From Caldimicrobium sp. (lineage in GTDB: Bacteria; Desulfobacterota; Thermodesulfobacteria; Thermodesulfobacteriales; Thermodesulfobacteriaceae), in contig JANXCE010000009.1 in NCBI GenBank assembly GCA_025059715.1, positions 1-63,767 on the forward strand: a stretch of DNA of 63,767 nucleotides. Reading direction: 5' to 3'. Numbering within the stretch: the stretch's first letter is position 1; every line of letters starts with the position of its first letter. Under the pieces are notes generated by a model, which worked only from the letters and a program-made list of their open reading frames with translations, was not told the origin of the DNA and ran no database searches. Below are positions 1 to 63,767 of this stretch, in pieces. The position numbers and the translations under genes were made by a program.

Positions 1-410
1 TAGCTGGGTCAGGCTTGCGCCCATTGCCCAAGATTCCCCACTGCTGCCTCCCGTAGGAGTCGGGCCCGTGTCTCAGTGCCCGTGTGGCCGACCACCCTCT
101 CAGGCCGGCTACCCGTCATAGCCTTGGTGAGCCATTACCTCACCAACTAGCTGATGGGCCGCGAGCCCCTCCTCAGGCAGAAGCTTGCTATGCAGAGGCC
201 CCCTTTTATTGCTGAGCTTGCGCCCAGCAACAATATCCGGTATTAGCCACCCTTTCGGATGGTTATCCCAGACCTGAGGACAGGTTACTCACGTGTTACT
301 CACCCGTCTGCCGCGGTACTAGGGCCGAAACCCTTTCCCGCACGACTTGCATGTGTTAGGCGCGCCGCTAGCGTTCGCCCTGAGCCAGGATCAAACCCTC
401 AGATAAAACT
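1..410 (-). rRNA. rrs: 16S ribosomal RNA, 5' part (truncated by window edge)
   Basis: The reverse complement contains the conserved 27F-type start (GTTTGATCCTGGCTCAG), ACACATGCAAGTC, and the 338-region ACTCCTACGGGAGGCAGCAG. About the first 400 nt of the small-subunit rRNA are present; the rest lies left of the window. The exact 5' end is uncertain by a few bases. The sequence has the look of a thermophilic Thermodesulfobacteria-type 16S, but this was not searched. Confidence 0.97.
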
Positions 411-425
411 TGATCCAGGCCCAAA

Positions 426-442
426 CTACCTACCATAGGTAG
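426..442 (-). other. Leader hairpin just upstream of 16S
   Basis: CTACCTA-CCA-TAGGTAG is a perfect 7-bp inverted repeat about 20 nt upstream of the 16S 5' end. It may be part of the processing stem of the rRNA leader. The position supports this; the function is inferred. Confidence 0.45.
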
Positions 443-474
443 CTTGGCCGCAAAAGCTTACCCAAGGTCAAGCG

Positions 475-494
475 CTATTCAATTTTCAAAGATC
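475..494 (-). promoter_or_regulatory. BoxA-like antitermination element of the rRNA leader
   Basis: On the minus strand TGATCTTTGAAAATTGAATA lies between the last promoter and the 16S start. It resembles the TGCTCTTTnA boxA core that recruits Nus factors on rRNA transcripts. The match is to the core only. Confidence 0.5.
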
Positions 495-507
495 ATTAAC
501 AATTTAA

Positions 508-536
508 ATTTTAAAACAAATTTAAAATTTTGTCAA
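508..536 (-). promoter_or_regulatory. rRNA promoter P1 (proximal)
   Basis: Minus strand: TTGACA (531-536), 17-bp spacer, TAAAAT (508-513). The -35 is perfect, the spacing optimal and the -10 near consensus. Transcription would start near 500, about 90 nt upstream of 16S. Confidence 0.8.
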
Positions 537-577
537 GAGCTTTTTAAAGACCCTGATTGATTTCTCTCACAAAATTT

Positions 578-606
578 AATATAATGCATTAAATATAAAA
601 TGTCAA
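578..606 (-). promoter_or_regulatory. rRNA promoter P2
   Basis: Minus strand: TTGACA (601-606), 17-bp spacer, TATATT (578-583). It lies 70 bp upstream of P1 and has the same architecture. Confidence 0.8.
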
Positions 607-652
607 GCCCTTATAATTAACCCTTTTACAAGTATTTCAAAGAGCTAATTAA

Positions 653-681
653 AGTGTAAACCCGATTTAAGCCCCTGTCAA
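653..681 (-). promoter_or_regulatory. rRNA promoter P3
   Basis: Minus strand: TTGACA (676-681), 17-bp spacer, TACACT (653-658). It lies 75 bp upstream of P2. The spacer is G-rich near the -35, unlike P1 and P2. Confidence 0.7.
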
Positions 682-726
682 GGCCTAATCCTCTTTTCCT
701 CATTTTAAAGATCTAAATTTAAATTT

Positions 727-756
727 ATATAATAACTTCTAAACAATTAATGTCAA
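727..756 (-). promoter_or_regulatory. rRNA promoter P4 (distal)
   Basis: Minus strand: TTGACA (751-756), then ATTATA at 17 bp or TTATAT at 18 bp. It lies 75 bp upstream of P3. No further TTGACA is seen about 75 bp beyond it. From about 780 to 1272 I see only AT-rich sequence without a recognisable gene. Confidence 0.6.
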
Positions 757-1272
757 GATATTATAGCTCAATTTACTTACCTAATCACTATCTCCTTTCA
801 TCATCCTCAAAGTTTAAATCTCCTTCATAGTTTAATTTATACACCACTTTAATAAAAGCCTCCTAAGTGCCAACCTCTCTAAAATTAGCGCACAAACAAT
901 CTAAATGGAACGAAACTCCGATCAAGACCTTTAAAAAAGGCCACCCATGCTCCAAATTCCTTATCCCTATCTATGCTCCCTTTTAAAAATATCTTTCTTC
1001 ACTCAGATAGAAAAGGTTCTTTGCCAAGTATTTTAAACCCTAAAGAACTATTCCCTTATTCATCCCCAATCCCACTTTTAAACTACTTGGATGACAAATA
1101 CAAATAGAAGAAACGGAGTAATAGGCCTGGCACTGAGAAACAAGAAAATCTTAATCATCACATAGAGCTATAAATGTATTCAATTACCTTGAGTTGATAC
1201 CCTTCAAGGATACTGGTAATACCAATTAAAGGGCCTAATTTTTACATAAAAGGTAGTTCTCTTGTTGTAAAC

Positions 1273-1806
1273 CTACTCGAAAAATTGCGCCAATTTCTCT
1301 TTAAAGATTTCATAGGTTTCATCATCAAAAAGGCAAAACTCAATGAGTTCTATGGAAGTTTGTCTCTCCCTTAAAAAATCAATGGCAGTTGAGATTAATA
1401 CCTCAGCCACAAGTTCCTTGGGAACTCCAAAAATTCCCGAACTTATAGCAGGAACTGAAATTGACCTTAGGCCATATTCGTTAGCCAAGAAAAGACTATT
1501 TTTTAACGCCGAGGCCAATTTCTCTCGCTCCTGTCCCTCACCCCACTTCGGACCAACTGCATGAATTACATACTTAGCCTTAAGATTACCTGCAGAGGTA
1601 ATAACTGCTTGGCCTGTCTCCACATAGCCAAACCTATCGCTTTCCTCTTGGATTATTGACCCTCCCTTTTTTACAATAGCGCCAGCTACTCCTCCTAAAT
1701 GTTTTAAATAATTATTAGCGGGATTCACGATAGCCTCGGTTTCCCTCTCTGTAATATCACCTTTAACTATTCTCAAAACCTTTCCCTTCACTTGTTTCTC
1801 GACCAT
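1273..1806 (-). CDS. Macro-domain protein (ADP-ribose binding)
   Basis: This 177-aa protein is a single macro domain. It shows GDIT at 16-19, VNPANN at 27-32, GGVAGAI at 38-44 and SSGIFGVP around 122-129, the signature loops for ADP-ribose. Macro domains of this type bind or hydrolyse ADP-ribose derivatives such as O-acetyl-ADP-ribose or ADP-ribosylated carboxylates; which one is not evident here. The gene start overlaps the end of the M20 hydrolase gene by 19 nt, so the two are probably co-transcribed. An AGGTGATTC sequence lies just upstream of the ATG. Confidence 0.9.
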   Translation of the reverse strand: MVEKQVKGKVLRIVKGDITERETEAIVNPANNYLKHLGGVAGAIVKKGGSIIQEESDRFGYVETGQAVITSAGNLKAKYVIHAVGPKWGEGQEREKLASALKNSLFLANEYGLRSISVPAISSGIFGVPKELVAEVLISTAIDFLRERQTSIELIEFCLFDDETYEIFKEKLAQFFE

Positions 1807-2816
1807 AAAGAATCACCTCCCTTTATTTTTTTTGTTACAAGAAAGTTTAAATACTCTAATACCTTTGAGGCGTATAAAATCTCCGTTATGTAAACCTTTT
1901 CTTCTCTTGTGTGACAAAGTTCAAGCTCACCAGGACCCCAAACAACTACATCAGCGATCTCTTTTAAATTTAAAGCATCTGTCCATGACCTCATCTCTCC
2001 ATACTCTACATTAAGCCCACACCTCTGTAGAGCCTCCTCTAAGATCTTATGGACCTCTTTACTAATGTAACCCTCATAAGCATGTTCAATTCTACATCGA
2101 GCCCACCTATGTAAAACCTCCAATTTCTCCATATAATCCCTAATCCTCTCTCCAGGTCTTAAGAATACTTCAAGCTTTAGCTCACACCTTTCAGGAATAA
2201 CATAAAGGTCTGAGCCTCCTGTTATTTTAAGGGGATTAAAATTTAGACCCAACTCTTTAAGCAATTTATACAATTTAAAGGCTTGATCTATGGCATTTAA
2301 ACCTCTTTGAGGATAGGCTCCATGAGCCTCCTTGCCAATGACCTCTAAATAAAGCTCAAAACTTCCCCAATGATAGGAAGCTATCTTTAATTCTGTTGGT
2401 TCCATTATTATGACCTGTCTTGGTTCTCGATGCTTCCTTACAAATTCCCTGGACCCTAATCCATCTTCCTCTTCATCACAAAAAAAGGCAAAAGAGTATT
2501 CTATACCTTTCTCTGCAGTGAGTAAAATTGCAGTGATAGATGCCTTAGCATCACAAACACCAGTCCCATAGATAATATTATCTCTAATATCTAAAGGTCT
2601 TCGCTGAGGAATTGTATCGATGTGGGTTGCTACTAAGAGGTCCGATTTCCCTTGCACAAACAAATAATACTCTCCCTCCTCTACTCTATATCCCAACCTC
2701 TCAAGGTATTTTCTCAGATAGTTTCTTGTCTCCTCTTCCCTCTTACTTAGACTTTCCCTTTGAGATAGATCAATTAAAATCTTAAAGGCCTTCTCATACA
2801 GATCCACTTCCCCCAT
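1788..2816 (-). CDS. M20-family metallohydrolase (ArgE/DapE/LysK-like deacylase)
   Basis: This 342-aa protein has the two-zinc M20 signature: ATHID with H65 and D67, GVCDAK with D89, the EEE cluster at 115-117, MEPTE with E139, and a C-terminal CHTREE histidine. Relatives remove an acyl or aminoacyl group from an amino-acid nitrogen (ArgE, DapE, LysK). The short length and EPTE motif look closest to the LysK/ArgE side, but no lysine-carrier gene lies nearby, so the substrate is unknown. It overlaps the GNAT gene upstream and the macro gene downstream, forming one translationally coupled cluster. Confidence 0.85.
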   Translation of the reverse strand: MGEVDLYEKAFKILIDLSQRESLSKREEETRNYLRKYLERLGYRVEEGEYYLFVQGKSDLLVATHIDTIPQRRPLDIRDNIIYGTGVCDAKASITAILLTAEKGIEYSFAFFCDEEEDGLGSREFVRKHREPRQVIIMEPTELKIASYHWGSFELYLEVIGKEAHGAYPQRGLNAIDQAFKLYKLLKELGLNFNPLKITGGSDLYVIPERCELKLEVFLRPGERIRDYMEKLEVLHRWARCRIEHAYEGYISKEVHKILEEALQRCGLNVEYGEMRSWTDALNLKEIADVVVWGPGELELCHTREEKVYITEILYASKVLEYLNFLVTKKIKGGDSLWSRNK

Positions 2817-3271
2817 TTCCCCACCTCTTCAAAACCTAATTTTAAATAAAACTTCTGTGCCCTTTTATTATGTTCTCCCACCCACAATTCTGCTATCTCT
2901 AATCCACTCCTTTTACCTAAATCTAAAACTTTTTCTAAAAGCCCCTTCCCAATTCCCTTTTTCTGCTCTTCGGGAATTACAAAAAGCTCATGAATTTCAA
3001 GCACCTTCTTTCCATCAAAACCAACCCAATGTCTATCTCCTGCTACAAACCCTATGGCCTTGCTATTTCTCTCTGCTACATAAAGGGCCTCACTATCTCT
3101 CTTCAATAACCATTTGAAATAATTCTTAATATCAGAGACTTTTCGGTATTTATATTCTTCCAGATCACTATAAGCCTTGATGTAGCAATCCACAAAGCTT
3201 TTTAAGTCCTCATTTTTCACCTTGCGAAGATTCACCCCTTCTATGAACTCTGTCATAGTTGCTCGGTGCAT
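2774..3271 (-). CDS. GNAT-family N-acetyltransferase
   Basis: This 165-aa protein carries the acetyl-CoA loop QKKGIGKGLL in the C-terminal half, followed by the LWVGEHNKRAQKFYLKLGFEEVG segment split around a conserved Asn and Tyr, typical of GNAT enzymes. It is the first gene of the macro/M20/GNAT cluster and its 3' end overlaps the M20 gene by 43 nt. The acceptor is unknown. The pairing with a putative deacylase suggests opposite reactions on the same kind of small molecule, which is inference. Confidence 0.85.
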   Translation of the reverse strand: MHRATMTEFIEGVNLRKVKNEDLKSFVDCYIKAYSDLEEYKYRKVSDIKNYFKWLLKRDSEALYVAERNSKAIGFVAGDRHWVGFDGKKVLEIHELFVIPEEQKKGIGKGLLEKVLDLGKRSGLEIAELWVGEHNKRAQKFYLKLGFEEVGKWGKWICMRRPLRF

Positions 3272-3380
3272 AAAATCTTATTAAAATTAATTAAAATGTC
3301 CATTTTAAAAAATTTACCTATTTCCCTAAGATCTTTTCAATCTTTTTTGAAATTAAGAGCCTTGCTCAATTGCAAAAGAT

Positions 3381-4481
3381 ATGGCCCTTAGGCGTTGTTC
3401 TCTTTGTTCCAAACCTAAGATTATTGCGGAGATTTTATCAGTGTGTAAAGATTGTCTTCTAGAAAGGTTCCCTGAAGCCCTTCCACATCTTCAAAGGGTT
3501 CATCGGGAAACTAGGGAGGCCTTTCTACTTCCCCTTGACTCTTCAAGTGAAGAAAGTCATATTAGGTGCAACCTTTGTGCCAGAGCTTGCAGAATTTCTG
3601 AAGGTTCTACAGGTTTTTGTGGTCTGAGAAAGGTACAAAAAGGAGCAATCAAGGGTCCCACAAACAAAGAGGCCTTAGTTTCTTGGTATCTTGACCCTCT
3701 TCCTACGAACTGTGTGGCAGACTGGATTTGTCCAGGAGGGACAGGATGTGGTTTTCCCACATTTTCCTATAGAACTGGCCCAGAATATGGCTATTTCAAC
3801 TTAGCTGTCTTCTTTGAAGCTTGTAATCTTAATTGTCTTTATTGTCAAAATTGGCACTATCGAAATAGCTATCAGAGGATGAAATGGGTAACCGTAGAGG
3901 CTCTCCTTGAATGTCTTAATCCTCAGATTTCTTGCATATGCTACTTTGGGGGTGATCCCTCTCCCCAAACCCCCTTTGCTATAAAGTTTAGTGAAGAGGC
4001 ACTTAAGAGGAAAAAGGGCCCTATACTGAGAATATGCTGGGAGACAAACGGACTTTTCAGTCCTCACCTGCTTCCTAAGATCATAGAACTGTCTCTTATT
4101 TCTGGAGGTATAATCAAATTTGATCTAAAGGCTTGGCACAAAGAGATCCATTTTGCTCTAACCGGTTACGAAAACGATAAAATCCTTCAAAACTTTAGTT
4201 ATGTATCTCAGTTTGTTAGAGAGAGAAGGGAAATTCCTCTATTAACCGCCAGCACCTTACTTGTTCCAGGCTATGTAGAGGAAGAAGAGGTTTACCAAAT
4301 TGCGCAATTTATTGCCCAAATTGACCCTGAAATTCCCTATAGACTTCTGGCTTTTTCACCACAATTTTATATGAAAGATCTTCCCCTTCTTGACAAAGAA
4401 AAAGCCGTGAAAGCCCTAAGGGCAGCAAAAAAGGCAGGATTAAAGAGGGTTTCCCTCGGCAATGAACATCTCTTAAGATGA
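3381..4481 (+). CDS. Radical SAM protein, PflX-like (COG1313 type)
   Basis: This 366-aa protein has an N-terminal zinc-ribbon-like set of cysteines (C6, C9, C22, C25), a second Cys cluster CNLCARAC around 63-70, and the radical SAM cluster CX3CX2C at C148, C152 and C155. It resembles the uncharacterised pyruvate-formate-lyase-activating-enzyme-like family PflX. No glycyl radical enzyme is in the window, so its target is unknown. It is convergent with the hypothetical gene ending at 4485, separated by 3 nt. The start has no strong ribosome site. Confidence 0.85.
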   Translation: MALRRCSLCSKPKIIAEILSVCKDCLLERFPEALPHLQRVHRETREAFLLPLDSSSEESHIRCNLCARACRISEGSTGFCGLRKVQKGAIKGPTNKEALVSWYLDPLPTNCVADWICPGGTGCGFPTFSYRTGPEYGYFNLAVFFEACNLNCLYCQNWHYRNSYQRMKWVTVEALLECLNPQISCICYFGGDPSPQTPFAIKFSEEALKRKKGPILRICWETNGLFSPHLLPKIIELSLISGGIIKFDLKAWHKEIHFALTGYENDKILQNFSYVSQFVRERREIPLLTASTLLVPGYVEEEEVYQIAQFIAQIDPEIPYRLLAFSPQFYMKDLPLLDKEKAVKALRAAKKAGLKRVSLGNEHLLR

Positions 4482-4484
4482 AAG

Positions 4485-4817
4485 TTAAATAAAGGGAGCA
4501 AGGATCTTACTCAACCAATATACAATGGGACCTATGTGTCTATAAATTATGCTTACTTTTTTACCTCTCACATAATAATCGTAAATAAATACCTCAGACT
4601 GGGAAAGAAATCTCTCTCCTAAAAACCGTATATCCATGTGCTGAGCTTGCTGATTGCGATAATGCTTTTTAATGCAGGTTTCACCAACCCTGATAAATTC
4701 TTTACGCATCCTTTCGTAATCTTCATCCGTTAACTTTTCATCAACTTCTAAGGAGAGCCTTCCCCTAAAATAGGCCCTTTCACTGTCAATTAAATAAATT
4801 AAAAACCTTATTTTCAT
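4485..4817 (-). CDS. Conserved-looking small protein of unknown function
   Basis: This 110-aa protein is not recognised. It has a hydrophobic N-terminal strand (MKIRFLIYLI), a basic middle and a hydrophobic C-terminal segment (IVYWLSKILAPF) that could touch the membrane. It follows the SPL-like radical SAM gene with 3 nt between stop and start, so it appears to be the last gene of the long trpB-led run. The tight spacing and ordinary composition support a real gene. Confidence 0.6.
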   Translation of the reverse strand: MKIRFLIYLIDSERAYFRGRLSLEVDEKLTDEDYERMRKEFIRVGETCIKKHYRNQQAQHMDIRFLGERFLSQSEVFIYDYYVRGKKVSIIYRHIGPIVYWLSKILAPFI

Positions 4818-4820
4818 CTC

Positions 4821-5729
4821 CTACGAAAGATTTGTTCCACGTGGAACATCCAATAAAAATCTTCCATCACAGCCATACCTAAAAGTATATCCCTCTAAAC
4901 CTTCTCTGCATAGAGAATAACTTTTATTATAACTTAAAATTTTTTCCACAAGGGGCATTAGAGAATTTTTTCTTTTCTCCTGGTTTAAGTAGAAGGACCA
5001 ACCCCTTTTTTCGCCTTCAGCGAGATAAAGTTTTTTTAAATATCCCTTTAAATGGGGAAAGGCGTTTTCTATTCGGTCAAGAGAATCTTTTTTTGCTTTA
5101 AAGGTGCTCAAAACAATATGCTCCACATAGGGAATGACTTCCTCTAAGATTTCCAAAACTTCCCTCTCATTAAGTCCTGGAATAATGGGATCAAGCCTTA
5201 CAACAGTGGGTATTTTTCTTTTGTGTAATATTTTCAGGGTGTTAAGTCTTCTTTCAAAGGAAGGGGCGCCTCTTTCTAATATATTTGTCCATCTTATAGT
5301 GGTAATAGTAATTGAAACCACTACCTTTAATCTCTCCAAAAGATCTAAATCTCTAAGCACGAGGTCTGACTTTGTAAGAATAATAACTTTATGAGAGGTT
5401 TCGGTCAGAAGAGTAAGAAATTCTCGGGTTAACTTTATCTTTTCCTCAAGGTGTTGATAGGGATCTGAGGAGTTTGAAAGGGAGATTAACGAATTTTCAG
5501 GAAGATTTTTTAAATCCTTAGTAACCCTTTTAATAAATTCCCCTTTTGGACGGGCTTCATAAAATCGTGGGATAAAAGAAGAGGCATAACAGTAGAGACA
5601 TCCGTGAGAACAGCCCGTGTAGGGATTTAGAGAATACTTTGGAAGGCAGGTGCATAGGGGAGATTGCCAGGGATCAAAGGGTTTAATTAAACTTAGGCTC
5701 TTGGGTTTCCCTGAATTATGCTCTTCCAT
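4821..5729 (-). CDS. Radical SAM protein of the SPL-like group (COG1533)
   Basis: This 302-aa protein contains the radical SAM motif CX3CX2C at C40, C44 and C47 within NPYTGCSHGCLYCYAS, which is typical of the spore-photoproduct-lyase-related family. Later segments such as ILTKSDLVLRD and VSITT also match that group. The organism is probably not a spore former, so a DNA-repair role is not assumed. The gene overlaps the end of the Crp gene by 37 nt. Its last codons carry a perfect parS-like palindrome (4833-4848). Confidence 0.85.
   Translation of the reverse strand: MEEHNSGKPKSLSLIKPFDPWQSPLCTCLPKYSLNPYTGCSHGCLYCYASSFIPRFYEARPKGEFIKRVTKDLKNLPENSLISLSNSSDPYQHLEEKIKLTREFLTLLTETSHKVIILTKSDLVLRDLDLLERLKVVVSITITTIRWTNILERGAPSFERRLNTLKILHKRKIPTVVRLDPIIPGLNEREVLEILEEVIPYVEHIVLSTFKAKKDSLDRIENAFPHLKGYLKKLYLAEGEKRGWSFYLNQEKRKNSLMPLVEKILSYNKSYSLCREGLEGYTFRYGCDGRFLLDVPRGTNLS
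4833..4848. other. parS-like palindrome (ParB binding site candidate)
   Basis: TGTTCCACGTGGAACA is a perfect 16-bp palindrome. It matches the GC-form of the chromosomal parS consensus used by ParB (compare TGTTTCACGTGAAACA of Firmicutes). It lies inside the 3' end of the SPL-like gene. No parA or parB gene is in the window. Confidence 0.75.
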
Positions 5730-6409
5730 CTCTCAATTTCTTTTATTCTTATCTCCTTCTTGTTTATCTCCAAGAGCCCCTCTTCCTTAAATTTTAAAAA
5801 TAGTCTTGAGAGGGTCTCTGGGCTAATACCCAAAAGAAGCGCAAGGTGATACTTACTTACATTAAGTTTAAAGGAAGACCTGTTTCCTTGATTTGAGAGG
5901 TCCCAAAGATATGAAAGTAACCTCTCTGGAGCATCCTTTAGAGAGAGGTTTTCAATAGTCTTTACTAAACTCTTTAATCGGTGGGCAAAGATACCTATCA
6001 TGTAAAGGGCAAGATTAGGATTTTGTTGAATAAGCTTAAGGAAGCTCCTCTTTTCAAAGAAGGCAAGCTTGGTGGGAACTAAAGCAGAGGCAAAGGCAGG
6101 ATAGGTATCCATTGAAGAGAGGACAATTTCTGCAAATACCTCTCCTTTGCCAAAGATATGTAAGATTTGTTCCTTTCCCTTTGAAGAAATCTTATAAATT
6201 TTAACCAAACCATCAACTACTATAAAAAATCCGTAGGCCCTTTCTCCCTCAGAAAAGATCTGCTCATTTTTATCGTATTTTTTTAGGATGGCAATTTGAG
6301 CTAATCTATTTAAAAAATCTTCAGGTAAAGTTTGAAAAAATAAACTGTGCTTGAGGGTATCTTTAATCTCTTTCAGGTTTCTTTCAATTAATTGTTCCTC
6401 GTGGAACAT
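5693..6409 (-). CDS. Crp/Fnr-family transcription regulator
   Basis: This 238-aa protein has a cyclic-nucleotide-binding-type beta barrel (about residues 20-130) and a C-terminal winged helix with HLALLLGISPETLSRLF as recognition helix region. It has no cysteine, so an Fnr-type Fe-S cluster is excluded; it looks closer to Dnr/Crp forms. The ATG overlaps the dapA stop (TGATG), so dapA and this gene are coupled. A near-perfect parS-like site (6393-6408) covers its first codons. Its ligand and regulon are unknown. Confidence 0.88.
   Translation of the reverse strand: MFHEEQLIERNLKEIKDTLKHSLFFQTLPEDFLNRLAQIAILKKYDKNEQIFSEGERAYGFFIVVDGLVKIYKISSKGKEQILHIFGKGEVFAEIVLSSMDTYPAFASALVPTKLAFFEKRSFLKLIQQNPNLALYMIGIFAHRLKSLVKTIENLSLKDAPERLLSYLWDLSNQGNRSSFKLNVSKYHLALLLGISPETLSRLFLKFKEEGLLEINKKEIRIKEIERWKSIIQGNPRA
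6393..6408. other. Second parS-like site, one mismatch
   Basis: TGTTCCTCGTGGAACA differs from the perfect palindrome at 4833 in one base (position 7). It overlaps the start codon region of the Crp gene, 1.56 kb from the first site. Two sites this close fit the usual clustering of parS. Confidence 0.65.
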
Positions 6410-7305
6410 CAAACTATTTTGTAATGCTCTTTAAGGACGCTCTTTAATTGATGGAGAGAGTTTTCGCTAAGGTTGCTCAGAGGTAATCTTACTTCAGGAG
6501 TATCAATAAGTCCCATTAAATAAAGAGCTTCCTTTGCCGGGACTGGATTGGTCTCTATAAAAAGGACCTTGAACAAAGGATAAAGGTAATAGTGCATTTC
6601 CATAGCCTTTTGCAGATCTTGAGAAAGGCAATATTCCATAAATTGAGACATCTCCTTAGGCATAATATTTGCGGCAACAGAGATAACCCCTTTTCCCCCA
6701 AGCATTATAGTAGGATAGGCAGTGAAATCATCACCAGAAAGGATAACAAAGTCCCTTGGACATTTCATATACAGCTCAGATATTTGTTTAAGGTCTCCGC
6801 AAGCCTCCTTAATGGCTACGATGTTTTCGAATTTAGCGAGCTTGGAGACTGTGTCTGGCAAGAGATTTACTCCCGTTCTTCCTGGCACATTATATAAAAT
6901 AAGAGGAATATTTGTATTCTTCGCTATAAATTTATAGTGTTCGTATAGACCATTTTGGGTTGGTCTGTTATAGTAGGGTGTAACTAAGAGCGCATAATCC
7001 ATTCCCATTTCTTCGGCCATCTTAGTTAATTCTAAGGTCTTCATAGTATCATTAGTGCCTGTTCCTGCGATTAGGGGGACTTTGCCCTTAGCTTCCTCTA
7101 AGGCTATTTCGAAAAGGCGTTTTTTCTCTTCTTTAGAAAGTGTGGATGACTCCCCAGTTGTGCCAGATATAAGAAGGGCATGAGTGCCTTCTTTAAGGTG
7201 CCAGTTTATAAGATTTCGAAAGGATCTTTCATCAATTTTTCCCTCTTTAAAGGGAGTTACTAATGCAACTATTGAGCCTCTTAAAGATTCCCTTTGGTAA
7301 TTCAT
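6409..7305 (-). CDS. dapA: 4-hydroxy-tetrahydrodipicolinate synthase
   Basis: This 298-aa enzyme condenses pyruvate with aspartate semialdehyde in lysine and diaminopimelate synthesis. Visible signatures are GTTGESSTLS near residue 45, YNVPGRTGVNL near 135, and the Schiff-base lysine in IVAIKEACGD. I chose the ATG at 7305 because GGGAGG lies 5 nt upstream; an in-frame start 30 nt earlier lacks a good ribosome site. It follows dapF and is coupled to the Crp gene by overlapping stop and start. Confidence 0.96.
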   Translation of the reverse strand: MNYQRESLRGSIVALVTPFKEGKIDERSFRNLINWHLKEGTHALLISGTTGESSTLSKEEKKRLFEIALEEAKGKVPLIAGTGTNDTMKTLELTKMAEEMGMDYALLVTPYYNRPTQNGLYEHYKFIAKNTNIPLILYNVPGRTGVNLLPDTVSKLAKFENIVAIKEACGDLKQISELYMKCPRDFVILSGDDFTAYPTIMLGGKGVISVAANIMPKEMSQFMEYCLSQDLQKAMEMHYYLYPLFKVLFIETNPVPAKEALYLMGLIDTPEVRLPLSNLSENSLHQLKSVLKEHYKIV

Positions 7306-7376
7306 ATCTCCCTCCCTTTTAAAGGTTTTTCCCACTGGTATTTTCTATGAGAAACTTTGACCCCTTTAAAAAATAT

Positions 7377-8237
7377 TTATTTAAAGGCATCTTCAAAGAC
7401 ATGCATTTTACATAACAAAAGGGTTTCTCCCTCAAGATATATTATCTCTCTTTCCTGATCTATGTCAATTTCAAGAATTTCACCTCCCTTGGTTAAGACC
7501 TTTATAGGGGGCTTTAAAAGATCTAATTTATAAGCTATATAAGCACAGGCACTGGCCCCAGTTCCGCAGGCAAGGGTCTCTCCTTCAACCCCTCTTTCAT
7601 AGGTTCTCACCTTAAGCATTTTTTCACCGTCTTGGGTGAAAATCTCAGCAAAATTTACATTTGTTCCCGCAGGTTTGAAATCCTCATGATATCTAATTTT
7701 TGGACCTATTTTATCTACAGGTGCCTCCTCCACCTTGTCCCAAAAGAGCACTACATGAGGCACCCCAGTGTTTACAAAGTGGGCTAAATACCAATCATAG
7801 TCTGTTCTAATAGTTAGATTTAAAGCCAAATCTTTGGGGTTTGAAAGGGTGATCTTTACTCTATTACCAATAACTTCCGCATAAATAATACCTGCCAGGG
7901 TTTCTAAATAAAAGGGATTTGGAACAAGGCCTAAATAGTTTAAAAGGCGAGCTACGGCACGAGCTCCATTACCGCACATTTCCGCTGAGCTTCCATCTGC
8001 ATTGTAAAATCTCCAGGCTACGTGGGCCTCCCTCCTCTTGGCTGGCTCAATCAGAATAAAACCATCTGCTGATAGAGAAAACTTTGGTCTACAGAGCTTT
8101 TGAGCTAAGTATTTTCCCTCTGAGAGGGTAATCTTTTCCTCAAGATTTAGGTATACAATAAAGTCGTTTCCTGAGGCAGAAACTTTATAAAAATGATCAT
8201 CTTTTATCTTGTTCCATAATTCAAACCAAGACTCCAT
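7377..8237 (-). CDS. dapF: Diaminopimelate epimerase
   Basis: This 286-aa enzyme converts LL- to meso-diaminopimelate. Both catalytic cysteines are present in the typical contexts EMCGNGARAV and LACGTGASAC, and the N-terminal SGNDFIVY motif is intact. It lies between aroB (17 nt upstream) and dapA (71 nt downstream), joining lysine and cell-wall precursor genes to aromatic genes in one run. Confidence 0.97.
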   Translation of the reverse strand: MESWFELWNKIKDDHFYKVSASGNDFIVYLNLEEKITLSEGKYLAQKLCRPKFSLSADGFILIEPAKRREAHVAWRFYNADGSSAEMCGNGARAVARLLNYLGLVPNPFYLETLAGIIYAEVIGNRVKITLSNPKDLALNLTIRTDYDWYLAHFVNTGVPHVVLFWDKVEEAPVDKIGPKIRYHEDFKPAGTNVNFAEIFTQDGEKMLKVRTYERGVEGETLACGTGASACAYIAYKLDLLKPPIKVLTKGGEILEIDIDQEREIIYLEGETLLLCKMHVFEDAFK

Positions 8238-8254
8238 AACTCACCTTGTTGGTC

Positions 8255-9343
8255 TTACAGGGACTGTTTTAATGCTTCGAGGATTTTATTTTCAGGGGGA
8301 TTTTCATAAAGACAAAATTTTCCAATTCTCCTGAGCAAGACGATAGTCAATTTGCCTTTCCAAACCTTTTTATCTTTTGCAATAATAGATAGTAACTGCT
8401 TTGGCTCAAAATCAAGATTTAATTGAGATATTCTAAAGGGTAACTCTAATTTAGACAAAAGCTGAACCAAGGGATCAAATAGAGGCTCTTCATTAACTTT
8501 TAGAAGTTCGGATAGCTTTGCTTCAACAGCCATACCCACTGCTACTGCTAATCCGTGGGGAACTCTATAGCCTGAAATTGACTCTAAAGCATGGCCGATT
8601 GTATGCCCAAAATTGAGCACCCGCCTTATCCCTGTCTCCTTTTCATCCTTTTGAACTATAGTAGCTTTGGTAAGACAGCTTTGATATATTATATACTCAT
8701 AATCCCTTGCTTCAACATTAAAGAGAAAGGGGGCTCTTTTGTAAAGATAGGAAAAAAGCCTCCTCTTCAAGATGCATCCGTATTTAACAACTTCCGCTAA
8801 ACCATTTTTGATTTCTTCATGGGGCAAGGAGCGTAAAACATCAGTATCTATATACACCGCCTTTGGCTGATAGAAAGTTCCAATTAGATTTTTTCCTTCA
8901 GGTAAGTCTACTCCTGTTTTACCCCCTATGGAGGAATCCACTTGGGCAAGTAAGGTGGTAGGTATTTGAATAAAGGGTATTCCACGCAGGTATATACTGG
9001 CCAAAAAGCCTGCTACATCACCAACTACACCTCCTCCGAGTGCAACGATCAGGTCCTTCCTATCAAAGGAATTTTTAAGCATTTCTTTTGCTAAGTAAAT
9101 TACAGTCTCAATTCTCTTAGAGTTTTCACCCTCTGGAAAATAAAAAAGCTCAACTCTAAGTCCCGCTTTTTTTAAAGCTTTTAAGAGTGCCTCCCCATAT
9201 AGTTCTTTTACCCTGGCATCTGTTATAAGGGCAATTTTCCCAAATTCAAACTTACGAGCAATTTCCTCTGGAATTTGCTCCAAAAGTCCGTTGCTAATAG
9301 TAATATAGTAAGGAGATTTTGTTTTAACTTTGAGAATCTTCAT
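8255..9343 (-). CDS. aroB: 3-dehydroquinate synthase
   Basis: This 362-aa NAD-dependent enzyme catalyses the second step of the shikimate pathway. It shows GGGVVGDVAGFLAS for nucleotide binding, GGKTGVDLPEGKNLIG, and the metal-binding region with LNFGHTIGHALE. It overlaps the end of trpA by 20 nt, so it is translationally coupled to the tryptophan genes. Confidence 0.97.
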   Translation of the reverse strand: MKILKVKTKSPYYITISNGLLEQIPEEIARKFEFGKIALITDARVKELYGEALLKALKKAGLRVELFYFPEGENSKRIETVIYLAKEMLKNSFDRKDLIVALGGGVVGDVAGFLASIYLRGIPFIQIPTTLLAQVDSSIGGKTGVDLPEGKNLIGTFYQPKAVYIDTDVLRSLPHEEIKNGLAEVVKYGCILKRRLFSYLYKRAPFLFNVEARDYEYIIYQSCLTKATIVQKDEKETGIRRVLNFGHTIGHALESISGYRVPHGLAVAVGMAVEAKLSELLKVNEEPLFDPLVQLLSKLELPFRISQLNLDFEPKQLLSIIAKDKKVWKGKLTIVLLRRIGKFCLYENPPENKILEALKQSL

Positions 9344-10130
9344 TTTTTAAATAAAGTAGAAATCTGTGAAGAGCGGGGCCTGCAGAGCGCCCTTCCTTTT
9401 CTATGATTTGAACCAAGGCACTGCCTACAACCACGGCATCACAATAAGGTCTAAGTAAAGCCACATGCTCAGGCTTTGAGATTCCAAATCCAACAACAAG
9501 GGGGTTAGAAATCATGCCTTTGATTTTCTGAAGTTTCAGGGTTAAATCTTCAGGCAAAACTTCACGAGCTCCCGTTATTCCAGTGAGGGACACATAATAG
9601 AGAAATCCAGTGGAGTGTTTAGCAATCTTAACCAAACGATCATAAGGCGTTGTGGGAGCAACAAGAAATATAGTAGCTAATCCCTTTCCTCGATTAACCC
9701 TTAACCAAGGGGAGGCCTCCTCAATAGGAAGATCGGGTATTATAAATCCATCTAATCTTGCCTCGATAGCTTCTTTAAGAGCTCTTTCTAACCCAAAGCG
9801 AAATATAATGTTGTAATAGGTCATGCACACCAGGGGGATTTCAGGGAAATTTTCCTTAAATAGAGAAACTATTTCTAAGTATTCCTCAAAAGATGGTTTG
9901 TTTCTTAGCGCTCGAACCATGGCCTTTTGAATTGTGGGGCCATCTGCTACTGGGTCGGAAAAGGGGAAACCAAGTTCAATAGCAACAGGGTCTGCCTCAG
10001 CGATGTGCTTTAGAAAATCAAGAGTTGCCTCTTTATTAGGATCAAAGGCTGTTATGTAGGGAATAATGGCTTTTTTTCCTTTTTTTTTGTATTCTCTAAT
10101 GCGAGTTTCAATATAAATTGCGCCCCTCAT
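9324..10130 (-). CDS. trpA: Tryptophan synthase alpha chain
   Basis: This 268-aa subunit cleaves indole-3-glycerol phosphate. The catalytic Glu is in [15 protein letters not shown] and the Asp in [12 protein letters not shown]. Its ATG overlaps the trpB stop as ATGA, the usual coupling for these two subunits. The N-terminus is a little short but complete. Confidence 0.97.
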
Positions 10131-11332
10131 ATTGTTTCAGCTCTCTTTTCCTCTAAGAGATCTTTGACTTGGGCCACATCTTTATCTCCCCTACCTGAGA
10201 GATTAATTACTACGATGGATTCCTTAGGCAAGCTATGAAAATTTTGAATTAGGTAAGCTATAGCGTGTGCAGATTCAAGGGCGGGAATTATCCCTTCTGT
10301 TTCAGAGAGAATTTGAAAGGCTTGCAAGGCGGATTGGTCATCCACTGCTTCATATTTAGCTCTACCAAGATCTTTAAGGTAGGCATGCTCAGGTCCAACC
10401 CCCGGATAGTCAAGGCCTGGCGCAATAGAGTGAGCTCCCTTTATTTGTCCAACCTTGTCTTGCAAAAGATAGGTCAGCATACCATGCAGCACGCCAGGTT
10501 CACCTCTATTGAGGGTTGCGGAGTGCTGGTCTGAGGACAAACCAAGCCCTGCAGCCTCAACCCCGATCAAATGCACATGGGGATCTTTAATAAAGGGGTA
10601 AAAGATCCCCATAGCGTTAGACCCTCCACCGACACAGGCGATGACATAATCGGGCAGCCTTCCCTCCCTTTTTAGGATTTGAGCCCGAGTTTCAATTCCA
10701 ATAATACTCTGAAAGTCTCTAACCATCTGTGGATAGGGATGGGGACCAACTACCGAACCAATCACATAGAAGGTGTTCTTTACATTGGTCACCCAGTCTC
10801 TTAGAGCTTCATTTATGGCATCTTTTAAAGTTTGCGTTCCAGCTGTCACTGGGCAAACCTCCGCGCCCAAGAGTTTCATTCTAAAGACATTTAGAGCCTG
10901 TCTTTCAACATCTTTGGCTCCCATGTAAATGACGCATTTGAGACCCAAAAGCGCACAAGCAGTTGCAGTGGCGACACCATGCTGACCAGCACCAGTCTCC
11001 GCAATTACTCTGGTTTTACCCATCTTTTTAGCTAATAAAACCTGACCTATTGTATTGTTGAGCTTGTGAGCTCCAGTATGAAGCAAATCCTCCCTCTTTA
11101 AATAAACTTTAAGGTGCCCGTTTAGCTTTTCTGATAAATTGCGTGCATAATATAAAGGTGTGGGACGACCTGCATATTCCCGTAATAATTCCCTCCATTC
11201 TTTCCAAAACTTTTTATCTTTTCTAATTTTTTTATATACATGTTCTAATTCAAAAAGGAGAGGCATGAGGGTTTCTGGAACATATCTTCCCCCATATTTA
11301 TCAAAATAACCGCACCTGTTGGGCATAGCCAT
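10127..11332 (-). CDS. trpB: Tryptophan synthase beta chain
   Basis: This 401-aa PLP enzyme joins indole and serine. The PLP lysine is in HTGAHKLNN and the phosphate loop GGGSNAMG is intact. It is the first gene of an eight-gene minus-strand run. The start region has two ATG codons (11332 and 11326) and no Shine-Dalgarno sequence; the promoter at 11342-11369 would place transcription start within about 3 nt of the first ATG. The rest of the trp pathway is not in the window. Confidence 0.97.
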
Positions 11333-11341
11333 AGTCTTTTC

Positions 11342-11369
11342 AATATACGAACATCTGTAAATTTTTCAA
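11342..11369 (-). promoter_or_regulatory. Promoter of the trpB-led run
   Basis: Minus strand: TTGAAA (364-369 of the 11 kb block), 16-bp spacer, TATATT (11342-11347). The predicted start near 11335 leaves almost no leader before the trpB ATG at 11332. There is no room for a trp attenuator in this leader. Confidence 0.6.
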
Positions 11370-11470
11370 GCTATTTACTCACAGAGGCAAAATTGAATTT
11401 TGTGAGAGTTTTAGGATTTATTGAAAATTAGAATACCAGAAGAGTGCCTTACTGAATTAATAAATTTTTA

Positions 11471-11543
11471 TGGGCCGCGGAGGACTCGAACCTCCAACCT
11501 ATGGATTAAGAGTCCATTGCTCTACCAATTGAGCTAGCGGCCC
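11471..11543 (-). tRNA. tRNA-Lys (anticodon CTT)
   Basis: A full cloverleaf of 73 nt: acceptor GGGCCGC/GCGGCCC, D-stem GCTC/GAGC, anticodon loop CTCTTAA, T-loop TTCGAGT with GGAGG/CCTCC stem, discriminator A. CCA is not encoded. Anticodon CTT reads AAG (Lys). Confidence 0.97.
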
Positions 11544-11557
11544 ATGTATGTAGTCCT

Positions 11558-11586
11558 ATTATAATAACATATGATTAACTTGTCAA
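11558..11586 (-). promoter_or_regulatory. Perfect consensus promoter of tRNA-Lys
   Basis: Minus strand: TTGACA (11581-11586), 17-bp spacer, TATAAT (11558-11563). Both boxes and the spacing equal the sigma-70 consensus. The tRNA 5' end is 15 nt downstream of the -10. Confidence 0.85.
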
Positions 11587-11603
11587 GAAAATGTATAAGT
11601 CCA

Positions 11604-12420
11604 TATGTTACAAATCCACTCCAAAGGCGATTCATTCCCAAGATCACTATGCACCCTCTCCGTATTATACCACATCAAATACCTCATAAGCTCCCTATTC
11701 TCAATAAACTCCTCCTCTAATGTCCTGTTAAACCTCTCTACATACCCATTCCCTCCCTCTCAAGCTCCTTCGCAAATTCCCCTAAAAACTCACTCCCAAA
11801 GTCTCTCTGCACGCCCCGCGTCTCATTAGAAGCTTCCGCCTTAAACTTACTCCAAAAGTCCCTCCGAATGCTACTCGATAAATGACTATTCTTCATAAGC
11901 AAATCCAAATCTACTTGCCACATCATTTGCTACCAAAACATACCTCCTAATCCCATCCAAAAAATACACAATTGCATCCATCTGCACCAAGTCCCCAGGC
12001 CGTAATCCCCTCCTACCACCTCTATACCGCTTCCTCTTCCTCCTCCTCTTCTCCCTCTCAATAAACCTTCCCGTCAGCCTTAAAAACTAAAGCTTCTTCA
12101 CTTCCTCTCCTCAAACTTACCCCCTTTCTTTCAAATACCTTATAATCCTTCCAATCGTAGATACTGCTACCAAAGCTATACCCCTTTTCCAACAAAATCA
12201 ATCCACCAAAGGCTTAAGCTTTTCCTTGCCTATGCGAGGATGTTCTCTCCTGTAACTCAGGATAAATTCTTATTATACCTCCTGTTTGAAGCATCCTCTC
12301 TTTTGTCAGCAGTAGCCTCTGTTCCAAAGTAGTTATGAAATTTAATGCTCCTTAACCTAAAGATGACTTCTTTTCTTTTTAAGCACTCTTATTTCTTCAA
12401 AAGAGGCTTTAAACTTATGC
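11604..12420 (-). mobile_element. Degenerate IS481-like insertion sequence, copy A
   Basis: Read on the minus strand with frameshifts, this encodes pieces of an integrase-core transposase: REHPRIGKEKLKPLVD, VSTIGRIIRYLK, PGDLVQMDAIVYFLDGI, VQRDFGSEFLGEF, YVERFNRTLEEEF and LMRYLMWYNTERVHSDLG. These are the DDE-type motifs in order, but stops and frameshifts break the gene at least four times. It fills the space between tRNA-Lys and pgi. Limits are approximate; no terminal inverted repeat was found. Confidence 0.75.
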
Positions 12421-12451
12421 AGGGAGGGGAGTAAGTAAATTGTTAAATAAA

Positions 12452-12479
12452 TTGTCAAAAAAGGTCAATATGTTATAAT
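12452..12479 (+). promoter_or_regulatory. Promoter of the pgi operon
   Basis: TTGTCA (12452-12457), 16-bp spacer, perfect TATAAT (12474-12479). It is followed by CCGGAGATTGCT and the pgi ATG, so this gene has a normal Shine-Dalgarno leader. Confidence 0.75.
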
Positions 12480-12504
12480 TTTTGAAAAATTCCCGGAGAT
12501 TGCT

Positions 12505-14223
12505 ATGGATTTTCCATTTTCAAGAATAACCAAGGTTTATGGAGATTTTAACATCATCAAGAGACCTTCTAAGCTCACCGAAGAGGAGAAGCTGGAAGTT
12601 TTAAAAAAGCTTTTTTCTAAAGAAGCGGACCTATTTTCTACTGATCCCGAAGTTCAGGGAAAGATCAGAGCAAGGCTTGATTGGATTGAGGGATATAAAT
12701 ACATGGAATCAAGGTTAGATACCTTAAAGGCGTTAGCGGAGGAACTACGAAGGGAATTCAAGTATGTGATCTGGTGTGGAATGGGAGGATCAGCCCTCTT
12801 TCCCTTGGTGCTAACGGAGATTTTTGGCCCCTTAGATGGCTACCCTCAGCTAAAGGTTCTGGATACTAATGATCCTCAACACATTTTGGAGGTAGATAAT
12901 TTACCGTTAGAGGAGGTTTGTTTTGTCTTTGCTTCTAAATCGGGCACGACCTTAGAGACTCTGTCCCATCTTCGCTATTTTTGGGAGAAACTAAAAGGTG
13001 CTTGCTCAAAGCCAGGAAAGCATGTTCTTGTGCTTACTGATCCTGGCTCTCCACTTGAAGCCCTTGCCCTTAAAGAGAATTTTAGAAGAGTGATTCATCA
13101 TCCACCCCATGTGGGCGGTCGATATGCAGCGTTAACCGAAGTAGGATTTCTTGCTGGAGCGCTTCTTGGTATAGATTTAAACAAAGCTCTTTACTATGCT
13201 AAAGAGATGTATTCCGCCTGTGAACCACAAATTCCCTGGTCTTACAACTTAGCGGGAAACTTGGCAGAGTTCCTCACAGAGTCCTATATCTTGGGTCAAG
13301 ACAAAGTAACCTTTATTGTGGACCCCCTCTTGAGACCCTTTGCTCTTTGGTTGGAACAATTAATAGCGGAAAGTTTGGGTAAAAACTTCTCTGGCATAGT
13401 TCCTATAGTTGGAGAGTCTCCAGGTTCGCCAACGGTGTATTCAACTGATCGTTGTTTTATATACTTAGCCCTTAGAGGACGAGAAAGGTTATATCAAAGG
13501 CTAATTTCTGACTTAATGGAGGAGGGTTTCCGAGTAAAGAGGCTGATCTTAGAGGATAGATATGAAATATTTGGTGAGGCCTATAGATTTATGATAGCTA
13601 CCGCCTTGACTGGTTACTTCATAGGAGTTAATCCCTTTGATGAACCCGATGTTGTCTTATCTAAGAAAAAAACCAGTGAAATCCTCGAGAAGTTCAAGAA
13701 AGAAGGGGACTTTGGATTAGAATTCTATGTTGATGAGGAAAGTGGTCTGGGTTTTTACTATGGGAACACTCTGGGCTTAGAATATCCCAAGTTATCTGCG
13801 GCTCTTAAAAAGCTCTTTCAAGATTTTGCACCTTGGATATTTGTAGGGTTTCTTGCCTATCTTCCCTATGAGGCGGAGACAGAGGACTTAATTAGAGATA
13901 TGAGAACTCTTGTTAGGGAGAGAAAAAATTGTGCTACGGTGTTTGGTTTTGGCCCAAGGTATTTACACTCCACAGGGCAACTTTTTAAAGGTGGGCCCCC
14001 TCTTTCCCGTTACATCATGATTACCCGCAAAGGAAGGCTTGAGAGCCAGATCGTCCCCAATGAAGGTTATACCTTTTGGGATCAACAATTTGCTCAAGCT
14101 TACGGAGATTTCCAGGCACTGGTAGAGAGAGAAAAGCCCGTGCTATGGATTCACCTCTTTAAAGAGGATTATAAAGAGGATCTTAAGGTCTTTAAAGAGC
14201 TTCTAAATAAAGCCCTGGCCTAA
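12505..14223 (+). CDS. pgi: Glucose-6-phosphate isomerase
   Basis: This 572-aa protein interconverts glucose-6-P and fructose-6-P. It shows WCGMGGSALFP near residue 90 and SKSGTTLETLSHLR near 150, the phosphosugar-binding SIS core, and an added C-terminal region beyond the classic short thermophile forms. A GGAG ribosome site precedes the ATG. It is the first gene of pgi-hemB-rlpA-rnc-DUF72. With the glucokinase at 39068 it suggests a working upper glycolytic or gluconeogenic route. Confidence 0.93.
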   Translation: MDFPFSRITKVYGDFNIIKRPSKLTEEEKLEVLKKLFSKEADLFSTDPEVQGKIRARLDWIEGYKYMESRLDTLKALAEELRREFKYVIWCGMGGSALFPLVLTEIFGPLDGYPQLKVLDTNDPQHILEVDNLPLEEVCFVFASKSGTTLETLSHLRYFWEKLKGACSKPGKHVLVLTDPGSPLEALALKENFRRVIHHPPHVGGRYAALTEVGFLAGALLGIDLNKALYYAKEMYSACEPQIPWSYNLAGNLAEFLTESYILGQDKVTFIVDPLLRPFALWLEQLIAESLGKNFSGIVPIVGESPGSPTVYSTDRCFIYLALRGRERLYQRLISDLMEEGFRVKRLILEDRYEIFGEAYRFMIATALTGYFIGVNPFDEPDVVLSKKKTSEILEKFKKEGDFGLEFYVDEESGLGFYYGNTLGLEYPKLSAALKKLFQDFAPWIFVGFLAYLPYEAETEDLIRDMRTLVRERKNCATVFGFGPRYLHSTGQLFKGGPPLSRYIMITRKGRLESQIVPNEGYTFWDQQFAQAYGDFQALVEREKPVLWIHLFKEDYKEDLKVFKELLNKALA

Positions 14224-14251
14224 AGGGGGTAAGGGTTGAGGAGGAAAAGCG

Positions 14252-15226
14252 ATGATGTATCCGGAATACAGACCCAGAAGACTTAGACTAAGAGAAGAGG
14301 TAAGGGCCCTTGTTAGGGAAACCCAGCTCTCAGTGAATGATCTTATATATCCCCTGTTCATAAGGGATGGAAAGGGAGTAAGGGAAGAGATTGCCTCTAT
14401 GCCAGGGGTTTATCGTTTTACTGTGGATACTGTTATAGCGGAGATCAAGGCATGCTTAGAGCTGGGATTAAAGGCCTTTTTGTTATTTGGAATTCCTTTT
14501 CAAAAGGACGAAGTGGGGTCCTCTGCCTTTGCTAAGGAGGGAGTTGTTCAAAGGGCTATCAAGGCTATAAAGGATAAATTTCCAGAGGCAGTTATTATAA
14601 CCGATGTTTGTCTCTGCGAATATACCTCACATGGACATTGTGGCATCATCAAGGGGGGAGAGGTTGATAACGACTTAACCTTAGAGCAATTAGCCAAGGT
14701 TGCGGTATCCCATGCTAAAGCGGGAGCGGATTGGGTAGCTCCCTCTGACATGATGGATGGAAGAGTAGCAAGGATACGAGAGGCCCTGGATGAGGCAGGA
14801 TTTCCCAATGTAGCTATCATGAGCTATGCGGTTAAATACTGTAGTGCCTTTTATGGCCCCTTTAGAGAGGCTGCAGAGTCTGCTCCAAAGTTTGGGGATA
14901 GGAAATCCTATCAAATGGATCCTGCAAATAGCAGAGAAGCTTTGAGGGAGGCCTTAATGGATGTTGAAGAAGGTGCCGATATAATTATGGTAAAACCTGC
15001 TATGCCCTATCTGGATATTATTAAGATGCTTAGAGACAATCTTCATCATCCCATTGCTGCTTATCAAGTAAGTGGAGAGTATGCTATGATTAAGTCCGCA
15101 AGTAAATTAGGTTATTTAGAGGAGGAAAGAGTTCTTTGGGAGAGTTTAATAAGCATTAAAAGAGCTGGTGCGGATCTAATAATAACCTATTTTGCTAAAA
15201 GGGTGGCAGAGTTATTGACGAAGTGA
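14252..15226 (+). CDS. hemB: Delta-aminolevulinic acid dehydratase (porphobilinogen synthase)
   Basis: This 324-aa enzyme condenses two 5-aminolevulinate molecules in tetrapyrrole synthesis. The zinc cysteines are in [14 protein letters not shown], and the two active-site lysines are in [15 protein letters not shown] and [18 protein letters not shown] lies shortly before the ATG. It sits 28 nt after pgi and 8 nt before rlpA. Confidence 0.97.
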
Positions 15227-15234
15227 GGAGTTAG

Positions 15235-15990
15235 ATGGGGTTGTGGTTAGTATTATGTGTTTTTATTCTGTTTAGCTGTGCTAAACCACCTCGGGAAGTA
15301 GCTATCACCGCAGTGCCCATTCCTCAAGAACCTTCAAAGCCTGTTCCTGGCTGGCTAAAACCCTATACTGTAAATGGTAAGACCTATTTTCCTTTACCCA
15401 AGGCAGAGGGATATGAGGAAATTTGCACAGCCTCCTGGTATGGTCCTGGATTTCACGGTAGACAAGCCTCTGGTGGGGAGATTTACAACATGTATGAATA
15501 TACTGCCGCACATAAGCTTTTGCCTATGGGAACTTATGTTTTAGTTACAAACTTAGAAAATGGTAGACAACTGGTAGTGAGAATAAACGATCGCGGTCCC
15601 TTTGTGGAGGATAGATGTCTCGATTTAAGTTATGCCAGTGCCAGAGAATTAGGTATAATAGGAAAGGGTACTGCCAGAGTAAAGATTGTTGCCCTGAGTG
15701 AAGGAGAGCTTATTGGACAACAGGTTTACTATAAAAATAGGCCTAATTTAAAATTCAACGAATTTTACTTACAAATAGCAGCCTTTAAAGACTATGGAAA
15801 TGCCCTAAGACTTAAGGAGGAGTTAGAGAGGAATTTTGCCCAAGTTAGAATTGAGCCCTATCAGCATCCGGAAAGGGGTCTTTTTTATAGGGTTCAAATT
15901 TATCTTTCAAACAACTTAGACTCCGCTTTAAGTTTGGCGGACAAATATAAGAGAGAGCGCTTCGCCGGAGCCTTTCTTGTGGCAAAATAG
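15235..15990 (+). CDS. rlpA: RlpA-like lipoprotein with DPBB and SPOR domains
   Basis: This 251-aa protein has a short signal sequence ending in a lipobox-like FILFSC, a double-psi beta-barrel domain (ASWYGPGFHGRQASGGE through INDRGPFVEDRCLDLS, about residues 64-145) and a C-terminal SPOR domain (FYLQIAAFKDYGNALRLKEEL onward). RlpA proteins are septal lytic transglycosylases that act on denuded glycan strands. The lipobox residues before Cys are slightly unusual (LFSC). Confidence 0.92.
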   Translation: MGLWLVLCVFILFSCAKPPREVAITAVPIPQEPSKPVPGWLKPYTVNGKTYFPLPKAEGYEEICTASWYGPGFHGRQASGGEIYNMYEYTAAHKLLPMGTYVLVTNLENGRQLVVRINDRGPFVEDRCLDLSYASARELGIIGKGTARVKIVALSEGELIGQQVYYKNRPNLKFNEFYLQIAAFKDYGNALRLKEELERNFAQVRIEPYQHPERGLFYRVQIYLSNNLDSALSLADKYKRERFAGAFLVAK

Positions 15991-15993
15991 GAG

Positions 15994-16692
15994 ATGGAAA
16001 GAACCTTAGAGGAAGTAGAGACCCTGTTAGGAATTACTTTCAAAAATAAGGAGCTCCTGAAGATAGCTCTCACTCATAGCTCTTATAGAATAACTCATAG
16101 AGAAGAAAGTGTGGAGGATAATGAAAGATTAGAGTTCATTGGGGATGCAGTTCTAAATCTTTGTGTTTCTCTATATTTATATCAGAAATTTCCTGGTGAC
16201 ACAGAGGGAGAGCTAACGAAAAAGAGAGCTTTTCTTGTTTGTAAGGAGAGATTAATAAAGGTTGCAGATAGCCTGAAGCTTTTGGATTATATCTACATGG
16301 GAAGAAGGGAAAAGGCATTAGAGCTGAGGAGCAAAAAAAACATAGCTGGAAGAACCTTAGAAGCAATAATAGGAGCTATTTTCTTGGATCAGGGATTAGA
16401 GGTTGCCTGTCAAACAGTTAAAAGACTCTTAGCTCCCTATCTAAGGAGTCTTAAGATTTCAAAATTAACCGATTATAAGACTAAACTCCAAGAATTATTA
16501 CAAAAAGTTCACGGTGAAATTCCTACTTATGAGGTGTTAGAGATTACCGGACCTGCTCACAGACCTGTAATAGAGGTGGTGGTAAAGCTCAGGGAAGAGG
16601 TTCTTGCGAAAGCTAAAGGGTCTTCTAAGAAAGAGGCGGAAAACATAGCAGCTAAAAAAGCTCTCTACAAACTTAAAAGGCAGTTAACTTGA
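15994..16692 (+). CDS. rnc: Ribonuclease III
   Basis: This 232-aa enzyme cleaves double-stranded RNA, including rRNA precursors. The catalytic signature NERLEFIGDAVLNL is at about residues 44-57, a second acidic site (ETLEAIIGAIFLD-type) follows, and a dsRNA-binding domain closes the protein (KTKLQELLQ to KEAENIAAKKAL). Its stop overlaps the TTG start of the next gene. Confidence 0.97.
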   Translation: MERTLEEVETLLGITFKNKELLKIALTHSSYRITHREESVEDNERLEFIGDAVLNLCVSLYLYQKFPGDTEGELTKKRAFLVCKERLIKVADSLKLLDYIYMGRREKALELRSKKNIAGRTLEAIIGAIFLDQGLEVACQTVKRLLAPYLRSLKISKLTDYKTKLQELLQKVHGEIPTYEVLEITGPAHRPVIEVVVKLREEVLAKAKGSSKKEAENIAAKKALYKLKRQLT

Positions 16693-17423
16693 ATCAAAGA
16701 GCCTACTACATAGGCACTTCTGGATGGAATTATGTCTCTTTTAAGGGCATTTTTTATCCCCGTGAGCTTCCTTCTGCTCAATGGTTAAGGTTTTATGCCC
16801 AATACTTTGATACAGTGGAACTAAATGTGACCTTTTACCGAACTCCTCGTCCATCTACCTTTCAAAAGTGGTATGAAGAGACCCCCTCTAATTTTGTATT
16901 TTCTGTGAAAGCCCCAAGAATTATCACCCATTTCAAAAGGTTAAGAGAAGTAAAAGAGCCCTTAATAGATTTTTTAAAAAGTCTTCAACCTTTAAAAGAA
17001 AAGGCCCGTGCTCTACTTTTTCAATTACCTCCCTCTCTAAGTTTCAATCGGGAACTGATGGAGGCTTTCTTACCCCTACTTCCTAAGGATTTTGATATAG
17101 CTATAGAGACCCGCCACCAAAGTTTTCAATGCGAGGAATGGATAGAGATGCTAAGAAAGTATAATCTATCTCTTTGTCTATCAGACTGTGGCAAGAGGTA
17201 TGCCTCCTGGTTTGAAGTAAAAACTACCGATTTTTTATATTTAAGACTACATGGTTCTAAGGAATTATATGTCTCCGAATATACTGAGGAGGAGCTTCAA
17301 AGTATTGTAGCGGTTATAAAAAGATTAAATCCTAAATATTCCTATGTATACTTTGACAATACCGCAAGAGGCTTTGCAATCAAAAATGCCTTACGATTAA
17401 AGGAATTGTTGGAGGGGCACTGA
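16689..17423 (+). CDS. DUF72 family protein
   Basis: This 244-aa protein begins with the typical YYIGTSGWNY and contains FYRTPRPSTFQKWYEETPSNFVFSVKAPR, LLFQLPPSL, IETRHQSF and YVYFDNT, the conserved blocks of DUF72 (COG1801), a TIM-barrel-like family without an established reaction. The start is TTG, overlapping the rnc TGA (TTGA). It is the last gene of its operon, facing the response regulator gene. Confidence 0.92.
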   Translation: MNQRAYYIGTSGWNYVSFKGIFYPRELPSAQWLRFYAQYFDTVELNVTFYRTPRPSTFQKWYEETPSNFVFSVKAPRIITHFKRLREVKEPLIDFLKSLQPLKEKARALLFQLPPSLSFNRELMEAFLPLLPKDFDIAIETRHQSFQCEEWIEMLRKYNLSLCLSDCGKRYASWFEVKTTDFLYLRLHGSKELYVSEYTEEELQSIVAVIKRLNPKYSYVYFDNTARGFAIKNALRLKELLEGH

Positions 17424-17437
17424 AGATTTTGAGTTTC

Positions 17438-18589
17438 TCAGGAAGATGAGACTTGAGATACCTTAAATAAATGGGGAATTTCATGTTCATCTTTGAAGAG
17501 TTTTCTTATAGATAGAATTTCCTCTTGAATCTTGAAAAAGATATCTACCAAATCAGGATCAAAGTGAGTTCCTCTACCTCTGGCGATAATTTCAAAGGCC
17601 TCTTCAAGGCTAAGCCCTTTTCTATAAGGTCTGGATGTGGTTAGGGCATCAAAGACATCAGCAATAGCAGTAATCCTGGCAAATAGGGGAATTTTTGGTC
17701 CTTTTAGGCCTTCTGGATATCCGCTGCCATCCCATTTCTCGTGGTGATAGAGGGCAATTTTTTCCGCAGCCTTTAAATACTTAATTCTGGATCCCTTGAG
17801 AATTTCTGCTCCAATTACCGTATGTAATTTCATAATATTCCACTCCTCTATGGTAAGGGCTCCGGGCTTCAGCAGAATTTTATCGGGTATTCCCAACTTA
17901 CCTATATCGTGAAGGGCAGAGGCATATTTCAACACTTCTAAAGCTTCTTCCTTTAAACCATAATGAATACCAATCAGGGTGCTATAGTGAGAAATTCTTT
18001 GAATGTGATAGCCAGTATGCTCATCACGATATTCTGCCGCTTTAGCGAGGCGATATATTATTTCTAGGGAGAGTTCTTTTACTTCGTTTAAAGCCATTTG
18101 TAAAGAAAGATTAGCCTTAAGTAAATCCGCAGTCTTTTTCTCTACCTCCTCTTCGAGTTTCCGTTGATAGTCTTTTAAAAAGTCATGATATAGTTTGGTT
18201 TTAGAGAGAGATTTTATACGGGCTTTAAGTTCTGGCACCATAAAGGGTTTATTTAAAAAGTCATCCGCCCCAGCAAGAAGTCCCTTGACCCTGGTGTCCA
18301 AGTCATTTACTCCCGTAATTAATATTACTCCTATGTCCATGGTCTCAGGATTATTCTTTAGTATTTTGCAGAGGGTTATTCCATCCATTTCGGGCATTAA
18401 ATAGTCAGTAAGCACTACATCTGGTTTAAGGGAAGAGAGTTTTTCCAGGGCCTCTTTGCCATTTGCTGCTGAGTCAACCTGATAGCCCTCCAAGGTAAGT
18501 AATTCAAGTATACTATCCCTAATATTTTGGTCATCATCTACAACAAGAACTTTAATGGGTGTATTCATAAATTTTTCTGTGGGAAACAT
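17438..18589 (-). CDS. Response regulator with HD-GYP phosphodiesterase domain
   Basis: This 383-aa protein joins a receiver domain (VLVVDDDQ, phospho-acceptor Asp in VVLTDYLMPEMDG, Lys in LNKPF) through a coiled segment to an HD-GYP domain (HDIGKLGIPDKIL, HHEKWDGSGYPEGLKG, DVFDALTTSRPYR). HD-GYP enzymes hydrolyse cyclic di-GMP. An alternative ATG at 18568 would remove seven residues. The gene start overlaps the mobA end, so it is the last of the ffh-led run. No partner histidine kinase is nearby. Confidence 0.95.
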   Translation of the reverse strand: MFPTEKFMNTPIKVLVVDDDQNIRDSILELLTLEGYQVDSAANGKEALEKLSSLKPDVVLTDYLMPEMDGITLCKILKNNPETMDIGVILITGVNDLDTRVKGLLAGADDFLNKPFMVPELKARIKSLSKTKLYHDFLKDYQRKLEEEVEKKTADLLKANLSLQMALNEVKELSLEIIYRLAKAAEYRDEHTGYHIQRISHYSTLIGIHYGLKEEALEVLKYASALHDIGKLGIPDKILLKPGALTIEEWNIMKLHTVIGAEILKGSRIKYLKAAEKIALYHHEKWDGSGYPEGLKGPKIPLFARITAIADVFDALTTSRPYRKGLSLEEAFEIIARGRGTHFDPDLVDIFFKIQEEILSIRKLFKDEHEIPHLFKVSQVSSS

Positions 18590-19221
18590 CTTTCTAAATT
18601 TGTGAGGTCTTCAGGGGTATTTATGTTATAAAAACTCTGACCCTTTGGGTCTATTTTAGACCACCTTCTAAAAGTTACAAGGAGTTTGTTTGCGGATAAG
18701 TATGACAAAAATCCCCTTAAACTTCTTTTCGAAAAGTTAGTTAAGTAATCTTCTAATTCCGACATAAGAGCACTGGAGTATATGCCTGGGAAAGGCTCTA
18801 AGGTATGGTCTCTCTCACATACGACCGCCAGGGATACAAAAAAGGCTCCAACACTGAGAAGTTCACTTAGAAGCTGAGGATTAACAAGAGGCTGATCCAC
18901 AGCGCTTACTACAAGGAGAGTCCCTGAAGGTAGCATCTTCATAGCTTGGAATATTCCGCAGAGAGGCCCCTGGCCTGAAATTTCCAATGGGTCCTCTATA
19001 AAATTAATCTTTGAGGTATTTAAATTTGAGTTCTGTAGAGAATTTATTAAGGAGGATTTTTGAAATTGATCTTTAACGGAGATTAGGATATCTAAATTTA
19101 GTGCCAAATAGGGTTTTAACGCCCAGTAAAGAAGTGGTCTTCCCTGTAGAAGTTGTAGGGGTTTATAACCTCCTATGCGTCTTCCAAGTCCGCCTGCCAA
19201 AATTAAACCAATTGCTTTCAG
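18565..19221 (-). CDS. mobA: Molybdenum cofactor guanylyltransferase-like nucleotidyltransferase, probable CTG start
   Basis: This protein has the nucleotide-binding loop LAGGLGRRIGGYKPLQLLQGRPLL and the family core VVSAVDQPLV, matching MobA, which adds GMP to molybdopterin. The first conventional in-frame start (TTG, 19200) would cut inside the first beta strand. CTG at 19221, preceded by GAGG at suitable distance, restores KAIGLILAGG and overlaps the sbcC stop as CTGA. I therefore propose a 218-aa protein with a CTG start. The substrate is inferred from family resemblance. Confidence 0.8.
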   Translation of the reverse strand: MKAIGLILAGGLGRRIGGYKPLQLLQGRPLLYWALKPYLALNLDILISVKDQFQKSSLINSLQNSNLNTSKINFIEDPLEISGQGPLCGIFQAMKMLPSGTLLVVSAVDQPLVNPQLLSELLSVGAFFVSLAVVCERDHTLEPFPGIYSSALMSELEDYLTNFSKRSLRGFLSYLSANKLLVTFRRWSKIDPKGQSFYNINTPEDLTNLERCFPQKNL

Positions 19222-22184
19222 GGTCTTATCCTCAAAAGGATTTTGCTTCCAGTGTTTCTATCTTTTATGACTTCAAGCTGAACGGGGAAGCGATCTTTTA
19301 ATTCCCTTAAATGGGATATAATACCAATGATTTTCCCTGTTCTCTGGGAGAGGTGTAAAAGGATTTCAGTTACTTTATCCAAAGTTCCCTCATCTAAACT
19401 TCCAAAACCCTCATCAATCAGTAGGGTCTCTAAGGGCTTACTTTTAGCTAAGGATAGTAATAGGTCAGAGGTGCCAAGGGCAAAGGCCAGGGTGGCAATA
19501 AAGGACTCCCCTCCAGAAAGAGTTCTAACTTCCCTTTTAGTCCCAGTATAGCTATCTAAAACTTCTAAATGAAACCTTCTACTAAGGAGTTCTCCCTCAA
19601 CAAAGCGATATCTGCCAAAGGAAAACTCCGAAAAGTAGTAGTTTGCCCTTTTTAAAATTAGACCAAGAAAGCGAGATAACACATAAGAGTGAAAGGAAAT
19701 CCCATTAGTCTTTCCCATAAGTATGTTAGTGATTTTACCAAGATAGGAATATTCCTTTTCGAGAACCCCTATTTTCTGGGTAATTTCAATAAGGTTTCTC
19801 TCTATGATGTCAAGTTGAGCAATACCTTCTTCAATTCTGCCTATCTGGAGAGAAAGTTCTTCTCTTTTACTTTCGAGGGCTTGACGCCTAATACTTAATT
19901 CTTCTTTTTTTTGATAAAGCTTTTCCTTGGGCAGATAAGGGTTTTTGGAGAAAAATTGTTCCATCTCTACTTTTAAGTTGTCTCTTTGATTTTCTATGCT
20001 AATTAAGTTCCGCTCATATTGAGATACTTCCTGCTCAAGCTGGGATAGATGTGTCAGTTCCTTCCAGTGCGAAGCTAACTCTAAAAAATTTTTAAAAACT
20101 CCTCCTTTTATAAGTTTAGATAGTTCTGCCACACTTTCTCGGAAATCTCTAATCTCTCCTCTAAGTTTCTCTCTTAATGCGTCGAGTTTAATTTTTTTCT
20201 CCCAAAACTCTTTCTCAAGATTAGACCTTGCTTCGGTGTTTTCTCTTACTTTTTTATCGTAATCCTCAAGGGCCTTCCTTAACTTTTCAATTTCCTCTTT
20301 TAAAAGTAATCCATCAAGCTCTTCTTTAAAGAACCCCTCTAACCCTCTCAATTCTCCCTGCAAGGACTCCTTTTTAGCTATTAATTGATACCATCTTTCT
20401 TCTAAATTCTTTTTTTCTGTTGCCACCCTTTCTTGATCCTCTAATAGGATTCTTTCTTCTCTTTCGTAGTCTTCTAAGGAAGTCCTCGAAAACTCAATAT
20501 TTTCGTAAAGTTTCATCTTTTGTAAAAGCTGACATTTATTTTCCCAAAAACTTTGAAGGTCTTCAGGAAGTAAGTCCCTAAGGATTTGGGCTTCTCCCTC
20601 TAATCGCGAGAGGGTATCTCTAAGGAATTTTAGTTCTTCTTCCTTTTCGTTCAGTTCCTTTAGACTTGCTTCTAAGGTATGCAGCCAGAGGTCTGGGGTT
20701 GCTTTATTGGGATGTGTAGTTGAGCCACATACCGGGCAAGGCTCCCCTTTTTTTAGTCTTCTTGCAAGCTCTACCGCCCATGCTTGATCTCTTAGCCTTT
20801 CAGTTTTCTCTCTTAACTGAAGAACTTGCCCTTCCACCTCTTTTATTTTATACCCATAATCTTTTATGCGCTCTATTTTTTCTGTATAGGTATGGTAGAT
20901 TTCCTCTTTTTTTAGGCAATCTTCTAAGGTTTTCTTTATTTCAAGAAAGGCTCTAAAGGCTTCTTTTTCCTTAGAGATATGTTCAAGACTTTTCTTAGCT
21001 TTTTTCTCTTGTTCCTCCAAGTCTTTTAGGTTTTCCTGTAAAGTTTGAGCCTTTGCTATTAAATCCTCAAGTTCCTTTTTCAAAAATTCTCTGCGATCCC
21101 ATACTTTTAGAAATTCAGCTTTTCTAAGGAGATCTTCCCTAATTTTTTGGAAATATTCCTCCTTTTCCCTGAGTTCCCTTTCAATTTTGTGCGCCTCTTC
21201 TAAAAGGAGCCCTAATCTCTGGAGTTCCCTTTTATGATGCCTTTCCCTGCTCTTTGCTTCCTTCAACTGGCTCCGTATTTTCTTAAATGTTTCATAGTGA
21301 TAACGCTTCTCCTGTAATATCCGCAGGCGAGTTATCCTTTCTTTTAACATTTTTATTTTTGGGAGATTCTCTTCCAGCGTCGCTAATTCCATAGAGAGTC
21401 TTTCGTATCGCTCCAAGAGGTCTAGACCTCTTTCCAAGGTTTTGAGTTCTGCCTCAATTTTGAAAACTTCTTCTTGAAGGGTCCTTAGTTGAATTACAAG
21501 AGTATCCTTTTTTTTCTTGAGATTGCTTATCTTTTCTCGAAGTTCCTCAAGGGAGTTTATTTGGGCCAACCGTTGAAGCTCTTGTTTTCGTTCTTGCAGG
21601 TTAAAAAGGCTCTCTTCTAATTGGTTGTGAGATTCTTTAAAGAATTCTTCTAATCTTGTGATAAGTTCAGTTTTAAAGAGAAGCTCAAAGAGTTCCTTTC
21701 TCTCCTTAGGTTCAGAAAGTAAGATCCTGCGGTATTCTCCCTGGGGGATGAGAAAGACCTTTTTGAATTGCTCTGCCTCTAAGCCAAAGAGTTCCTTGAG
21801 TTTGGAGGTTACTTCACTTGTCCTTTGGGAATAAAGTTTATCATTTATCCAGAGAGCAAGGGAGCCTTTATAGGTTTTAAAGGCCGGTCTGCGGGTGATT
21901 TGATAAACCTTTCCTTCAAGGAGAAATTTAAAGGTTACCTCGGGAAAAAAGTTAGTTTTGTGGGTTATTAAGTGGGAGATGAGATCTTTGTAGCTTCTGT
22001 GGGGAAAGGACGCCTCTCCAAAGAGGGCATACAGCAGAGCATCAAAGATGGTGGTCTTGCCCGCACCTATTTCTCCAGATATGAGAAATAATTTTTCCTG
22101 CTGGATTAGTTTAAAGGTTTCTTCTTTGATTTCCGCCTCTATAAAGGGACCAAATCCTTTGATGTAAAGATAAAGTGGACGCAT
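19218..22184 (-). CDS. sbcC: SbcC/Rad50-like nuclease ATPase subunit
   Basis: This 988-aa SMC-like protein has Walker A SGEIGAGKTTIFDALLYALFG near residue 36, a Q-loop IPQGEYR, long coiled-coil arms, a zinc hook CPVCGSTTHPN near the middle (about 490), and C-terminal signature LSGGESFIATLAFALG with Walker B TLLIDEGFGSLD. It works with the SbcD nuclease on DNA ends and hairpins. SbcD is not in the window, which is unusual because sbcD and sbcC are commonly adjacent. It is 11 nt downstream of smpB. Confidence 0.95.
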   Translation of the reverse strand: MRPLYLYIKGFGPFIEAEIKEETFKLIQQEKLFLISGEIGAGKTTIFDALLYALFGEASFPHRSYKDLISHLITHKTNFFPEVTFKFLLEGKVYQITRRPAFKTYKGSLALWINDKLYSQRTSEVTSKLKELFGLEAEQFKKVFLIPQGEYRRILLSEPKERKELFELLFKTELITRLEEFFKESHNQLEESLFNLQERKQELQRLAQINSLEELREKISNLKKKKDTLVIQLRTLQEEVFKIEAELKTLERGLDLLERYERLSMELATLEENLPKIKMLKERITRLRILQEKRYHYETFKKIRSQLKEAKSRERHHKRELQRLGLLLEEAHKIERELREKEEYFQKIREDLLRKAEFLKVWDRREFLKKELEDLIAKAQTLQENLKDLEEQEKKAKKSLEHISKEKEAFRAFLEIKKTLEDCLKKEEIYHTYTEKIERIKDYGYKIKEVEGQVLQLREKTERLRDQAWAVELARRLKKGEPCPVCGSTTHPNKATPDLWLHTLEASLKELNEKEEELKFLRDTLSRLEGEAQILRDLLPEDLQSFWENKCQLLQKMKLYENIEFSRTSLEDYEREERILLEDQERVATEKKNLEERWYQLIAKKESLQGELRGLEGFFKEELDGLLLKEEIEKLRKALEDYDKKVRENTEARSNLEKEFWEKKIKLDALREKLRGEIRDFRESVAELSKLIKGGVFKNFLELASHWKELTHLSQLEQEVSQYERNLISIENQRDNLKVEMEQFFSKNPYLPKEKLYQKKEELSIRRQALESKREELSLQIGRIEEGIAQLDIIERNLIEITQKIGVLEKEYSYLGKITNILMGKTNGISFHSYVLSRFLGLILKRANYYFSEFSFGRYRFVEGELLSRRFHLEVLDSYTGTKREVRTLSGGESFIATLAFALGTSDLLLSLAKSKPLETLLIDEGFGSLDEGTLDKVTEILLHLSQRTGKIIGIISHLRELKDRFPVQLEVIKDRNTGSKILLRIRP

Positions 22185-22195
22185 TAAGGACTTTA

Positions 22196-22657
22196 TTATT
22201 TAATTCTTCCTTTGTATTTTCTTTGAAGCTCTCGGTCGAGCTCTCTACGTTTTATATCCTCCCTCTTGTCTATCTTTTTCTTACCCTTGGCTAAGGCAAG
22301 TTCCACCTTGGCTAAACCCCTTTCATTGAAGTAGACTTTGATAGGTATAAGGGAATAACCCCTTTCTTGAACTTTACCAGCAAGCCTTTTTATTTGATCC
22401 TTTCTTAGGAGCAGTTTTCTGGTTCTGGTAGGATCAAGCTTTTGTGCCTCTAAGCTGTGGGGATAGGGGCTTATGTGAAAGTTATAGAGATATACCTCAC
22501 CGTTAACGATCCTTGCAAAGCTATCTGCGAGATTTGCTCTTCCTTGCCGAAGGGATTTCACTTCGCACCCGTAGAGCTGAATACCAGCTTCATAGGTATC
22601 TTCAATCTCATAAAGATAATGGGCCTTTTTATTGCTACAAACTACCCTTTGTATCAT
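22196..22657 (-). CDS. smpB: SsrA-binding protein
   Basis: This 153-aa protein binds tmRNA and brings it to stalled ribosomes. It shows the usual blocks NKKAHYLYEIEDTYEAGIQLYGCEVKSLR split over the N-terminal half, and the basic C-terminal tail KREDIKRRELDRELQRKYKG. It starts 5 nt after the ffh stop. No tmRNA gene was recognised in the window. Confidence 0.97.
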   Translation of the reverse strand: MIQRVVCSNKKAHYLYEIEDTYEAGIQLYGCEVKSLRQGRANLADSFARIVNGEVYLYNFHISPYPHSLEAQKLDPTRTRKLLLRKDQIKRLAGKVQERGYSLIPIKVYFNERGLAKVELALAKGKKKIDKREDIKRRELDRELQRKYKGRIK

Positions 22658-22662
22658 AGCCT

Positions 22663-23988
22663 TTAAATTCCCAAAATTCTCCTAAGGAGCCCTTGCATTT
22701 TTCCGGGGCTTTTAAATTGCCTCATAAGAGCTTTCATTTCTTCGAAACTTTTGAGAAGTTTATTTACATCTTGAACCGTTGTTCCTGAGCCTCTGGCAAT
22801 GCGTCTCTTTCTGCTGGCATTGATTATATGGGGATTTCTTCTCTCTTGAGGGGTCATGGAATTCAAAATTGCTTCCATTTTTATTATTTCCCGTTCATTT
22901 ATAGGGAGATTTTGCAATTTATTGCCTATACCGGGTAGAAATCCAAGTATATCCCTTACTGAGCCCAGTTTTTTCATTTGTTGGAGTTGTTCCCGAAGAT
23001 CCTCTAGATCAAATTGAAGTTTTTTAAGCTTCTTTTCAAGTTCCCTTGCTTTTTTTAAATCCAGAGTTTCTTGGGCTTTTTCAATGAGGGTGAGCACATC
23101 ACCCATGCCGAGAATACGAGAGGCTAATCTCTCAGGGTGAAAGACTTCTAAGGATTCAAGTTTTTCTCCGGTGCCTAAAAATTTTATAGGGCATCCCGTA
23201 ACTTCTTTTATGGAGAGGGAAGCCCCTCCGCGGGCATCACCTTCAATTTTAGTTAGAATTATACCGGTTAAGCCTACCTTTTCGTGAAAGGCCTTGGCTA
23301 CATTAACCGCATCCTGTCCCATCATAGCATCCGCAACCAATAACACCTCCGAAGGGTTAAGATGGTTCTTCAGCTCTTGAAGTTCCTCCATAAGCCCTTC
23401 ATCAATGTGAAGACGCCCTGCAGTGTCCACAATTACTACATCTCTTCCCATTTCCTTAGCCATTTGAAGAGCTCTCTTGGCAATCTCAATGGGGGGCTCT
23501 GATGGTTGCCCTTCACAAAAGGGGACATCAATTTTTTGAGCTAAAATTTTAAGTTGTTCTATGGCTGCAGGACGATAAATGTCAGTGGAAACAAGTAGGG
23601 GATGGTGCCCCCTTTTTCTTAAATGCAGTGCCAATTTCCCTGCGGTAGTAGTTTTTCCAGATCCTTGTAATCCAGCTAATAGCAACACCGAGGGTTTGGA
23701 GTTAAGATTTAAGCTTTGGGACTTTCCTCCAAGGGTTTGCACTAATTCCTCGTATACGATTTTGACAATTTGTTGAAAGGGGGTTAGGCTTTCTAAAACT
23801 TCGGCAGAGAGAGCACGAGCCTCAACTCGGGAAAGAAAAGCCTGCACAACTTTGTAGTTAACATCCGCCTCAAGAAGGGCAAGCTTGATTTCCCGAAGAC
23901 CCTTTTTAATGTCCTCAGCACTAAGCTTTCCTCTATCTTTAAAACCCGAAAGAGCTCTCTCTAATTTTTCAGATAAACTTTCAAACAT
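22663..23988 (-). CDS. ffh: Signal recognition particle protein Ffh
   Basis: This 441-aa GTPase targets nascent membrane proteins with 4.5S RNA and FtsY. The N domain is followed by G1 GLQGSGKTTTAGKLA, DTAGRLHID, TKIEGDARGG, and a methionine-rich M domain (SMTPQERRNPHIINASRKRRIARGSG). I chose ATG 23988 because GGGAGGA precedes it; the earlier TTG lacks this. It is the first gene of ffh-smpB-sbcC-mobA-response regulator. The partner ftsY is at 43458. Confidence 0.97.
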   Translation of the reverse strand: MFESLSEKLERALSGFKDRGKLSAEDIKKGLREIKLALLEADVNYKVVQAFLSRVEARALSAEVLESLTPFQQIVKIVYEELVQTLGGKSQSLNLNSKPSVLLLAGLQGSGKTTTAGKLALHLRKRGHHPLLVSTDIYRPAAIEQLKILAQKIDVPFCEGQPSEPPIEIAKRALQMAKEMGRDVVIVDTAGRLHIDEGLMEELQELKNHLNPSEVLLVADAMMGQDAVNVAKAFHEKVGLTGIILTKIEGDARGGASLSIKEVTGCPIKFLGTGEKLESLEVFHPERLASRILGMGDVLTLIEKAQETLDLKKARELEKKLKKLQFDLEDLREQLQQMKKLGSVRDILGFLPGIGNKLQNLPINEREIIKMEAILNSMTPQERRNPHIINASRKRRIARGSGTTVQDVNKLLKSFEEMKALMRQFKSPGKMQGLLRRILGI

Positions 23989-24118
23989 TGGCTCTTTTCC
24001 TCCCACAAAGGAGATGGTCAAAATCTCACTTTATAAAGTAGCACATCTGAATGTTAAATCAAGGAGCTAATAGAGGCCATAGCTGGTAAGCCCATTATAA
24101 TTATGCTAAAATAAAGGA

Positions 24119-26116
24119 ATGCTCCAGGAATTTCTTACAACCCTTCTGTGGGCCTTTCTAATTGCTCTTCCTCTTACTTTCCTCTTTGTAAAGCTAAAGC
24201 TTCCACCTTTGGTAAGCTTTTTACTAACAGGACTTATTGTAGGACCCGCAGGATTTTCCCTGGTTAAAGACCCTCATTTAGTAGAAGGATTGGCGGAGTT
24301 AGGAGTTATTTTTCTTATGTTTCTTTTGGGAGTAGAGTTCTCTGTTAAGAAGCTTTTAGGTTATCGTCGAGAAGTTCTTTGGGGTGGACTAATGCAAGTC
24401 ATAATTACCACCCTTTTTGTTGCCCTATTAACTCTATTGTTTTTCCACTATAAAATAGGTCAGGCAGTTTTTTACGGAACCCTGGTTGCTTTTAGTAGCA
24501 CAGCAGTAGTATTAAAGCTTCTTATAGAGAGAGGCGAACTGAATACCCCCTATGGAAGATACATCTTTGGCATTCTCCTTTTTCAAGATCTCTCTGTTAT
24601 CATCGTCATGCTACTTCTTCCCCTTCTCGGAGGTGAGGGGATATCCCTAAGAGATATATTGCAAACCCTTTTGAAGTCTCTGAGTATTTTTCTTCTGGTT
24701 TTTGGGATAAGCCTAAAAGTGGTTCCCCTTTTGCTTTATTCTATAGTTAAAACCAGAAGTAGAGAGCTATTTTTAATAAGTATTTTTATAATCGCCCTGG
24801 GCACTGCCTTTTTTAGCTATAAATTGGGACTTTCCATGGCTTTAGGAGCCTTTTTGGCTGGACTCGTAGTTTCAGAGTCTGAGATAGCCTATCAAACGAT
24901 GGCAGAATTAAAGCCTCTAAAAGAGCTCTTTATGGCCCTCTTTTTCATCTCCATCGGAATGCTTCTTAATCCAGATATTTTAATCCAAAATCCTGGGGCT
25001 ACTCTTCTATCCTTTATCACAATCTTTGTTGTTAAGGTCATAGGTATCTTAATGGTAGTTCTTCTTTTAAGTAAAAGTTTCAGAGTATCTTTGATTTCTG
25101 CTCTTTATCTTTTTCAAATCGGAGAGTTTTCCTTTGTATTGGCTCTTGAGGGCAGTAAATATAACCTCTTTTCTGAAAGGGCCTATCAGATATTTCTTAG
25201 TGCCTCAATATTGACTCTGATGTTTACTCCCTTTGTAGTCTCTTGGGCCCATCGATTCTCGGATTTTTTTCTGGCAAGGGTCTTTCCTCGTAAATTTCGA
25301 TATATTCTAAGAAAAAGGGAAAGGGAAGTTGAGAGTTCTTCAAGTGCTCACACTATAGTTGTAGGCTTTGGAGTCTGTGGGAAAAATGTGGTTTATGGGT
25401 TAAAAATACTAAATATCCCCTACATCATATTAGAGCTAAATCCTACCACAGTTAAAATTTACAGGCAAAAGGGAGAACCTATTTATTTTGCGGATGCTAC
25501 TCATCCGGAAATTTTGTTAAAATTTGGAATTCAAAGGGCTAAAGCCTTGGTTATTGCAGTAGGAGATAATCTCACAACCCGCAAAATCATTCACATAGCC
25601 CGCAGTCTTAATCCCTTTATCTATATTATTGCTCGCACACAGTTTATTGCGGAAATTGAAGAACTTCTTAAATTAGGAGCGGACGAAGTAGTGCCTGAAG
25701 AGTTCGAAACTTCTATAGAACTCTTCGCTAAGGTGTTGGAATTTTATCGTGTGCCTAAAAATGTGATCAACGACCTTTTAGAGGAAATAAGAAGTGGACA
25801 CTACGAAGCTTTAAGAGCTGAGGGAAAAAAGATAACTACTATCCAAAGTCCATCGGAATGGTGGAGGCTTATAAATTTTCAGACCTATTTGGTTAAGAGG
25901 GACAGTTTATTAAATGGCTTAACCTTAAGAGGACTTGATCTTAGAGCAAAAACTGGAGCAAGTCTTGTGGCTATTCAGAGGGGTGAAGAACTCATCCAAA
26001 ATCCTTCTCCAGATATCTCATTTAAGGAGGGTGATTTGTTGATTCTAATAGGTGGAGAAAGGGAGCTAAGAAAGGCGATTAAATACTTGGAGAATCCTTT
26101 GGAAGCTTGGTATTAG
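24119..26116 (+). CDS. CPA2 family cation:proton antiporter with TrkA-N and TrkA-C domains (KefB-like)
   Basis: This 665-aa membrane protein has about 12 hydrophobic segments with the CPA2 motifs GVEFSVKKL and FQDLSVI, then a Rossmann TrkA-N domain (HTIVVGFGVCGKNVVYGLKILNIPYII split around residue 415) and a C-terminal TrkA-C domain. Such proteins are K+ or Na+/H+ exchangers gated by nucleotides. An extended -10 (TGCTAAAAT) ends at 24112, 7 nt before the ATG, so the message may be leaderless; another TATAAT at 24096 would give a short leader. Confidence 0.92.
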   Translation: MLQEFLTTLLWAFLIALPLTFLFVKLKLPPLVSFLLTGLIVGPAGFSLVKDPHLVEGLAELGVIFLMFLLGVEFSVKKLLGYRREVLWGGLMQVIITTLFVALLTLLFFHYKIGQAVFYGTLVAFSSTAVVLKLLIERGELNTPYGRYIFGILLFQDLSVIIVMLLLPLLGGEGISLRDILQTLLKSLSIFLLVFGISLKVVPLLLYSIVKTRSRELFLISIFIIALGTAFFSYKLGLSMALGAFLAGLVVSESEIAYQTMAELKPLKELFMALFFISIGMLLNPDILIQNPGATLLSFITIFVVKVIGILMVVLLLSKSFRVSLISALYLFQIGEFSFVLALEGSKYNLFSERAYQIFLSASILTLMFTPFVVSWAHRFSDFFLARVFPRKFRYILRKREREVESSSSAHTIVVGFGVCGKNVVYGLKILNIPYIILELNPTTVKIYRQKGEPIYFADATHPEILLKFGIQRAKALVIAVGDNLTTRKIIHIARSLNPFIYIIARTQFIAEIEELLKLGADEVVPEEFETSIELFAKVLEFYRVPKNVINDLLEEIRSGHYEALRAEGKKITTIQSPSEWWRLINFQTYLVKRDSLLNGLTLRGLDLRAKTGASLVAIQRGEELIQNPSPDISFKEGDLLILIGGERELRKAIKYLENPLEAWY

Positions 26117-26144
26117 ACTTAAAAAATTTTTTCACAGGGACCAC

Positions 26145-27704
26145 ATGGAAAAAATCGCTCAATCAAAGTTAGAAAGAGTCACTAAAGGTGCCACTTCGGT
26201 AACCTTGGCGGTCTTCATAAGTAGGATCTTGGGTTTGGTTCGCGAACAGGTTTTAGCCTATTATTTTGGTGCTGGGAAGGCTATGGATGCCTTTGTAGTG
26301 GGATATCGGATACCTAACCTTTTGAGAGATCTCTTTGCGGAGGGAGCTTTAGCAGGAGCCTTCACTAAGGTCTTCACCTCCTCGGTAGAAAGAGAGGGGC
26401 TAAACTATGCCTTCTATAGAGGAAGTATTGTGCTTTCAAACTGGTTGTTGATTCTATCTATGGTTGTTCTTTTGGGTATAATCTTTGCTCCTGAAATCGT
26501 CTCTCTCATCGCTAAGGATTTCTTAAAGAACCCTGATAAATTTGAGCTAACAGTTAGCTTAACAAGGATCATGATGCCCTTTTTATTATTTATAAGTATC
26601 TCCGCACTCTTTGCAGGACTACTTAATTCTTTGGGAATCTTTTTTTGGCCTGCCCTCTCTTCAGGTTTTTTTAACTTAGCCTCCATTATAATAGGTGTCC
26701 TTGGTTACTATCTTTTGATTGAGCGAGGTTATGAACCCATTTTGGGTATGGCGCTTGGAGTAGCCTTAGGTGGTTTATTTCAGGCACTACTTCAATATCC
26801 CCTTTTAAAGAAGAGGGGGTTTAAGCTTGTGCCCAAAATTGACTTTAGCTTGCCAGAATTTAAGGAGGTGCTCCTCTTACTTATACCAGTGGTTATAGGT
26901 TTTTCCGCAGTGCAAATTAATATATTTATTAATACTTACTTTGCAACTTCCTGTGGAGAGGGAGCAGTTTCTTGGTATAACTATGCCTTTAGAGTTATGT
27001 ATGTGCCTTTGGGCTTATTTGGGGTGGGCCTGGGACAAGCTTTACTTCCAGAATTAACACGAACTCTCCTTCAGGGGAATCTTCCTCAGGCAAGAGAGCT
27101 TTACACCAAAATCTTGGTAGTCTCCCTCAGTGTTTCCCTACCCTCCGCTCTTGGTCTATACCTAATTTCGGAACCATTGATAAAACTACTTTTTGAAAGA
27201 GGAAGCTTTAAGGAAATAGATACCTTGAAGACCGCAGAGATATTAAAGATTTTAAGCGTAGCCCTTCCCTTTTATGGATTAAGTAAAGTATCTCTGCCCC
27301 TTTTTTATGCTATAAATCGCACCTCCATTCCTGCCATAGGAAGTTTTCTTGCAGTTTTTTCTAATCTCTCCATAATTCTTGTTAGTATTAAGATTTGGGA
27401 GATTTTAGGGGTTGCTGGAGGAACCGCAGGCTCTCTTATTCTGCAAGCTCTATTCTTAACTTATATGAGTTCCCAAATTTTAGGAGGATTATCTTGGCAA
27501 GATCTAATTAAACCACTTTTCACATTGGGGCTTGCCTGTTTAGCCCTATTCTTAATAGTTCAGGTATTTCTGAGCATAATTAAAACTATATGGGCTTTGC
27601 CCCTGGTCATTCTCTTGGGAGCCCTTCTCTTTGTCTCTGTATGCAGGTTCCTTGGTCCTCAAGAGACCTATTTATTCTACAAAAAGCTCTTTCCCTTTCT
27701 CTAA
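26145..27704 (+). CDS. murJ: Lipid II flippase MurJ (MviN)
   Basis: This 519-aa polytopic protein matches the MVF family. It has the N-terminal GATSVTLAVFISRILGLVREQVLA pattern in pieces, PNLLRDLFAEGALAGAF, and repeated hydrophobic helices (about 14). MurJ moves the peptidoglycan precursor lipid II across the inner membrane. It is 28 nt downstream of the exchanger. It is followed by about 1.8 kb without an intact gene. Confidence 0.95.
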   Translation: MEKIAQSKLERVTKGATSVTLAVFISRILGLVREQVLAYYFGAGKAMDAFVVGYRIPNLLRDLFAEGALAGAFTKVFTSSVEREGLNYAFYRGSIVLSNWLLILSMVVLLGIIFAPEIVSLIAKDFLKNPDKFELTVSLTRIMMPFLLFISISALFAGLLNSLGIFFWPALSSGFFNLASIIIGVLGYYLLIERGYEPILGMALGVALGGLFQALLQYPLLKKRGFKLVPKIDFSLPEFKEVLLLLIPVVIGFSAVQINIFINTYFATSCGEGAVSWYNYAFRVMYVPLGLFGVGLGQALLPELTRTLLQGNLPQARELYTKILVVSLSVSLPSALGLYLISEPLIKLLFERGSFKEIDTLKTAEILKILSVALPFYGLSKVSLPLFYAINRTSIPAIGSFLAVFSNLSIILVSIKIWEILGVAGGTAGSLILQALFLTYMSSQILGGLSWQDLIKPLFTLGLACLALFLIVQVFLSIIKTIWALPLVILLGALLFVSVCRFLGPQETYLFYKKLFPFL

Positions 27705-27904
27705 GGTTAATTAATCCTTCTGGGAAATCCTTAGGGCTCAATGCCTCATTTAACCCTCCTACTCCTTTCCCCAACCCGCTCTTTAAGCTTTACCCTAAAC
27801 TGAAAAGTCGGGGTGTGCTTTTAGCCAAAAAAAAGACCCTCTTAAAGGGATCTTTTATAAACTCTCTTAACCATTAACAAGCCAATTCCAAGTAAGGTCC
27901 ATTC

Positions 27905-28742
27905 TGCCTTTTCCCTTGACCGAACTCTAAGAGAAGTTCTACAAAGACTCCCTCTCAAAATCATCCACATCCTATTTGGCTTCAAGGTCAGAGAACTCTT
28001 TGAAAACACCTTCCCTACAACCAAAGAAAGAAAGGCAGACTTTGTAGGAAGACTTGAAAAGGGCACCCTTATTCACTTTGAAATTCAGAGCACCTATGAT
28101 CCTACCTTGCCTCTAAGGCTCATTGAGCTTTACTTAAGGATTTATGAAAGATACAGAGCTATCCTTTACAGGTTTTACTTTGGTTGGAGACAGGAAGTGT
28201 CCCTATAGAGAGCGGTATCCTTTGGGAAGACTTCAGCATTGAGTTAAGGTTGTGGAGATGAGGAAAATTAGTTATAGGGAGTTACTTGAAGTGAGGTTAG
28301 GGAGGATCAGTGGCTTGCTATTTTGTGTAAGAGAGAAAGCGATTTTTGGGAGAGACCCAGGGAGAGGGTTGAAAAACTCAATGGAGGGAAAGAGAAGGGA
28401 TTTTTGATGAAGCTTTCAGTGCTTGATAGACCTTGAGGAAGGATGCCTATGATGAAGTAGCAAGGCCATATGAGGAGGTAATGAGGATGCGACTTGTAAT
28501 TGATAAAAGTAGGGATACCTTTTCATAGAGGGAAGGAGGGTAGGAAGACTTGAAGGATGCTCAATAGATGGTGCTTGAGGTGGTGGAGGTGAAGCTTGGG
28601 AGAGTGCCAAAGGGTCTTGAGGAGCAGATCAAGGCAGAAACTGACCGCGAGAAACTAAAGAGGCTTCACCGGGAGCTTATTCTTGCCTCAAACCCCCTGG
28701 AAGTAATCCAACAATTTGGCTATAGAGCCAATGAAACCTAAT
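27905..28742 (+). pseudogene. Decayed Rpn/PD-(D/E)XK transposase-nuclease family gene
   Basis: The reading LDRTLREVLQRLPLKII, LFGFKVRELFENTFPTT, KADFVGRLEKGTLIHFEIQS and LPLRLIELYLRIYERY matches the N-terminal nuclease core of Rpn-type recombination-promoting nucleases, with D, E-x-Q catalytic residues. It then hits a stop and shifts frame (MRKISYRELLEVRLGRISGLL), ending in a recognisable tail LILASNPLEVIQQFGYRANE. At least three frame changes and stops make it nonfunctional. A smaller fragment of the same family is at 45560. Confidence 0.75.
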
Positions 28743-28879
28743 CAAAAACCACCATATTGTTAATTTTCTAATCAAAGGGTTCAATTCATCCCTTTTAAAT
28801 ACATGCTTTTGTAAATAATAAATCCTGAAATTGGCTTTTGTGCTTGCCTATTTAAGCATAAAGGAGGTGCATAAGTTTT

Positions 28880-29470
28880 GTCTTTTCTTATTAAAAGAGG
28901 GGGAAACAAGGTAAATGTGGAGTCTTTATGCTCCCGTCAAATACTAAGGAGAAGTTTAAGGCCTTGGTGGATAGATTTTGCAGAAACAGGGGTATAGTTT
29001 TAGTGTCCGTAATTATGATTATAAGGATTATCTACGATTGGAAGGACTATAAAATATTTGAAAGCAAGGGGCGTGAGTGTGAGAGGAGTTAGCTTTAGTT
29101 ATTACGGAAAGAGGGAAGAGTTTATTGAAAGGGAGAGGAGGTAGCGATGGGTGTGGATAGTAGATTTGAATTTGCTTGTAAAGAGTGGTCATTTATTGAG
29201 TAGCATTGGGTGGGACTTTTGGAGTAAGTTTAAAGCTGTAGCTCCTTTTGAGATAAGGGGCGAGAGAATTTAGCTTGAGAGGGAGGGAAAAGGTATGCAG
29301 AGAGGTTTAACAGGACATTAGAGGAAAAATTTAACCGGGAGCTTATGAGGTATTTGATATGGTATAATGCGGAGAGGGTGCAAAGTAAGCTCAAAAATGC
29401 ATCGCCTTTTGGAGTGGATTTGTTACAAATCTTACCAGAACTCCCCTCAGTCTAAAATCCTATGGACTCA
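28880..29470 (+). mobile_element. Degenerate IS481-like insertion sequence, copy B
   Basis: Broken frames give VSTIGRI-like, SRFGFA-like, KFNRELMRYLIWYNAERVQS and a tail GGAGTGGATTTGTTACAAAT shared with the other copies. It ends in CCCCTCAGTCTAAAATCC TATGGACT-type sequence, the common right end of copies B, C and E. No intact frame remains. It lies directly upstream of the fur promoter. Confidence 0.7.
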
Positions 29471-29481
29471 TTCAACCCCCC

Positions 29482-29509
29482 TTGACCAATAAAAAAAGAG
29501 TTTTATATT
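29482..29509 (+). promoter_or_regulatory. Promoter of fur-feoA-feoB
   Basis: TTGACC (29482-29487), 16-bp spacer, TATATT (29504-29509). The predicted start near 29516 falls at the left edge of the Fur-type operator. Confidence 0.65.
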
Positions 29510-29514
29510 GTATA

Positions 29515-29531
29515 TTGAAATTAATTTTCAG
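29515..29531. promoter_or_regulatory. Fur-type operator in front of fur
   Basis: TTGAAATTAATTTTCAG is an imperfect inverted repeat matching, at 14 of 16 defined positions, the TTGAAAATnATTTTCAA form I recall for delta-proteobacterial Fur boxes. It covers the predicted transcription start, fitting iron-dependent autoregulation. Binding is inferred. Confidence 0.6.
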
Positions 29532-29547
29532 AATTTAAAACAAAAAG

Positions 29548-29979
29548 ATGGAACATCTTATTGAGAAATTTAGGCAATTTATCAAGCAAAAGGGATTAAA
29601 ATATACTCCTGAGCGAGAGGAAATCCTCAGGGAGATCCTGTCTTTAGAAGATCATTTCGATGTGGAGTCCCTTTATCTTCAACTCAAGAAAAAGAATAGT
29701 AAAATTTCTAAAGCTTCTATATACAGAACCCTTCCCCTTTTAGTTGAAGGGGGTTATATTCAGGAAGTATACAAACAGGGTGGACATTCCCACTATGAGG
29801 TTACTCTTAATAAACAACCCCATCTTCATTTTATTTGTATCCAGTGTGGAGAGGTTAAAGAAGCTTTAGACCACAGACTAAACAATTTAATAGAAGAGTT
29901 TGAAAGGCAAAGTAAATACAGGTTTTTAACCTATCATTTAGAGATCTTTGGGCTTTGTCCTAACTGTCGGGAGGTTTAA
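29548..29979 (+). CDS. fur: Ferric uptake regulator (Fur family)
   Basis: This 143-aa protein has the Fur winged helix (LKYTPEREEILREIL, SIYRTLPLLVEGGYI) and the metal sites HSHYEV, HLHFICIQCGEVKE and a closing CPNC, so both cysteine pairs for structural zinc are present. Its place before feoA and feoB supports an iron role over Zur or PerR. A Fur-type operator lies on its promoter, suggesting autoregulation. Confidence 0.93.
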   Translation: MEHLIEKFRQFIKQKGLKYTPEREEILREILSLEDHFDVESLYLQLKKKNSKISKASIYRTLPLLVEGGYIQEVYKQGGHSHYEVTLNKQPHLHFICIQCGEVKEALDHRLNNLIEEFERQSKYRFLTYHLEIFGLCPNCREV

Positions 29980-29986
29980 TTTTGTT

Positions 29987-30346
29987 ATGACCCTTAAAGA
30001 GGCTCTTTGTGGTGATGTAGTGGTGATTAAGGCCTTCAGTTCGGAGGAGGATATTTTGAAGAAAGTTTCTGCCATGGGGCTCAGAAAGGGCAGTCACTTC
30101 GAGGTTTTGCGTCGTTGTGGTAGAAACCTTCTCCTCCGAAACGGAACCAATTGTTTAATAATTAGTGAAGAACTGGCGGATAAAATAGAAGTTGAATTAA
30201 AAAAAAGAGTGGATAGTCCCTGTGAAGAATTAAAATGCACCTTAAAAAGCCCTCCCTGTCCCTCAGAGGAAGCTTTTTCACAAAGGGGATTAAAGAAGTA
30301 TTCGGTCTGGCTTAAAAAATTTTTTCCATTTCTTAGAAAAAAATAA
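29987..30346 (+). CDS. feoA: FeoA-domain protein with Cys-containing C-terminal tail
   Basis: This 119-aa protein has the SH3-like FeoA fold pattern (LKEALCGDVVVIKAF, AMGLRKGSHFEVL, LLLRNGTNCLIISEELADKI) and an added C-terminal stretch with CEELKCTLKSPPC. FeoA is a cytoplasmic partner of the FeoB ferrous iron transporter. I chose ATG 29987, following GGGAGG; earlier in-frame ATG 29948 lies inside fur. It is 5 nt before feoB. Confidence 0.88.
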   Translation: MTLKEALCGDVVVIKAFSSEEDILKKVSAMGLRKGSHFEVLRRCGRNLLLRNGTNCLIISEELADKIEVELKKRVDSPCEELKCTLKSPPCPSEEAFSQRGLKKYSVWLKKFFPFLRKK

Positions 30347-30351
30347 CTTCT

Positions 30352-32283
30352 ATGCCCCTCATCCGAGTTCCCTTGGTTGGAAATCCCAATGTAGGTAAAA
30401 CGAGCATACTCAACTTTTTAGCAGGCACCAATCTCAAAATCGGTAATTGGCCCGGGGTTACGATTGAAAAGAGGGTTGGGAAGGTTTTCGTTCAGAATTA
30501 TGAAATAGAATTAATAGATCTTCCTGGTGTATACACCATAGAACAAGCAACTTCAGAAGATGAAGCTATTACCATAAATTTTCTAAGAAAGGGTGATTAT
30601 GAAGTAATTCTTCATGTAATAGAAAGTCCCCGCTTGGAGAGAGACCTTTATCTGACTACTCAACTCTTGGAATTAAATAAACCCATAATTGTTGCTCTTA
30701 ATATGAGTGATGAAGCGGAGGCCTTAGGTATTCACATTGACGAGAGACGATTCTCCGAGCTTTTTAACATCAAGGTCTTAAAAACAAATGGTAGAACTGG
30801 AGAGGGAGTGAAAGCTCTTCTTCCTGCGATAGTGGAATCCTTTGAAAGGAATTTAACACCCCACTTTGAGATTCTAAGTTTTGGACATCTTACAGAGGGT
30901 TCGGAGGAAGAGCGAAGGCTTGCTCTGGTAAAAGGAATCTCTGCGGAAATCACCAAACGAGACCTTTTCCCAAAAAAAACCCTTACCGAATCCTTTGATC
31001 GTTTCCTGCTACATCCTTTCTTCGGTTTTATCTTTCTCATCTTGATTTTATATTATACCTTCAAAATAGTGTTTGACTTATCCTCTCCTTTTGTAGACTT
31101 TATTGATGGATTTGTGCAGGATTTTCTTTCTCCAGCTACGCAGCATCTTCTACTCTATTTGGGAGCCCCTTTGCTAATTTCCCGCTTTTTCAGTGAAGCT
31201 CTTTTTGGAGGCCTTGGAGTGGTTTTGTCTTTTTTACCCCTAATATTTATTATTTATCTCTTTCTTACTCTATTAGAAACTTCTGGCTATTTACCTCGGG
31301 TTGCCTTTCTAATGGATCGATTTACCCATAGGGTGGGTCTTCATGGGCAAAGTGTGATTCCCTTGATGCTTGGCTTTGGTTGTAATGTTCCTGCAATTCT
31401 TGCTACAAGAACTCTGCAAGACAGATCCGATCGTCTACTTGTTATGGCCATGATTCCCTTTATGCCCTGCTCCGCAAGATTGGTTGTCTTCAGTTTTTTC
31501 TGTCTAATTTTTTTTGACAGACCTGCCTTACTTATCCTTGCTCTCTATTTGGTTGGCCTCTTTGTAGCGTTCTTAACCAGTGTCCTTCTTAGAAAGTCCT
31601 TTCTAAAAAAACAACTTGCCCATTTTGTCATGGACCTTCCCCCTTACCGTCTTCCTTCTATTAGAGTTGTCTGGAGTATTGTTCTCTTACATGTTAAAAG
31701 CTTTATAGTGCGAGCAGGAACAGTAATTTTTGCCATATCTGTTGCAATCTGGTTAATTTTAAATCTTCCTCCCCAAGTTCAGAACCTTGAAGAGAGCTAC
31801 GGAGGAAAGCTTGGAAAGATTATAGCACCCCTTTTTGAACCTCTTGGTTTAGGAGATTGGAGAATTGCAACCTCCCTAATACCTGCTTTTTTAGCCCGTG
31901 AGGCCATTCTGAGTAATCTTGCTGTGATCTTAAAGGCGCAGGAGCCCAAGGAAGAGACCTTTGACTTTGAAATGGCTCTAAAGGCCCAGGGTGAAAAACT
32001 GCTCCTTTCCTTTAAAGAAGCTCTCTTTTCTCTATCTTCCCTTTATCCTAAATCCCTGGAAGTTGGGACCGATGATGGTCTTCTGCGAGGGGAGATTAAG
32101 AAGGTCTTTTCTTCTGCCTCCGCTCTATCTTTTCTTTTTTTTGTTTTGATCTATAATTCCTGTGTCGCCACCTTTGTTACTATGTGGAGAGAGGGCTCAA
32201 AGAGTTTTGCCCTTCTCTTCCTGGGCTATAGTTTTGCTCTTGCCTGGACCTTCTCTTTCCTAATTTACACCTTTTTCTCTTAA
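30352..32283 (+). CDS. feoB: Ferrous iron transporter FeoB
   Basis: This 643-aa protein has an N-terminal GTPase domain (GNPNVGKTS at 11-19, DLPGVY, NMSDEA) and a polytopic C-terminal half with the paired Gate regions, including LGFGCNVPAILATRTL and MIPFMPCSARL. It imports Fe(II) across the inner membrane. It is shorter than the 770-aa E. coli form but within the family range. Regulation by the Fur operator upstream of the operon is likely. Confidence 0.97.
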   Translation: MPLIRVPLVGNPNVGKTSILNFLAGTNLKIGNWPGVTIEKRVGKVFVQNYEIELIDLPGVYTIEQATSEDEAITINFLRKGDYEVILHVIESPRLERDLYLTTQLLELNKPIIVALNMSDEAEALGIHIDERRFSELFNIKVLKTNGRTGEGVKALLPAIVESFERNLTPHFEILSFGHLTEGSEEERRLALVKGISAEITKRDLFPKKTLTESFDRFLLHPFFGFIFLILILYYTFKIVFDLSSPFVDFIDGFVQDFLSPATQHLLLYLGAPLLISRFFSEALFGGLGVVLSFLPLIFIIYLFLTLLETSGYLPRVAFLMDRFTHRVGLHGQSVIPLMLGFGCNVPAILATRTLQDRSDRLLVMAMIPFMPCSARLVVFSFFCLIFFDRPALLILALYLVGLFVAFLTSVLLRKSFLKKQLAHFVMDLPPYRLPSIRVVWSIVLLHVKSFIVRAGTVIFAISVAIWLILNLPPQVQNLEESYGGKLGKIIAPLFEPLGLGDWRIATSLIPAFLAREAILSNLAVILKAQEPKEETFDFEMALKAQGEKLLLSFKEALFSLSSLYPKSLEVGTDDGLLRGEIKKVFSSASALSFLFFVLIYNSCVATFVTMWREGSKSFALLFLGYSFALAWTFSFLIYTFFS

Positions 32284-32286
32284 AGG

Positions 32287-33390
32287 ATGAAGCCTCCCTA
32301 TACATTTCTTTTCCTATTTTTCTTTATGTATTTCCTTTGGCATCTATACCTTTATAGGAGAATCAAAGGTAATTACCCCTATTTGCCGCTACTTTTAATC
32401 TTGGGCTTTATCTCTCCCCTATTCATTAGAATTTCAGATCTTTATCTTCCTCCAAGCTTAGCCTTTATTATCAGCTTTGCCGCTCTTTTCTGGATGGGGT
32501 TTCTTTTCTATTTTGTGGTCCTCGATCTTATTCTAAGGTTTTTCTTAAAAAGTGTTTTTTTCTCCCTTTCCTTGGCTCTTGTGTTATCCCTTTATAGCTA
32601 TGTAGAAACCTTACATCCCGAATTGATTCATGTTATTCTCTATTCCCCAAAGATTCCTCCTGCAACTACTATAAAAATTCTTCATTTTAGTGATGTGCAC
32701 CTGGGGCCAGTTATGGGCATGGACAAAGTTCGCTTCATAGAAAAGGCGGTTCAAAAGTACAAGCCTGATCTAATTATTTCAACCGGAGACTTTGTGGATG
32801 GAAACATGAAAAATAAGGCCTTTTTGCAAGAGGCCCTCTCTCGCCTCGAGGCACCCTTAGGAAAGTATGCAGTGGTAGGAAATCACGAATACTATCGAGG
32901 CATTGAAAAATCCATTGAATTTACTACCCAGGCAGGATTTCAAGTGCTTAGAGGAGAGAGCAAGGAGATATTACCCTTTTTGCTGATGGTAGGGTTAGAC
33001 GATGATGACTGTAAATATTTTATGGCTTGTAAGGGTCCACTTAAAGAATCTCTTCTGTTAAGAACCCTTCCCTCTGATAAATTTATCCTTCTTTTGAAAC
33101 ACAAACCAAGGATAGAACCAGAGGCCTTGGGTTTTTTTGATTTAATGCTTTCGGGACATACCCATGGAGGGCTCTATTATCCAATAGGCAAATGGTTGCT
33201 TAAAGCCCTTAGTAAATTTGAATACCCAGGCTGGCACTCCTTAGTCCCTCAGGGCTATCTTTTTGTAAGTAAGGGATTAGGCACAGGGGGGCCACCCATG
33301 CGTCTCTTTTCACCTCCAGATCTGGCTCTGATTGAAATTAGGGCAGGGCAACGGGCCTATCAGCTATTCCGCCAAGGCCTCGGAGATTAA
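32287..33390 (+). CDS. Membrane-anchored metallophosphoesterase (YkuE/YaeI-like)
   Basis: This 367-aa protein starts with four hydrophobic segments (about residues 5-115) and ends in a calcineurin-type phosphoesterase domain with FSDVHLGP, STGDFVDG, GNHEYYRG and LSGHTHGG. All metal ligands are present. Relatives include YaeI, a periplasmic-side phosphodiesterase; the substrate here is not known. It follows feoB by 3 nt, so it may be Fur-controlled. Its 3' end overlaps the convergent lptD end by 53 nt. Confidence 0.9.
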   Translation: MKPPYTFLFLFFFMYFLWHLYLYRRIKGNYPYLPLLLILGFISPLFIRISDLYLPPSLAFIISFAALFWMGFLFYFVVLDLILRFFLKSVFFSLSLALVLSLYSYVETLHPELIHVILYSPKIPPATTIKILHFSDVHLGPVMGMDKVRFIEKAVQKYKPDLIISTGDFVDGNMKNKAFLQEALSRLEAPLGKYAVVGNHEYYRGIEKSIEFTTQAGFQVLRGESKEILPFLLMVGLDDDDCKYFMACKGPLKESLLLRTLPSDKFILLLKHKPRIEPEALGFFDLMLSGHTHGGLYYPIGKWLLKALSKFEYPGWHSLVPQGYLFVSKGLGTGGPPMRLFSPPDLALIEIRAGQRAYQLFRQGLGD

Positions 33391-35491
33391 CCCTAAAATA
33401 AAATTTAGTATCCTTCGGAGTAACAGACATTCCAACTCCCAAGAGATAACAATCGTGCAAATATTGAGCCTCAAGTCTTTGCTCTGAGATTTCGTCCTTA
33501 ATTAGATTTCGGGAAATATAATAGTGGAGGCCTAAGCGTTCCGCTAAAAGATGGGAAAGAGAGAAAGTAACTTGACGAGTTTTCCAGGTCTCATCTTCCT
33601 GATATGTCAAATTTATCTGCTTCAAGAGTAGATCTATCAAACCTATGTTTAAACTATGCTTTTTAAATCCATACCCGTAAAAGTTGTAAGCTGTGTCATA
33701 GCGCAGAACAAATCTTCCCTGCCATTGAGAAAAAAAGTGTAGATAGAGATCCGATAGCGCTCTCTCTTCTGGTTTGGTAGTTAATGGCGATCTTTCCGCT
33801 TTGGAAAAATCGTATTGTTGATAGGCTTTTATAATTAGAAAGTTTTTTTGGTTAGGTAAGTGGACAATTTGCCAAAGACCATATTCCAAGGTCTTAGCTT
33901 TTTTAACCAAGTAATCCTCATAGGTCAAGAGGGGGCCTACCTCCCGTTGGGGAGAAATTTCCCTTAAAAAGAACATTACATATGGTTTTAAAATATGTTG
34001 AAAGCGAATTTTTAAAGGTGGCTCACCAAATTCATAATTTTTATAGAGTAAGGAGTAAGAATTAATTGAGAATTCCCAAAGATTTTGGTTGAGATAACTC
34101 CTTGTGAAATTTCCCTGCTCCTCTAATAGGTAAGAATAATTTTTAAGATTAACTTTAGCTTCGCTCTTGAAGAAGGAGAAGCTGAAGGGATATCCTATTT
34201 CTATATTGAGCCCTATTCTACTTCCATAGTAATTTTCTTTCCGATAAAAATAATTATAATCCAGGGCTATCGAGGTAAGGGCTCCAGCTATGTTGATCGG
34301 TAAAAGTATTGAGCGAAGATGGGCCAGGGGTTGAAAAACCTCTTTTCTATTACCTAAACCCTCATAATCAATATAGGCACTTTGTAACCTGGTGTAGAGG
34401 CTATTTCTCTGATATTGAAACCAGATTTTAGAGGTGCGAAAATCTTGGGCCTTATCTTCTATATCTCTATTAAAGCGCTCTATGTAAAGCTTCTTTGTCC
34501 TATCAAAGGACCCCTCTCCTATGTTAAACTCTTCTAAAAAACCTTTGTCTGATAGCAAATCTAAGTCAAGGTGCAAGTCCCAGTTCTTACCAGTAGAGAT
34601 GTCAACCTTTCCGGTAGTCCAATAGCGATGTTTAGGAGTCTCTGGGCCTACATAATGGCTGGCCTTGATATCTTTAAGGTAGCGTAATAAAAAAAGAGCT
34701 TTTGTGTCCTTAGTTAAGGCAATTTGATTCTCCAAATCCAAGAGTAATCCTCTCTTGGTGGAATAGAGAGGAGAGAGGGTAAAATCTATTTGATCAGTAA
34801 GGGGAATAAAGTAAGGAATTTGAAAACTTATTCCAATACGATTTCCCTGGGCAATATGGGGAAATAAGAACCCCCTTTTTCTTTGTTCAAAGACAGGAAG
34901 GGTAATTTTCGGAAGATAAACCTTTTGGGGTGAGTAGAGAAGGGGAAGATCTTTGGCCCTAAAATAAGTGGCCTTTGCGGTATTTATACCCTCGGGCGTG
35001 AGTAAAAAATCTCTAACCTCTAAACTCCAAGGCGGGTATTCCTCTCTCTCGCAATCAAATTCGCAGGTAGAGATAATTGCCCTTTTGGCACGATATTCGT
35101 TAAGGGCATTTTTACTAAACTCCCAGGCTTTGATCCTAATCCCGTCCTTTTTTAAAAGGAGAAAGGCCTTGTCACTAATTATTTCGTTATTTCTCAAGTC
35201 AAATAGGGCGTGATCTCCAGAAACTGTTGCGTTTTGGATAAAATCAAAGAGTTTAAAATGAAATAACTCTAAAAATTCCGTTTCTCTATGGTAAATAACT
35301 CTCCCTGCATAGAGGAGATAACCCTCCTGTTCAACAACAATATCTCCCTCCGCAAGGATTTTTATTCCATCTTGAAGAATTTCCACTCTTGTAGCACTTA
35401 AACTAATAGCTCTGCCCTTAGGAAGGGCAAAGGTTATAGAAAATTTTAACAATAAAAACAAGAGTGAAAAAAAAAGAATTCCGACTTTCAA
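33338..35491 (-). CDS. lptD: LPS-assembly outer-membrane protein LptD
   Basis: This 717-aa protein has a signal peptide (MKVGILFFSLLFLLLKFS), an OstA-type N-terminal periplasmic jellyroll (ILAEGDIVVEQEGYLLYAGRVIYH) and a long beta-strand-rich barrel with alternating aromatic residues. LptD places LPS in the outer leaflet. Two of the usual disulfide cysteines are visible in STCEFDCEREEYPPW. It shows that the organism builds an LPS-type outer membrane. It starts 18 nt after the ferritin-like gene. Confidence 0.92.
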   Translation of the reverse strand: MKVGILFFSLLFLLLKFSITFALPKGRAISLSATRVEILQDGIKILAEGDIVVEQEGYLLYAGRVIYHRETEFLELFHFKLFDFIQNATVSGDHALFDLRNNEIISDKAFLLLKKDGIRIKAWEFSKNALNEYRAKRAIISTCEFDCEREEYPPWSLEVRDFLLTPEGINTAKATYFRAKDLPLLYSPQKVYLPKITLPVFEQRKRGFLFPHIAQGNRIGISFQIPYFIPLTDQIDFTLSPLYSTKRGLLLDLENQIALTKDTKALFLLRYLKDIKASHYVGPETPKHRYWTTGKVDISTGKNWDLHLDLDLLSDKGFLEEFNIGEGSFDRTKKLYIERFNRDIEDKAQDFRTSKIWFQYQRNSLYTRLQSAYIDYEGLGNRKEVFQPLAHLRSILLPINIAGALTSIALDYNYFYRKENYYGSRIGLNIEIGYPFSFSFFKSEAKVNLKNYSYLLEEQGNFTRSYLNQNLWEFSINSYSLLYKNYEFGEPPLKIRFQHILKPYVMFFLREISPQREVGPLLTYEDYLVKKAKTLEYGLWQIVHLPNQKNFLIIKAYQQYDFSKAERSPLTTKPEERALSDLYLHFFSQWQGRFVLRYDTAYNFYGYGFKKHSLNIGLIDLLLKQINLTYQEDETWKTRQVTFSLSHLLAERLGLHYYISRNLIKDEISEQRLEAQYLHDCYLLGVGMSVTPKDTKFYFRVNLRGLGGIADRPVALP

Positions 35492-35509
35492 ATGAACCTA
35501 AAGGGCTTA

Positions 35510-35803
35510 TTAAGTCTCTTCCTCTTCTAAGATTTCCTCAACTTCCGCTTTACCTTCCTCTAATTCCTCTACTTGTTCTTCGTCTTTTTTGAGTAAAAGG
35601 GTCATAAACTCCCCTACATGGGTTTTTTCCTCTCTTGCCACATCTAACAAGATCGCTCTTAAGGCCTCATCTTCCGTGAGAGAAGCAAGTTGTTCATACA
35701 AATTAATGGCATCCAATTCCGCAATTATCGCAATTCTTAAAATTTGACGATCTAAATCCTCTTCCTCAATCCTATCTAAATCAAAGGGAATCTTAGAAAG
35801 CAT
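35510..35803 (-). CDS. EncFtn-like ferritin
   Basis: This 97-aa protein has two helices with the EncFtn iron site: AELDAINLYEQLA and REEKTHVGEFM (ExxH). It strongly resembles the ferritin-like cargo of thermophile encapsulins. Known members oxidise Fe(II) and usually need an encapsulin shell, but no shell gene is nearby and its tail is very acidic (EELEEGKAEVEEILEEEET) without a hydrophobic targeting peptide. It has its own promoter and an AAGGAGG ribosome site. lptD follows. Confidence 0.85.
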   Translation of the reverse strand: MLSKIPFDLDRIEEEDLDRQILRIAIIAELDAINLYEQLASLTEDEALRAILLDVAREEKTHVGEFMTLLLKKDEEQVEELEEGKAEVEEILEEEET

Positions 35804-35841
35804 ACAATACCTCCTTTTTTTGATTTGGAACCTTTAATGTT

Positions 35842-35869
35842 ATTATAGCCTTTTTTCTATAGAAAGCAA
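35842..35869 (-). promoter_or_regulatory. Promoter of the EncFtn-like gene with internal palindrome
   Basis: Minus strand: TTGCTT (35864-35869), 16-bp spacer, TATAAT (35842-35847). The spacer holds the perfect 12-bp palindrome TTTCTATAGAAA (35854-35865), a possible operator. Confidence 0.6.
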
Positions 35870-35884
35870 ATTTAATACAAGGGC

Positions 35885-35912
35885 TTGACAAAAGGTGGAA
35901 TCATTTTATTAT
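35885..35912 (+). promoter_or_regulatory. Promoter of tRNA-Gln
   Basis: TTGACA (35885-35890), 16-bp spacer, TATTAT (35907-35912). It is divergent from the ferritin promoter, with the -35 boxes 15 bp apart. It could also serve the M16 protease gene. Confidence 0.75.
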
Positions 35913-35933
35913 TTTTCATAAATTCCCATTCTT

Positions 35934-36005
35934 TGGGGGATCGTCTAATTGGCAGGACAGTGGACTCTGGATCCACGAGTGGAGGTTCGAGTCCTCCTCC
36001 CCCAG
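35934..36005 (+). tRNA. tRNA-Gln (anticodon CTG)
   Basis: A 72-nt cloverleaf: acceptor TGGGGGA/TCCCCCA, anticodon loop CTCTGGA, variable loop GAGT, T-arm GGAGG-TTCGAGT-CCTCC, discriminator G. CCA is not encoded. The U1-A72 pair is typical for tRNA-Gln. Confidence 0.96.
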
Positions 36006-36054
36006 TTTTCTTTTAAAGAACCCTCATGATATCATACTCCCTGACCACTCTTTT

Positions 36055-38664
36055 ATGCTTCTATTAGGAAAAATTAAAACCTTTCTATTATCACTTTTTT
36101 TACTATTGGGAGGCTTTTTTATGCCAGATAGTCTCCATGGGGAAAGGATCTTACTTGAAAAGATTGTAGAAAGGGATCTTCCTTCAGGACTAAAGGTTCT
36201 CTTTATGCCCTTTGAAAGAGAAAAGGTGGTTGCAGTATATCTCTGCGTTAGGGTAGGTAGTAAGTATGAGTGGGATGAGGTGGCAGGGATCACCCATTTA
36301 ATTGAGCATATGATTTTTAAGGGTGGTGAGGGGCAAAAGCCGGGTGAGGTTGCTGGAAAGGTAGAAGCAAAGGGAGGATACATCAATGCCTTTACTTCCT
36401 ATGACAAAACCTGTTATTATGTTGTTGGACCAAAGGAGGTTTTAGAAACCGCATTAGAAGTCCTCTCCCAAGCAGTCTTTAAACCCTATTTCGACCCCTT
36501 AGAACTGGAGAAAGAAAAAGAAGTTATTGTAGAAGAGATGAAAATGCGTTTAGACAACCCTATGATTGTTCTCTTTGAAGAGCTTATGAAAACTTCTTAC
36601 ACTCAATATCCCTATAAGAGGCCGATTATAGGATATGAACAAACGGTAAGAAAAATAAAGAGAGAGGATCTCTTTTATTTCATTGACCGGTTTTATACCC
36701 CTGAAAATATGATACTTACCATTACCGGAGCCATAGATTTGAGGGAATTGGAGCCTCTTCTTGAGAGATATTTTGCTAAACTTCCAGCAAGAAAATTAAA
36801 GAAAGTTTCCTTTCCCGCTGAACCCTATGTTAGTGAACCCAAGCTTGCATGGGTAGAGCGTCCTGTAAAGGAATCCTACTTTGCTCTCTCTTTTCCTGCC
36901 CCTTCCATCAGGGATGATAACGCTCCTCTAATGGACCTTTTGGCGGAAATCCTCGGTGGAGGTGAGTCCTCAAGGTTATACCTTAGACTAAAGAGAGAAC
37001 TTTCTTTAGTAAAAAACATTTCCGCTACTGCTTTTACGCCTGAGGGCCCAGGGCTCTTTGAAGTTTTGGGCACCGCAGATCCTCAAAATTTTCATAAAAT
37101 ACTCCAAGAGGTCTTAAAGGAGATAGATAAATTTAAGAAAGAGGGACCAAGCAAAAGGGAATTAGAAAAGGCTAAAATTCAAGTGCTCTCTTCTTTTATA
37201 TTTACTCAAGAGACTGCGGAGGGGCTTTCCCGACAAATAGCTAATTTTCAACTTTCTCGAGGAAGTTACCGAGACATCCTCTGGTATAAAGAAAAAATAG
37301 AAAAAGCAACCGAAGATGAGCTTAGAACTTTAGCGGAAAAATGGCTTGACCCTCAAAAATTAGTCGCGGTATTCCTCTCTGAAAGGGCACTCTTTAGTGA
37401 GGAGGAATATAAAAACCTTGTTCTCTCAGGCAAGGTGCATCCAAAGGTGGAAACATTTACTTTGGGAAATGGTCTAAAGGTTATTCTCTTTCCTCGGAGG
37501 GATATCCCCACAGTGGGTATCTCCTTAGTATTTCCAGGAGGGGTGCGTTTTGAGAGAGAAGATAGAAACGGTCTTTTTCAAGCACTAACCTTACTCTGGA
37601 CTCGGGGCACGGAGAGACATTCCGCCGAAGAGATTGCAGAAAAATTAGAATCTCTTGGAGCCTCAATTAAGGGATTTACTGGAAGGAACACCTTTGGCTT
37701 AAAAGCCTTGACTCTTTCTTCGAAGCTTGATGAAACCTTAGAGCTTTTCAGAGAAATTTTACTTTATCCCTCCTTTAGCGAAGAAGAAATTGAAAAGGCA
37801 AAACCGGAGCTACTCTCTCTTCTTCACCAACAGGAAGATCAACCTTTAGCCCTGGCGTTAAAAGAATTCCTTCAAAATTTCTTCCCCCATCACCCCTATG
37901 GCTTAAATCAGGCAGGATCAAGGGAATTTTATCTGGCACTTAATTCCACAATTTTAAAGGATGCCTACAAAGAGTTTGTTACTCCAGATCGAGGAGTTTT
38001 AGTGATTACCGGAGATTTTGACTCAAGATATCTAAAAAATAAAATTAGATCCCTCTTTAGGACATGGGATACTCAAAAAAGACAAACAATCAAAGAGCCA
38101 GCACCTACTCAACCTAAGGATCCTATAAAACGAACTAAAAAAGAGACTTTTCAAACTCAAATTTTACTCGGATTTCAAGTACCAGGACTTTTATCCAAAG
38201 AAAGGGTTACTCTTGAGATTCTTAATAGTGCTCTTTCAGGTCAGGATGGTAGACTCTTCCGTATCTTAAGAGACGAAAGATCTCTTGCCTATGCGGTAAC
38301 TTCCTTTTTAGTTCTTTATCCTCAAAAATCTGCTTTAATTTTTTATATTGGCTGTTCTCCTGAGAAAGAAAAACAAGCTATAGATGGTTTTTTTGAGATC
38401 TTGAGCTCCATCAAAACAGAGGGACTAACTGAGGCAGAACTTGATCGAGCCAAAAAAAGAGTGCTCGGAAGACAAAGATTAGCCTTACAAAGTAATCTTG
38501 CTAAGGCAGAAGATATGGCCATTAACGAGGTTTTAGGATTAGGTTGGAATTTCTTTGAACTTTATGAAAATTTGGTTGAAAAGACCTCTTCAGAGGACCT
38601 TAAAAACCTCATAGAGAGGTATCTAAATAAAGAGCAAGCTTTTTTACTAATTTTAGGAAGATAG
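36055..38664 (+). CDS. Secreted M16-family zinc protease, two-unit fusion
   Basis: This 869-aa protein has a signal peptide (about residues 8-29), an N-terminal M16 unit with the inverted zinc motif HLIEH (THLIEHMIFKG) and a downstream Glu, and a second M16-like unit starting near residue 475 (VETFTLGNGLKVILFPRR) that lacks HxxEH. This is the active plus inactive arrangement of pitrilysin-type proteases, here in one chain. It probably acts in the periplasm. tsaE follows directly. Confidence 0.93.
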   Translation: MLLLGKIKTFLLSLFLLLGGFFMPDSLHGERILLEKIVERDLPSGLKVLFMPFEREKVVAVYLCVRVGSKYEWDEVAGITHLIEHMIFKGGEGQKPGEVAGKVEAKGGYINAFTSYDKTCYYVVGPKEVLETALEVLSQAVFKPYFDPLELEKEKEVIVEEMKMRLDNPMIVLFEELMKTSYTQYPYKRPIIGYEQTVRKIKREDLFYFIDRFYTPENMILTITGAIDLRELEPLLERYFAKLPARKLKKVSFPAEPYVSEPKLAWVERPVKESYFALSFPAPSIRDDNAPLMDLLAEILGGGESSRLYLRLKRELSLVKNISATAFTPEGPGLFEVLGTADPQNFHKILQEVLKEIDKFKKEGPSKRELEKAKIQVLSSFIFTQETAEGLSRQIANFQLSRGSYRDILWYKEKIEKATEDELRTLAEKWLDPQKLVAVFLSERALFSEEEYKNLVLSGKVHPKVETFTLGNGLKVILFPRRDIPTVGISLVFPGGVRFEREDRNGLFQALTLLWTRGTERHSAEEIAEKLESLGASIKGFTGRNTFGLKALTLSSKLDETLELFREILLYPSFSEEEIEKAKPELLSLLHQQEDQPLALALKEFLQNFFPHHPYGLNQAGSREFYLALNSTILKDAYKEFVTPDRGVLVITGDFDSRYLKNKIRSLFRTWDTQKRQTIKEPAPTQPKDPIKRTKKETFQTQILLGFQVPGLLSKERVTLEILNSALSGQDGRLFRILRDERSLAYAVTSFLVLYPQKSALIFYIGCSPEKEKQAIDGFFEILSSIKTEGLTEAELDRAKKRVLGRQRLALQSNLAKAEDMAINEVLGLGWNFFELYENLVEKTSSEDLKNLIERYLNKEQAFLLILGR

Positions 38665-38676
38665 AGAGGGACAACC

Positions 38677-39150
38677 CTGGAATTCATACTTAAATCTCCG
38701 GAAGAAACCAAAAAAATTGGAAGAATCATCGCAAAATACCTTAAACCTGGAGATCTTGTGTTACTCTATGGAGACTTAGGTGCTGGAAAAACTACTCTCA
38801 TTCAAGGTATTGTTGAAGGATTAGAAGTGGATCCTCAAGTATACGTCACAAGTCCCACCTTTGCCATAGTAAATCTATACGAAGGAAAATATACTATAAT
38901 TCATCTTGATCTTTATAGACTAGAGACAGAGGATATAGAAGACCTGGGTATTTGGGAATACTTATCCTCTAGTATAGTTCTTATTGAATGGGCGGATAGA
39001 CTTTCCAAAATTCCAGGAGAAGATTTTTTGGAAATTCACCTTAAGTATTTAAATGGCCAAGGAAGAATTATCTCCCTTGTTGGCTATGGATTATGGTCTG
39101 AACTCCTAAAAGCACTGGGTAAGGATGAAGAATTAACTCAATGGGTATAA
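38677..39150 (+). CDS. tsaE: tRNA threonylcarbamoyladenosine ATPase TsaE, probable CTG start
   Basis: This protein has Walker A YGDLGAGKTTLIQGI, TSPTFAIVN, HLDLYRLE and LIEWADR, the full TsaE signature. The first ATG/GTG/TTG in frame (GTG 38758) sits six residues before the Walker motif and would remove the N-terminal segment. Upstream, in frame and open back to the M16 stop, the residues EFILKSPEETKKIGRIIAKYL fit TsaE in pieces. CTG at 38677 preceded by GAGAGGGA gives 157 aa, normal for the family. The C-terminus overlaps the convergent glucokinase gene by 83 nt. Confidence 0.85.
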   Translation: MEFILKSPEETKKIGRIIAKYLKPGDLVLLYGDLGAGKTTLIQGIVEGLEVDPQVYVTSPTFAIVNLYEGKYTIIHLDLYRLETEDIEDLGIWEYLSSSIVLIEWADRLSKIPGEDFLEIHLKYLNGQGRIISLVGYGLWSELLKALGKDEELTQWV

Positions 39151-40039
39151 GTTCTAAAAGTTCCTTTAACTTTTTAGAATGGAAATATCCCTCTTCAAAT
39201 CTTTGAAGATACTCCTTTTGATTGAAAAATTCCTTTAACCCAGCAAGCACTCCACCAGCAAGATAAATTCCACCTAAGGGTTTAAAATACACCGCCACTT
39301 CATAGCACTTTCTACCAAGAAGTCTAAAATACAACAAAATAACTTCCCTTGCCTCTTTTTCTCCCTGAAGAGCTAAGGTAGTTATTTCCTCGGGGGTAAT
39401 CTTTTTTTGATAGAGATATTCATACCAAGCGGATAGTCCTCTCCCTGAAAGAGCTTCTTCCCAAGTAATTTCCCTATCCATAGACTTTAAAAATTCTATA
39501 AATCTCCATTCATTGCCATCAGCGGGTGAAAAGGGACTGTGGCCTCCCTCCGTAGAAAGAATCTTTAGGGGCTTTAAACTTATAAGTAGAGAGATTCCCA
39601 CTCCAGTTCCAATAGCCATAAAGGCCTTAACATCCGATGAACTAACTCTTGTTTTTTTTACCTTTCTTATGGAGAATAGGTCTTTTCCTCTAAGATACTT
39701 AACAGACCCTGCCATAGCCTCAAGATCGTTTACAAGATAGACTCTTTTCAGATTAAATTTTCTCCTCAGTTTTTCTCCTCCTATCTCCCAGCCTAAGTTA
39801 GTAATAGTAGCTTTGTTCTTTATAACTGGACCTGCAAGGGCAAAAATAGCCTCTTTTGGCTGGCAAGAGGGTCTCACCTCGGATAAATACTTGACAAGCA
39901 AATCCTCAAAATGGAAAAACTCTCTATTTTTGTATGCCTTTAGAGAAAAGATTTTTCCTTTAATTGGGTCAAAGAGGGCAAGACGAGAATTTGTGCCTCC
40001 AACATCTCCAATTAGAATAGAGTAAGAGTAATCTATCAA
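39068..40039 (-). CDS. glk: Glucokinase (Glk, COG0837 type)
   Basis: This 323-aa kinase has the ATP motif IGDVGGTNSRLALFD near the N-terminus, LVNDLEAMA, the glycine-rich IGTGVGISLL and the family-typical EGGHSPFSPADGNEW. It phosphorylates glucose to the substrate of the pgi product. The start is TTG with AAGGA very close upstream, so the exact start is a little uncertain. Confidence 0.9.
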   Translation of the reverse strand: MIDYSYSILIGDVGGTNSRLALFDPIKGKIFSLKAYKNREFFHFEDLLVKYLSEVRPSCQPKEAIFALAGPVIKNKATITNLGWEIGGEKLRRKFNLKRVYLVNDLEAMAGSVKYLRGKDLFSIRKVKKTRVSSSDVKAFMAIGTGVGISLLISLKPLKILSTEGGHSPFSPADGNEWRFIEFLKSMDREITWEEALSGRGLSAWYEYLYQKKITPEEITTLALQGEKEAREVILLYFRLLGRKCYEVAVYFKPLGGIYLAGGVLAGLKEFFNQKEYLQRFEEGYFHSKKLKELLELIPIELILHPYPVLLGVQTIIHSQQGR

Positions 40040-40073
40040 GATCCTTTTGAAAACCCTCTAATCCTTTTAAGTT

Positions 40074-40721
40074 CTATCTTTTTGGAACTAAGGGTGGCTG
40101 CTTAGTTGGTTCCTTAGGAGGTTCCTTGGTTGCCTGCTCCTTAGTTTTTCCTGGCTCAGTAGTTGTCTTTTTTCCCTTTAATTCATCATAGTGTTTATTA
40201 AAAAGGTCTACAATCAGGGGTGAAAGATCTATTCTCGTGGACGCAAAGTAAATACCCGGTTGTGTCTTTTCGAGAATCAAATCGTATTTTTCCTTTTCAA
40301 CAAAGTTCCTAATCACTATCTCTAATTCTTTAAACACTGGATCAAGCAACTTTCTTTCTAATTCCTGCATTTCAAATTGGGCATCCTCTTGCATAGTTTT
40401 AAATTCTCTAAGTTTTCTCTGATATTCTGATTGTTTTTTTTCTCTCATCTCTGGGGACCAGATAGGTCCCTTTTTCTCTATCTCCTCTCTTAGTGCTTCT
40501 AATTCCTTGCCCTTGCTTTCCAATTTAGCCTGAAGTTCCTCATACTTTTTCTGCAACTGATCCATTACTTCTTGCCCATATTTTGAAGTATTTATAACTC
40601 TTTTTATGTCAATTACTGCTATCTTAATTGATTCTTGAGAGGTATAACTAGGTAAGGGGAAGACAAAAATTATTGAGAAAGCTAAAAGCAAGAGGAGTTT
40701 ACACTGGTGTATCTTAATCAT
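40074..40721 (-). CDS. OmpH/Skp-like periplasmic chaperone with extended basic/Pro tail
   Basis: This 215-aa protein has a signal peptide (KLLLLLAFSIIFVFPLP), the OmpH start KIAVIDIKRVINTSKYG and a long charged coiled coil. Skp holds unfolded outer-membrane proteins. The last 30 residues are a low-complexity tail rich in Lys, Thr and Pro (KEPTKQPPLVPKR) not usual in Skp. It follows pal by 10 nt. Confidence 0.88.
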   Translation of the reverse strand: MIKIHQCKLLLLLAFSIIFVFPLPSYTSQESIKIAVIDIKRVINTSKYGQEVMDQLQKKYEELQAKLESKGKELEALREEIEKKGPIWSPEMREKKQSEYQRKLREFKTMQEDAQFEMQELERKLLDPVFKELEIVIRNFVEKEKYDLILEKTQPGIYFASTRIDLSPLIVDLFNKHYDELKGKKTTTEPGKTKEQATKEPPKEPTKQPPLVPKR

Positions 40722-40731
40722 AGTTCCTCCC

Positions 40732-41334
40732 CTATTTTATTACAAAATCTACCCTTCGATTAATTGCCCAACACGACTCTTCGCTTTGGGTGCAAAGGGG
40801 TTTTTCTTCACCAAAACTTATAACATGAATTCTTGCTTCTTCAATACCAAGTTTTATTAACATTTTCTTTACCTCTAAGGCCCTCTTCATACCCAAAGCC
40901 ATATTGTATTCATTAGTGCCCCTTTCATCACAATTTCCTTGAAGTTCTACCTTAACTCTGGGATTTTCCATAAGATAACGCACATTCTTTATGATCCTAT
41001 CAAACATATCCTCTCTAATAGAAAAATCATCAAAGTCAAAAAAAATGGCAAGCAAAGGAGGAGTTGACCTTCCATATAATTTCCAGTGTTCTATATCCTC
41101 TTTTTTTACAACCTCGGGTCTTTTCTCATCCCCTAATAACTTTGCTATTTCTCTATCTTCGAGCTTATCTACTTTCTTATCTATTTCGATTCTATCCACC
41201 TTTACTGGTTCTCTCCTTTCCTCTATTTTCGGAGAAACTTTTGGCACTTCTACGACTGGAGGAAGCTCCTTTTTTGCGCATCCTCCTAACATGATAAAAA
41301 ACAATATTAAACACCCAAGAATTATATTCCGCAT
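40732..41334 (-). CDS. pal: Peptidoglycan-associated lipoprotein Pal (OmpA family)
   Basis: This 200-aa lipoprotein has a lipobox (FIMLGGC, Cys19) and an OmpA C-terminal domain with FDFDDFSI, LQGNCDERGTNEYN and NRRVDFVI, which bind peptidoglycan. Between lipid anchor and domain is a charged Lys/Glu linker (about 25-85). Tol genes are not in the window. Confidence 0.93.
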   Translation of the reverse strand: MRNIILGCLILFFIMLGGCAKKELPPVVEVPKVSPKIEERREPVKVDRIEIDKKVDKLEDREIAKLLGDEKRPEVVKKEDIEHWKLYGRSTPPLLAIFFDFDDFSIREDMFDRIIKNVRYLMENPRVKVELQGNCDERGTNEYNMALGMKRALEVKKMLIKLGIEEARIHVISFGEEKPLCTQSEESCWAINRRVDFVIK

Positions 41335-41360
41335 AGCATATTCCTCCCTCTCGCTTTATG

Positions 41361-41939
41361 TCAACTATATCCTGTTAAGTCAATTTCCATTATAAATTCT
41401 CCCAGAAGAAATTCTAAATTTTTTTTAATATACTCACAAGCTTGATAAAGTAAAGTGAGTTCCTTTGCAACTACATTAGTCACCTTAACATACTCTTCGG
41501 GTTTAAACTTCTCCTGTAATCTTCTACAAAAGAACTCTCTACATAAATAGGGTCTAGCAAATATTTTACATCCCCTTTCTCCTACAAAGAAACACCTACC
41601 AGGAACTTCCCTTTTTCTTGGTATCTCTTTATTTAAAAATTTATTTATTAAAATTATATTAATGGTGACTTCATTCTCTAAACCAGTTTTGCAACAGCCC
41701 TTTCTTTCTTCAACTGAACAGATATAACATTCCTCAAAGCTCTTTATTTCCTCCATAACCTCATTCGCTTTTCTTACCGCTGATTCATACTCCAATAAAA
41801 GGCTACTAAAGGTGCTATCGCTTGCAAAATATTCTCTCCAATTTTCATAGAGTTCTTCCGCTATTTCTAATTTTCTTCTTAATATTTCCTCTGGATCGCT
41901 AAATCCAATAGTAAAGATACCTTTCAATCTTCCTTTCAT
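41361..41939 (-). CDS. Cys-rich protein, possible YkgJ-type Zn/Fe chelating domain
   Basis: This 192-aa protein has clustered cysteines CYICSVEERKGCCKTG and RCFFVGERGCKIFARPYLCREFFC in the middle, resembling the metal-binding UPF0153/YkgJ family. The N-terminal third is helical and charged. It is first in a run with pal and the OmpH gene. The function is unknown. Confidence 0.6.
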   Translation of the reverse strand: MKGRLKGIFTIGFSDPEEILRRKLEIAEELYENWREYFASDSTFSSLLLEYESAVRKANEVMEEIKSFEECYICSVEERKGCCKTGLENEVTINIILINKFLNKEIPRKREVPGRCFFVGERGCKIFARPYLCREFFCRRLQEKFKPEEYVKVTNVVAKELTLLYQACEYIKKNLEFLLGEFIMEIDLTGYS

Positions 41940-42120
41940 CTCGCTATTTTGATTATTACTTATAGTTAGGTTTGTCTTTTAATGTTCAATTTTGCTTAAC
42001 TTTTCGACATCTCTTTAAACATTTTTCCTCATAATTTTTCTATCCGTTTTTCCTATCTTTAAATTCCAAGTCTTATCAAATTTTCTACCTAAATTTTCAA
42101 ATCTACCCTCAATTTTTAAT

Positions 42121-42453
42121 TTATGGAACATTTTTAATTATAAAAACCTCTTGAATAATAATTAAACCATGTTGAATTTTTTCTTTAATTAGGGCAACGA
42201 AATTTTTAACCTTTTCCTCACTATCCACAAGTTCAATAACCAGTGGTAGGTTAGAGGATAAATCTGCAAAAGAGAGCGTCCTAATAATTTTTGAAGGTCC
42301 ATAACCAGTGATAGCTCGATAAACAGTGACCCCGGCCATATCTCTTTCTTTGGCCAGTTCTATGATTCTTTTATAGAGAGGTTTCCCCTCTAAACGATCT
42401 TGCTCTCTTACATATATTCTCAACATTAGTCCCCTTTGCTCGTATATCTCCAT
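42121..42453 (-). CDS. DUF190 (PII-like) protein
   Basis: This 110-aa protein matches DUF190: LMLRIYVREQDRLEGKPLYKRII in pieces, GVTVYRAITGYG, LPLVIELVDSEEKV. The fold is PII-like. It lies 3 nt after crcB, a pairing seen in many bacteria, so a regulatory role in fluoride export is likely but unproven. Confidence 0.9.
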   Translation of the reverse strand: MEIYEQRGLMLRIYVREQDRLEGKPLYKRIIELAKERDMAGVTVYRAITGYGPSKIIRTLSFADLSSNLPLVIELVDSEEKVKNFVALIKEKIQHGLIIIQEVFIIKNVP

Positions 42454-42456
42454 AGA

Positions 42457-42840
42457 TTAAAACGCTCTTGTAAAGAAAATTTTTGCTAAAAGGAAGCCTG
42501 CTATTCCTGCAAGAAGGGAGACAAAAAAATTACCAATTAGGTTTAAGAAGGCTAAAAGCAGCTGCTTATCTTTTATAAGAGAAAGGGTGTCATAAGTAAC
42601 AGAAGATAAAGTGGTAAAGGAACCTAAAAATCCGATGACCAAGAAATAACGATAATGGGGATCCAAAGAGCCATAATTGAAAAGAGACATAAAAAAAGTT
42701 ATTAAAAGGGATCCTAAGATATTAACCAATAGTGTGCCGCAGGGAAAGGTGTCACAGAGATAACGGGCGAAAAGGGAAGCGATAAAATAACGCAATAGTG
42801 CTCCAATAGCGCCACCTATAGCTATGAGAATTAAATGCAT
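42457..42840 (-). CDS. crcB: Fluoride channel CrcB/Fluc
   Basis: This 127-aa protein has four hydrophobic helices with GGAIGALLRY, FPCGTLLVNILGSL and GFLGSFTTLSSVTYD, the conserved Fluc motifs including the Asn and the Phe-box region. Fluc dimers let fluoride leave the cell. Its start overlaps the kinase gene end by 10 nt. I see no fluoride riboswitch in the coding overlap. Confidence 0.95.
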   Translation of the reverse strand: MHLILIAIGGAIGALLRYFIASLFARYLCDTFPCGTLLVNILGSLLITFFMSLFNYGSLDPHYRYFLVIGFLGSFTTLSSVTYDTLSLIKDKQLLLAFLNLIGNFFVSLLAGIAGFLLAKIFFTRAF

Positions 42841-43454
42841 TCCCTCGGTAGAAGGGTTAAAAGTTTTTGGTAGAGCGAAAAGCCGTTATCGTAAACCTCC
42901 ACAGGTAACTCAACCAGATTGGCCCCCCTTTCTCTATAAAACTCGATTAAAGGAAGGGTTTCCTTTTTGAACCACTTTAATTTTTTCCTCACATATTCTA
43001 ATTTATCATCCTCTCTGTGGATTCTATCACCAGCAGGATCTGTTGCAAGCCTGATTATTAAACTTTTCACATCAATGGTCAAGTTAATGACTAAAATAAC
43101 CTTTATTTTGGACTCCAATTCTGTTGCTTGAAAGAGATTTCTTGGAAGACCATTTAGAACAAGAATGTCTGCTTCATCAAAGTGTTTATGATGCAGAAAG
43201 GAATAGAGTATGTTTTGAGCTAAATAAAATTCTTCGGGTTTTAACAATCTGGCTTCTTTTAAGATGTTGTTTATGAGAAGTTTATCTTCATTAGATAAGT
43301 GAAGAGCTCCCTGGGCAGCTTTTCTTAGATTTTCTCCAAAGTCAAAGTGTAGGACTCTTTTACCGAGGATACCCCTTTTTTCCAGCTCAGTCCCCAGGGG
43401 ACTTTTTCCCGAACCAGTTGGTCCAAGAAGTAAAATAGACCTAATCAAGGGCAT
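42831..43454 (-). CDS. Adenylate-kinase-like P-loop nucleoside kinase
   Basis: This 207-aa protein has Walker A LLGPTGSGKSPLG near the N-terminus, a hydrophobic strand with VLNGLPRN, and a lid-like arginine region (RLATDPAGDRIHREDD). It resembles adenylate kinase but lacks the normal AMP site pattern, so the substrate is not assigned. It lies 3 nt after ftsY and overlaps crcB. Confidence 0.75.
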   Translation of the reverse strand: MPLIRSILLLGPTGSGKSPLGTELEKRGILGKRVLHFDFGENLRKAAQGALHLSNEDKLLINNILKEARLLKPEEFYLAQNILYSFLHHKHFDEADILVLNGLPRNLFQATELESKIKVILVINLTIDVKSLIIRLATDPAGDRIHREDDKLEYVRKKLKWFKKETLPLIEFYRERGANLVELPVEVYDNGFSLYQKLLTLLPRECI

Positions 43455-43457
43455 AAT

Positions 43458-44432
43458 TTAATCAGGGAGAATAGCAGAGACAAAGGCTTCCTTATCAAAG
43501 GGAAGAAGATCCTCTGCTTTTTCTCCCAGTCCTATAAAAAGTATGGGTAACTTGTATTTATTGGCTATGGCTAAGGCGATGCCACCTTTGGCGGTGCCAT
43601 CCATTTTGGTAATTATTATAGCATCAATAGGTATGGCTTTTAGAAAATGTTCCGCTTGGGAGAGCGCATTTTGACCTGTTGTAGCATCAAGGACAAGAAT
43701 GTTAATGCGCTGTTGCTTAGGGACTAATTTATCCATAACACGGTGCATTTTCTTTAACTCTTCCATAAGATTATGTTTGGTATGAAGTCTACCTGCGGTA
43801 TCCACAAGAACTATGTCAAATTTCTCTTTGATAGCCCTTTCTAAACCCTGATAAATAACAGAAGAGGGATCGGATCCCTCCTTTAGGGATACTACAGGGA
43901 CTTCCAAGCGTTCACCCCAACTTTTCAGTTGATCAATGGCTGCAGCTCTAAAGGTGTCGCCAGCAACAAGGAGAACCCTTTGTTTTTTCTCCTTAAATTT
44001 GAGAGCTAATTTCGCAATGGTTGTAGTTTTACCAACACCATTCACACCTAAAAAAAAGAGAACTCCTGGTTTCACCTCAGGAGGAAAGGTGAATGCATGG
44101 TCAGGAAAGATATCTATACAGATTCTTTTTAATTCTCTCTTAAGTTCGGAAGTAGTAAGAGGTTCACCCTTAAGAATTTTATTTTTAAAGGGTTCAAGAA
44201 GGGCTAAGGTTGTTTCAACTCCAAGATCCGCTAAGATGAGTTTTTCCTCTAACTCTTCCAGAAAAGGAAGATCAACAAGTTTTTCAATAACAAAGAGGTT
44301 ACTTAGAGCAGAGGTGAGCTTTTCTTTGGTTTTGGAAAGGCCCTTTTTGAAGCGCTCTAAAAGACCTCTTGATTCTTTTGTTTCCCCATTTTTTTCCTTG
44401 TTTTGTTCTTTTTTTTGGAAGGGATTAAACAT
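43458..44432 (-). CDS. ftsY: Signal recognition particle receptor FtsY
   Basis: This 324-aa GTPase has a short charged N-terminal A region, N domain, G1 GVNGVGKTTTIAKLA, DTFRAAAIDQL, DTAGRLHTK, TKMDGTAKGG and GLGEKAEDL. It receives the SRP-ribosome complex at the membrane. It heads the ftsY-kinase-crcB-DUF190 run; tRNA-Ser is 40 nt upstream. Confidence 0.97.
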   Translation of the reverse strand: MFNPFQKKEQNKEKNGETKESRGLLERFKKGLSKTKEKLTSALSNLFVIEKLVDLPFLEELEEKLILADLGVETTLALLEPFKNKILKGEPLTTSELKRELKRICIDIFPDHAFTFPPEVKPGVLFFLGVNGVGKTTTIAKLALKFKEKKQRVLLVAGDTFRAAAIDQLKSWGERLEVPVVSLKEGSDPSSVIYQGLERAIKEKFDIVLVDTAGRLHTKHNLMEELKKMHRVMDKLVPKQQRINILVLDATTGQNALSQAEHFLKAIPIDAIIITKMDGTAKGGIALAIANKYKLPILFIGLGEKAEDLLPFDKEAFVSAILPD

Positions 44433-44471
44433 AGGTTATTTAATAAAGGGAAAAAACTTTTTAGTGGGAAG

Positions 44472-44562
44472 CGGAGGGGGAGGGATTCGAACCCCCGGAG
44501 GGGGAGCAAGCCCCCTCAACGGCTTTCAAGGCCGCCCCCTTCGTCCACTCGGGCACCCCTCC
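44472..44562 (-). tRNA. tRNA-Ser (anticodon TGA)
   Basis: A class II tRNA of 91 nt: acceptor GGAGGGG/CCCCTCC, anticodon loop CTTGAAA, a long variable arm GAGGGGGCTTGCTCCCCCTC, T-loop TTCGAAT, discriminator G. CCA is not encoded. The arm is very GC-rich against an AT-rich background, as expected for a thermophile. Confidence 0.95.
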
Positions 44563-44583
44563 AAACCAAAAAAATCTCTTCAT

Positions 44584-44611
44584 AATATAATCCCATTTAT
44601 TTAATTAACAA
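44584..44611 (-). promoter_or_regulatory. Promoter of tRNA-Ser
   Basis: Minus strand: TTGTTA (44606-44611), 16-bp spacer, TATATT (44584-44589). Start would be near 44577. Confidence 0.55.
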
Positions 44612-44629
44612 CATATTAAGCACTCTCTC

Positions 44630-45545
44630 CCAACACATCTCTTCTCTGATCCATTAAAGAGGCTTCTTTCAGGGATTCCTAATAAATATATAGCACTTGG
44701 GCTACTAAAGAGGCTTATGGGGTGTGTAAGAGCATATTGTAGAGGTGTATCCAGATCGAGAACACCAAAGAGGAAGGCGCAAAAGCAGTGGAAAGCAAGG
44801 ATTGTAAAGCTTATTTTGGAAATTTTGAGATATAATACATAAGGAAGAGACTACGCATAGATAAGAAGAAGTTTAAGCCACTCAAAAGATATGCAAGGTG
44901 AGGGGTATGGCTCTGGCGTCCCTATCTCCGATTGGAAGTATCTACGATTGGAAGGATTATAGAGTATTTGAAAGGAAGGGGTTTGAGGAAAGATAATGAA
45001 GGGGCTTTAATTATTATGAGAGGATTGGGAAGTTTACAGAGAGGGAGAGGAGGAAGCGGTATAGAGGTGGTAGGAGGGTATTACAGCCTGGGGAGTTGGT
45101 GCAGATAGATGTAATTATGTATTTTTGGATGGGATTAGGAGGTATGTTTTGGTTGCAAAGGATGTGGCTAGTAGATCTGGATTTGCGTTTGAAGAGCAGT
45201 CATTTATCGAACAGGAGTGGGAGGACTTTTTGTAGTAAGTTTAAGGCGGATGCTCCCTTTGAGATAAGAGGCGTGTAGAGAGACTTTGGGAGTGAGTTTT
45301 TAGGGGAATTGGCGAGGGAGCTTGAAAGGGAGAGAGTGGGTATGTAGAGAGGTTTGACCGGATGTTGGAGGAGGAGTTAATGAGTATAGGGAGTGGATGT
45401 TGAAGGATGATTTGAAGGAGTTTAACAGGGAGCTTATGAGGTATTTGATATGGTATAATACGGAGAGGGTGCATAGTGGTCTTGGGAAGGTATCGCCTTG
45501 AGAGTGGATTCGTTTCAAATATTAAGAGCATTCCCCTCAGTTTAA
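44630..45545 (+). mobile_element. Degenerate IS481-like insertion sequence, copy C
   Basis: This is the longest plus-strand copy. Broken frames give SRSRTPKRKAQKQWKAR, LQPGELVQIDVIMYFWMGL, SSHLSNRSGRTF, SKFKADAPFEIRGV, DFGSEFLGELARELERE, and FNRELMRYLIWYNTERVHSG in order. Multiple stops and frameshifts are present. It ends with CCCCTCAGTTTAAAATCC and TATGGACTTA, the shared right end. Its left 120 nt match those of copy D. Confidence 0.75.
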
Positions 45546-45559
45546 AATCCTATGGACTT

Positions 45560-45745
45560 AAACAGCCTCCCCCTCTCAGGCGCAAAGGTCTCAGAGCTCC
45601 TCAGTAGCACCTTCCTTACAACTACAGATAGGCAGACCTTGTGAAAAGGCTTAAAGCTCAAACAAGGCACCCTTATCTACTTTACACTCCCAGAGCACCC
45701 TTGATCCCACCTTGTTTCCAAGACTTCTAGGAATTCCAAAAAGCT
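45560..45745 (+). pseudogene. Fragment of a second Rpn-type nuclease gene
   Basis: Residues AKVSELLSSTFLTT, KGLKLKQGTLIYFTLPEHP and LVSKTSRN match, with changes, the segment KVRELFENTFPTT to PTLPLRL of the pseudogene at 27905. Only about 60 codons remain and a stop interrupts it. It sits directly after IS copy C. Confidence 0.55.
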
Positions 45746-45829
45746 TGCTTCCTCAATCACAAAGGTGATCTCTTTTCAACTCTTACTTTTTTTCTGGGTT
45801 TTATAGCCTTGAGTAATTAAGAATATAGC

Positions 45830-45857
45830 TTGTCCTTTCAGAAAAGACTATTATACT
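45830..45857 (+). promoter_or_regulatory. Promoter of the coiled-coil gene
   Basis: TTGTCC (45830-45835), 16-bp spacer, TATACT (45852-45857), followed by AAGGGGG and the ATG at 45890. It suggests the gene is live although it sits in IS debris. Confidence 0.6.
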
Positions 45858-45889
45858 AATTAAGTAAGACTTAGACTAAGGGGGACTGA

Positions 45890-46489
45890 ATGAATGGGTT
45901 AGAAGCCTTAACCCAGAGCGAATTAAGAGGATGGGTGGCCTCCATTGTGGAAGAGGTCATCAAGGAAAAGCTAGGGGAGTTTGTGATAAAGCATGAGCGG
46001 GAGGCAAGGGAGATCTCCTTAGTGGAGAGGCTGTTGAGAGTGGAGGAAGAGCTAAAGTTTTTGAGGCAGTTAGAGGAGGAAAGGTTTAGCGCCTTGCTGA
46101 AGGAGATGAATGCTCGCTTTGAGGCCATGAATGCCCGCTTTGAAGCTCTACAAAAGGAAATGAACACCCGTTTTGAAGCCATCAATGCTCGTTTTGAGGC
46201 ACTGCAAAAGGAAATGAATGCTCGCTTTGAAGCCATGAATGCCCGCTTTGAAGCTCTACAAAAGGAAATGGATACTCGCTTTGAAGCCATGAATGCTCGT
46301 TTTGAAGCTCTACAAAAGGAAATGGATACTCGCTTTGAAGCCATGAATGCCCGCTTTGAAGCTCTACAAAAGGAAATGAATACTCGCTTTGAAGCCTTGG
46401 AGAGAAGATTTAATTTCCTTCAGTGGTTAATTGTAGGTGGCTTTTCCTTCCTGAGCCTTCTTTTGGTCTTAATAAGATTTGGATCTTGA
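45890..46489 (+). CDS. Coiled-coil repeat protein with C-terminal membrane anchor (DUF1640/CCDC90-like)
   Basis: This 199-aa protein has a charged helical N-terminal part, then five tandem copies of an 18-residue unit (MNARFEAMNARFEALQKE and variants) at residues 73-162, a partial sixth, and one transmembrane helix near 177-195. Eighteen residues equal a heptad plus a hendecad, so a continuous coiled coil is expected. The shape resembles bacterial DUF1640 proteins, related to the mitochondrial CCDC90/MCUR1 family. A tail-anchored topology with the coil in the cytoplasm is likely. The function is unknown. Confidence 0.8.
   Translation: MNGLEALTQSELRGWVASIVEEVIKEKLGEFVIKHEREAREISLVERLLRVEEELKFLRQLEEERFSALLKEMNARFEAMNARFEALQKEMNTRFEAINARFEALQKEMNARFEAMNARFEALQKEMDTRFEAMNARFEALQKEMDTRFEAMNARFEALQKEMNTRFEALERRFNFLQWLIVGGFSFLSLLLVLIRFGS
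46106..46375 (+). repeat. Five tandem 54-nt repeats
   Basis: Codons 73-162 of the coiled-coil gene are five near-identical 54-nt units, with a sixth partial unit after them. Units 4 and 5 are identical at protein level. High nucleotide identity suggests recent slippage or recombination, so copy number may vary between strains. Confidence 0.9.
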
Positions 46490-46629
46490 GTTTTTTGCCA
46501 TTAAGTTAAAGCCTTTTCTGGATATGACTTTTTGAGAAAATTGTAGAAATAAAGCCATTATTTACACTGGTGCTCTAACTGCCCCTCAGTAAAATTTCAA
46601 GTGAAATATTAGTTTTGCCTCCTTTGTTT

Positions 46630-47160
46630 AAATAAATTACGCTTCTTTCAAGGATTCCCAAAAGATATATGGCACTTGAGCAACTAAAGAGCCTTATAAG
46701 GTATGTATGACGGGCATAGCATAGAGGAGTATCCAGATCGAGAACACTAAAGAGGAAGGCACAAAAGCCATGGAGAACAGAGGTTGTGGGGTTTGTTTTA
46801 GAGAAATTCGGGATTTAAAGGGATGAGACCACGCGACAGCTAAGGAGAAGCTTTAAGCACTTGGTGGATTGATCTTGCAGGAAGAGGGACATGGCTTTGG
46901 TGTCAGTATCTACGATCGGAAGGACTTTAAAAATATTAGCTTCAGTTTTTATGGTAAGAGGGGGAGGTTTATAAAGAGGGAAGAAGAGGAAGGGGTTAGT
47001 GGATTTTGATTTGCCCATGAAGAGTGACCGTTTATCAAGTAGCACTGGGAGGTAGATTTAGAGTAAGTTAAAGGCTTAAGAAGGTATCACCTTTGAAGTT
47101 ACTTTGTTACAAATTTTACAAGCCTTTTCATTTAGTCAGAAATTCCATGGGCTCATAACA
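46630..47160 (+). mobile_element. Degenerate IS481-like insertion sequence, copy D
   Basis: The left part (GCTTCTTTCAAGGATTCCCA, GTATCCAGATCGAGAACAC, AAGAGGAAGGCACAAAAG) matches copy C base for base over long stretches. The middle has a large deletion and the right end (TTGTTACAAATTTTACAAG then TCCATGGGCTCATAA) is the common tail with changes. It is more decayed than copy C. Confidence 0.65.
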
Positions 47161-47230
47161 CATATCTTGACATTGAACAAGAGATTGAGTAAACTCTTTG
47201 GAAATCCTCTATCTGAAGGAGGTTCCTTGC

Positions 47231-48347
47231 ATGTCTCTAAGAATTTTCCTATTGAAGCTTCTTGAAAGGGACTTTATAAAGAGACCTATTAAAGCTCTAC
47301 TTAAGAGGATTTCTAAAACACCACCTGGCTTGATAAAAATTGCCATGTTTGACATAAGGTTTGCACAATTTGAAGGTTTAACCATAATACCAAGGACTTG
47401 GTATGAATTTTTCAAAAAGCATTCTGCCGAGATTGAAGACCTATTTGAGGCTCTGCTTTCGGGTATGGATGAAAAAAGTATAGAAACTGCAAGGTTGGTT
47501 TGGGAGAGAAATGTCACCTTTGGTCCTCTCTCAAAGTTTACTGATCTCGTTTATGTCCCTGCAGATTCTTTCTTTACCGAAGAAGAGCTTAAAGCTCAGA
47601 GATATGTGGAAGGTCTTATTAATAAGGTTAAAAGGAATTATAAGTTACCCATAGATCATTATGAAGAACCAGTATTTATCTATGAGCATGGTTTAACCTT
47701 TGTTAAAGAAGTGTTAAACGGGGGGGCGGAGGCTTAGTGACTATTTTAGAGAGGCTATATTTATCGATGGAGGAGGATTCATTGGGGATTCCCTTCTTGT
47801 GTTTCAAAAATACGAGCCCTCAAAGGTTATTATCTTTGAGCCAGCCCCAGAAAACATCAAACTTATGGAAAGAACCATTCAACTAAATCGCTTAGATCCC
47901 TCAAGGGTCGTGATTGTAAAGGCAGGACTGAGTAATAAAGAACATAAGGCTATTTTTTATGTTGATAAGAGGAATTCTGGTGGTTCAACTTGTGAATTTG
48001 AACTAAAGGAAAGGGGTTGCCATTCCTATGAGATAGAGTTAACGAGCCTTGACACTTTTTGTGAGAAAAATAGAGAAATTTTTAGGGATAGGGCAATTAG
48101 ACTTATTAAACTTGACATTGAAGGGGCGGAGCTTAAGGCGGTAGAGGGTGCCATAAAGACCATAAGAGAAAATAGACCCATTCTTCTAATTTCTATCTAT
48201 CACAAACCAGAAGACTTCTTCTTTATAAAACCTCTTTTAGACCAAAAGGTGGAAAATTATCGATACTTTATAAGAAAATTTGCACCGAATTTTCCAACTC
48301 TCGAAACTTACCTAATAGGAGTTCCTGGAGAGCTTTTTTCAAAGTAA
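47231..48347 (+). pseudogene. FkbM-type methyltransferase, interrupted by one frameshift in a G7 run
   Basis: The first frame (47231-47737) gives an N-terminal region of 168 aa; the second continues with FIDGGGFIGDSLLVF, KVIIFEPAPENIKLMERTI, LKLDIEGAELKAVEGA-type and LISIYHKPEDF, the FkbM SAM-dependent methyltransferase core. Removing one G from the run at 47720-47726 joins them into one protein of about 371 aa. The start at 47231 follows AAGGAGG. Everything else is intact, so this may be a phase-variable gene or a sequencing error instead of decay. The target is probably a glycan or polyketide. Confidence 0.8.
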
Positions 48348-48774
48348 ATTTTTTAGCCAGAAGTTTAAAGCCTATTTTGTGCCCTTTCGTGTCACTTATT
48401 TTTTATTTTCGACTTTAGAATAGAGCTTTCCGTATTCTAATTGGTTCCATAGCTCTAAGCTTTGCATTAGGGAGTCAGCCAATCAAGAGGGTTGGAGACA
48501 CCCTTAAGATTTGTTAAACGAATTAGGTAAAACCTCCTTTACAAGGGACACTTGCAATGTTCCTTTCGATTATAGTTTACTCGATAATACTTTGCTCATT
48601 ATGGTCACCCATATTGGTACTTTCCCGGTCTCACAAAGGGAAAAACTCCCCCTCTATTTTCCTTCAAAGGCTCTAACTTGTTTAAGCTTTAATCTGTTAC
48701 TTTATGTGGTGGAGTGTTGGGGGATAAGGGTCATGGAGGATAGGGAGTTAGGGGATCCCCCTAAATTGTAGAGG
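48348..48774. other. Spacer without a recognisable gene
   Basis: This stretch holds an open frame of 86 codons at 48511-48771 whose product resembles nothing I know and whose composition is not gene-like. I see no RNA gene. It is probably eroded accessory DNA. Confidence 0.4.
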
Positions 48775-48935
48775 TTGATGGCTTTAAGGAGTTAACCAGG
48801 GAGCTTGGGAGGAATTTGATATGATACAAAAAAAGTAGAGGGTGCAAAGTGGGCATTGGGAATGTGTAGCCCTGGGAGTAGATTTGTTACTGAGAATTCC
48901 CCTCAGTCTAAAGACATACAGACTCATACAACAAA
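48775..48935 (+). mobile_element. IS481-like right-end fragment, copy E
   Basis: About 160 nt matching the C-terminal end of the transposase (GAGCTTGGGAGGAATTTGAT, AGAGGGTGCAAAGTGG) and the common tail CCCCTCAGTCTAAAG with ACAGACTCAT. Only the right end remains. Confidence 0.6.
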
Positions 48936-49034
48936 GTGCTTTACAAAGGCGATGAAATGTGCTAACTTAAGTTTAATAACCTAAGTTTAATGAATCCCCT
49001 TTATAGAAGTAAAGATTGAACTCGGGGTGATACG

Positions 49035-50276
49035 ATGAAAAAATTAATAATTTTTCTTATTTTAGCTTTTCATTGTGTCCTTGGAAACTCTATGGCTCAG
49101 CCCAGTAAAAAGGTGCTTATTCTTCCCTTTGAGATCTACGCACCTCAGGACCTTTCTTATCTTAAAAGAGCTATACCGGAGATGCTAACCAGTAGGCTCT
49201 TTGTTCCTGACAGAATTTCTGTCATAGAGTTAGAAAAAGTGGAAAGGGAGTTAAAACAATATCCTTTGATAGAGAAAAAAACTGCTCAAGAAATAGGAGC
49301 CAAGGTTAAAGCGGATTTTGTCATCTGGGGAAGTATCTCGGTCCTCGGTGATGTGGTAAGTATTGATGCCCAAATATTAGAGCTCACGGGAAATAAAAAG
49401 CCCGCTCAGTTCTTTCAGGAAGTAAGGGGACTTTCTGAAATTATTCCCCAGATAACGCGCTTTAGTAGAAAGGCAAGGCTTTACATAGAAGGAAAGGAAG
49501 AAGACTTTTATAGGGAGGACCTCTCTCTTGCTTATGGGGTTCAAGGTTTTGTTCCAGGAAGAGCACATCCAGAAAGAGGCTTTTTCGGCTATGTTCCCTA
49601 CCCAACAAGACCAATTAGAGAAGAACCTCCTGTTGAAAGAGCAAAACCCCGATTTGGAGAACATGGAGATCCAGCTTATGAAGGCTTAACTAAAGATATA
49701 GTAATTGATCTTTCAGGACCACAACCAAGAATAGGAATAGCTCGGGAAAAGGCCCCAGCTGTTGTTAATGCTACTCAGCCATCTCCATATCTTTATTATT
49801 ATCCCCCTCAGCCTTATTACCAATATTCTCCTCCACCTTATTATTACTATAAAGCCCCTCCAGCTGAGGAGGGTATGCTTTCTAAGATAAAAAGAGCTCT
49901 GTGGCCTTTTGGAAAGGATGAACGCAGATTAGGCCAACCACTTTATCCTCAACAAATTACCCCTCAACCCCTGTATCCTCAACCCCTTCCTGTTCCTCCC
50001 CAAAATGTTCCGGCTCCTCCCCAAAGTGTTATTCAACAAAACCTGCCACAAGCAAATATTCCCAGTCCTATACCCCAAAATCAAAGCGAAATCCCAGTAA
50101 CCCAAACTCAGCCCGCACCTCCATCCCCTCCTCAGCAACCCCCTACACAAGTCCCCTCTATGACAGCTTCACCTCCTGTTTCTGCCTATCCGCCCCCACC
50201 GGTGCCTCAAGGACAAACCCAAGGACAAAGGGGACAAACACCTTCAGTTAAGGACCATCCCTGGAGATGGCAATAA
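49035..50276 (+). CDS. Secreted protein with TolB/FlgO-like N-terminal domain and Pro/Gln-rich tail
   Basis: This 413-aa protein has a signal peptide (MKKLIIFLILAFHCVLGNSMA). Residues 25-160 (KKVLILPFEIYAPQDLSYLK, LTSRLFVPDRISVIE, KADFVIWGSISVLGDVVSID) resemble the TolB N-terminal/FlgO-type domain found in outer-membrane-associated proteins. From about 255 the chain is rich in Pro, Gln and Tyr (YYYPPQPYYQY, PPQNVPAPPQSV) and looks disordered. GGGGTGAT precedes the ATG. A role at the envelope is likely; the exact function is not known. Confidence 0.7.
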   Translation: MKKLIIFLILAFHCVLGNSMAQPSKKVLILPFEIYAPQDLSYLKRAIPEMLTSRLFVPDRISVIELEKVERELKQYPLIEKKTAQEIGAKVKADFVIWGSISVLGDVVSIDAQILELTGNKKPAQFFQEVRGLSEIIPQITRFSRKARLYIEGKEEDFYREDLSLAYGVQGFVPGRAHPERGFFGYVPYPTRPIREEPPVERAKPRFGEHGDPAYEGLTKDIVIDLSGPQPRIGIAREKAPAVVNATQPSPYLYYYPPQPYYQYSPPPYYYYKAPPAEEGMLSKIKRALWPFGKDERRLGQPLYPQQITPQPLYPQPLPVPPQNVPAPPQSVIQQNLPQANIPSPIPQNQSEIPVTQTQPAPPSPPQQPPTQVPSMTASPPVSAYPPPPVPQGQTQGQRGQTPSVKDHPWRWQ

Positions 50277-50872
50277 ACAAAAAATCTCTCGTTAGTAATA
50301 GAGTGCTATAAAGCAGGGAATGTTGGGGAGTTTTTTCTAAAAGTAGCTCTAAAATCAAATCTTTCTTATTATTAAACCGTTTCTATCTATTTCCCATCTT
50401 CTAGAAAAGTTAGTAAAGTAGCTCTTTCTAATAAAGTGGCTGTCTTTACAGGTGTGCTCTGGGAGCTTTCATTTTGGTATTCAAATTTGAAAACCAATTC
50501 TATCCTACGCTTATCTAACCTTTTTCTACTGAGTAATGTTGTTAGAAAGGAAGTCCCCTTTGCTTAGGTAAGTGGGCTCAAAAAGGGCAGGAAAACAATT
50601 AATTATGTGCCACGAAACTTAGTAAATATACACAAAGAGTATACATTGATAAAGAGATACCAACCAATTTTCTAAAAACTTAAAGAATTTTCTAAAAACT
50701 TAAAGATTTAGTTAAAGAGACACTTTTCAAAGGGAAAAATATATGACAGTTCAAAGGACTTTAGGAGAAGCAGAGCTGCTACAAAGAAAGATGTGATGAG
50801 TCTTTATATGGAGTGTAGGCCCTTACCCTATATGGAAGAGGTAGGGGCAAACTTAGTAGTAATAAGAAAGAC
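50277..50872. other. Intergenic region with a 20-bp tandem repeat and a hairpin
   Basis: No gene is recognisable. Two perfect copies of AATTTTCTAAAAACTTAAAG stand side by side at 50666-50705. GCCCTTACC (50819-50827) can pair with GGTAGGGGC (50840-50848), with one GU, near the 3' end of the Mth938-like gene; there is no T run, so I do not call it a terminator. Confidence 0.5.
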
Positions 50873-51226
50873 CTAACAGGTTAAATGAAAGGCACCAGCT
50901 AAGGAGACTCCCTTGGCAAGGAGTTGATTAAAGCGCTCTACTGCTTGGGGAGTAGGATAGCTTTCTAAGATAATATTGAGTTCCTTGGCCTTATCTTTGA
51001 CTTTCTCTTCAACTCTCATTATACCGCTGGCTCCTGTTCCTATAATAAGGTAATCGGGTTTGAAGGCAAATACTTCTACTAAATCCTCTACCTGAAGAAG
51101 ATGCCCTTCCTTTCTCCACCAGTTTGAGAGGATCCTTTCTTCATTACCCCTTTTAAGAATGATTAGATCTCTGTTATAGGTTTTACCTGCATAAGTAAGT
51201 TCTCCGAATTGATATTTTGTGATCAT
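50873..51226 (-). CDS. Mth938-like domain protein (DUF498)
   Basis: This 117-aa protein has the Mth938 pattern: FGELTYAGKTYNRDLIIL, RKEGHLLQVEDLVEVFAFKPDYLIIGTG in pieces, and VERFNQLLAKG. The family includes NDUFAF3, a complex I assembly factor of mitochondria. In bacteria the role is unknown. It follows prfA by 7 nt. Confidence 0.88.
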   Translation of the reverse strand: MITKYQFGELTYAGKTYNRDLIILKRGNEERILSNWWRKEGHLLQVEDLVEVFAFKPDYLIIGTGASGIMRVEEKVKDKAKELNIILESYPTPQAVERFNQLLAKGVSLAGAFHLTC

Positions 51227-51233
51227 AGGTTTG

Positions 51234-52337
51234 TTAAGCGGCTAACCCTAAGCTTTGCTCTTCCCGTTTCAGCGCTTCGGTTCTAAAATGGGTTATTAAC
51301 GCATCTATAAACTCGTCCAGTTCACCATCTAAAACCTCAGGCAGATTATAATTAGTGATACCTACTCTGTGATCGGTAACTCTATTTTGGGGAAAATTGT
51401 AGGTTCTAATCTTTTCACTTCTTTCTCCGGTTCCCACTTGGGCTCTTCTTTCCCTTTGAATTCTTTCATTTTGTTCCCTTTGGGCAAGTTCATAAAGTTT
51501 TGCTCGGAGGATCTTTAAAGCGGTAGCTTTATTTTGATGTTGGCTTCTCTCGTTTTGACAGGAAACCACTATGCCTGTGGGAAGATGGGTAATGCGGACC
51601 GCACTTTCTGTTTTGTTTACATGTTGCCCACCGTGTCCACCTGCCCTCATGGTCTCTATCTTGAGGTCCTCAGGTCTTATCTCAATTTCTACTTCGTCCA
51701 CCTCAGGTAACACGGCAACAGTTACAGTAGAAGTGTGAATACGCCCTGAAGATTCAGTTATAGGCACCCGTTGCACCCGGTGAACACCACTTTCAAATTT
51801 AAGCCTGCTATAAGCTCCCTTTCCATCAATTTTCGCAATTACTTCTTTCACTCCACCAAGCCCTGTTTCATTAATATCTAAGATATCAAATTTCCAACCC
51901 TTTTTCTCCGCATATCTCTGATACATACGGAGAAGTTCACTGGCAAATAGGGCTGCCTCTTCCCCACCCGCTCCAGCTCTAATCTCAAGAATAACACCCT
52001 TTTCATCATGGGGATCCTTAGGTAAAAGCATAAGGGGAAGGTTCCTTTCCAAATGTTCTACTTGATGTTCTAAACTCTTTATCTCTTCGCGAGCTAAAGC
52101 CTTTAATTCCTCATCGGCCTCTTCCAGAAGCTTTTTATTTTCCTCAATTTCCTGAAGAGCTCGTTTATACTCCCGATAAGCTTTTACAATATCTTCCAGG
52201 GAGGAAAGTTCTTTGGCCAATTTAGCATATACTTCAGGATCTGAGGTTATTTGGGGATCAGACAATCTTTTAGTAAGCTCTTCAAAGCGGTCCTCTAAGG
52301 CCTTTAATTTGCTGAGATAAAACTTCGATAAACTCAT
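51234..52337 (-). CDS. prfA: Peptide chain release factor 1
   Basis: This 367-aa factor ends translation at UAA and UAG. The catalytic GGQ is in [19 protein letters not shown], and the codon-reading tripeptide is PIT ([14 protein letters not shown]), the PxT form of RF1, not the SPF of RF2. It follows rpmE by 21 nt. Confidence 0.97.
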
Positions 52338-52358
52338 AGTTTAGAAGATAAGGACTGG

Positions 52359-52571
52359 TTATTTCTTATAAAAATCTGAATATTTTTTCATGAATTTTTC
52401 TATTTTACCTTCAGTATCAACAAAGCGAGATTCTCCTGTAAAGAAAGGATGACAATTAGAACATACTTCTACTCTAAGTTCTCTTCTAGTGGATCCAACC
52501 TGGATTTCGTTACCACAGGCGCATCTAATGATCGCATTTTCATAATACTCTGGATGAATTTCTTTTTTCAT
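52359..52571 (-). CDS. rpmE: Ribosomal protein L31
   Basis: This 70-aa protein has the L31 pattern MKKEIHPEY, CACGNEIQVGST and CSNCHPFFTGE; the cysteines mark the zinc-binding form. I chose ATG 52571 because AAGGGG lies 11 nt before it; the GTG four codons upstream is too close to that site. Confidence 0.95.
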   Translation of the reverse strand: MKKEIHPEYYENAIIRCACGNEIQVGSTRRELRVEVCSNCHPFFTGESRFVDTEGKIEKFMKKYSDFYKK

Positions 52572-52605
52572 CTGTTTTTTCACCCCTTAAGATTCAATAT
52601 AAATA

Positions 52606-52679
52606 CGCCCCCGGAGGGACTCGAACCCCCAACCTGCGGATTAGAAGTCCGCTGCTCTATCCTGTTGAGCTACAGGGGC
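52606..52679 (-). tRNA. tRNA-Arg (anticodon TCT)
   Basis: A 74-nt cloverleaf: acceptor GCCCCTG/CGGGGGC, anticodon loop CTTCTAA, T-arm GGGGG-TTCGAGT-CCCTC, discriminator G. CCA is not encoded. Anticodon TCT reads AGA/AGG codons, which are common in this genome. Confidence 0.95.
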
Positions 52680-52694
52680 TTTTCATCTTGCTTA

Positions 52695-52723
52695 ATTTTA
52701 ATACAAAAAATTTCTTTTGACAA
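52695..52723 (-). promoter_or_regulatory. Promoter of tRNA-Arg (shares its -35 with the opposite promoter)
   Basis: Minus strand: TTGTCA (52718-52723), 17-bp spacer, TAAAAT (52695-52700). The -35 overlaps the plus-strand TTGACA at 52717-52722; the 7-bp TTGACAA serves both. Confidence 0.65.
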
Positions 52724-52744
52724 GAGTTCAAAGGATTGTATAAT
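52717..52744 (+). promoter_or_regulatory. Promoter of the nine-gene operon
   Basis: TTGACA (52717-52722), 16-bp spacer, TATAAT (52739-52744). Both boxes are perfect. The start would fall at about 52751-52752, on the ATG itself, so the transcript is predicted to be leaderless. Confidence 0.75.
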
Positions 52745-52751
52745 AGGGGTA

Positions 52752-53537
52752 ATGCCTTGGGAAGAAATTAGAGAAAGTTTTTTTGAAGATCTCAAAGGTG
52801 AATACATAGAGAACTTCCTTAGGGATCTTCCGCCTTGGGAAGTTTTAAAGAATCTAAAGGAGTTTCTTTACGATACTGTTCCTCCATTACCTCGGATCAT
52901 ATCCATTAAAACACCTCTAAAGGAACCCCTTTTTTTAACGGAAGAGGGAGAGCTATATCCCTTAAATGTGTTAGAGGAGAATGAGGGGAGATTTTTTCAT
53001 AGAGGAAAGGAGTTAAGGGGAGCAATTCTGCATGCAGGAGCTGTTTTAATGGGTAGAAAGATTTATTTTGCTAAGGGAGTAGTTGTTGAACCAGGGGCCT
53101 TCCTTGAAGAACCCTGTTATTTTTCAGAAAATACTCAAATTAGGCATGCCTCCTATGTTAGGGGGGCGGTCTACACAGGAGCTGGTGCAGTTATAGGACA
53201 TACCACGGAGGTCAAAAATAGCCTTTTCCTCTCCGGAGCAAAAGCTGCCCATTTTGCTTATGTGGGAGATAGTATACTTGGAAAAAATGTCAATCTTGGT
53301 GCTGGAACTAAACTTGCTAACTTGAAATTTTTGAAAAAAGAAATTATCCTTGAAGTAGGTGGACAAAAAATAAATACAGGACTGAAAAAGTTAGGGGCAA
53401 TCCTTGGAGATAGGGTGCAAACAGGTTGTAATGTAGTGCTTCAACCTGGGACTCTTATAGGGAAGGATTCCTATGTCTATCCCTGTAGAGCACCTTCTGC
53501 AGGATACTATCCCCCAGGGACTAAAATTAAGGCCTAA
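52752..53537 (+). CDS. Left-handed beta-helix nucleotidyltransferase/acetyltransferase-like protein (GlmU C-terminal-like)
   Basis: This 261-aa protein has a helical N-terminal third and hexapeptide repeats from about 100 on (AILHAGAVLMG, VVVEPGAFLEEPCYF, GAVIGHTTEVKNSLFLSGAKAAHFAYVGDSILG in pieces, VNLGAGT). It resembles the acetyltransferase half of GlmU but lacks the N-terminal pyrophosphorylase domain. The substrate is likely a sugar phosphate. The open frame extends further upstream but would cross the tRNA and rpmE, so the ATG at 52752 is the start. Confidence 0.82.
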   Translation: MPWEEIRESFFEDLKGEYIENFLRDLPPWEVLKNLKEFLYDTVPPLPRIISIKTPLKEPLFLTEEGELYPLNVLEENEGRFFHRGKELRGAILHAGAVLMGRKIYFAKGVVVEPGAFLEEPCYFSENTQIRHASYVRGAVYTGAGAVIGHTTEVKNSLFLSGAKAAHFAYVGDSILGKNVNLGAGTKLANLKFLKKEIILEVGGQKINTGLKKLGAILGDRVQTGCNVVLQPGTLIGKDSYVYPCRAPSAGYYPPGTKIKA

Positions 53538-53548
53538 GAGGAGGATTT

Positions 53549-54439
53549 ATGCAAAAATTAGTTGCTCTTTTGATGCAAAGTTTGGTGATTCTCTTTATGG
53601 TTTCTCGATCTTTAGCAGACAGAGTTATTGCGGAAGTAGGTCCCTACAAGCTTTTTGAAAGTGAGCTTCAGGAACAAATCAAAAGTGACCCCCAGCTTGT
53701 AGAAATATTAAAGGCAAATCCAAATTTTAAGGAACAAGTTGAAAAATCCCTCATTGAAAGATGGATTAATATTTCTCTTTTGGCCCTTGGAGCTAAAGCA
53801 GAGGGATTGGAGGCACTGCCTCAAGTTAAAAAAAAGTTAGAAGAAGCGGAAAAGATGGTTTTAGCAGAAATTTTCCTGCAAAAGAAGTTGCAAAATCTTG
53901 AGGTAACAGAGAGGGAGATGAGGGAGTTTTATGAAAAGAATAAATCTCAATATAAAGAACCAGAGGCAGTGAAGGTAAAGCACATACTTGTTTATGTCCC
54001 GCAGAATGCAGATAACAAGACTAAAGAAAGAGCTTTAACAAGGGCAAAGCAGATTAGGAATCAACTTGTTAAGGGGGCAAAATTTGAAGAGCTTGCTAGG
54101 ATTCACTCCGATGATACGGCATCCAAGGAAAAGGGAGGTGATCTGGGGATACTTAGACGGGGAGAAACCATGCCAGAATTTGAACAAGAGATCTTTAAAT
54201 TAAAACCAGGGGAAATTAGTCAACCAATCGCTTCACCCTATGGTTTCCATATCGTTAAGGTGGAAAAGAAAATTTCCGAAAGTATCCTACCCTTTGACGC
54301 TGCCAAAGAAAGAGTTAGAGAGGATCTTAAAAGGGAAAAGGAAAGGGAAATAGTTAGTATGCTACTTGAGAGAATTAAACAAAAAAATCCACCTAAGGTA
54401 TATCTTAAAGAGAGGGTAAACAAAGACGGTGGAAGATAA
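53549..54439 (+). CDS. PpiC-type peptidyl-prolyl isomerase (parvulin), secreted
   Basis: This 296-aa protein has a signal peptide (about residues 1-23), a SurA-like helical N-terminal part and a parvulin domain (VKVKHILVYV, ARIHSDDTASKEKGGDLGIL, KPGEISQPIASPYGFHIVKVE). It helps outer-membrane proteins fold. AGGAGG precedes the ATG. A second member of the family stands three genes downstream. Confidence 0.92.
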   Translation: MQKLVALLMQSLVILFMVSRSLADRVIAEVGPYKLFESELQEQIKSDPQLVEILKANPNFKEQVEKSLIERWINISLLALGAKAEGLEALPQVKKKLEEAEKMVLAEIFLQKKLQNLEVTEREMREFYEKNKSQYKEPEAVKVKHILVYVPQNADNKTKERALTRAKQIRNQLVKGAKFEELARIHSDDTASKEKGGDLGILRRGETMPEFEQEIFKLKPGEISQPIASPYGFHIVKVEKKISESILPFDAAKERVREDLKREKEREIVSMLLERIKQKNPPKVYLKERVNKDGGR

Positions 54440-54968
54440 GCTAAGGCTTCTTGAGCTTTATCTTAAAACCCCGGATCAAGCCTTATTTTTAGATATTGAA
54501 ACTGAAGGCCTCTCTAAGGAAAAAAATGGAATAACCTTGATAGGCCTGTATTTGAGAGGCCAATATAGAGCTTTTATTCAGGGAATAGATTTAGAGAAAG
54601 CCTTGGAATACCTTACCACCACCCCTATATGGATTACCTTTGGTGGTGAGAATTTTGATATACCCTTTATAAAGAAGACCTTTCACGAAGGTGTTACACC
54701 TCTTGTCCATCTTGACCTTTATCACTTATCACGTCTTATTGGTTTAAGAGGAGGACTTAAGGAAATTGAGAGAACTCTTGGCTTGCGACGGCAGACCGAG
54801 GGGCTTAATGGTTATGATGCGGTCAAGCTTTGGCGAAAATGGAAGGAAAACGGAGACTATTATGCTCTACAGAGACTTATTCAATATAATCAAGAAGATG
54901 TAGTTAACTTAGAAGTTATTTTGAATTATATTATAAGAAAGCTCTTTGGGGAGGCTGTAAACACATGA
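54429..54968 (+). CDS. RNase H-like exonuclease-fold protein (YprB type)
   Basis: This 179-aa protein has the DnaQ-like acidic motifs FLDIETEG, GGENFDIPFI and YNQEDVVNLEVI. It resembles the YprB ribonuclease H-like domain family of unknown role. It starts with GTG, overlaps ppiC by 11 nt, and its stop overlaps the htrA start as ATGA. Confidence 0.82.
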   Translation: MEDKLRLLELYLKTPDQALFLDIETEGLSKEKNGITLIGLYLRGQYRAFIQGIDLEKALEYLTTTPIWITFGGENFDIPFIKKTFHEGVTPLVHLDLYHLSRLIGLRGGLKEIERTLGLRRQTEGLNGYDAVKLWRKWKENGDYYALQRLIQYNQEDVVNLEVILNYIIRKLFGEAVNT

Positions 54969-56443
54969 AAGATTGGAGGTCTTATAAACTTTTGATAATT
55001 ATCCTTTTAGTCTTCTTTATGGGGCTTTTTGCACGGGAGTTCTATCAGCAAGCGGAATTTTTTAAAGCTAAAGGGGTAGTGGCAGAAGATGGTCGCCTTC
55101 TTTATGATGAAAATGTTCAACTTGCGCAGAGGATATCCCAAGCCTTTTCCTTAATTGCAGAAAAAAGTGCTCCAGCAGTAGTTTTTATTGAAACAGAGAG
55201 GGTTGTTACTCGTCCTCAGTTTATGCATCCCTTTGATTTGTTTGGAGAAGAGTTTTTTAGAAGATTCTTTGCACCTCCCAGATACCGAGAAAGGGGAGCA
55301 GGTTCAGGGTTTATTGTCTCCAAGGATGGATATATAGTAACTAACAACCATGTTATTGAAGGTGCCCAGAAGATTTCGGTAAAGCTTTTGGATGGAAGGA
55401 TTTTCCCTGGCAAGGTGATAGGAACAGACCCCTTCTCCGATATAGCGGTCATAAAGGTGGAGGCCCATAATTTACCAACCATCCCCTTAGGCAATTCCGA
55501 TCTAATTAGGATAGGGGAATGGGTTGTGGCCATAGGAAATCCCTTCGGGCTTACTCATACCGTAACCGTAGGAGTTATCAGTGCTAAGGGTAGAAGTGGA
55601 ATAGGCTTAACAGATATTGAAGATTTTATTCAAACAGATGCGGCAATAAATCCGGGTAATTCAGGTGGACCTCTCCTAAATTTAAGAGGTGAGGTTATTG
55701 GTATGAATACCGCCATTTTTACCCGCTCAGGCGGTTATATGGGAATAGGCTTTGCAATCCCCATAAATATAGTTAAAACCGTAGTGGAGCAAATAAAAAC
55801 CAAAGGAAAGGTAGAAAGAGGATGGTTAGGTGTTGTAATTCAAGATTTGACTCCATCCTTAGCGGAGGAATTAAAAATAAAGGCAACCCAGGGGGTGCTT
55901 ATAGCTGAGGTTATACCTGATTCCCCTGCTGCAAAGGCGGGACTCAAAGAAAAGGATGTGATACTCACCCTTAACGGTAAACCTGTAAAAAATTCCGCAG
56001 ATTTACGGAGTCAAATTCTTCTTATGAAACCTGGCACGGAAGTAGAATTAGAGATTCTAAGAGCAGGCGAAAAGAAACGAGTAAAGGTAGTTATAGAAGC
56101 TCCTAAAAAGGGCATGCTAACCTCTAAGGCGGAGAAAGAGAGGTTAGAGGAGTTGTTGGAAGAATTTGGTTTAGTGATTACCGATTTAACTCCAGATGTA
56201 GCCAAAAGATTGGGAATTCCTCCAAATATTAAAGGAGTTGTTATTGTTCAGGTGTTACCAGATTCACCCGCACACTATGAAGGTTTGACACCTGGAATGG
56301 TGATTGAAGAGGTAAACAATAAAAAAATTAAGAATACCTTGGAGTTTTTTGAAGCCCTGAAGGATTCTGTAGAGAAAAGGAGACTTTTCCTTGGCATCAG
56401 GACAGCTCGTGGAAAATTTTACCGAACTTTAAAGCTTGAATAG
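54965..56443 (+). CDS. degQ: Periplasmic Do-like serine protease (HtrA/DegQ)
   Basis: This 492-aa protein has one N-terminal hydrophobic segment, the trypsin-like triad (His in TNNHVIEGA, Asp in DPFSDIAVIKV, Ser in GNSGGPL) and two PDZ domains (from about 290 and 400). DegP/DegQ proteins degrade or refold damaged envelope proteins. It lies between two parvulin-type chaperones in one operon, so the three form a protein quality control set. Confidence 0.96.
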   Translation: MKDWRSYKLLIIILLVFFMGLFAREFYQQAEFFKAKGVVAEDGRLLYDENVQLAQRISQAFSLIAEKSAPAVVFIETERVVTRPQFMHPFDLFGEEFFRRFFAPPRYRERGAGSGFIVSKDGYIVTNNHVIEGAQKISVKLLDGRIFPGKVIGTDPFSDIAVIKVEAHNLPTIPLGNSDLIRIGEWVVAIGNPFGLTHTVTVGVISAKGRSGIGLTDIEDFIQTDAAINPGNSGGPLLNLRGEVIGMNTAIFTRSGGYMGIGFAIPINIVKTVVEQIKTKGKVERGWLGVVIQDLTPSLAEELKIKATQGVLIAEVIPDSPAAKAGLKEKDVILTLNGKPVKNSADLRSQILLMKPGTEVELEILRAGEKKRVKVVIEAPKKGMLTSKAEKERLEELLEEFGLVITDLTPDVAKRLGIPPNIKGVVIVQVLPDSPAHYEGLTPGMVIEEVNNKKIKNTLEFFEALKDSVEKRRLFLGIRTARGKFYRTLKLE

Positions 56444-56445
56444 AA

Positions 56446-57330
56446 ATGAAAACAATTTTATTGGTCATAGTCTCATTGCTTCTGTCTTTTTCTTTTACTG
56501 AGGCTTCTAAAAGTCTTAATAAAATTGTAGCGGTTGTAGGTGAAGAAGTGCTTACTCTTTATGAACTCGATCAGTTGGCGGAGCCTTTATATGAAATCTA
56601 TTTAACAAAGGACTTATCTTCGGAGGAAGCGGCAAAACTAAAGCAGAAGATAAGAAAGGAGCTCTTAGAGCAGTGGATAGAGGATACACTTATTGGCATA
56701 GAAGCTAAAAAATTTGGTATTAAAGTGAGTGAAGAGGAACTGAATCACTTTTTAAAAGAGGAACTGAAGAGAGATCCAAAGATGGAAAATCTCTCAAAAG
56801 AAGAGAGAGAAAAGCTTCGAGAGCGGCTTGTAAAAATAAAATTTATCCAGCTTATGGTGAGAGATAAAATTGCTATACCGGAGGAAGAACTAAAGCAAAG
56901 CTATCAAGAGAGGCTGCGCAACTTTGAGGCAATTCCTAAGTATCATCTGGAGATACTCCTGATTGGAGATGGAGCAATAGTGAATACCCTCTATGAGGCC
57001 CTCTTAAAGGGCAAAACCTTTGAAGCCCTACACAGGGAATATGGGGCTAAAGTGCAATATTTCCGTGAAGTTTTTAAGGAAGAAGAAATAGACAAGACAA
57101 TCTTGGAAATACTAAAATCACTAAAACCAGGGGAAATTACTACACCTATCAAACGAGGCGAGAGCTATCAAATTATTCGCCTGTTAAAAAGAGAAACGGG
57201 CACACCACCCTCCTTCGAGGAGGTAAGAAAGGAGCTTTACGAAGAACTTTTTCAAAAAAAGGCTCAATCATATTTAGAGAAGTGGATTAAAGAACTAAAG
57301 GATACAAAATATATAAGGACTTATCTTTAG
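56446..57330 (+). CDS. SurA-like periplasmic peptidyl-prolyl isomerase
   Basis: This 294-aa protein has a signal peptide (LLVIVSLLLSFSFTEA), the SurA N-domain opening LNKIVAVVGEEVLTLYELDQ and a weak C-terminal parvulin part (LKPGEITTPIKRGESYQIIRLL). It starts 2 nt after htrA. The isomerase loop is shorter than in ppiC at 53549, so it may act mainly as a chaperone. Confidence 0.88.
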   Translation: MKTILLVIVSLLLSFSFTEASKSLNKIVAVVGEEVLTLYELDQLAEPLYEIYLTKDLSSEEAAKLKQKIRKELLEQWIEDTLIGIEAKKFGIKVSEEELNHFLKEELKRDPKMENLSKEEREKLRERLVKIKFIQLMVRDKIAIPEEELKQSYQERLRNFEAIPKYHLEILLIGDGAIVNTLYEALLKGKTFEALHREYGAKVQYFREVFKEEEIDKTILEILKSLKPGEITTPIKRGESYQIIRLLKRETGTPPSFEEVRKELYEELFQKKAQSYLEKWIKELKDTKYIRTYL

Positions 57331-57335
57331 GGCAG

Positions 57336-58103
57336 GTGCTTTTTTCTCTACCTGGTATAGTTCTTGACAAGATTAAATGCAATGAGATAGACTACTTAAT
57401 AGATTTACTTACTCCTCGTGGTAAATTGAGAGTTATTGCTAAGGGAGCTCAAAAGTCAAAAAGGCGCTTTGTTAATCTTTTAGAGGATTTAACTTCTTTT
57501 AGAGCGCATCTTCGAAAGCCTAAACGAGGAAAGATACCTATACTTGAATCCGCAGATCCCTTATATATACCAGAAAGTCCTCGCTTTGATCTGGCAAAAT
57601 ACTACTTCTTCTCTTATGTAGCAGAGGTTTTAACCCTTACCTCTCTTTCTCCTCTTAGAAGGGAAGACTTTTGGTTTTTGACGGAGTTTATTAAAGATGT
57701 CGATAGACTACCTTGGGAGAATTACTATAAAATTTTTTTTGAACTAAAGTGGCTATATATAAACGGATTTGGTCCTCATTTAGATAGTTGTGTAAGGTGT
57801 CATGAGAAACCTCGCAGAATTTTCTATTTCTCTATTCCTTCGGGAGGCCTCCTTTGCATCAATTGTAGGGATGGACAAAGTAGATTACTAACATCTTCTC
57901 AGATTGACCTTTTAAGAGAGATGGCTAAAATAGATAATCTTGAGAGTATGAAAAATTTAATTAGAGGGTTCTCTTTAGATGAGGAAAGGGTTCTTTCCGC
58001 TTTAATTGAAGCCTTTTTTCTTTACTATTTAGACTGGGAACCCCGTTCACTGCCTTTTCTAAAAGATAGACAAGGTATTACTGTCTATGGAGGAAACCCT
58101 TAA
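57336..58103 (+). CDS. recO: DNA repair protein RecO
   Basis: This 255-aa protein has an N-terminal OB-fold (PGIVLDKIKCNEIDYLIDLLTPRGKL in pieces, VIAKGAQKSK) and a C-terminal zinc site with CVRCHEKPRR and CINC. RecO helps load RecA at gaps. The start is GTG. Its end overlaps the LOG-like gene by 17 nt. Confidence 0.93.
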   Translation: MLFSLPGIVLDKIKCNEIDYLIDLLTPRGKLRVIAKGAQKSKRRFVNLLEDLTSFRAHLRKPKRGKIPILESADPLYIPESPRFDLAKYYFFSYVAEVLTLTSLSPLRREDFWFLTEFIKDVDRLPWENYYKIFFELKWLYINGFGPHLDSCVRCHEKPRRIFYFSIPSGGLLCINCRDGQSRLLTSSQIDLLREMAKIDNLESMKNLIRGFSLDEERVLSALIEAFFLYYLDWEPRSLPFLKDRQGITVYGGNP

Positions 58104-58767
58104 AAATCGTTTGCTTGAAGAGAAGCAGTATGTTTTAGAGGGATTACAGGCCAAGGAGTCCTGGAGACTTTTTAAGATAATGGCAGAATTTGTTGAAGGC
58201 TTTGAAGTTTTACCCAAGGTGTATCCCGGAGTTACAATATTTGGCTCAGCAAGAACTCAGCCTGAGGAAAAGGATTATCAAAAAGCGGTAGAACTGGGGA
58301 GACTTTTAGCCAGAGCGGGTTTTTCAGTCATAACTGGTGGTGGTCCTGGCATAATGGAGGCAGCAAATAAAGGCGCAAGTGAAGGGGGCGGTTACTCGGT
58401 GGGCCTTAACATAAAACTCCCCATGGAACAAGAACCTAATCCCTATGCCAATGTAAGGTTGGAATTTCGCTATTTTTTCATCAGAAAGGTTATGCTTGCC
58501 AAATACTCGGTTGCCTTTGTGTTTTTTCCTGGTGGATTTGGCACTATGGATGAGATGTTTGAGATTTTGACGCTTGTGCAGACAAAAAAGATTAGACCCG
58601 TGCCCATAGTTTTAGTCGATAAAACCTTTTGGAAACCTCTACTAACCTGGTTTACCAAGGTTCTTATTCCCAGCAATAAGATAACCTTGCATGATATGGA
58701 GCTTTTTAAAGTTTTAGATGAACCAGAGGAAATTGTAAGTTTTATTAAAGAAAAACTTTGGATTTAA
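58087..58767 (+). CDS. LOG family protein (TIGR00730-type Rossmann fold)
   Basis: This 226-aa protein has GGGPGIMEAANKGA and PGGFGTMDEMFE, the two signature loops of the LOG family (nucleotide 5'-monophosphate phosphoribohydrolases such as cytokinin-activating enzymes). The length is in the longer bacterial subgroup. Its stop lies within the pyrB start region. Some members act in purine or pyrimidine nucleotide turnover, which fits the pyr neighbours. Confidence 0.9.
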   Translation: MEETLKNRLLEEKQYVLEGLQAKESWRLFKIMAEFVEGFEVLPKVYPGVTIFGSARTQPEEKDYQKAVELGRLLARAGFSVITGGGPGIMEAANKGASEGGGYSVGLNIKLPMEQEPNPYANVRLEFRYFFIRKVMLAKYSVAFVFFPGGFGTMDEMFEILTLVQTKKIRPVPIVLVDKTFWKPLLTWFTKVLIPSNKITLHDMELFKVLDEPEEIVSFIKEKLWI

Positions 58768-58769
58768 AC

Positions 58770-59699
58770 ATGAGACATCTTTTGGACATTCAAAGTCTCT
58801 CTTCAGAAGAGATTGCCGAGATTTTGAAGCTTGCAGAAAATTTAAAGGAGATTCTCTATAGGGCTATTCCAAAGGTTCCCACTTTAAGGGGAAAGTTAGT
58901 GCTTTTACTTTTCTATGAGCCTTCTACCCGCACAAGGTTTTCCTTTGAAAGAGCCTGTAAGGTCTTATCTGCGGATACTTTGAGTTTTTCAGCTAAAGGT
59001 AGTAGTTTAGAAAAGGGGGAAAGCCTCTTAGACACGGTCAAAAATCTATGTGCGGTAGGAGTGAATTTAGTGGTTATTAGACATCCTTTCTCTGGAACAC
59101 CACATTTTTTAGCTAAGCATATAAAAATTCCGGTAGTCAATGCTGGAGATGGGGCTCATGAACACCCCACCCAAGCCCTTCTTGATTTGCTGACAGTAAA
59201 GGAAAAACTCAATACCCTATCAGACTTAAAGATTGCTATCATAGGAGATATTAAACATAGCAGGGTGGCCCGTTCAGACATCCTTGCTTTTCAGAAAATG
59301 GGCTCTTCGGTATATATTACAGGGCCTGCCACTCTATTGCCTGAGCCCCGGGAGATAGACTTTTTTAAACTTAACCCTAATAAATTCAAAGTCTGTTTTA
59401 AGCCCAAGGAGGCCTTAGAGGGAGCAGATGTGGTTATTGCCCTTAGAGTTCAGAGAGAAAGGCATGGTGAACCCTTTATTCCCAGTTTAAAGGAGTACGC
59501 AGAGAACTTTGGTCTTACGCCAAGGGAACTTGAACTCGTCAAACCTGGAGCTCTACTCCTGCATCCAGGACCTATTAACTGGGGAATAGAGCTATCCCAT
59601 GAACTGCAAAATTATCCCTTTCAAGTTATTCTTGATCAAGTGGAGAATGGAGTGGCAGTCAGAATGGCAGTTCTTTTAAGTCTCCTTACAGGGGAGTAA
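58770..59699 (+). CDS. pyrB: Aspartate carbamoyltransferase, catalytic chain
   Basis: This 309-aa enzyme starts pyrimidine synthesis. It has the carbamoyl phosphate loop EPSTRTRFSFERA, HPTQALLDL and HPGPINWGIEL. I chose ATG 58770 directly after the preceding stop; a TTG 12 nt earlier is less likely. pyrC follows by 2 nt. No regulatory subunit gene (pyrI) is present. Confidence 0.97.
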   Translation: MRHLLDIQSLSSEEIAEILKLAENLKEILYRAIPKVPTLRGKLVLLLFYEPSTRTRFSFERACKVLSADTLSFSAKGSSLEKGESLLDTVKNLCAVGVNLVVIRHPFSGTPHFLAKHIKIPVVNAGDGAHEHPTQALLDLLTVKEKLNTLSDLKIAIIGDIKHSRVARSDILAFQKMGSSVYITGPATLLPEPREIDFFKLNPNKFKVCFKPKEALEGADVVIALRVQRERHGEPFIPSLKEYAENFGLTPRELELVKPGALLLHPGPINWGIELSHELQNYPFQVILDQVENGVAVRMAVLLSLLTGE

Positions 59700-59701
59700 G
59701 A

Positions 59702-60973
59702 ATGAGAATTCTGGTAAGAGGGGGAAGGATTATTGATCCCAGTTTAGGCCTTGATTTTGTGGGAGACTTACTTATTGAGGAGGGAAAAATTAAAGGGCTC
59801 GCTCCAAAAATTGAGGTCACAGAAGAGGTGAGGGAAATTGATGCTAAGGGGCTCCTTGTTATACCTGGGCTTGTAGATATTCATGTTCATCTGAGAGAAC
59901 CTGGAGAGGAATGGAAAGAGGATTTGGAGAGCGGAACAAGGGCAGCTCTAAGTGGTGGAGTGCTCCGCCTTGCCTGTATGCCAAATACCAAACCACCCAA
60001 TGACTCACCAGAAGTTACTACCTATATTCTTGAAGAGGCTAAAAAGAAAGCCTATGTTACCATTTATCCCATAGCCTCTATTACTAAAGGACAACTTGGA
60101 AAGGAGTTAACGGAGTTTGGCAGATTAAAGAGGGCAGGAGCAGTAGCTCTATCGGATGATGGTAAATGGGTGGCGGATGCCTCTCTTATGAAAAAGGCGC
60201 TCCTTTACGCTAAGAATTTTGACTTACCTATAATTTCCCATTGCGAAGATCCAGCCCTGAGTTACAAAGGGCAAATAAATGAAGGAAACCTTTCTGCAAA
60301 GTTAGGCTTGAAGGGAATTCCTTTCTCTGCAGAAACTATTGCGGTGGTGAGAGACCTTTTACTTGCTAAAGAAACCCAGTCTCCACTTCATTTGGCACAT
60401 CTCTCCGTTAAGGAAAATATTCCCTTTTTAAGGTGGGCAAAGGAAGAGGGAATACCCTTTAGTGCTGAGACCTGCCCTCACTATTTCACCTTGACTGAAA
60501 GGGAGGTTGATGGATATAACACTTTGGCTAAGGTTAATCCACCTCTCAGAACCGAGGAGGATGTGCAAGCCATAAAAATTGCTCTGAAGGAGGGCTTAAT
60601 AGAGGTTATCGCTAGTGATCATGCTCCCCATAGCCCTCTTGAAAAGGAGGTAGAATTTGAGCTGGCAAGCTTTGGTATGATTGGGCTTCAGTTCCTGCTT
60701 CCCCTTAGTTTCAATCTGGTGCGCGAGGGCTTGCTAAACCACCTTAAACTTTTTGAATACCTCATCACCAATCCCTCTCGAGTGTTGAAAATTGATCCAC
60801 CATGTTTTCAAGAGGGAAGGCCAGCAGAGATAGTTCTTTTCAACCCCGAAAAAGAATGGATAGTCACACCTGAGGTCCTTCAATCAAAAAGCAAAAATAC
60901 CCCCCTCCTTGGTCGAACCCTTAAAGGTAAAGTGGAAGCGGTAATTTTAAAAGAAAAAGTTTTTCTTATATAA
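59702..60973 (+). CDS. pyrC: Dihydroorotase
   Basis: This 423-aa enzyme closes the dihydroorotate ring. The zinc site is in DIHVHLREPG, further His in ISHCEDP and LAHLS, and Asp in IASDHAPHS. It is the multifunctional-type (class I) length. It closes the nine-gene operon; after it are about 215 nt with no clear feature before the convergent FeoA gene. Confidence 0.97.
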   Translation: MRILVRGGRIIDPSLGLDFVGDLLIEEGKIKGLAPKIEVTEEVREIDAKGLLVIPGLVDIHVHLREPGEEWKEDLESGTRAALSGGVLRLACMPNTKPPNDSPEVTTYILEEAKKKAYVTIYPIASITKGQLGKELTEFGRLKRAGAVALSDDGKWVADASLMKKALLYAKNFDLPIISHCEDPALSYKGQINEGNLSAKLGLKGIPFSAETIAVVRDLLLAKETQSPLHLAHLSVKENIPFLRWAKEEGIPFSAETCPHYFTLTEREVDGYNTLAKVNPPLRTEEDVQAIKIALKEGLIEVIASDHAPHSPLEKEVEFELASFGMIGLQFLLPLSFNLVREGLLNHLKLFEYLITNPSRVLKIDPPCFQEGRPAEIVLFNPEKEWIVTPEVLQSKSKNTPLLGRTLKGKVEAVILKEKVFLI

Positions 60974-61188
60974 ATACAAAAGGTAATTTATCTCAGACCC
61001 CTTTAAAAAGAGGAGTCAGTAAAAAGACAAGCCTGCTATCCAAGTTCAGGTTTATGGGTAAGCGTTTTTTTACCGAAAATATAAACCCTTTATTTGGATT
61101 TGACCTGAAGTTCTTGTTTACACAGGTTATTAGAACCCTAAGCAAGGGAGATACGTATTCTTTAAATGATGCCATATCAAAAGACAAT

Positions 61189-61443
61189 TCATATCCTCGA
61201 TGTCTTGGAAATTTCAAGCATCCACTCCTCCACTACAATGGCTTCAACCTCACTTTTGCGTAAAGAAAGAGAGTAACCTTTACTAGTGATCTCTATGGGG
61301 TCTCCAAGAGGGGCCGTTTTCTCCGCACGGATAATTTCCCCGGGTAAAGCGCCCATTTCTTGTAATCTTTTTTTAAAGGAACCTGTTGAGCTTATAGCTA
61401 CTATCCTTGCTATGGCACCTGGTTTTAACTCTGAAAGTCTCAT
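61189..61443 (-). CDS. FeoA-domain protein
   Basis: This 84-aa protein is a bare FeoA domain: LSELKPGAIARIVAI, RLQEMGALPGEIIRAEKTAPLGDPIEI in pieces, LSLRKSEVEAIVV. In contrast to the feoA at 29987 it is far from feoB and stands last in the Fur-type operon, 26 nt after the HD-GYP gene. It could be a diffusible FeoB partner or a ligand for the FeoA-GGDEF protein. Confidence 0.88.
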   Translation of the reverse strand: MRLSELKPGAIARIVAISSTGSFKKRLQEMGALPGEIIRAEKTAPLGDPIEITSKGYSLSLRKSEVEAIVVEEWMLEISKTSRI

Positions 61444-61469
61444 GCCTTTAGACCCCTTTAAGTAAATTT

Positions 61470-62141
61470 TTAAGAAACTAACCCCATAGCCCAGTTTGTT
61501 ATTTCTTCATAAATATTGACGAAGATGCCAACAAGCATAGGATCAAATTGAGTGCCTGCTCCTTTTTTAATCTCCTCAAGGGCTTCATCAAAGCTTAAAG
61601 GTTTTCTATAAGGTCTTTCACAAACCATAGCAGAAAATGCATCTGCAATAGAGATAATCCGTGCACCCAAGGGAATTTCTTCACCTTTAAGACCAAAGGG
61701 ATATCCCTTCCCATCCCATCTCTCATGATGATATAAAATCATTTCTAAGACTCCACCTTGGCCCTGGAAAAGCTTAACAGGACTAAGAAGGTCAAATCCA
61801 ATCTTTGGATGAGATTTTATTAATTCCCATTCTTGCTTATCCAGAGGACCTGGTTTTATTAAAATTTTTTTGGGAAGAGTCAATTTACCAACATCGTGTA
61901 GATGTCCTGCTAAGTGGATAAAATCGCAGGCCTTAGCAGGAAGTCCTATTCTTAAAGCTATTATATAACTTACAACTGCTACAATTTCTGAATGATTTTT
62001 AGTATACTTATCTATATTTTCAATGAGCTTTGTAAAAACTTCTATCACCTGATGGACCGTAACCACAATAGAAGTACATTTTTGAATTTCACAAATCCAG
62101 GGTTCGTTTAACACATTTATCAAGCAAACCCTATTTCTCAT
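61470..62141 (-). CDS. HD-GYP domain cyclic-di-GMP phosphodiesterase
   Basis: This 223-aa protein has a complete HD-GYP core: HLHDVGKLTLPKKIL, HHERWDGKGYPFGLKG, and ISIADAFSAM with PYRK. The roughly 60-residue N-terminal region contains no known sensor. I chose ATG 62141, preceded by AGGAGGTGAAATC. It overlaps no gene and stands just after the FeoA-GGDEF gene (stop 62156, so start and stop are 14 nt apart). It is predicted to hydrolyse the product of that protein. Confidence 0.93.
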   Translation of the reverse strand: MRNRVCLINVLNEPWICEIQKCTSIVVTVHQVIEVFTKLIENIDKYTKNHSEIVAVVSYIIALRIGLPAKACDFIHLAGHLHDVGKLTLPKKILIKPGPLDKQEWELIKSHPKIGFDLLSPVKLFQGQGGVLEMILYHHERWDGKGYPFGLKGEEIPLGARIISIADAFSAMVCERPYRKPLSFDEALEEIKKGAGTQFDPMLVGIFVNIYEEITNWAMGLVS

Positions 62142-62155
62142 GATTTCACCTCCTA

Positions 62156-62911
62156 TTAATAACAACAGACCACTTTGTTCTTACCAGTTTTTTTAGCTTG
62201 ATAAAGAGCATCATCTGCTTCTTTTAACAAGACTTCCATTGGTCTAAGAGGTGGAACATCGTAAACCCCAAAACTCAAGGTTACTTTGAAGAGTTTACCA
62301 TCATATTCTATGTCCTTTTCAGAAATAGCCCTTCTTATGCGGTCACATATTCTGAAAGCTAAATCAAGAGTTGTCCTTTTAAAGAGTAATAAAAACTCTT
62401 CTCCTCCCCATCGCACCACTAAGTCGCTTTTCCTTAAGTTATTTTGCAAAATCCTTGAGACCTCCTTTAAAACTAAATCTCCGCAGAGGTGACCATAGCT
62501 ATCGTTGATAGCTTTGAAATTATCAATATCAGCAAGACCTATGGAAACAGGTGGTTGAACTAAAGCTTTCTTAATTATTTCCTCAGCGTAGTCCCTTCTT
62601 AAACATCCTGTTAATAAATCGTAGGCATATTTTTCTTTTAGAGCTAAGTAGCGATTTACAAGGGGTTTAACTAAAATTGAATTTATCAGCTCATTATCAA
62701 GGGCAATTAAACTCTCATTAAGTTTAAGAAGAAACTTGGTCCCCGTAAAATCCTTTCCGAAAACCTCTACTATAGTTCCCTCCTTTAAACCAAGATTGCG
62801 AAGTTGTTTGATGAAGGGAGTTTCCTTGGTAAAATAAATGATTTCCACCTTTTCTCCAGGTGGGATTAGTTTAAGAGAATAAACGGTTAATTTATTATTC
62901 GAGAGTTTCAT
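62156..62911 (-). CDS. FeoA-GGDEF fusion, predicted diguanylate cyclase
   Basis: This 251-aa protein joins an N-terminal FeoA-like SH3 domain (residues about 8-85, FIKQLRNLGLKEGTIVEVF, KLNESLIALDNELINSILV) to a GGDEF domain (about 95-251) with the active motif RWGGEEFLLLF. An inhibitory I-site RKSD stands exactly five residues before GGEEF. Key residues DIDNFKAIND and GHLCGD are present, so it should make cyclic di-GMP from GTP. GGAGG precedes the ATG. I know of no standard description of this domain pair. Confidence 0.9.
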   Translation of the reverse strand: MKLSNNKLTVYSLKLIPPGEKVEIIYFTKETPFIKQLRNLGLKEGTIVEVFGKDFTGTKFLLKLNESLIALDNELINSILVKPLVNRYLALKEKYAYDLLTGCLRRDYAEEIIKKALVQPPVSIGLADIDNFKAINDSYGHLCGDLVLKEVSRILQNNLRKSDLVVRWGGEEFLLLFKRTTLDLAFRICDRIRRAISEKDIEYDGKLFKVTLSFGVYDVPPLRPMEVLLKEADDALYQAKKTGKNKVVCCY

Positions 62912-62937
62912 ATGGACACCTCCTAAATAAAGGGTTT

Positions 62938-63234
62938 TTAAAATTTATTAACTAAAATCTTCATAGCAAGTCCCCGACTTATGGCAATTTGGGTGTTTTC
63001 TAAGCTTACAAGCAAAGGATGATCTGGTTGATTGAGCTTTACTTCAATTACCTGACCTACCTTAAGACCAAAGTTCTTCACATGAGCTTCTGTTTGGCCT
63101 TTATTTTTTTTACAAAAGAGACAACCTCCTTCACAAGGGTTCATCTCCTCTGAAGTTAAAAAATCTACCTCCAAATTATTGATTTTTTTAATAATAGCCT
63201 TTTCACCCTCATTTAGTAAAGCCAAGGGTATCAT
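62938..63234 (-). CDS. FeoA-like protein with a CX3CX2C insertion
   Basis: This 98-aa protein reads as a FeoA fold (MIPLALLNEGEKAIIKKI, HVKNFGLKVGQVIEV, LLVSLENTQIAISRGLAMKIL) interrupted after about 30 residues by PCEGGCLFCKKNKGQ. The CX3CX2C group could hold an Fe-S cluster or other metal. I chose ATG 63234 after GGAGGGA. It is 16 nt after the DUF2325 gene. Confidence 0.82.
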   Translation of the reverse strand: MIPLALLNEGEKAIIKKINNLEVDFLTSEEMNPCEGGCLFCKKNKGQTEAHVKNFGLKVGQVIEVKLNQPDHPLLVSLENTQIAISRGLAMKILVNKF

Positions 63235-63250
63235 AAGGTCCCTCCAATTA

Positions 63251-63564
63251 TTAATTATGAATTTCATTCTCAATTATTGGACAAAAAATTTTTGAATTAA
63301 TAATTTCTTCAAGAAGCTTTTTGATTTGACATGTACCTCCCTGCTTACAAAAAAGACATTTCTTAGTTCCCAATTTTTTGGCAATTTTTACCATTTCATG
63401 AGAAACAAGCCTGGTTAAAACCAAAATAAAATCTGCACAAGCTACCATATCCTCCAGATTTTGAGAGGGTTTATTTATAAACTTTAGATTTATTCCCTTA
63501 TCCTTGGCAAAGTCTTTCAGAGGAGCTTCAAGTCTATCATGGCCCCTAAAATTACCACGGTCAT
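63251..63564 (-). pseudogene. DUF2325-like protein, frameshifted near its start
   Basis: From ATG 63564 the frame reads MTVVILG and then leaves the family. One added G in the run at 63543-63546 would give LGGHDRLEAPLKDFAKDKG and on through DMVACADFILVLTRLVSHEM and KKCLFCKQGGTC to a stop at 63251, a normal 104-aa DUF2325 protein. The CX2CX4C group lies near the end. It is the first gene behind the Fur-type promoter. Because the remainder is well preserved, this may be a slippery G run or a sequencing error. Confidence 0.75.
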
Positions 63565-63638
63565 AGTGGTACGTCCTGCTCTAATTTTTTAAACCAATTT
63601 TTAACTTATTTTTTCTTATTTTAGTTTTAAAATATAAA

Positions 63639-63655
63639 TTGAAATTCAATTTCAA
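63639..63655. promoter_or_regulatory. Fur-type operator of the FeoA/c-di-GMP operon
   Basis: TTGAAATTCAATTTCAA is a perfect 7-3-7 inverted repeat. Extra TTTCAA hexamers follow at once, giving a tandem-hexamer array as in extended Fur boxes. It resembles the site at 29515 before fur and lies just downstream of the -10. Confidence 0.6.
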
Positions 63656-63660
63656 TTTCA

Positions 63661-63688
63661 ATTTTAATTAAGAAAAAAATTTTGTCAA
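63661..63688 (-). promoter_or_regulatory. Promoter of the FeoA/c-di-GMP operon
   Basis: Minus strand: TTGACA (63683-63688), 16-bp spacer, TAAAAT (63661-63666). The start would be near 63654, inside the Fur-type operator, leaving a leader of about 90 nt before ATG 63564. Confidence 0.65.
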
Positions 63689-63767
63689 GTACCTTATACT
63701 TCCCCCCTGCATAAGTTCCAAGTCTTTTTAGAAGGAAAAAATGGATTAAAATCGAAAAGCAATTGTT

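Follow-up and report, generated by a model that had tools for sequence, protein, structure and literature searches.

A FeoA-GGDEF fusion protein encoded beside an HD-GYP gene in a feo operon of Thermodesulfobacteriaceae

The role of FeoA is a long-standing open question. FeoA is reported to bind the G domain of FeoB in a nucleotide-dependent manner (PMC8980893), and FeoA domains also act inside DtxR-type regulators (PMC4805248). Because the C-terminal FeoA/SH3 domain of DtxR and MntR is known (PMC4805248), a regulatory role of this fold is not new. A survey of the FeoA architectures in InterPro left out fusions to non-Feo domains and leaves GGDEF unmentioned (PMC8980893), and the c-di-GMP sensor domains in a census of 2022 include iron- and zinc-linked ones and no FeoA (PMC8846402). 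The Fur regulon of Desulfovibrio lists genes for GGDEF and HD-domain proteins (PMC545781). No published description of a FeoA-GGDEF architecture was found in the open-licence literature on FeoA with GGDEF, c-di-GMP or HD-GYP, and InterPro may well have an entry for it.

The DNA analyzed here, referred to as the window, is a stretch of 63,767 nucleotides from Caldimicrobium sp. (contig JANXCE010000009.1), and it encodes a protein in which a FeoA domain is followed by a GGDEF domain (Table 1). As proposed in the first-pass annotation, the two domains are fused. They lie in one open reading frame encoding 251 residues, preceded by the ribosome-binding site ggaggtgtccatATG, and both exceed their Pfam cut-offs, FeoA (PF04023, residues 12-83) with 39.8 bits against 23 (E 4.7e-10) and GGDEF (PF00990, residues 96-246) with 129.5 bits against 23.8. 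The catalytic GGEEF motif and the RxxD I-site, also pointed out in that annotation, are found as R160-K-S-D163-LVVRW-GGEEF (169-173), in which RxxD stands five residues before GGEEF, the canonical spacing. The metal and substrate residues of the GGDEF domain (DIDNF and NDSYGHLCGD) are intact as well. With these motifs intact, a degenerate GGDEF domain is ruled out for the window protein. The protein begins with its FeoA domain, and neither the DNA-binding nor the dimerisation domain of DtxR was detected in it by Pfam. The FeoA domain lacks the PLGDP loop of canonical FeoA; residues 1-84 contain neither cysteine nor histidine, and no position with either residue is shared by all orthologues. 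Judging from its motifs, the fusion is apparently an active diguanylate cyclase with FeoA in the sensor position.

Table 1. Locations of the fusion gene, its operon neighbours and related features (window positions unless a locus is named)
Feature	Location	Strand	Basis or remark
Unrelated sequence replacing feoB	60993..61226	-	GmrSD-type remnant 61129-61217; longer relative on contig C1
Canonical FeoA (PLGDP type)	61189..61443	-	Pfam 9.6e-20
Stand-alone HD-GYP phosphodiesterase (predicted)	61470..62141	-	Pfam HD_5 4e-38; likely start 62141, RBS aggaggtgaaatc
FeoA-GGDEF protein	62156..62911	-	251 aa: FeoA 12-83, short helix 87-96, GGDEF 96-246
FeoA (SH3-like) domain of the fusion	62663..62878	-	Pfam, AF2, PDB fold matches
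Stand-alone FeoA with Cys-rich insertion NPCEGGCLFCKK	62938..63234	-	Pfam 8.8e-12; alignment
DUF2325, first operon gene	63251..63564	-	One frameshift, G run near 63538-63543
Fur-box-like palindrome TTGAAATTGAATTTCAA (putative), upstream of operon	63639..63655	-	Fur consensus match
Second feo locus, fur-feoA-feoB	29548-32283 (locus 29515-32283)	+	Fur-box-like TTGAAATTAATTTTCAG upstream
Divergent FeoA-GGDEF of G181	L161 3814-4569	-	Active site degenerate (DDNDEF)

The predicted structure is consistent with these assignments. In AlphaFold models (mean pLDDT 85 for the whole fusion and 79 for the N-terminal domain modelled alone), a strand, a helix and four strands (beta-alpha-beta4, residues 21-83) are followed by a helix (87-96) and the GGDEF fold; with a pTM of only 0.61, the full model does not fix the relative orientation of the domains. 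Within residues 1-90, for which a FeoA-like SH3 fold had been anticipated, the model does match FeoA, in both crystal and NMR structures: the best Foldseek hits of the N-terminal domain in the PDB are FeoA proteins, with an E-value of 5.8e-5 and a TM-score by query of 0.69-0.71 for 3e19, and the FeoA of C. tepidum (2k5f) is superposed with a VIA Z of 12.6 and an rmsd of 1.7 over 80 residues. 3e19 was also found by sequence, with an N-terminal profile searched against the PDB (E 9e-4). The same domain matches the SH3 domains of DtxR, IdeR and ScaR, and the score of the IdeR SH3 domain (VIA Z 13.0) is tied with that of FeoA. The whole fusion model matches the GGDEF domains of PleD, SiaD and DgcR.

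The fusion is real and inherited, and it stands in a telling genomic context. It is present in eight of the 30 genomes of the family, that of the window included; the family orthologues are 44-50% identical to the window protein. Because orthologues are found in independent genomes, three of which are single contigs, a fusion produced by chance or by assembly is ruled out. In two genomes the gene is broken: in G021 a frameshift inside the GGDEF motif splits it, and in G029 a frameshift falls late in the GGDEF domain. The cyclase motifs and the I-site are otherwise intact in the family, the exceptions being one GGEEI variant, one frameshift located after the motif and the split gene of G021. 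Across the phylum, a profile run against 395 genomes yielded one further fusion only, in G181, a member of another family, whose degenerate GGDEF domain is possibly a c-di-GMP- or GTP-binding sensor instead of an enzyme. FeoA and GGDEF both exceed their Pfam cut-offs in all four fusions scanned, this divergent one included; besides the window protein, the FeoA scores are 54.0 and 49.9 bits in two orthologues and 33.6 bits in G181 (cut-off 23). The profile search of the 46 genomes of the class of G181, whose frames were read in part, gave no other match extending beyond FeoA into GGDEF, and no match extended past the FeoA domain in the 11 remaining genomes of the order of the window, outside its family. 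When the contigs of the window's own genome were scanned with the whole fusion, none of the nine long-coverage GGDEF matches read carried FeoA, and the N-terminal half of the fusion had no match among plasmids. The long FeoA frames read elsewhere in the phylum were rejected as fusions of this type, being DtxR-FeoA or Fur-FeoA proteins. Apparent Fur-family regulators with one or two C-terminal FeoA domains, which may be little described, were seen at L125 (G402), L135 (G331) and L143 (G168).

In a tree with a short alignment and modest support, the FeoA domains of the family fusions form a group of their own, separate from the adjacent canonical FeoA, and that of G181 is placed elsewhere. On this evidence the FeoA domain of the fusion is a distinct subtype, and a recent joining of the neighbouring feoA with a cyclase is not supported. 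The suggestion that FeoA takes the place of the usual cyclase sensor is supported, and the architecture is conserved by descent; the further suggestion of the first-pass annotation, that the domain senses a ligand or partner, is a hypothesis.

The operon with the fusion is kept in three genera (g1, g3 and g6), with the order DUF2325, Cys-rich FeoA, FeoA-GGDEF, HD-GYP, canonical FeoA and FeoB, usually followed by a porin that scored as OprB-like in the copy tested. In the variant of G003, the Cys-rich FeoA is placed after HD-GYP, and FeoB has no porin behind it. The HD-GYP gene, the two stand-alone feoA genes and the DUF2325 gene of this operon were passed over in the first-pass annotation. The HD-GYP motifs HDVGK and HHERWDGKGYP are intact in the window and conserved in the eight orthologues aligned. 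An HD-GYP orthologue occurs in all eight fusion genomes of the family and in only one other family genome, G016, whose contig begins inside the gene; the two predicted enzymes therefore travel as a pair. The insertion of the Cys-rich FeoA reads CEGGCLFC in the window and C.GG...C in most other relatives, and it may form a metal or Fe-S site; the operon's actual iron sensor is perhaps this protein. The cluster of G181 consists of DUF2325, an 83-residue protein, FeoA-GGDEF, Cys-FeoA and a porin-like gene, stands beside a divergent fur gene and contains no HD-GYP gene. A second DUF2325 and Cys-FeoA pair without a cyclase is located on contig C39 (L112, 3256-3876), near genes resembling those of TonB-dependent receptors and ExbB/ExbD. 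Since the window's genome also encodes ten further GGDEF proteins and, likewise above the cut-off, three PilZ-type proteins, a c-di-GMP network exists in it.

Fur control of the operon is suggested by the palindrome TTGAAATTGAATTTCAA, which agrees with the delta-proteobacterial Fur consensus (PMC545781) at 14 of 16 specified positions. A second, partial match with an offset of 6 bases overlaps it, and overlapping shifted Fur matches have been described for Desulfovibrio (PMC545781). In dinucleotide shuffles, p was approximately 0.02 for the window and 0.046 for G003, and for G029, which has the identical site, the count was 0 of 500. Fur-box-like sites in the six other operon upstream regions tested had no shuffle support.

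The feoA-feoB pair follows in every copy of the operon but that of the window, where the last feoA leads into what resembles part of a GmrSD-type gene. With feoB missing downstream, the last codons of the canonical FeoA run into this unrelated sequence, and no feoB remnant was found beyond them. The contig of G016 (L177, G016:C4, 1-736) shares 725 bases with the window at 97.9% identity, ending exactly at 61227, and continues past this breakpoint into a full feoB, which places the loss of feoB on the side of the window. G016 is assigned to another genus, in which the remaining HD-GYP copies share only about 60% identity with that of the window, and the near-identity therefore points to a recent exchange of the operon or to a misbinned contig. 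An intact feoA-feoB-porin set is located on contig C2 of the window's genome.

The reading preferred here, given a probability of roughly one half, is that the fusion is a diguanylate cyclase in which FeoA serves as a regulatory module for protein interaction or dimerisation, and that with the HD-GYP protein it makes up a pair for c-di-GMP synthesis and degradation belonging to the feo operon. HD-GYP enzymes form a metal-dependent class. Under iron shortage, relief of Fur repression would raise both enzymes together with the FeoA/FeoB importer, and the activity of the cyclase would be set by its FeoA domain, either through its own pairing or through docking to a Feo component such as the G domain of FeoB or another FeoA. 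When iron is available, the HD-GYP enzyme would remove c-di-GMP. The arrangement suggests a coupling of c-di-GMP to iron supply in these bacteria; this mechanism is offered as a proposal. A role in protein interaction or dimerisation is favoured by the binding of FeoA to the FeoB G domain and by its presence inside DtxR-type regulators, and the lack of cysteine and histidine in the first 84 residues, with none conserved in the family, makes a classical transition-metal or Fe(II) site unlikely. Partner binding or dimerisation thus seems more plausible than direct binding of Fe(II). As the FeoA domain of the fusion is a distinct subtype, its binding to FeoB cannot be assumed. Presence in eight of 30 genomes, the frameshifts of G021 and G029, the degenerate domain of G181 and the loss of feoB in the window indicate that the module is dispensable.

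Several other explanations bear on the same observations. The FeoA domain may be a structural dimerisation module only, the cyclase being constitutive and limited by its I-site and the link to iron being purely transcriptional through Fur; this explanation is possible, and it draws on the dimerisation that GGDEF enzymes require, the short linker helix of about 10 residues, the conserved I-site and a fold as close to the SH3 domain of the dimeric DtxR/IdeR regulators as to FeoA, but the retention of a specific FeoA subtype in a feo operon over about 45-50% protein identity suggests more than a generic dimeriser. A reading held to be rather doubtful is that the FeoA domain responds to the nucleotide or transport state of FeoB, the cyclase reporting the flux of Fe(II) import as c-di-GMP and the HD-GYP enzyme resetting the signal; if true, the transporter would be the sensor of a second-messenger switch. 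The operon in the window's genome could also be a decaying remnant without function, as part of another gene stands in the place of feoB, DUF2325 is frameshifted and other copies of the operon are broken too. This is unlikely, because FeoA-GGDEF, HD-GYP and Cys-FeoA have unbroken reading frames and retain their ribosome-binding sites and every catalytic motif, and because the one-base frameshift of DUF2325, either real or an assembly error, falls near the end of a contig in a draft assembly.

Direct binding of Fe(II) or another metal, which would make the protein a metal-sensing cyclase comparable in principle to the zinc-sensing DgcZ, fits the feo operon setting, the six acidic residues invariant among the family orthologues (E20, E23, E44, E49, D54 and E66), the zinc in one FeoA structure (3mhx, by its title) and the participation of DtxR-type SH3 domains in the metal response; against the absence of cysteine and histidine noted above, it is judged quite improbable. 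The relationship might also run in the reverse direction, with locally made c-di-GMP controlling the importer: FeoA would tether the cyclase to FeoB, and c-di-GMP or GTP use at the membrane would tune Fe(II) transport. Importer, cyclase and phosphodiesterase are co-encoded, and a guanine nucleotide governs the interaction of FeoA with FeoB (PMC8980893), but no c-di-GMP-binding domain was identified in the FeoA, DUF2325 or HD-GYP genes of the operon, and the module of the window no longer adjoins feoB, though FeoB is encoded elsewhere in the genome; little credence is given to this direction.

With this fusion, FeoA joins the domains that occupy the sensor position in c-di-GMP enzymes. Its natural linkage to an enzyme gives a direct handle on the function of FeoA, with c-di-GMP as an easy readout, since any ligand, metal or Feo partner recognized by the FeoA domain should alter cyclase activity. 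One feo operon also codes for the predicted maker of c-di-GMP together with its predicted breaker, and at the genetic level this links ferrous-iron uptake directly to lifestyle signalling.

The FeoA domain of the window shares the SH3-like fold, the Pfam family PF04023 and the location in a feo operon with FeoA that stands alone or is fused to the FeoB G domain, as in FeoAB of B. fragilis, but its fusion partner is GGDEF and not FeoB, its PLGDP loop is missing, and it stands apart in the tree. DtxR, MntR and IdeR are iron or manganese regulators that likewise contain a FeoA-like domain, although their output is DNA binding and their FeoA/SH3 domain is C-terminal, whereas the fusion has an N-terminal FeoA domain and a predicted c-di-GMP output. 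DgcZ, with its zinc-sensing CZB domain, and the hemerythrin-GGDEF and hemerythrin-HD-GYP proteins resemble the fusion in having a metal-related N-terminal domain, which in them controls c-di-GMP turnover, but they have defined metal ligands, whereas the FeoA domain of the fusion has no conserved cysteine or histidine. In Desulfovibrio, gdp (GGDEF) and hdd (HD-domain) are predicted to be under Fur, a precedent for GGDEF and HD genes in a Fur regulon, but they are listed as separate Fur-regulated genes that are not part of a feo operon, FeoA not being stated for gdp (PMC545781). Whereas SisP of Stenotrophomonas maltophilia, an Fe(II)-stimulated phosphodiesterase, relies on PAS/PAC sensors and an EAL domain and has no Feo component, it likewise links ferrous iron to c-di-GMP (PMC9600515).
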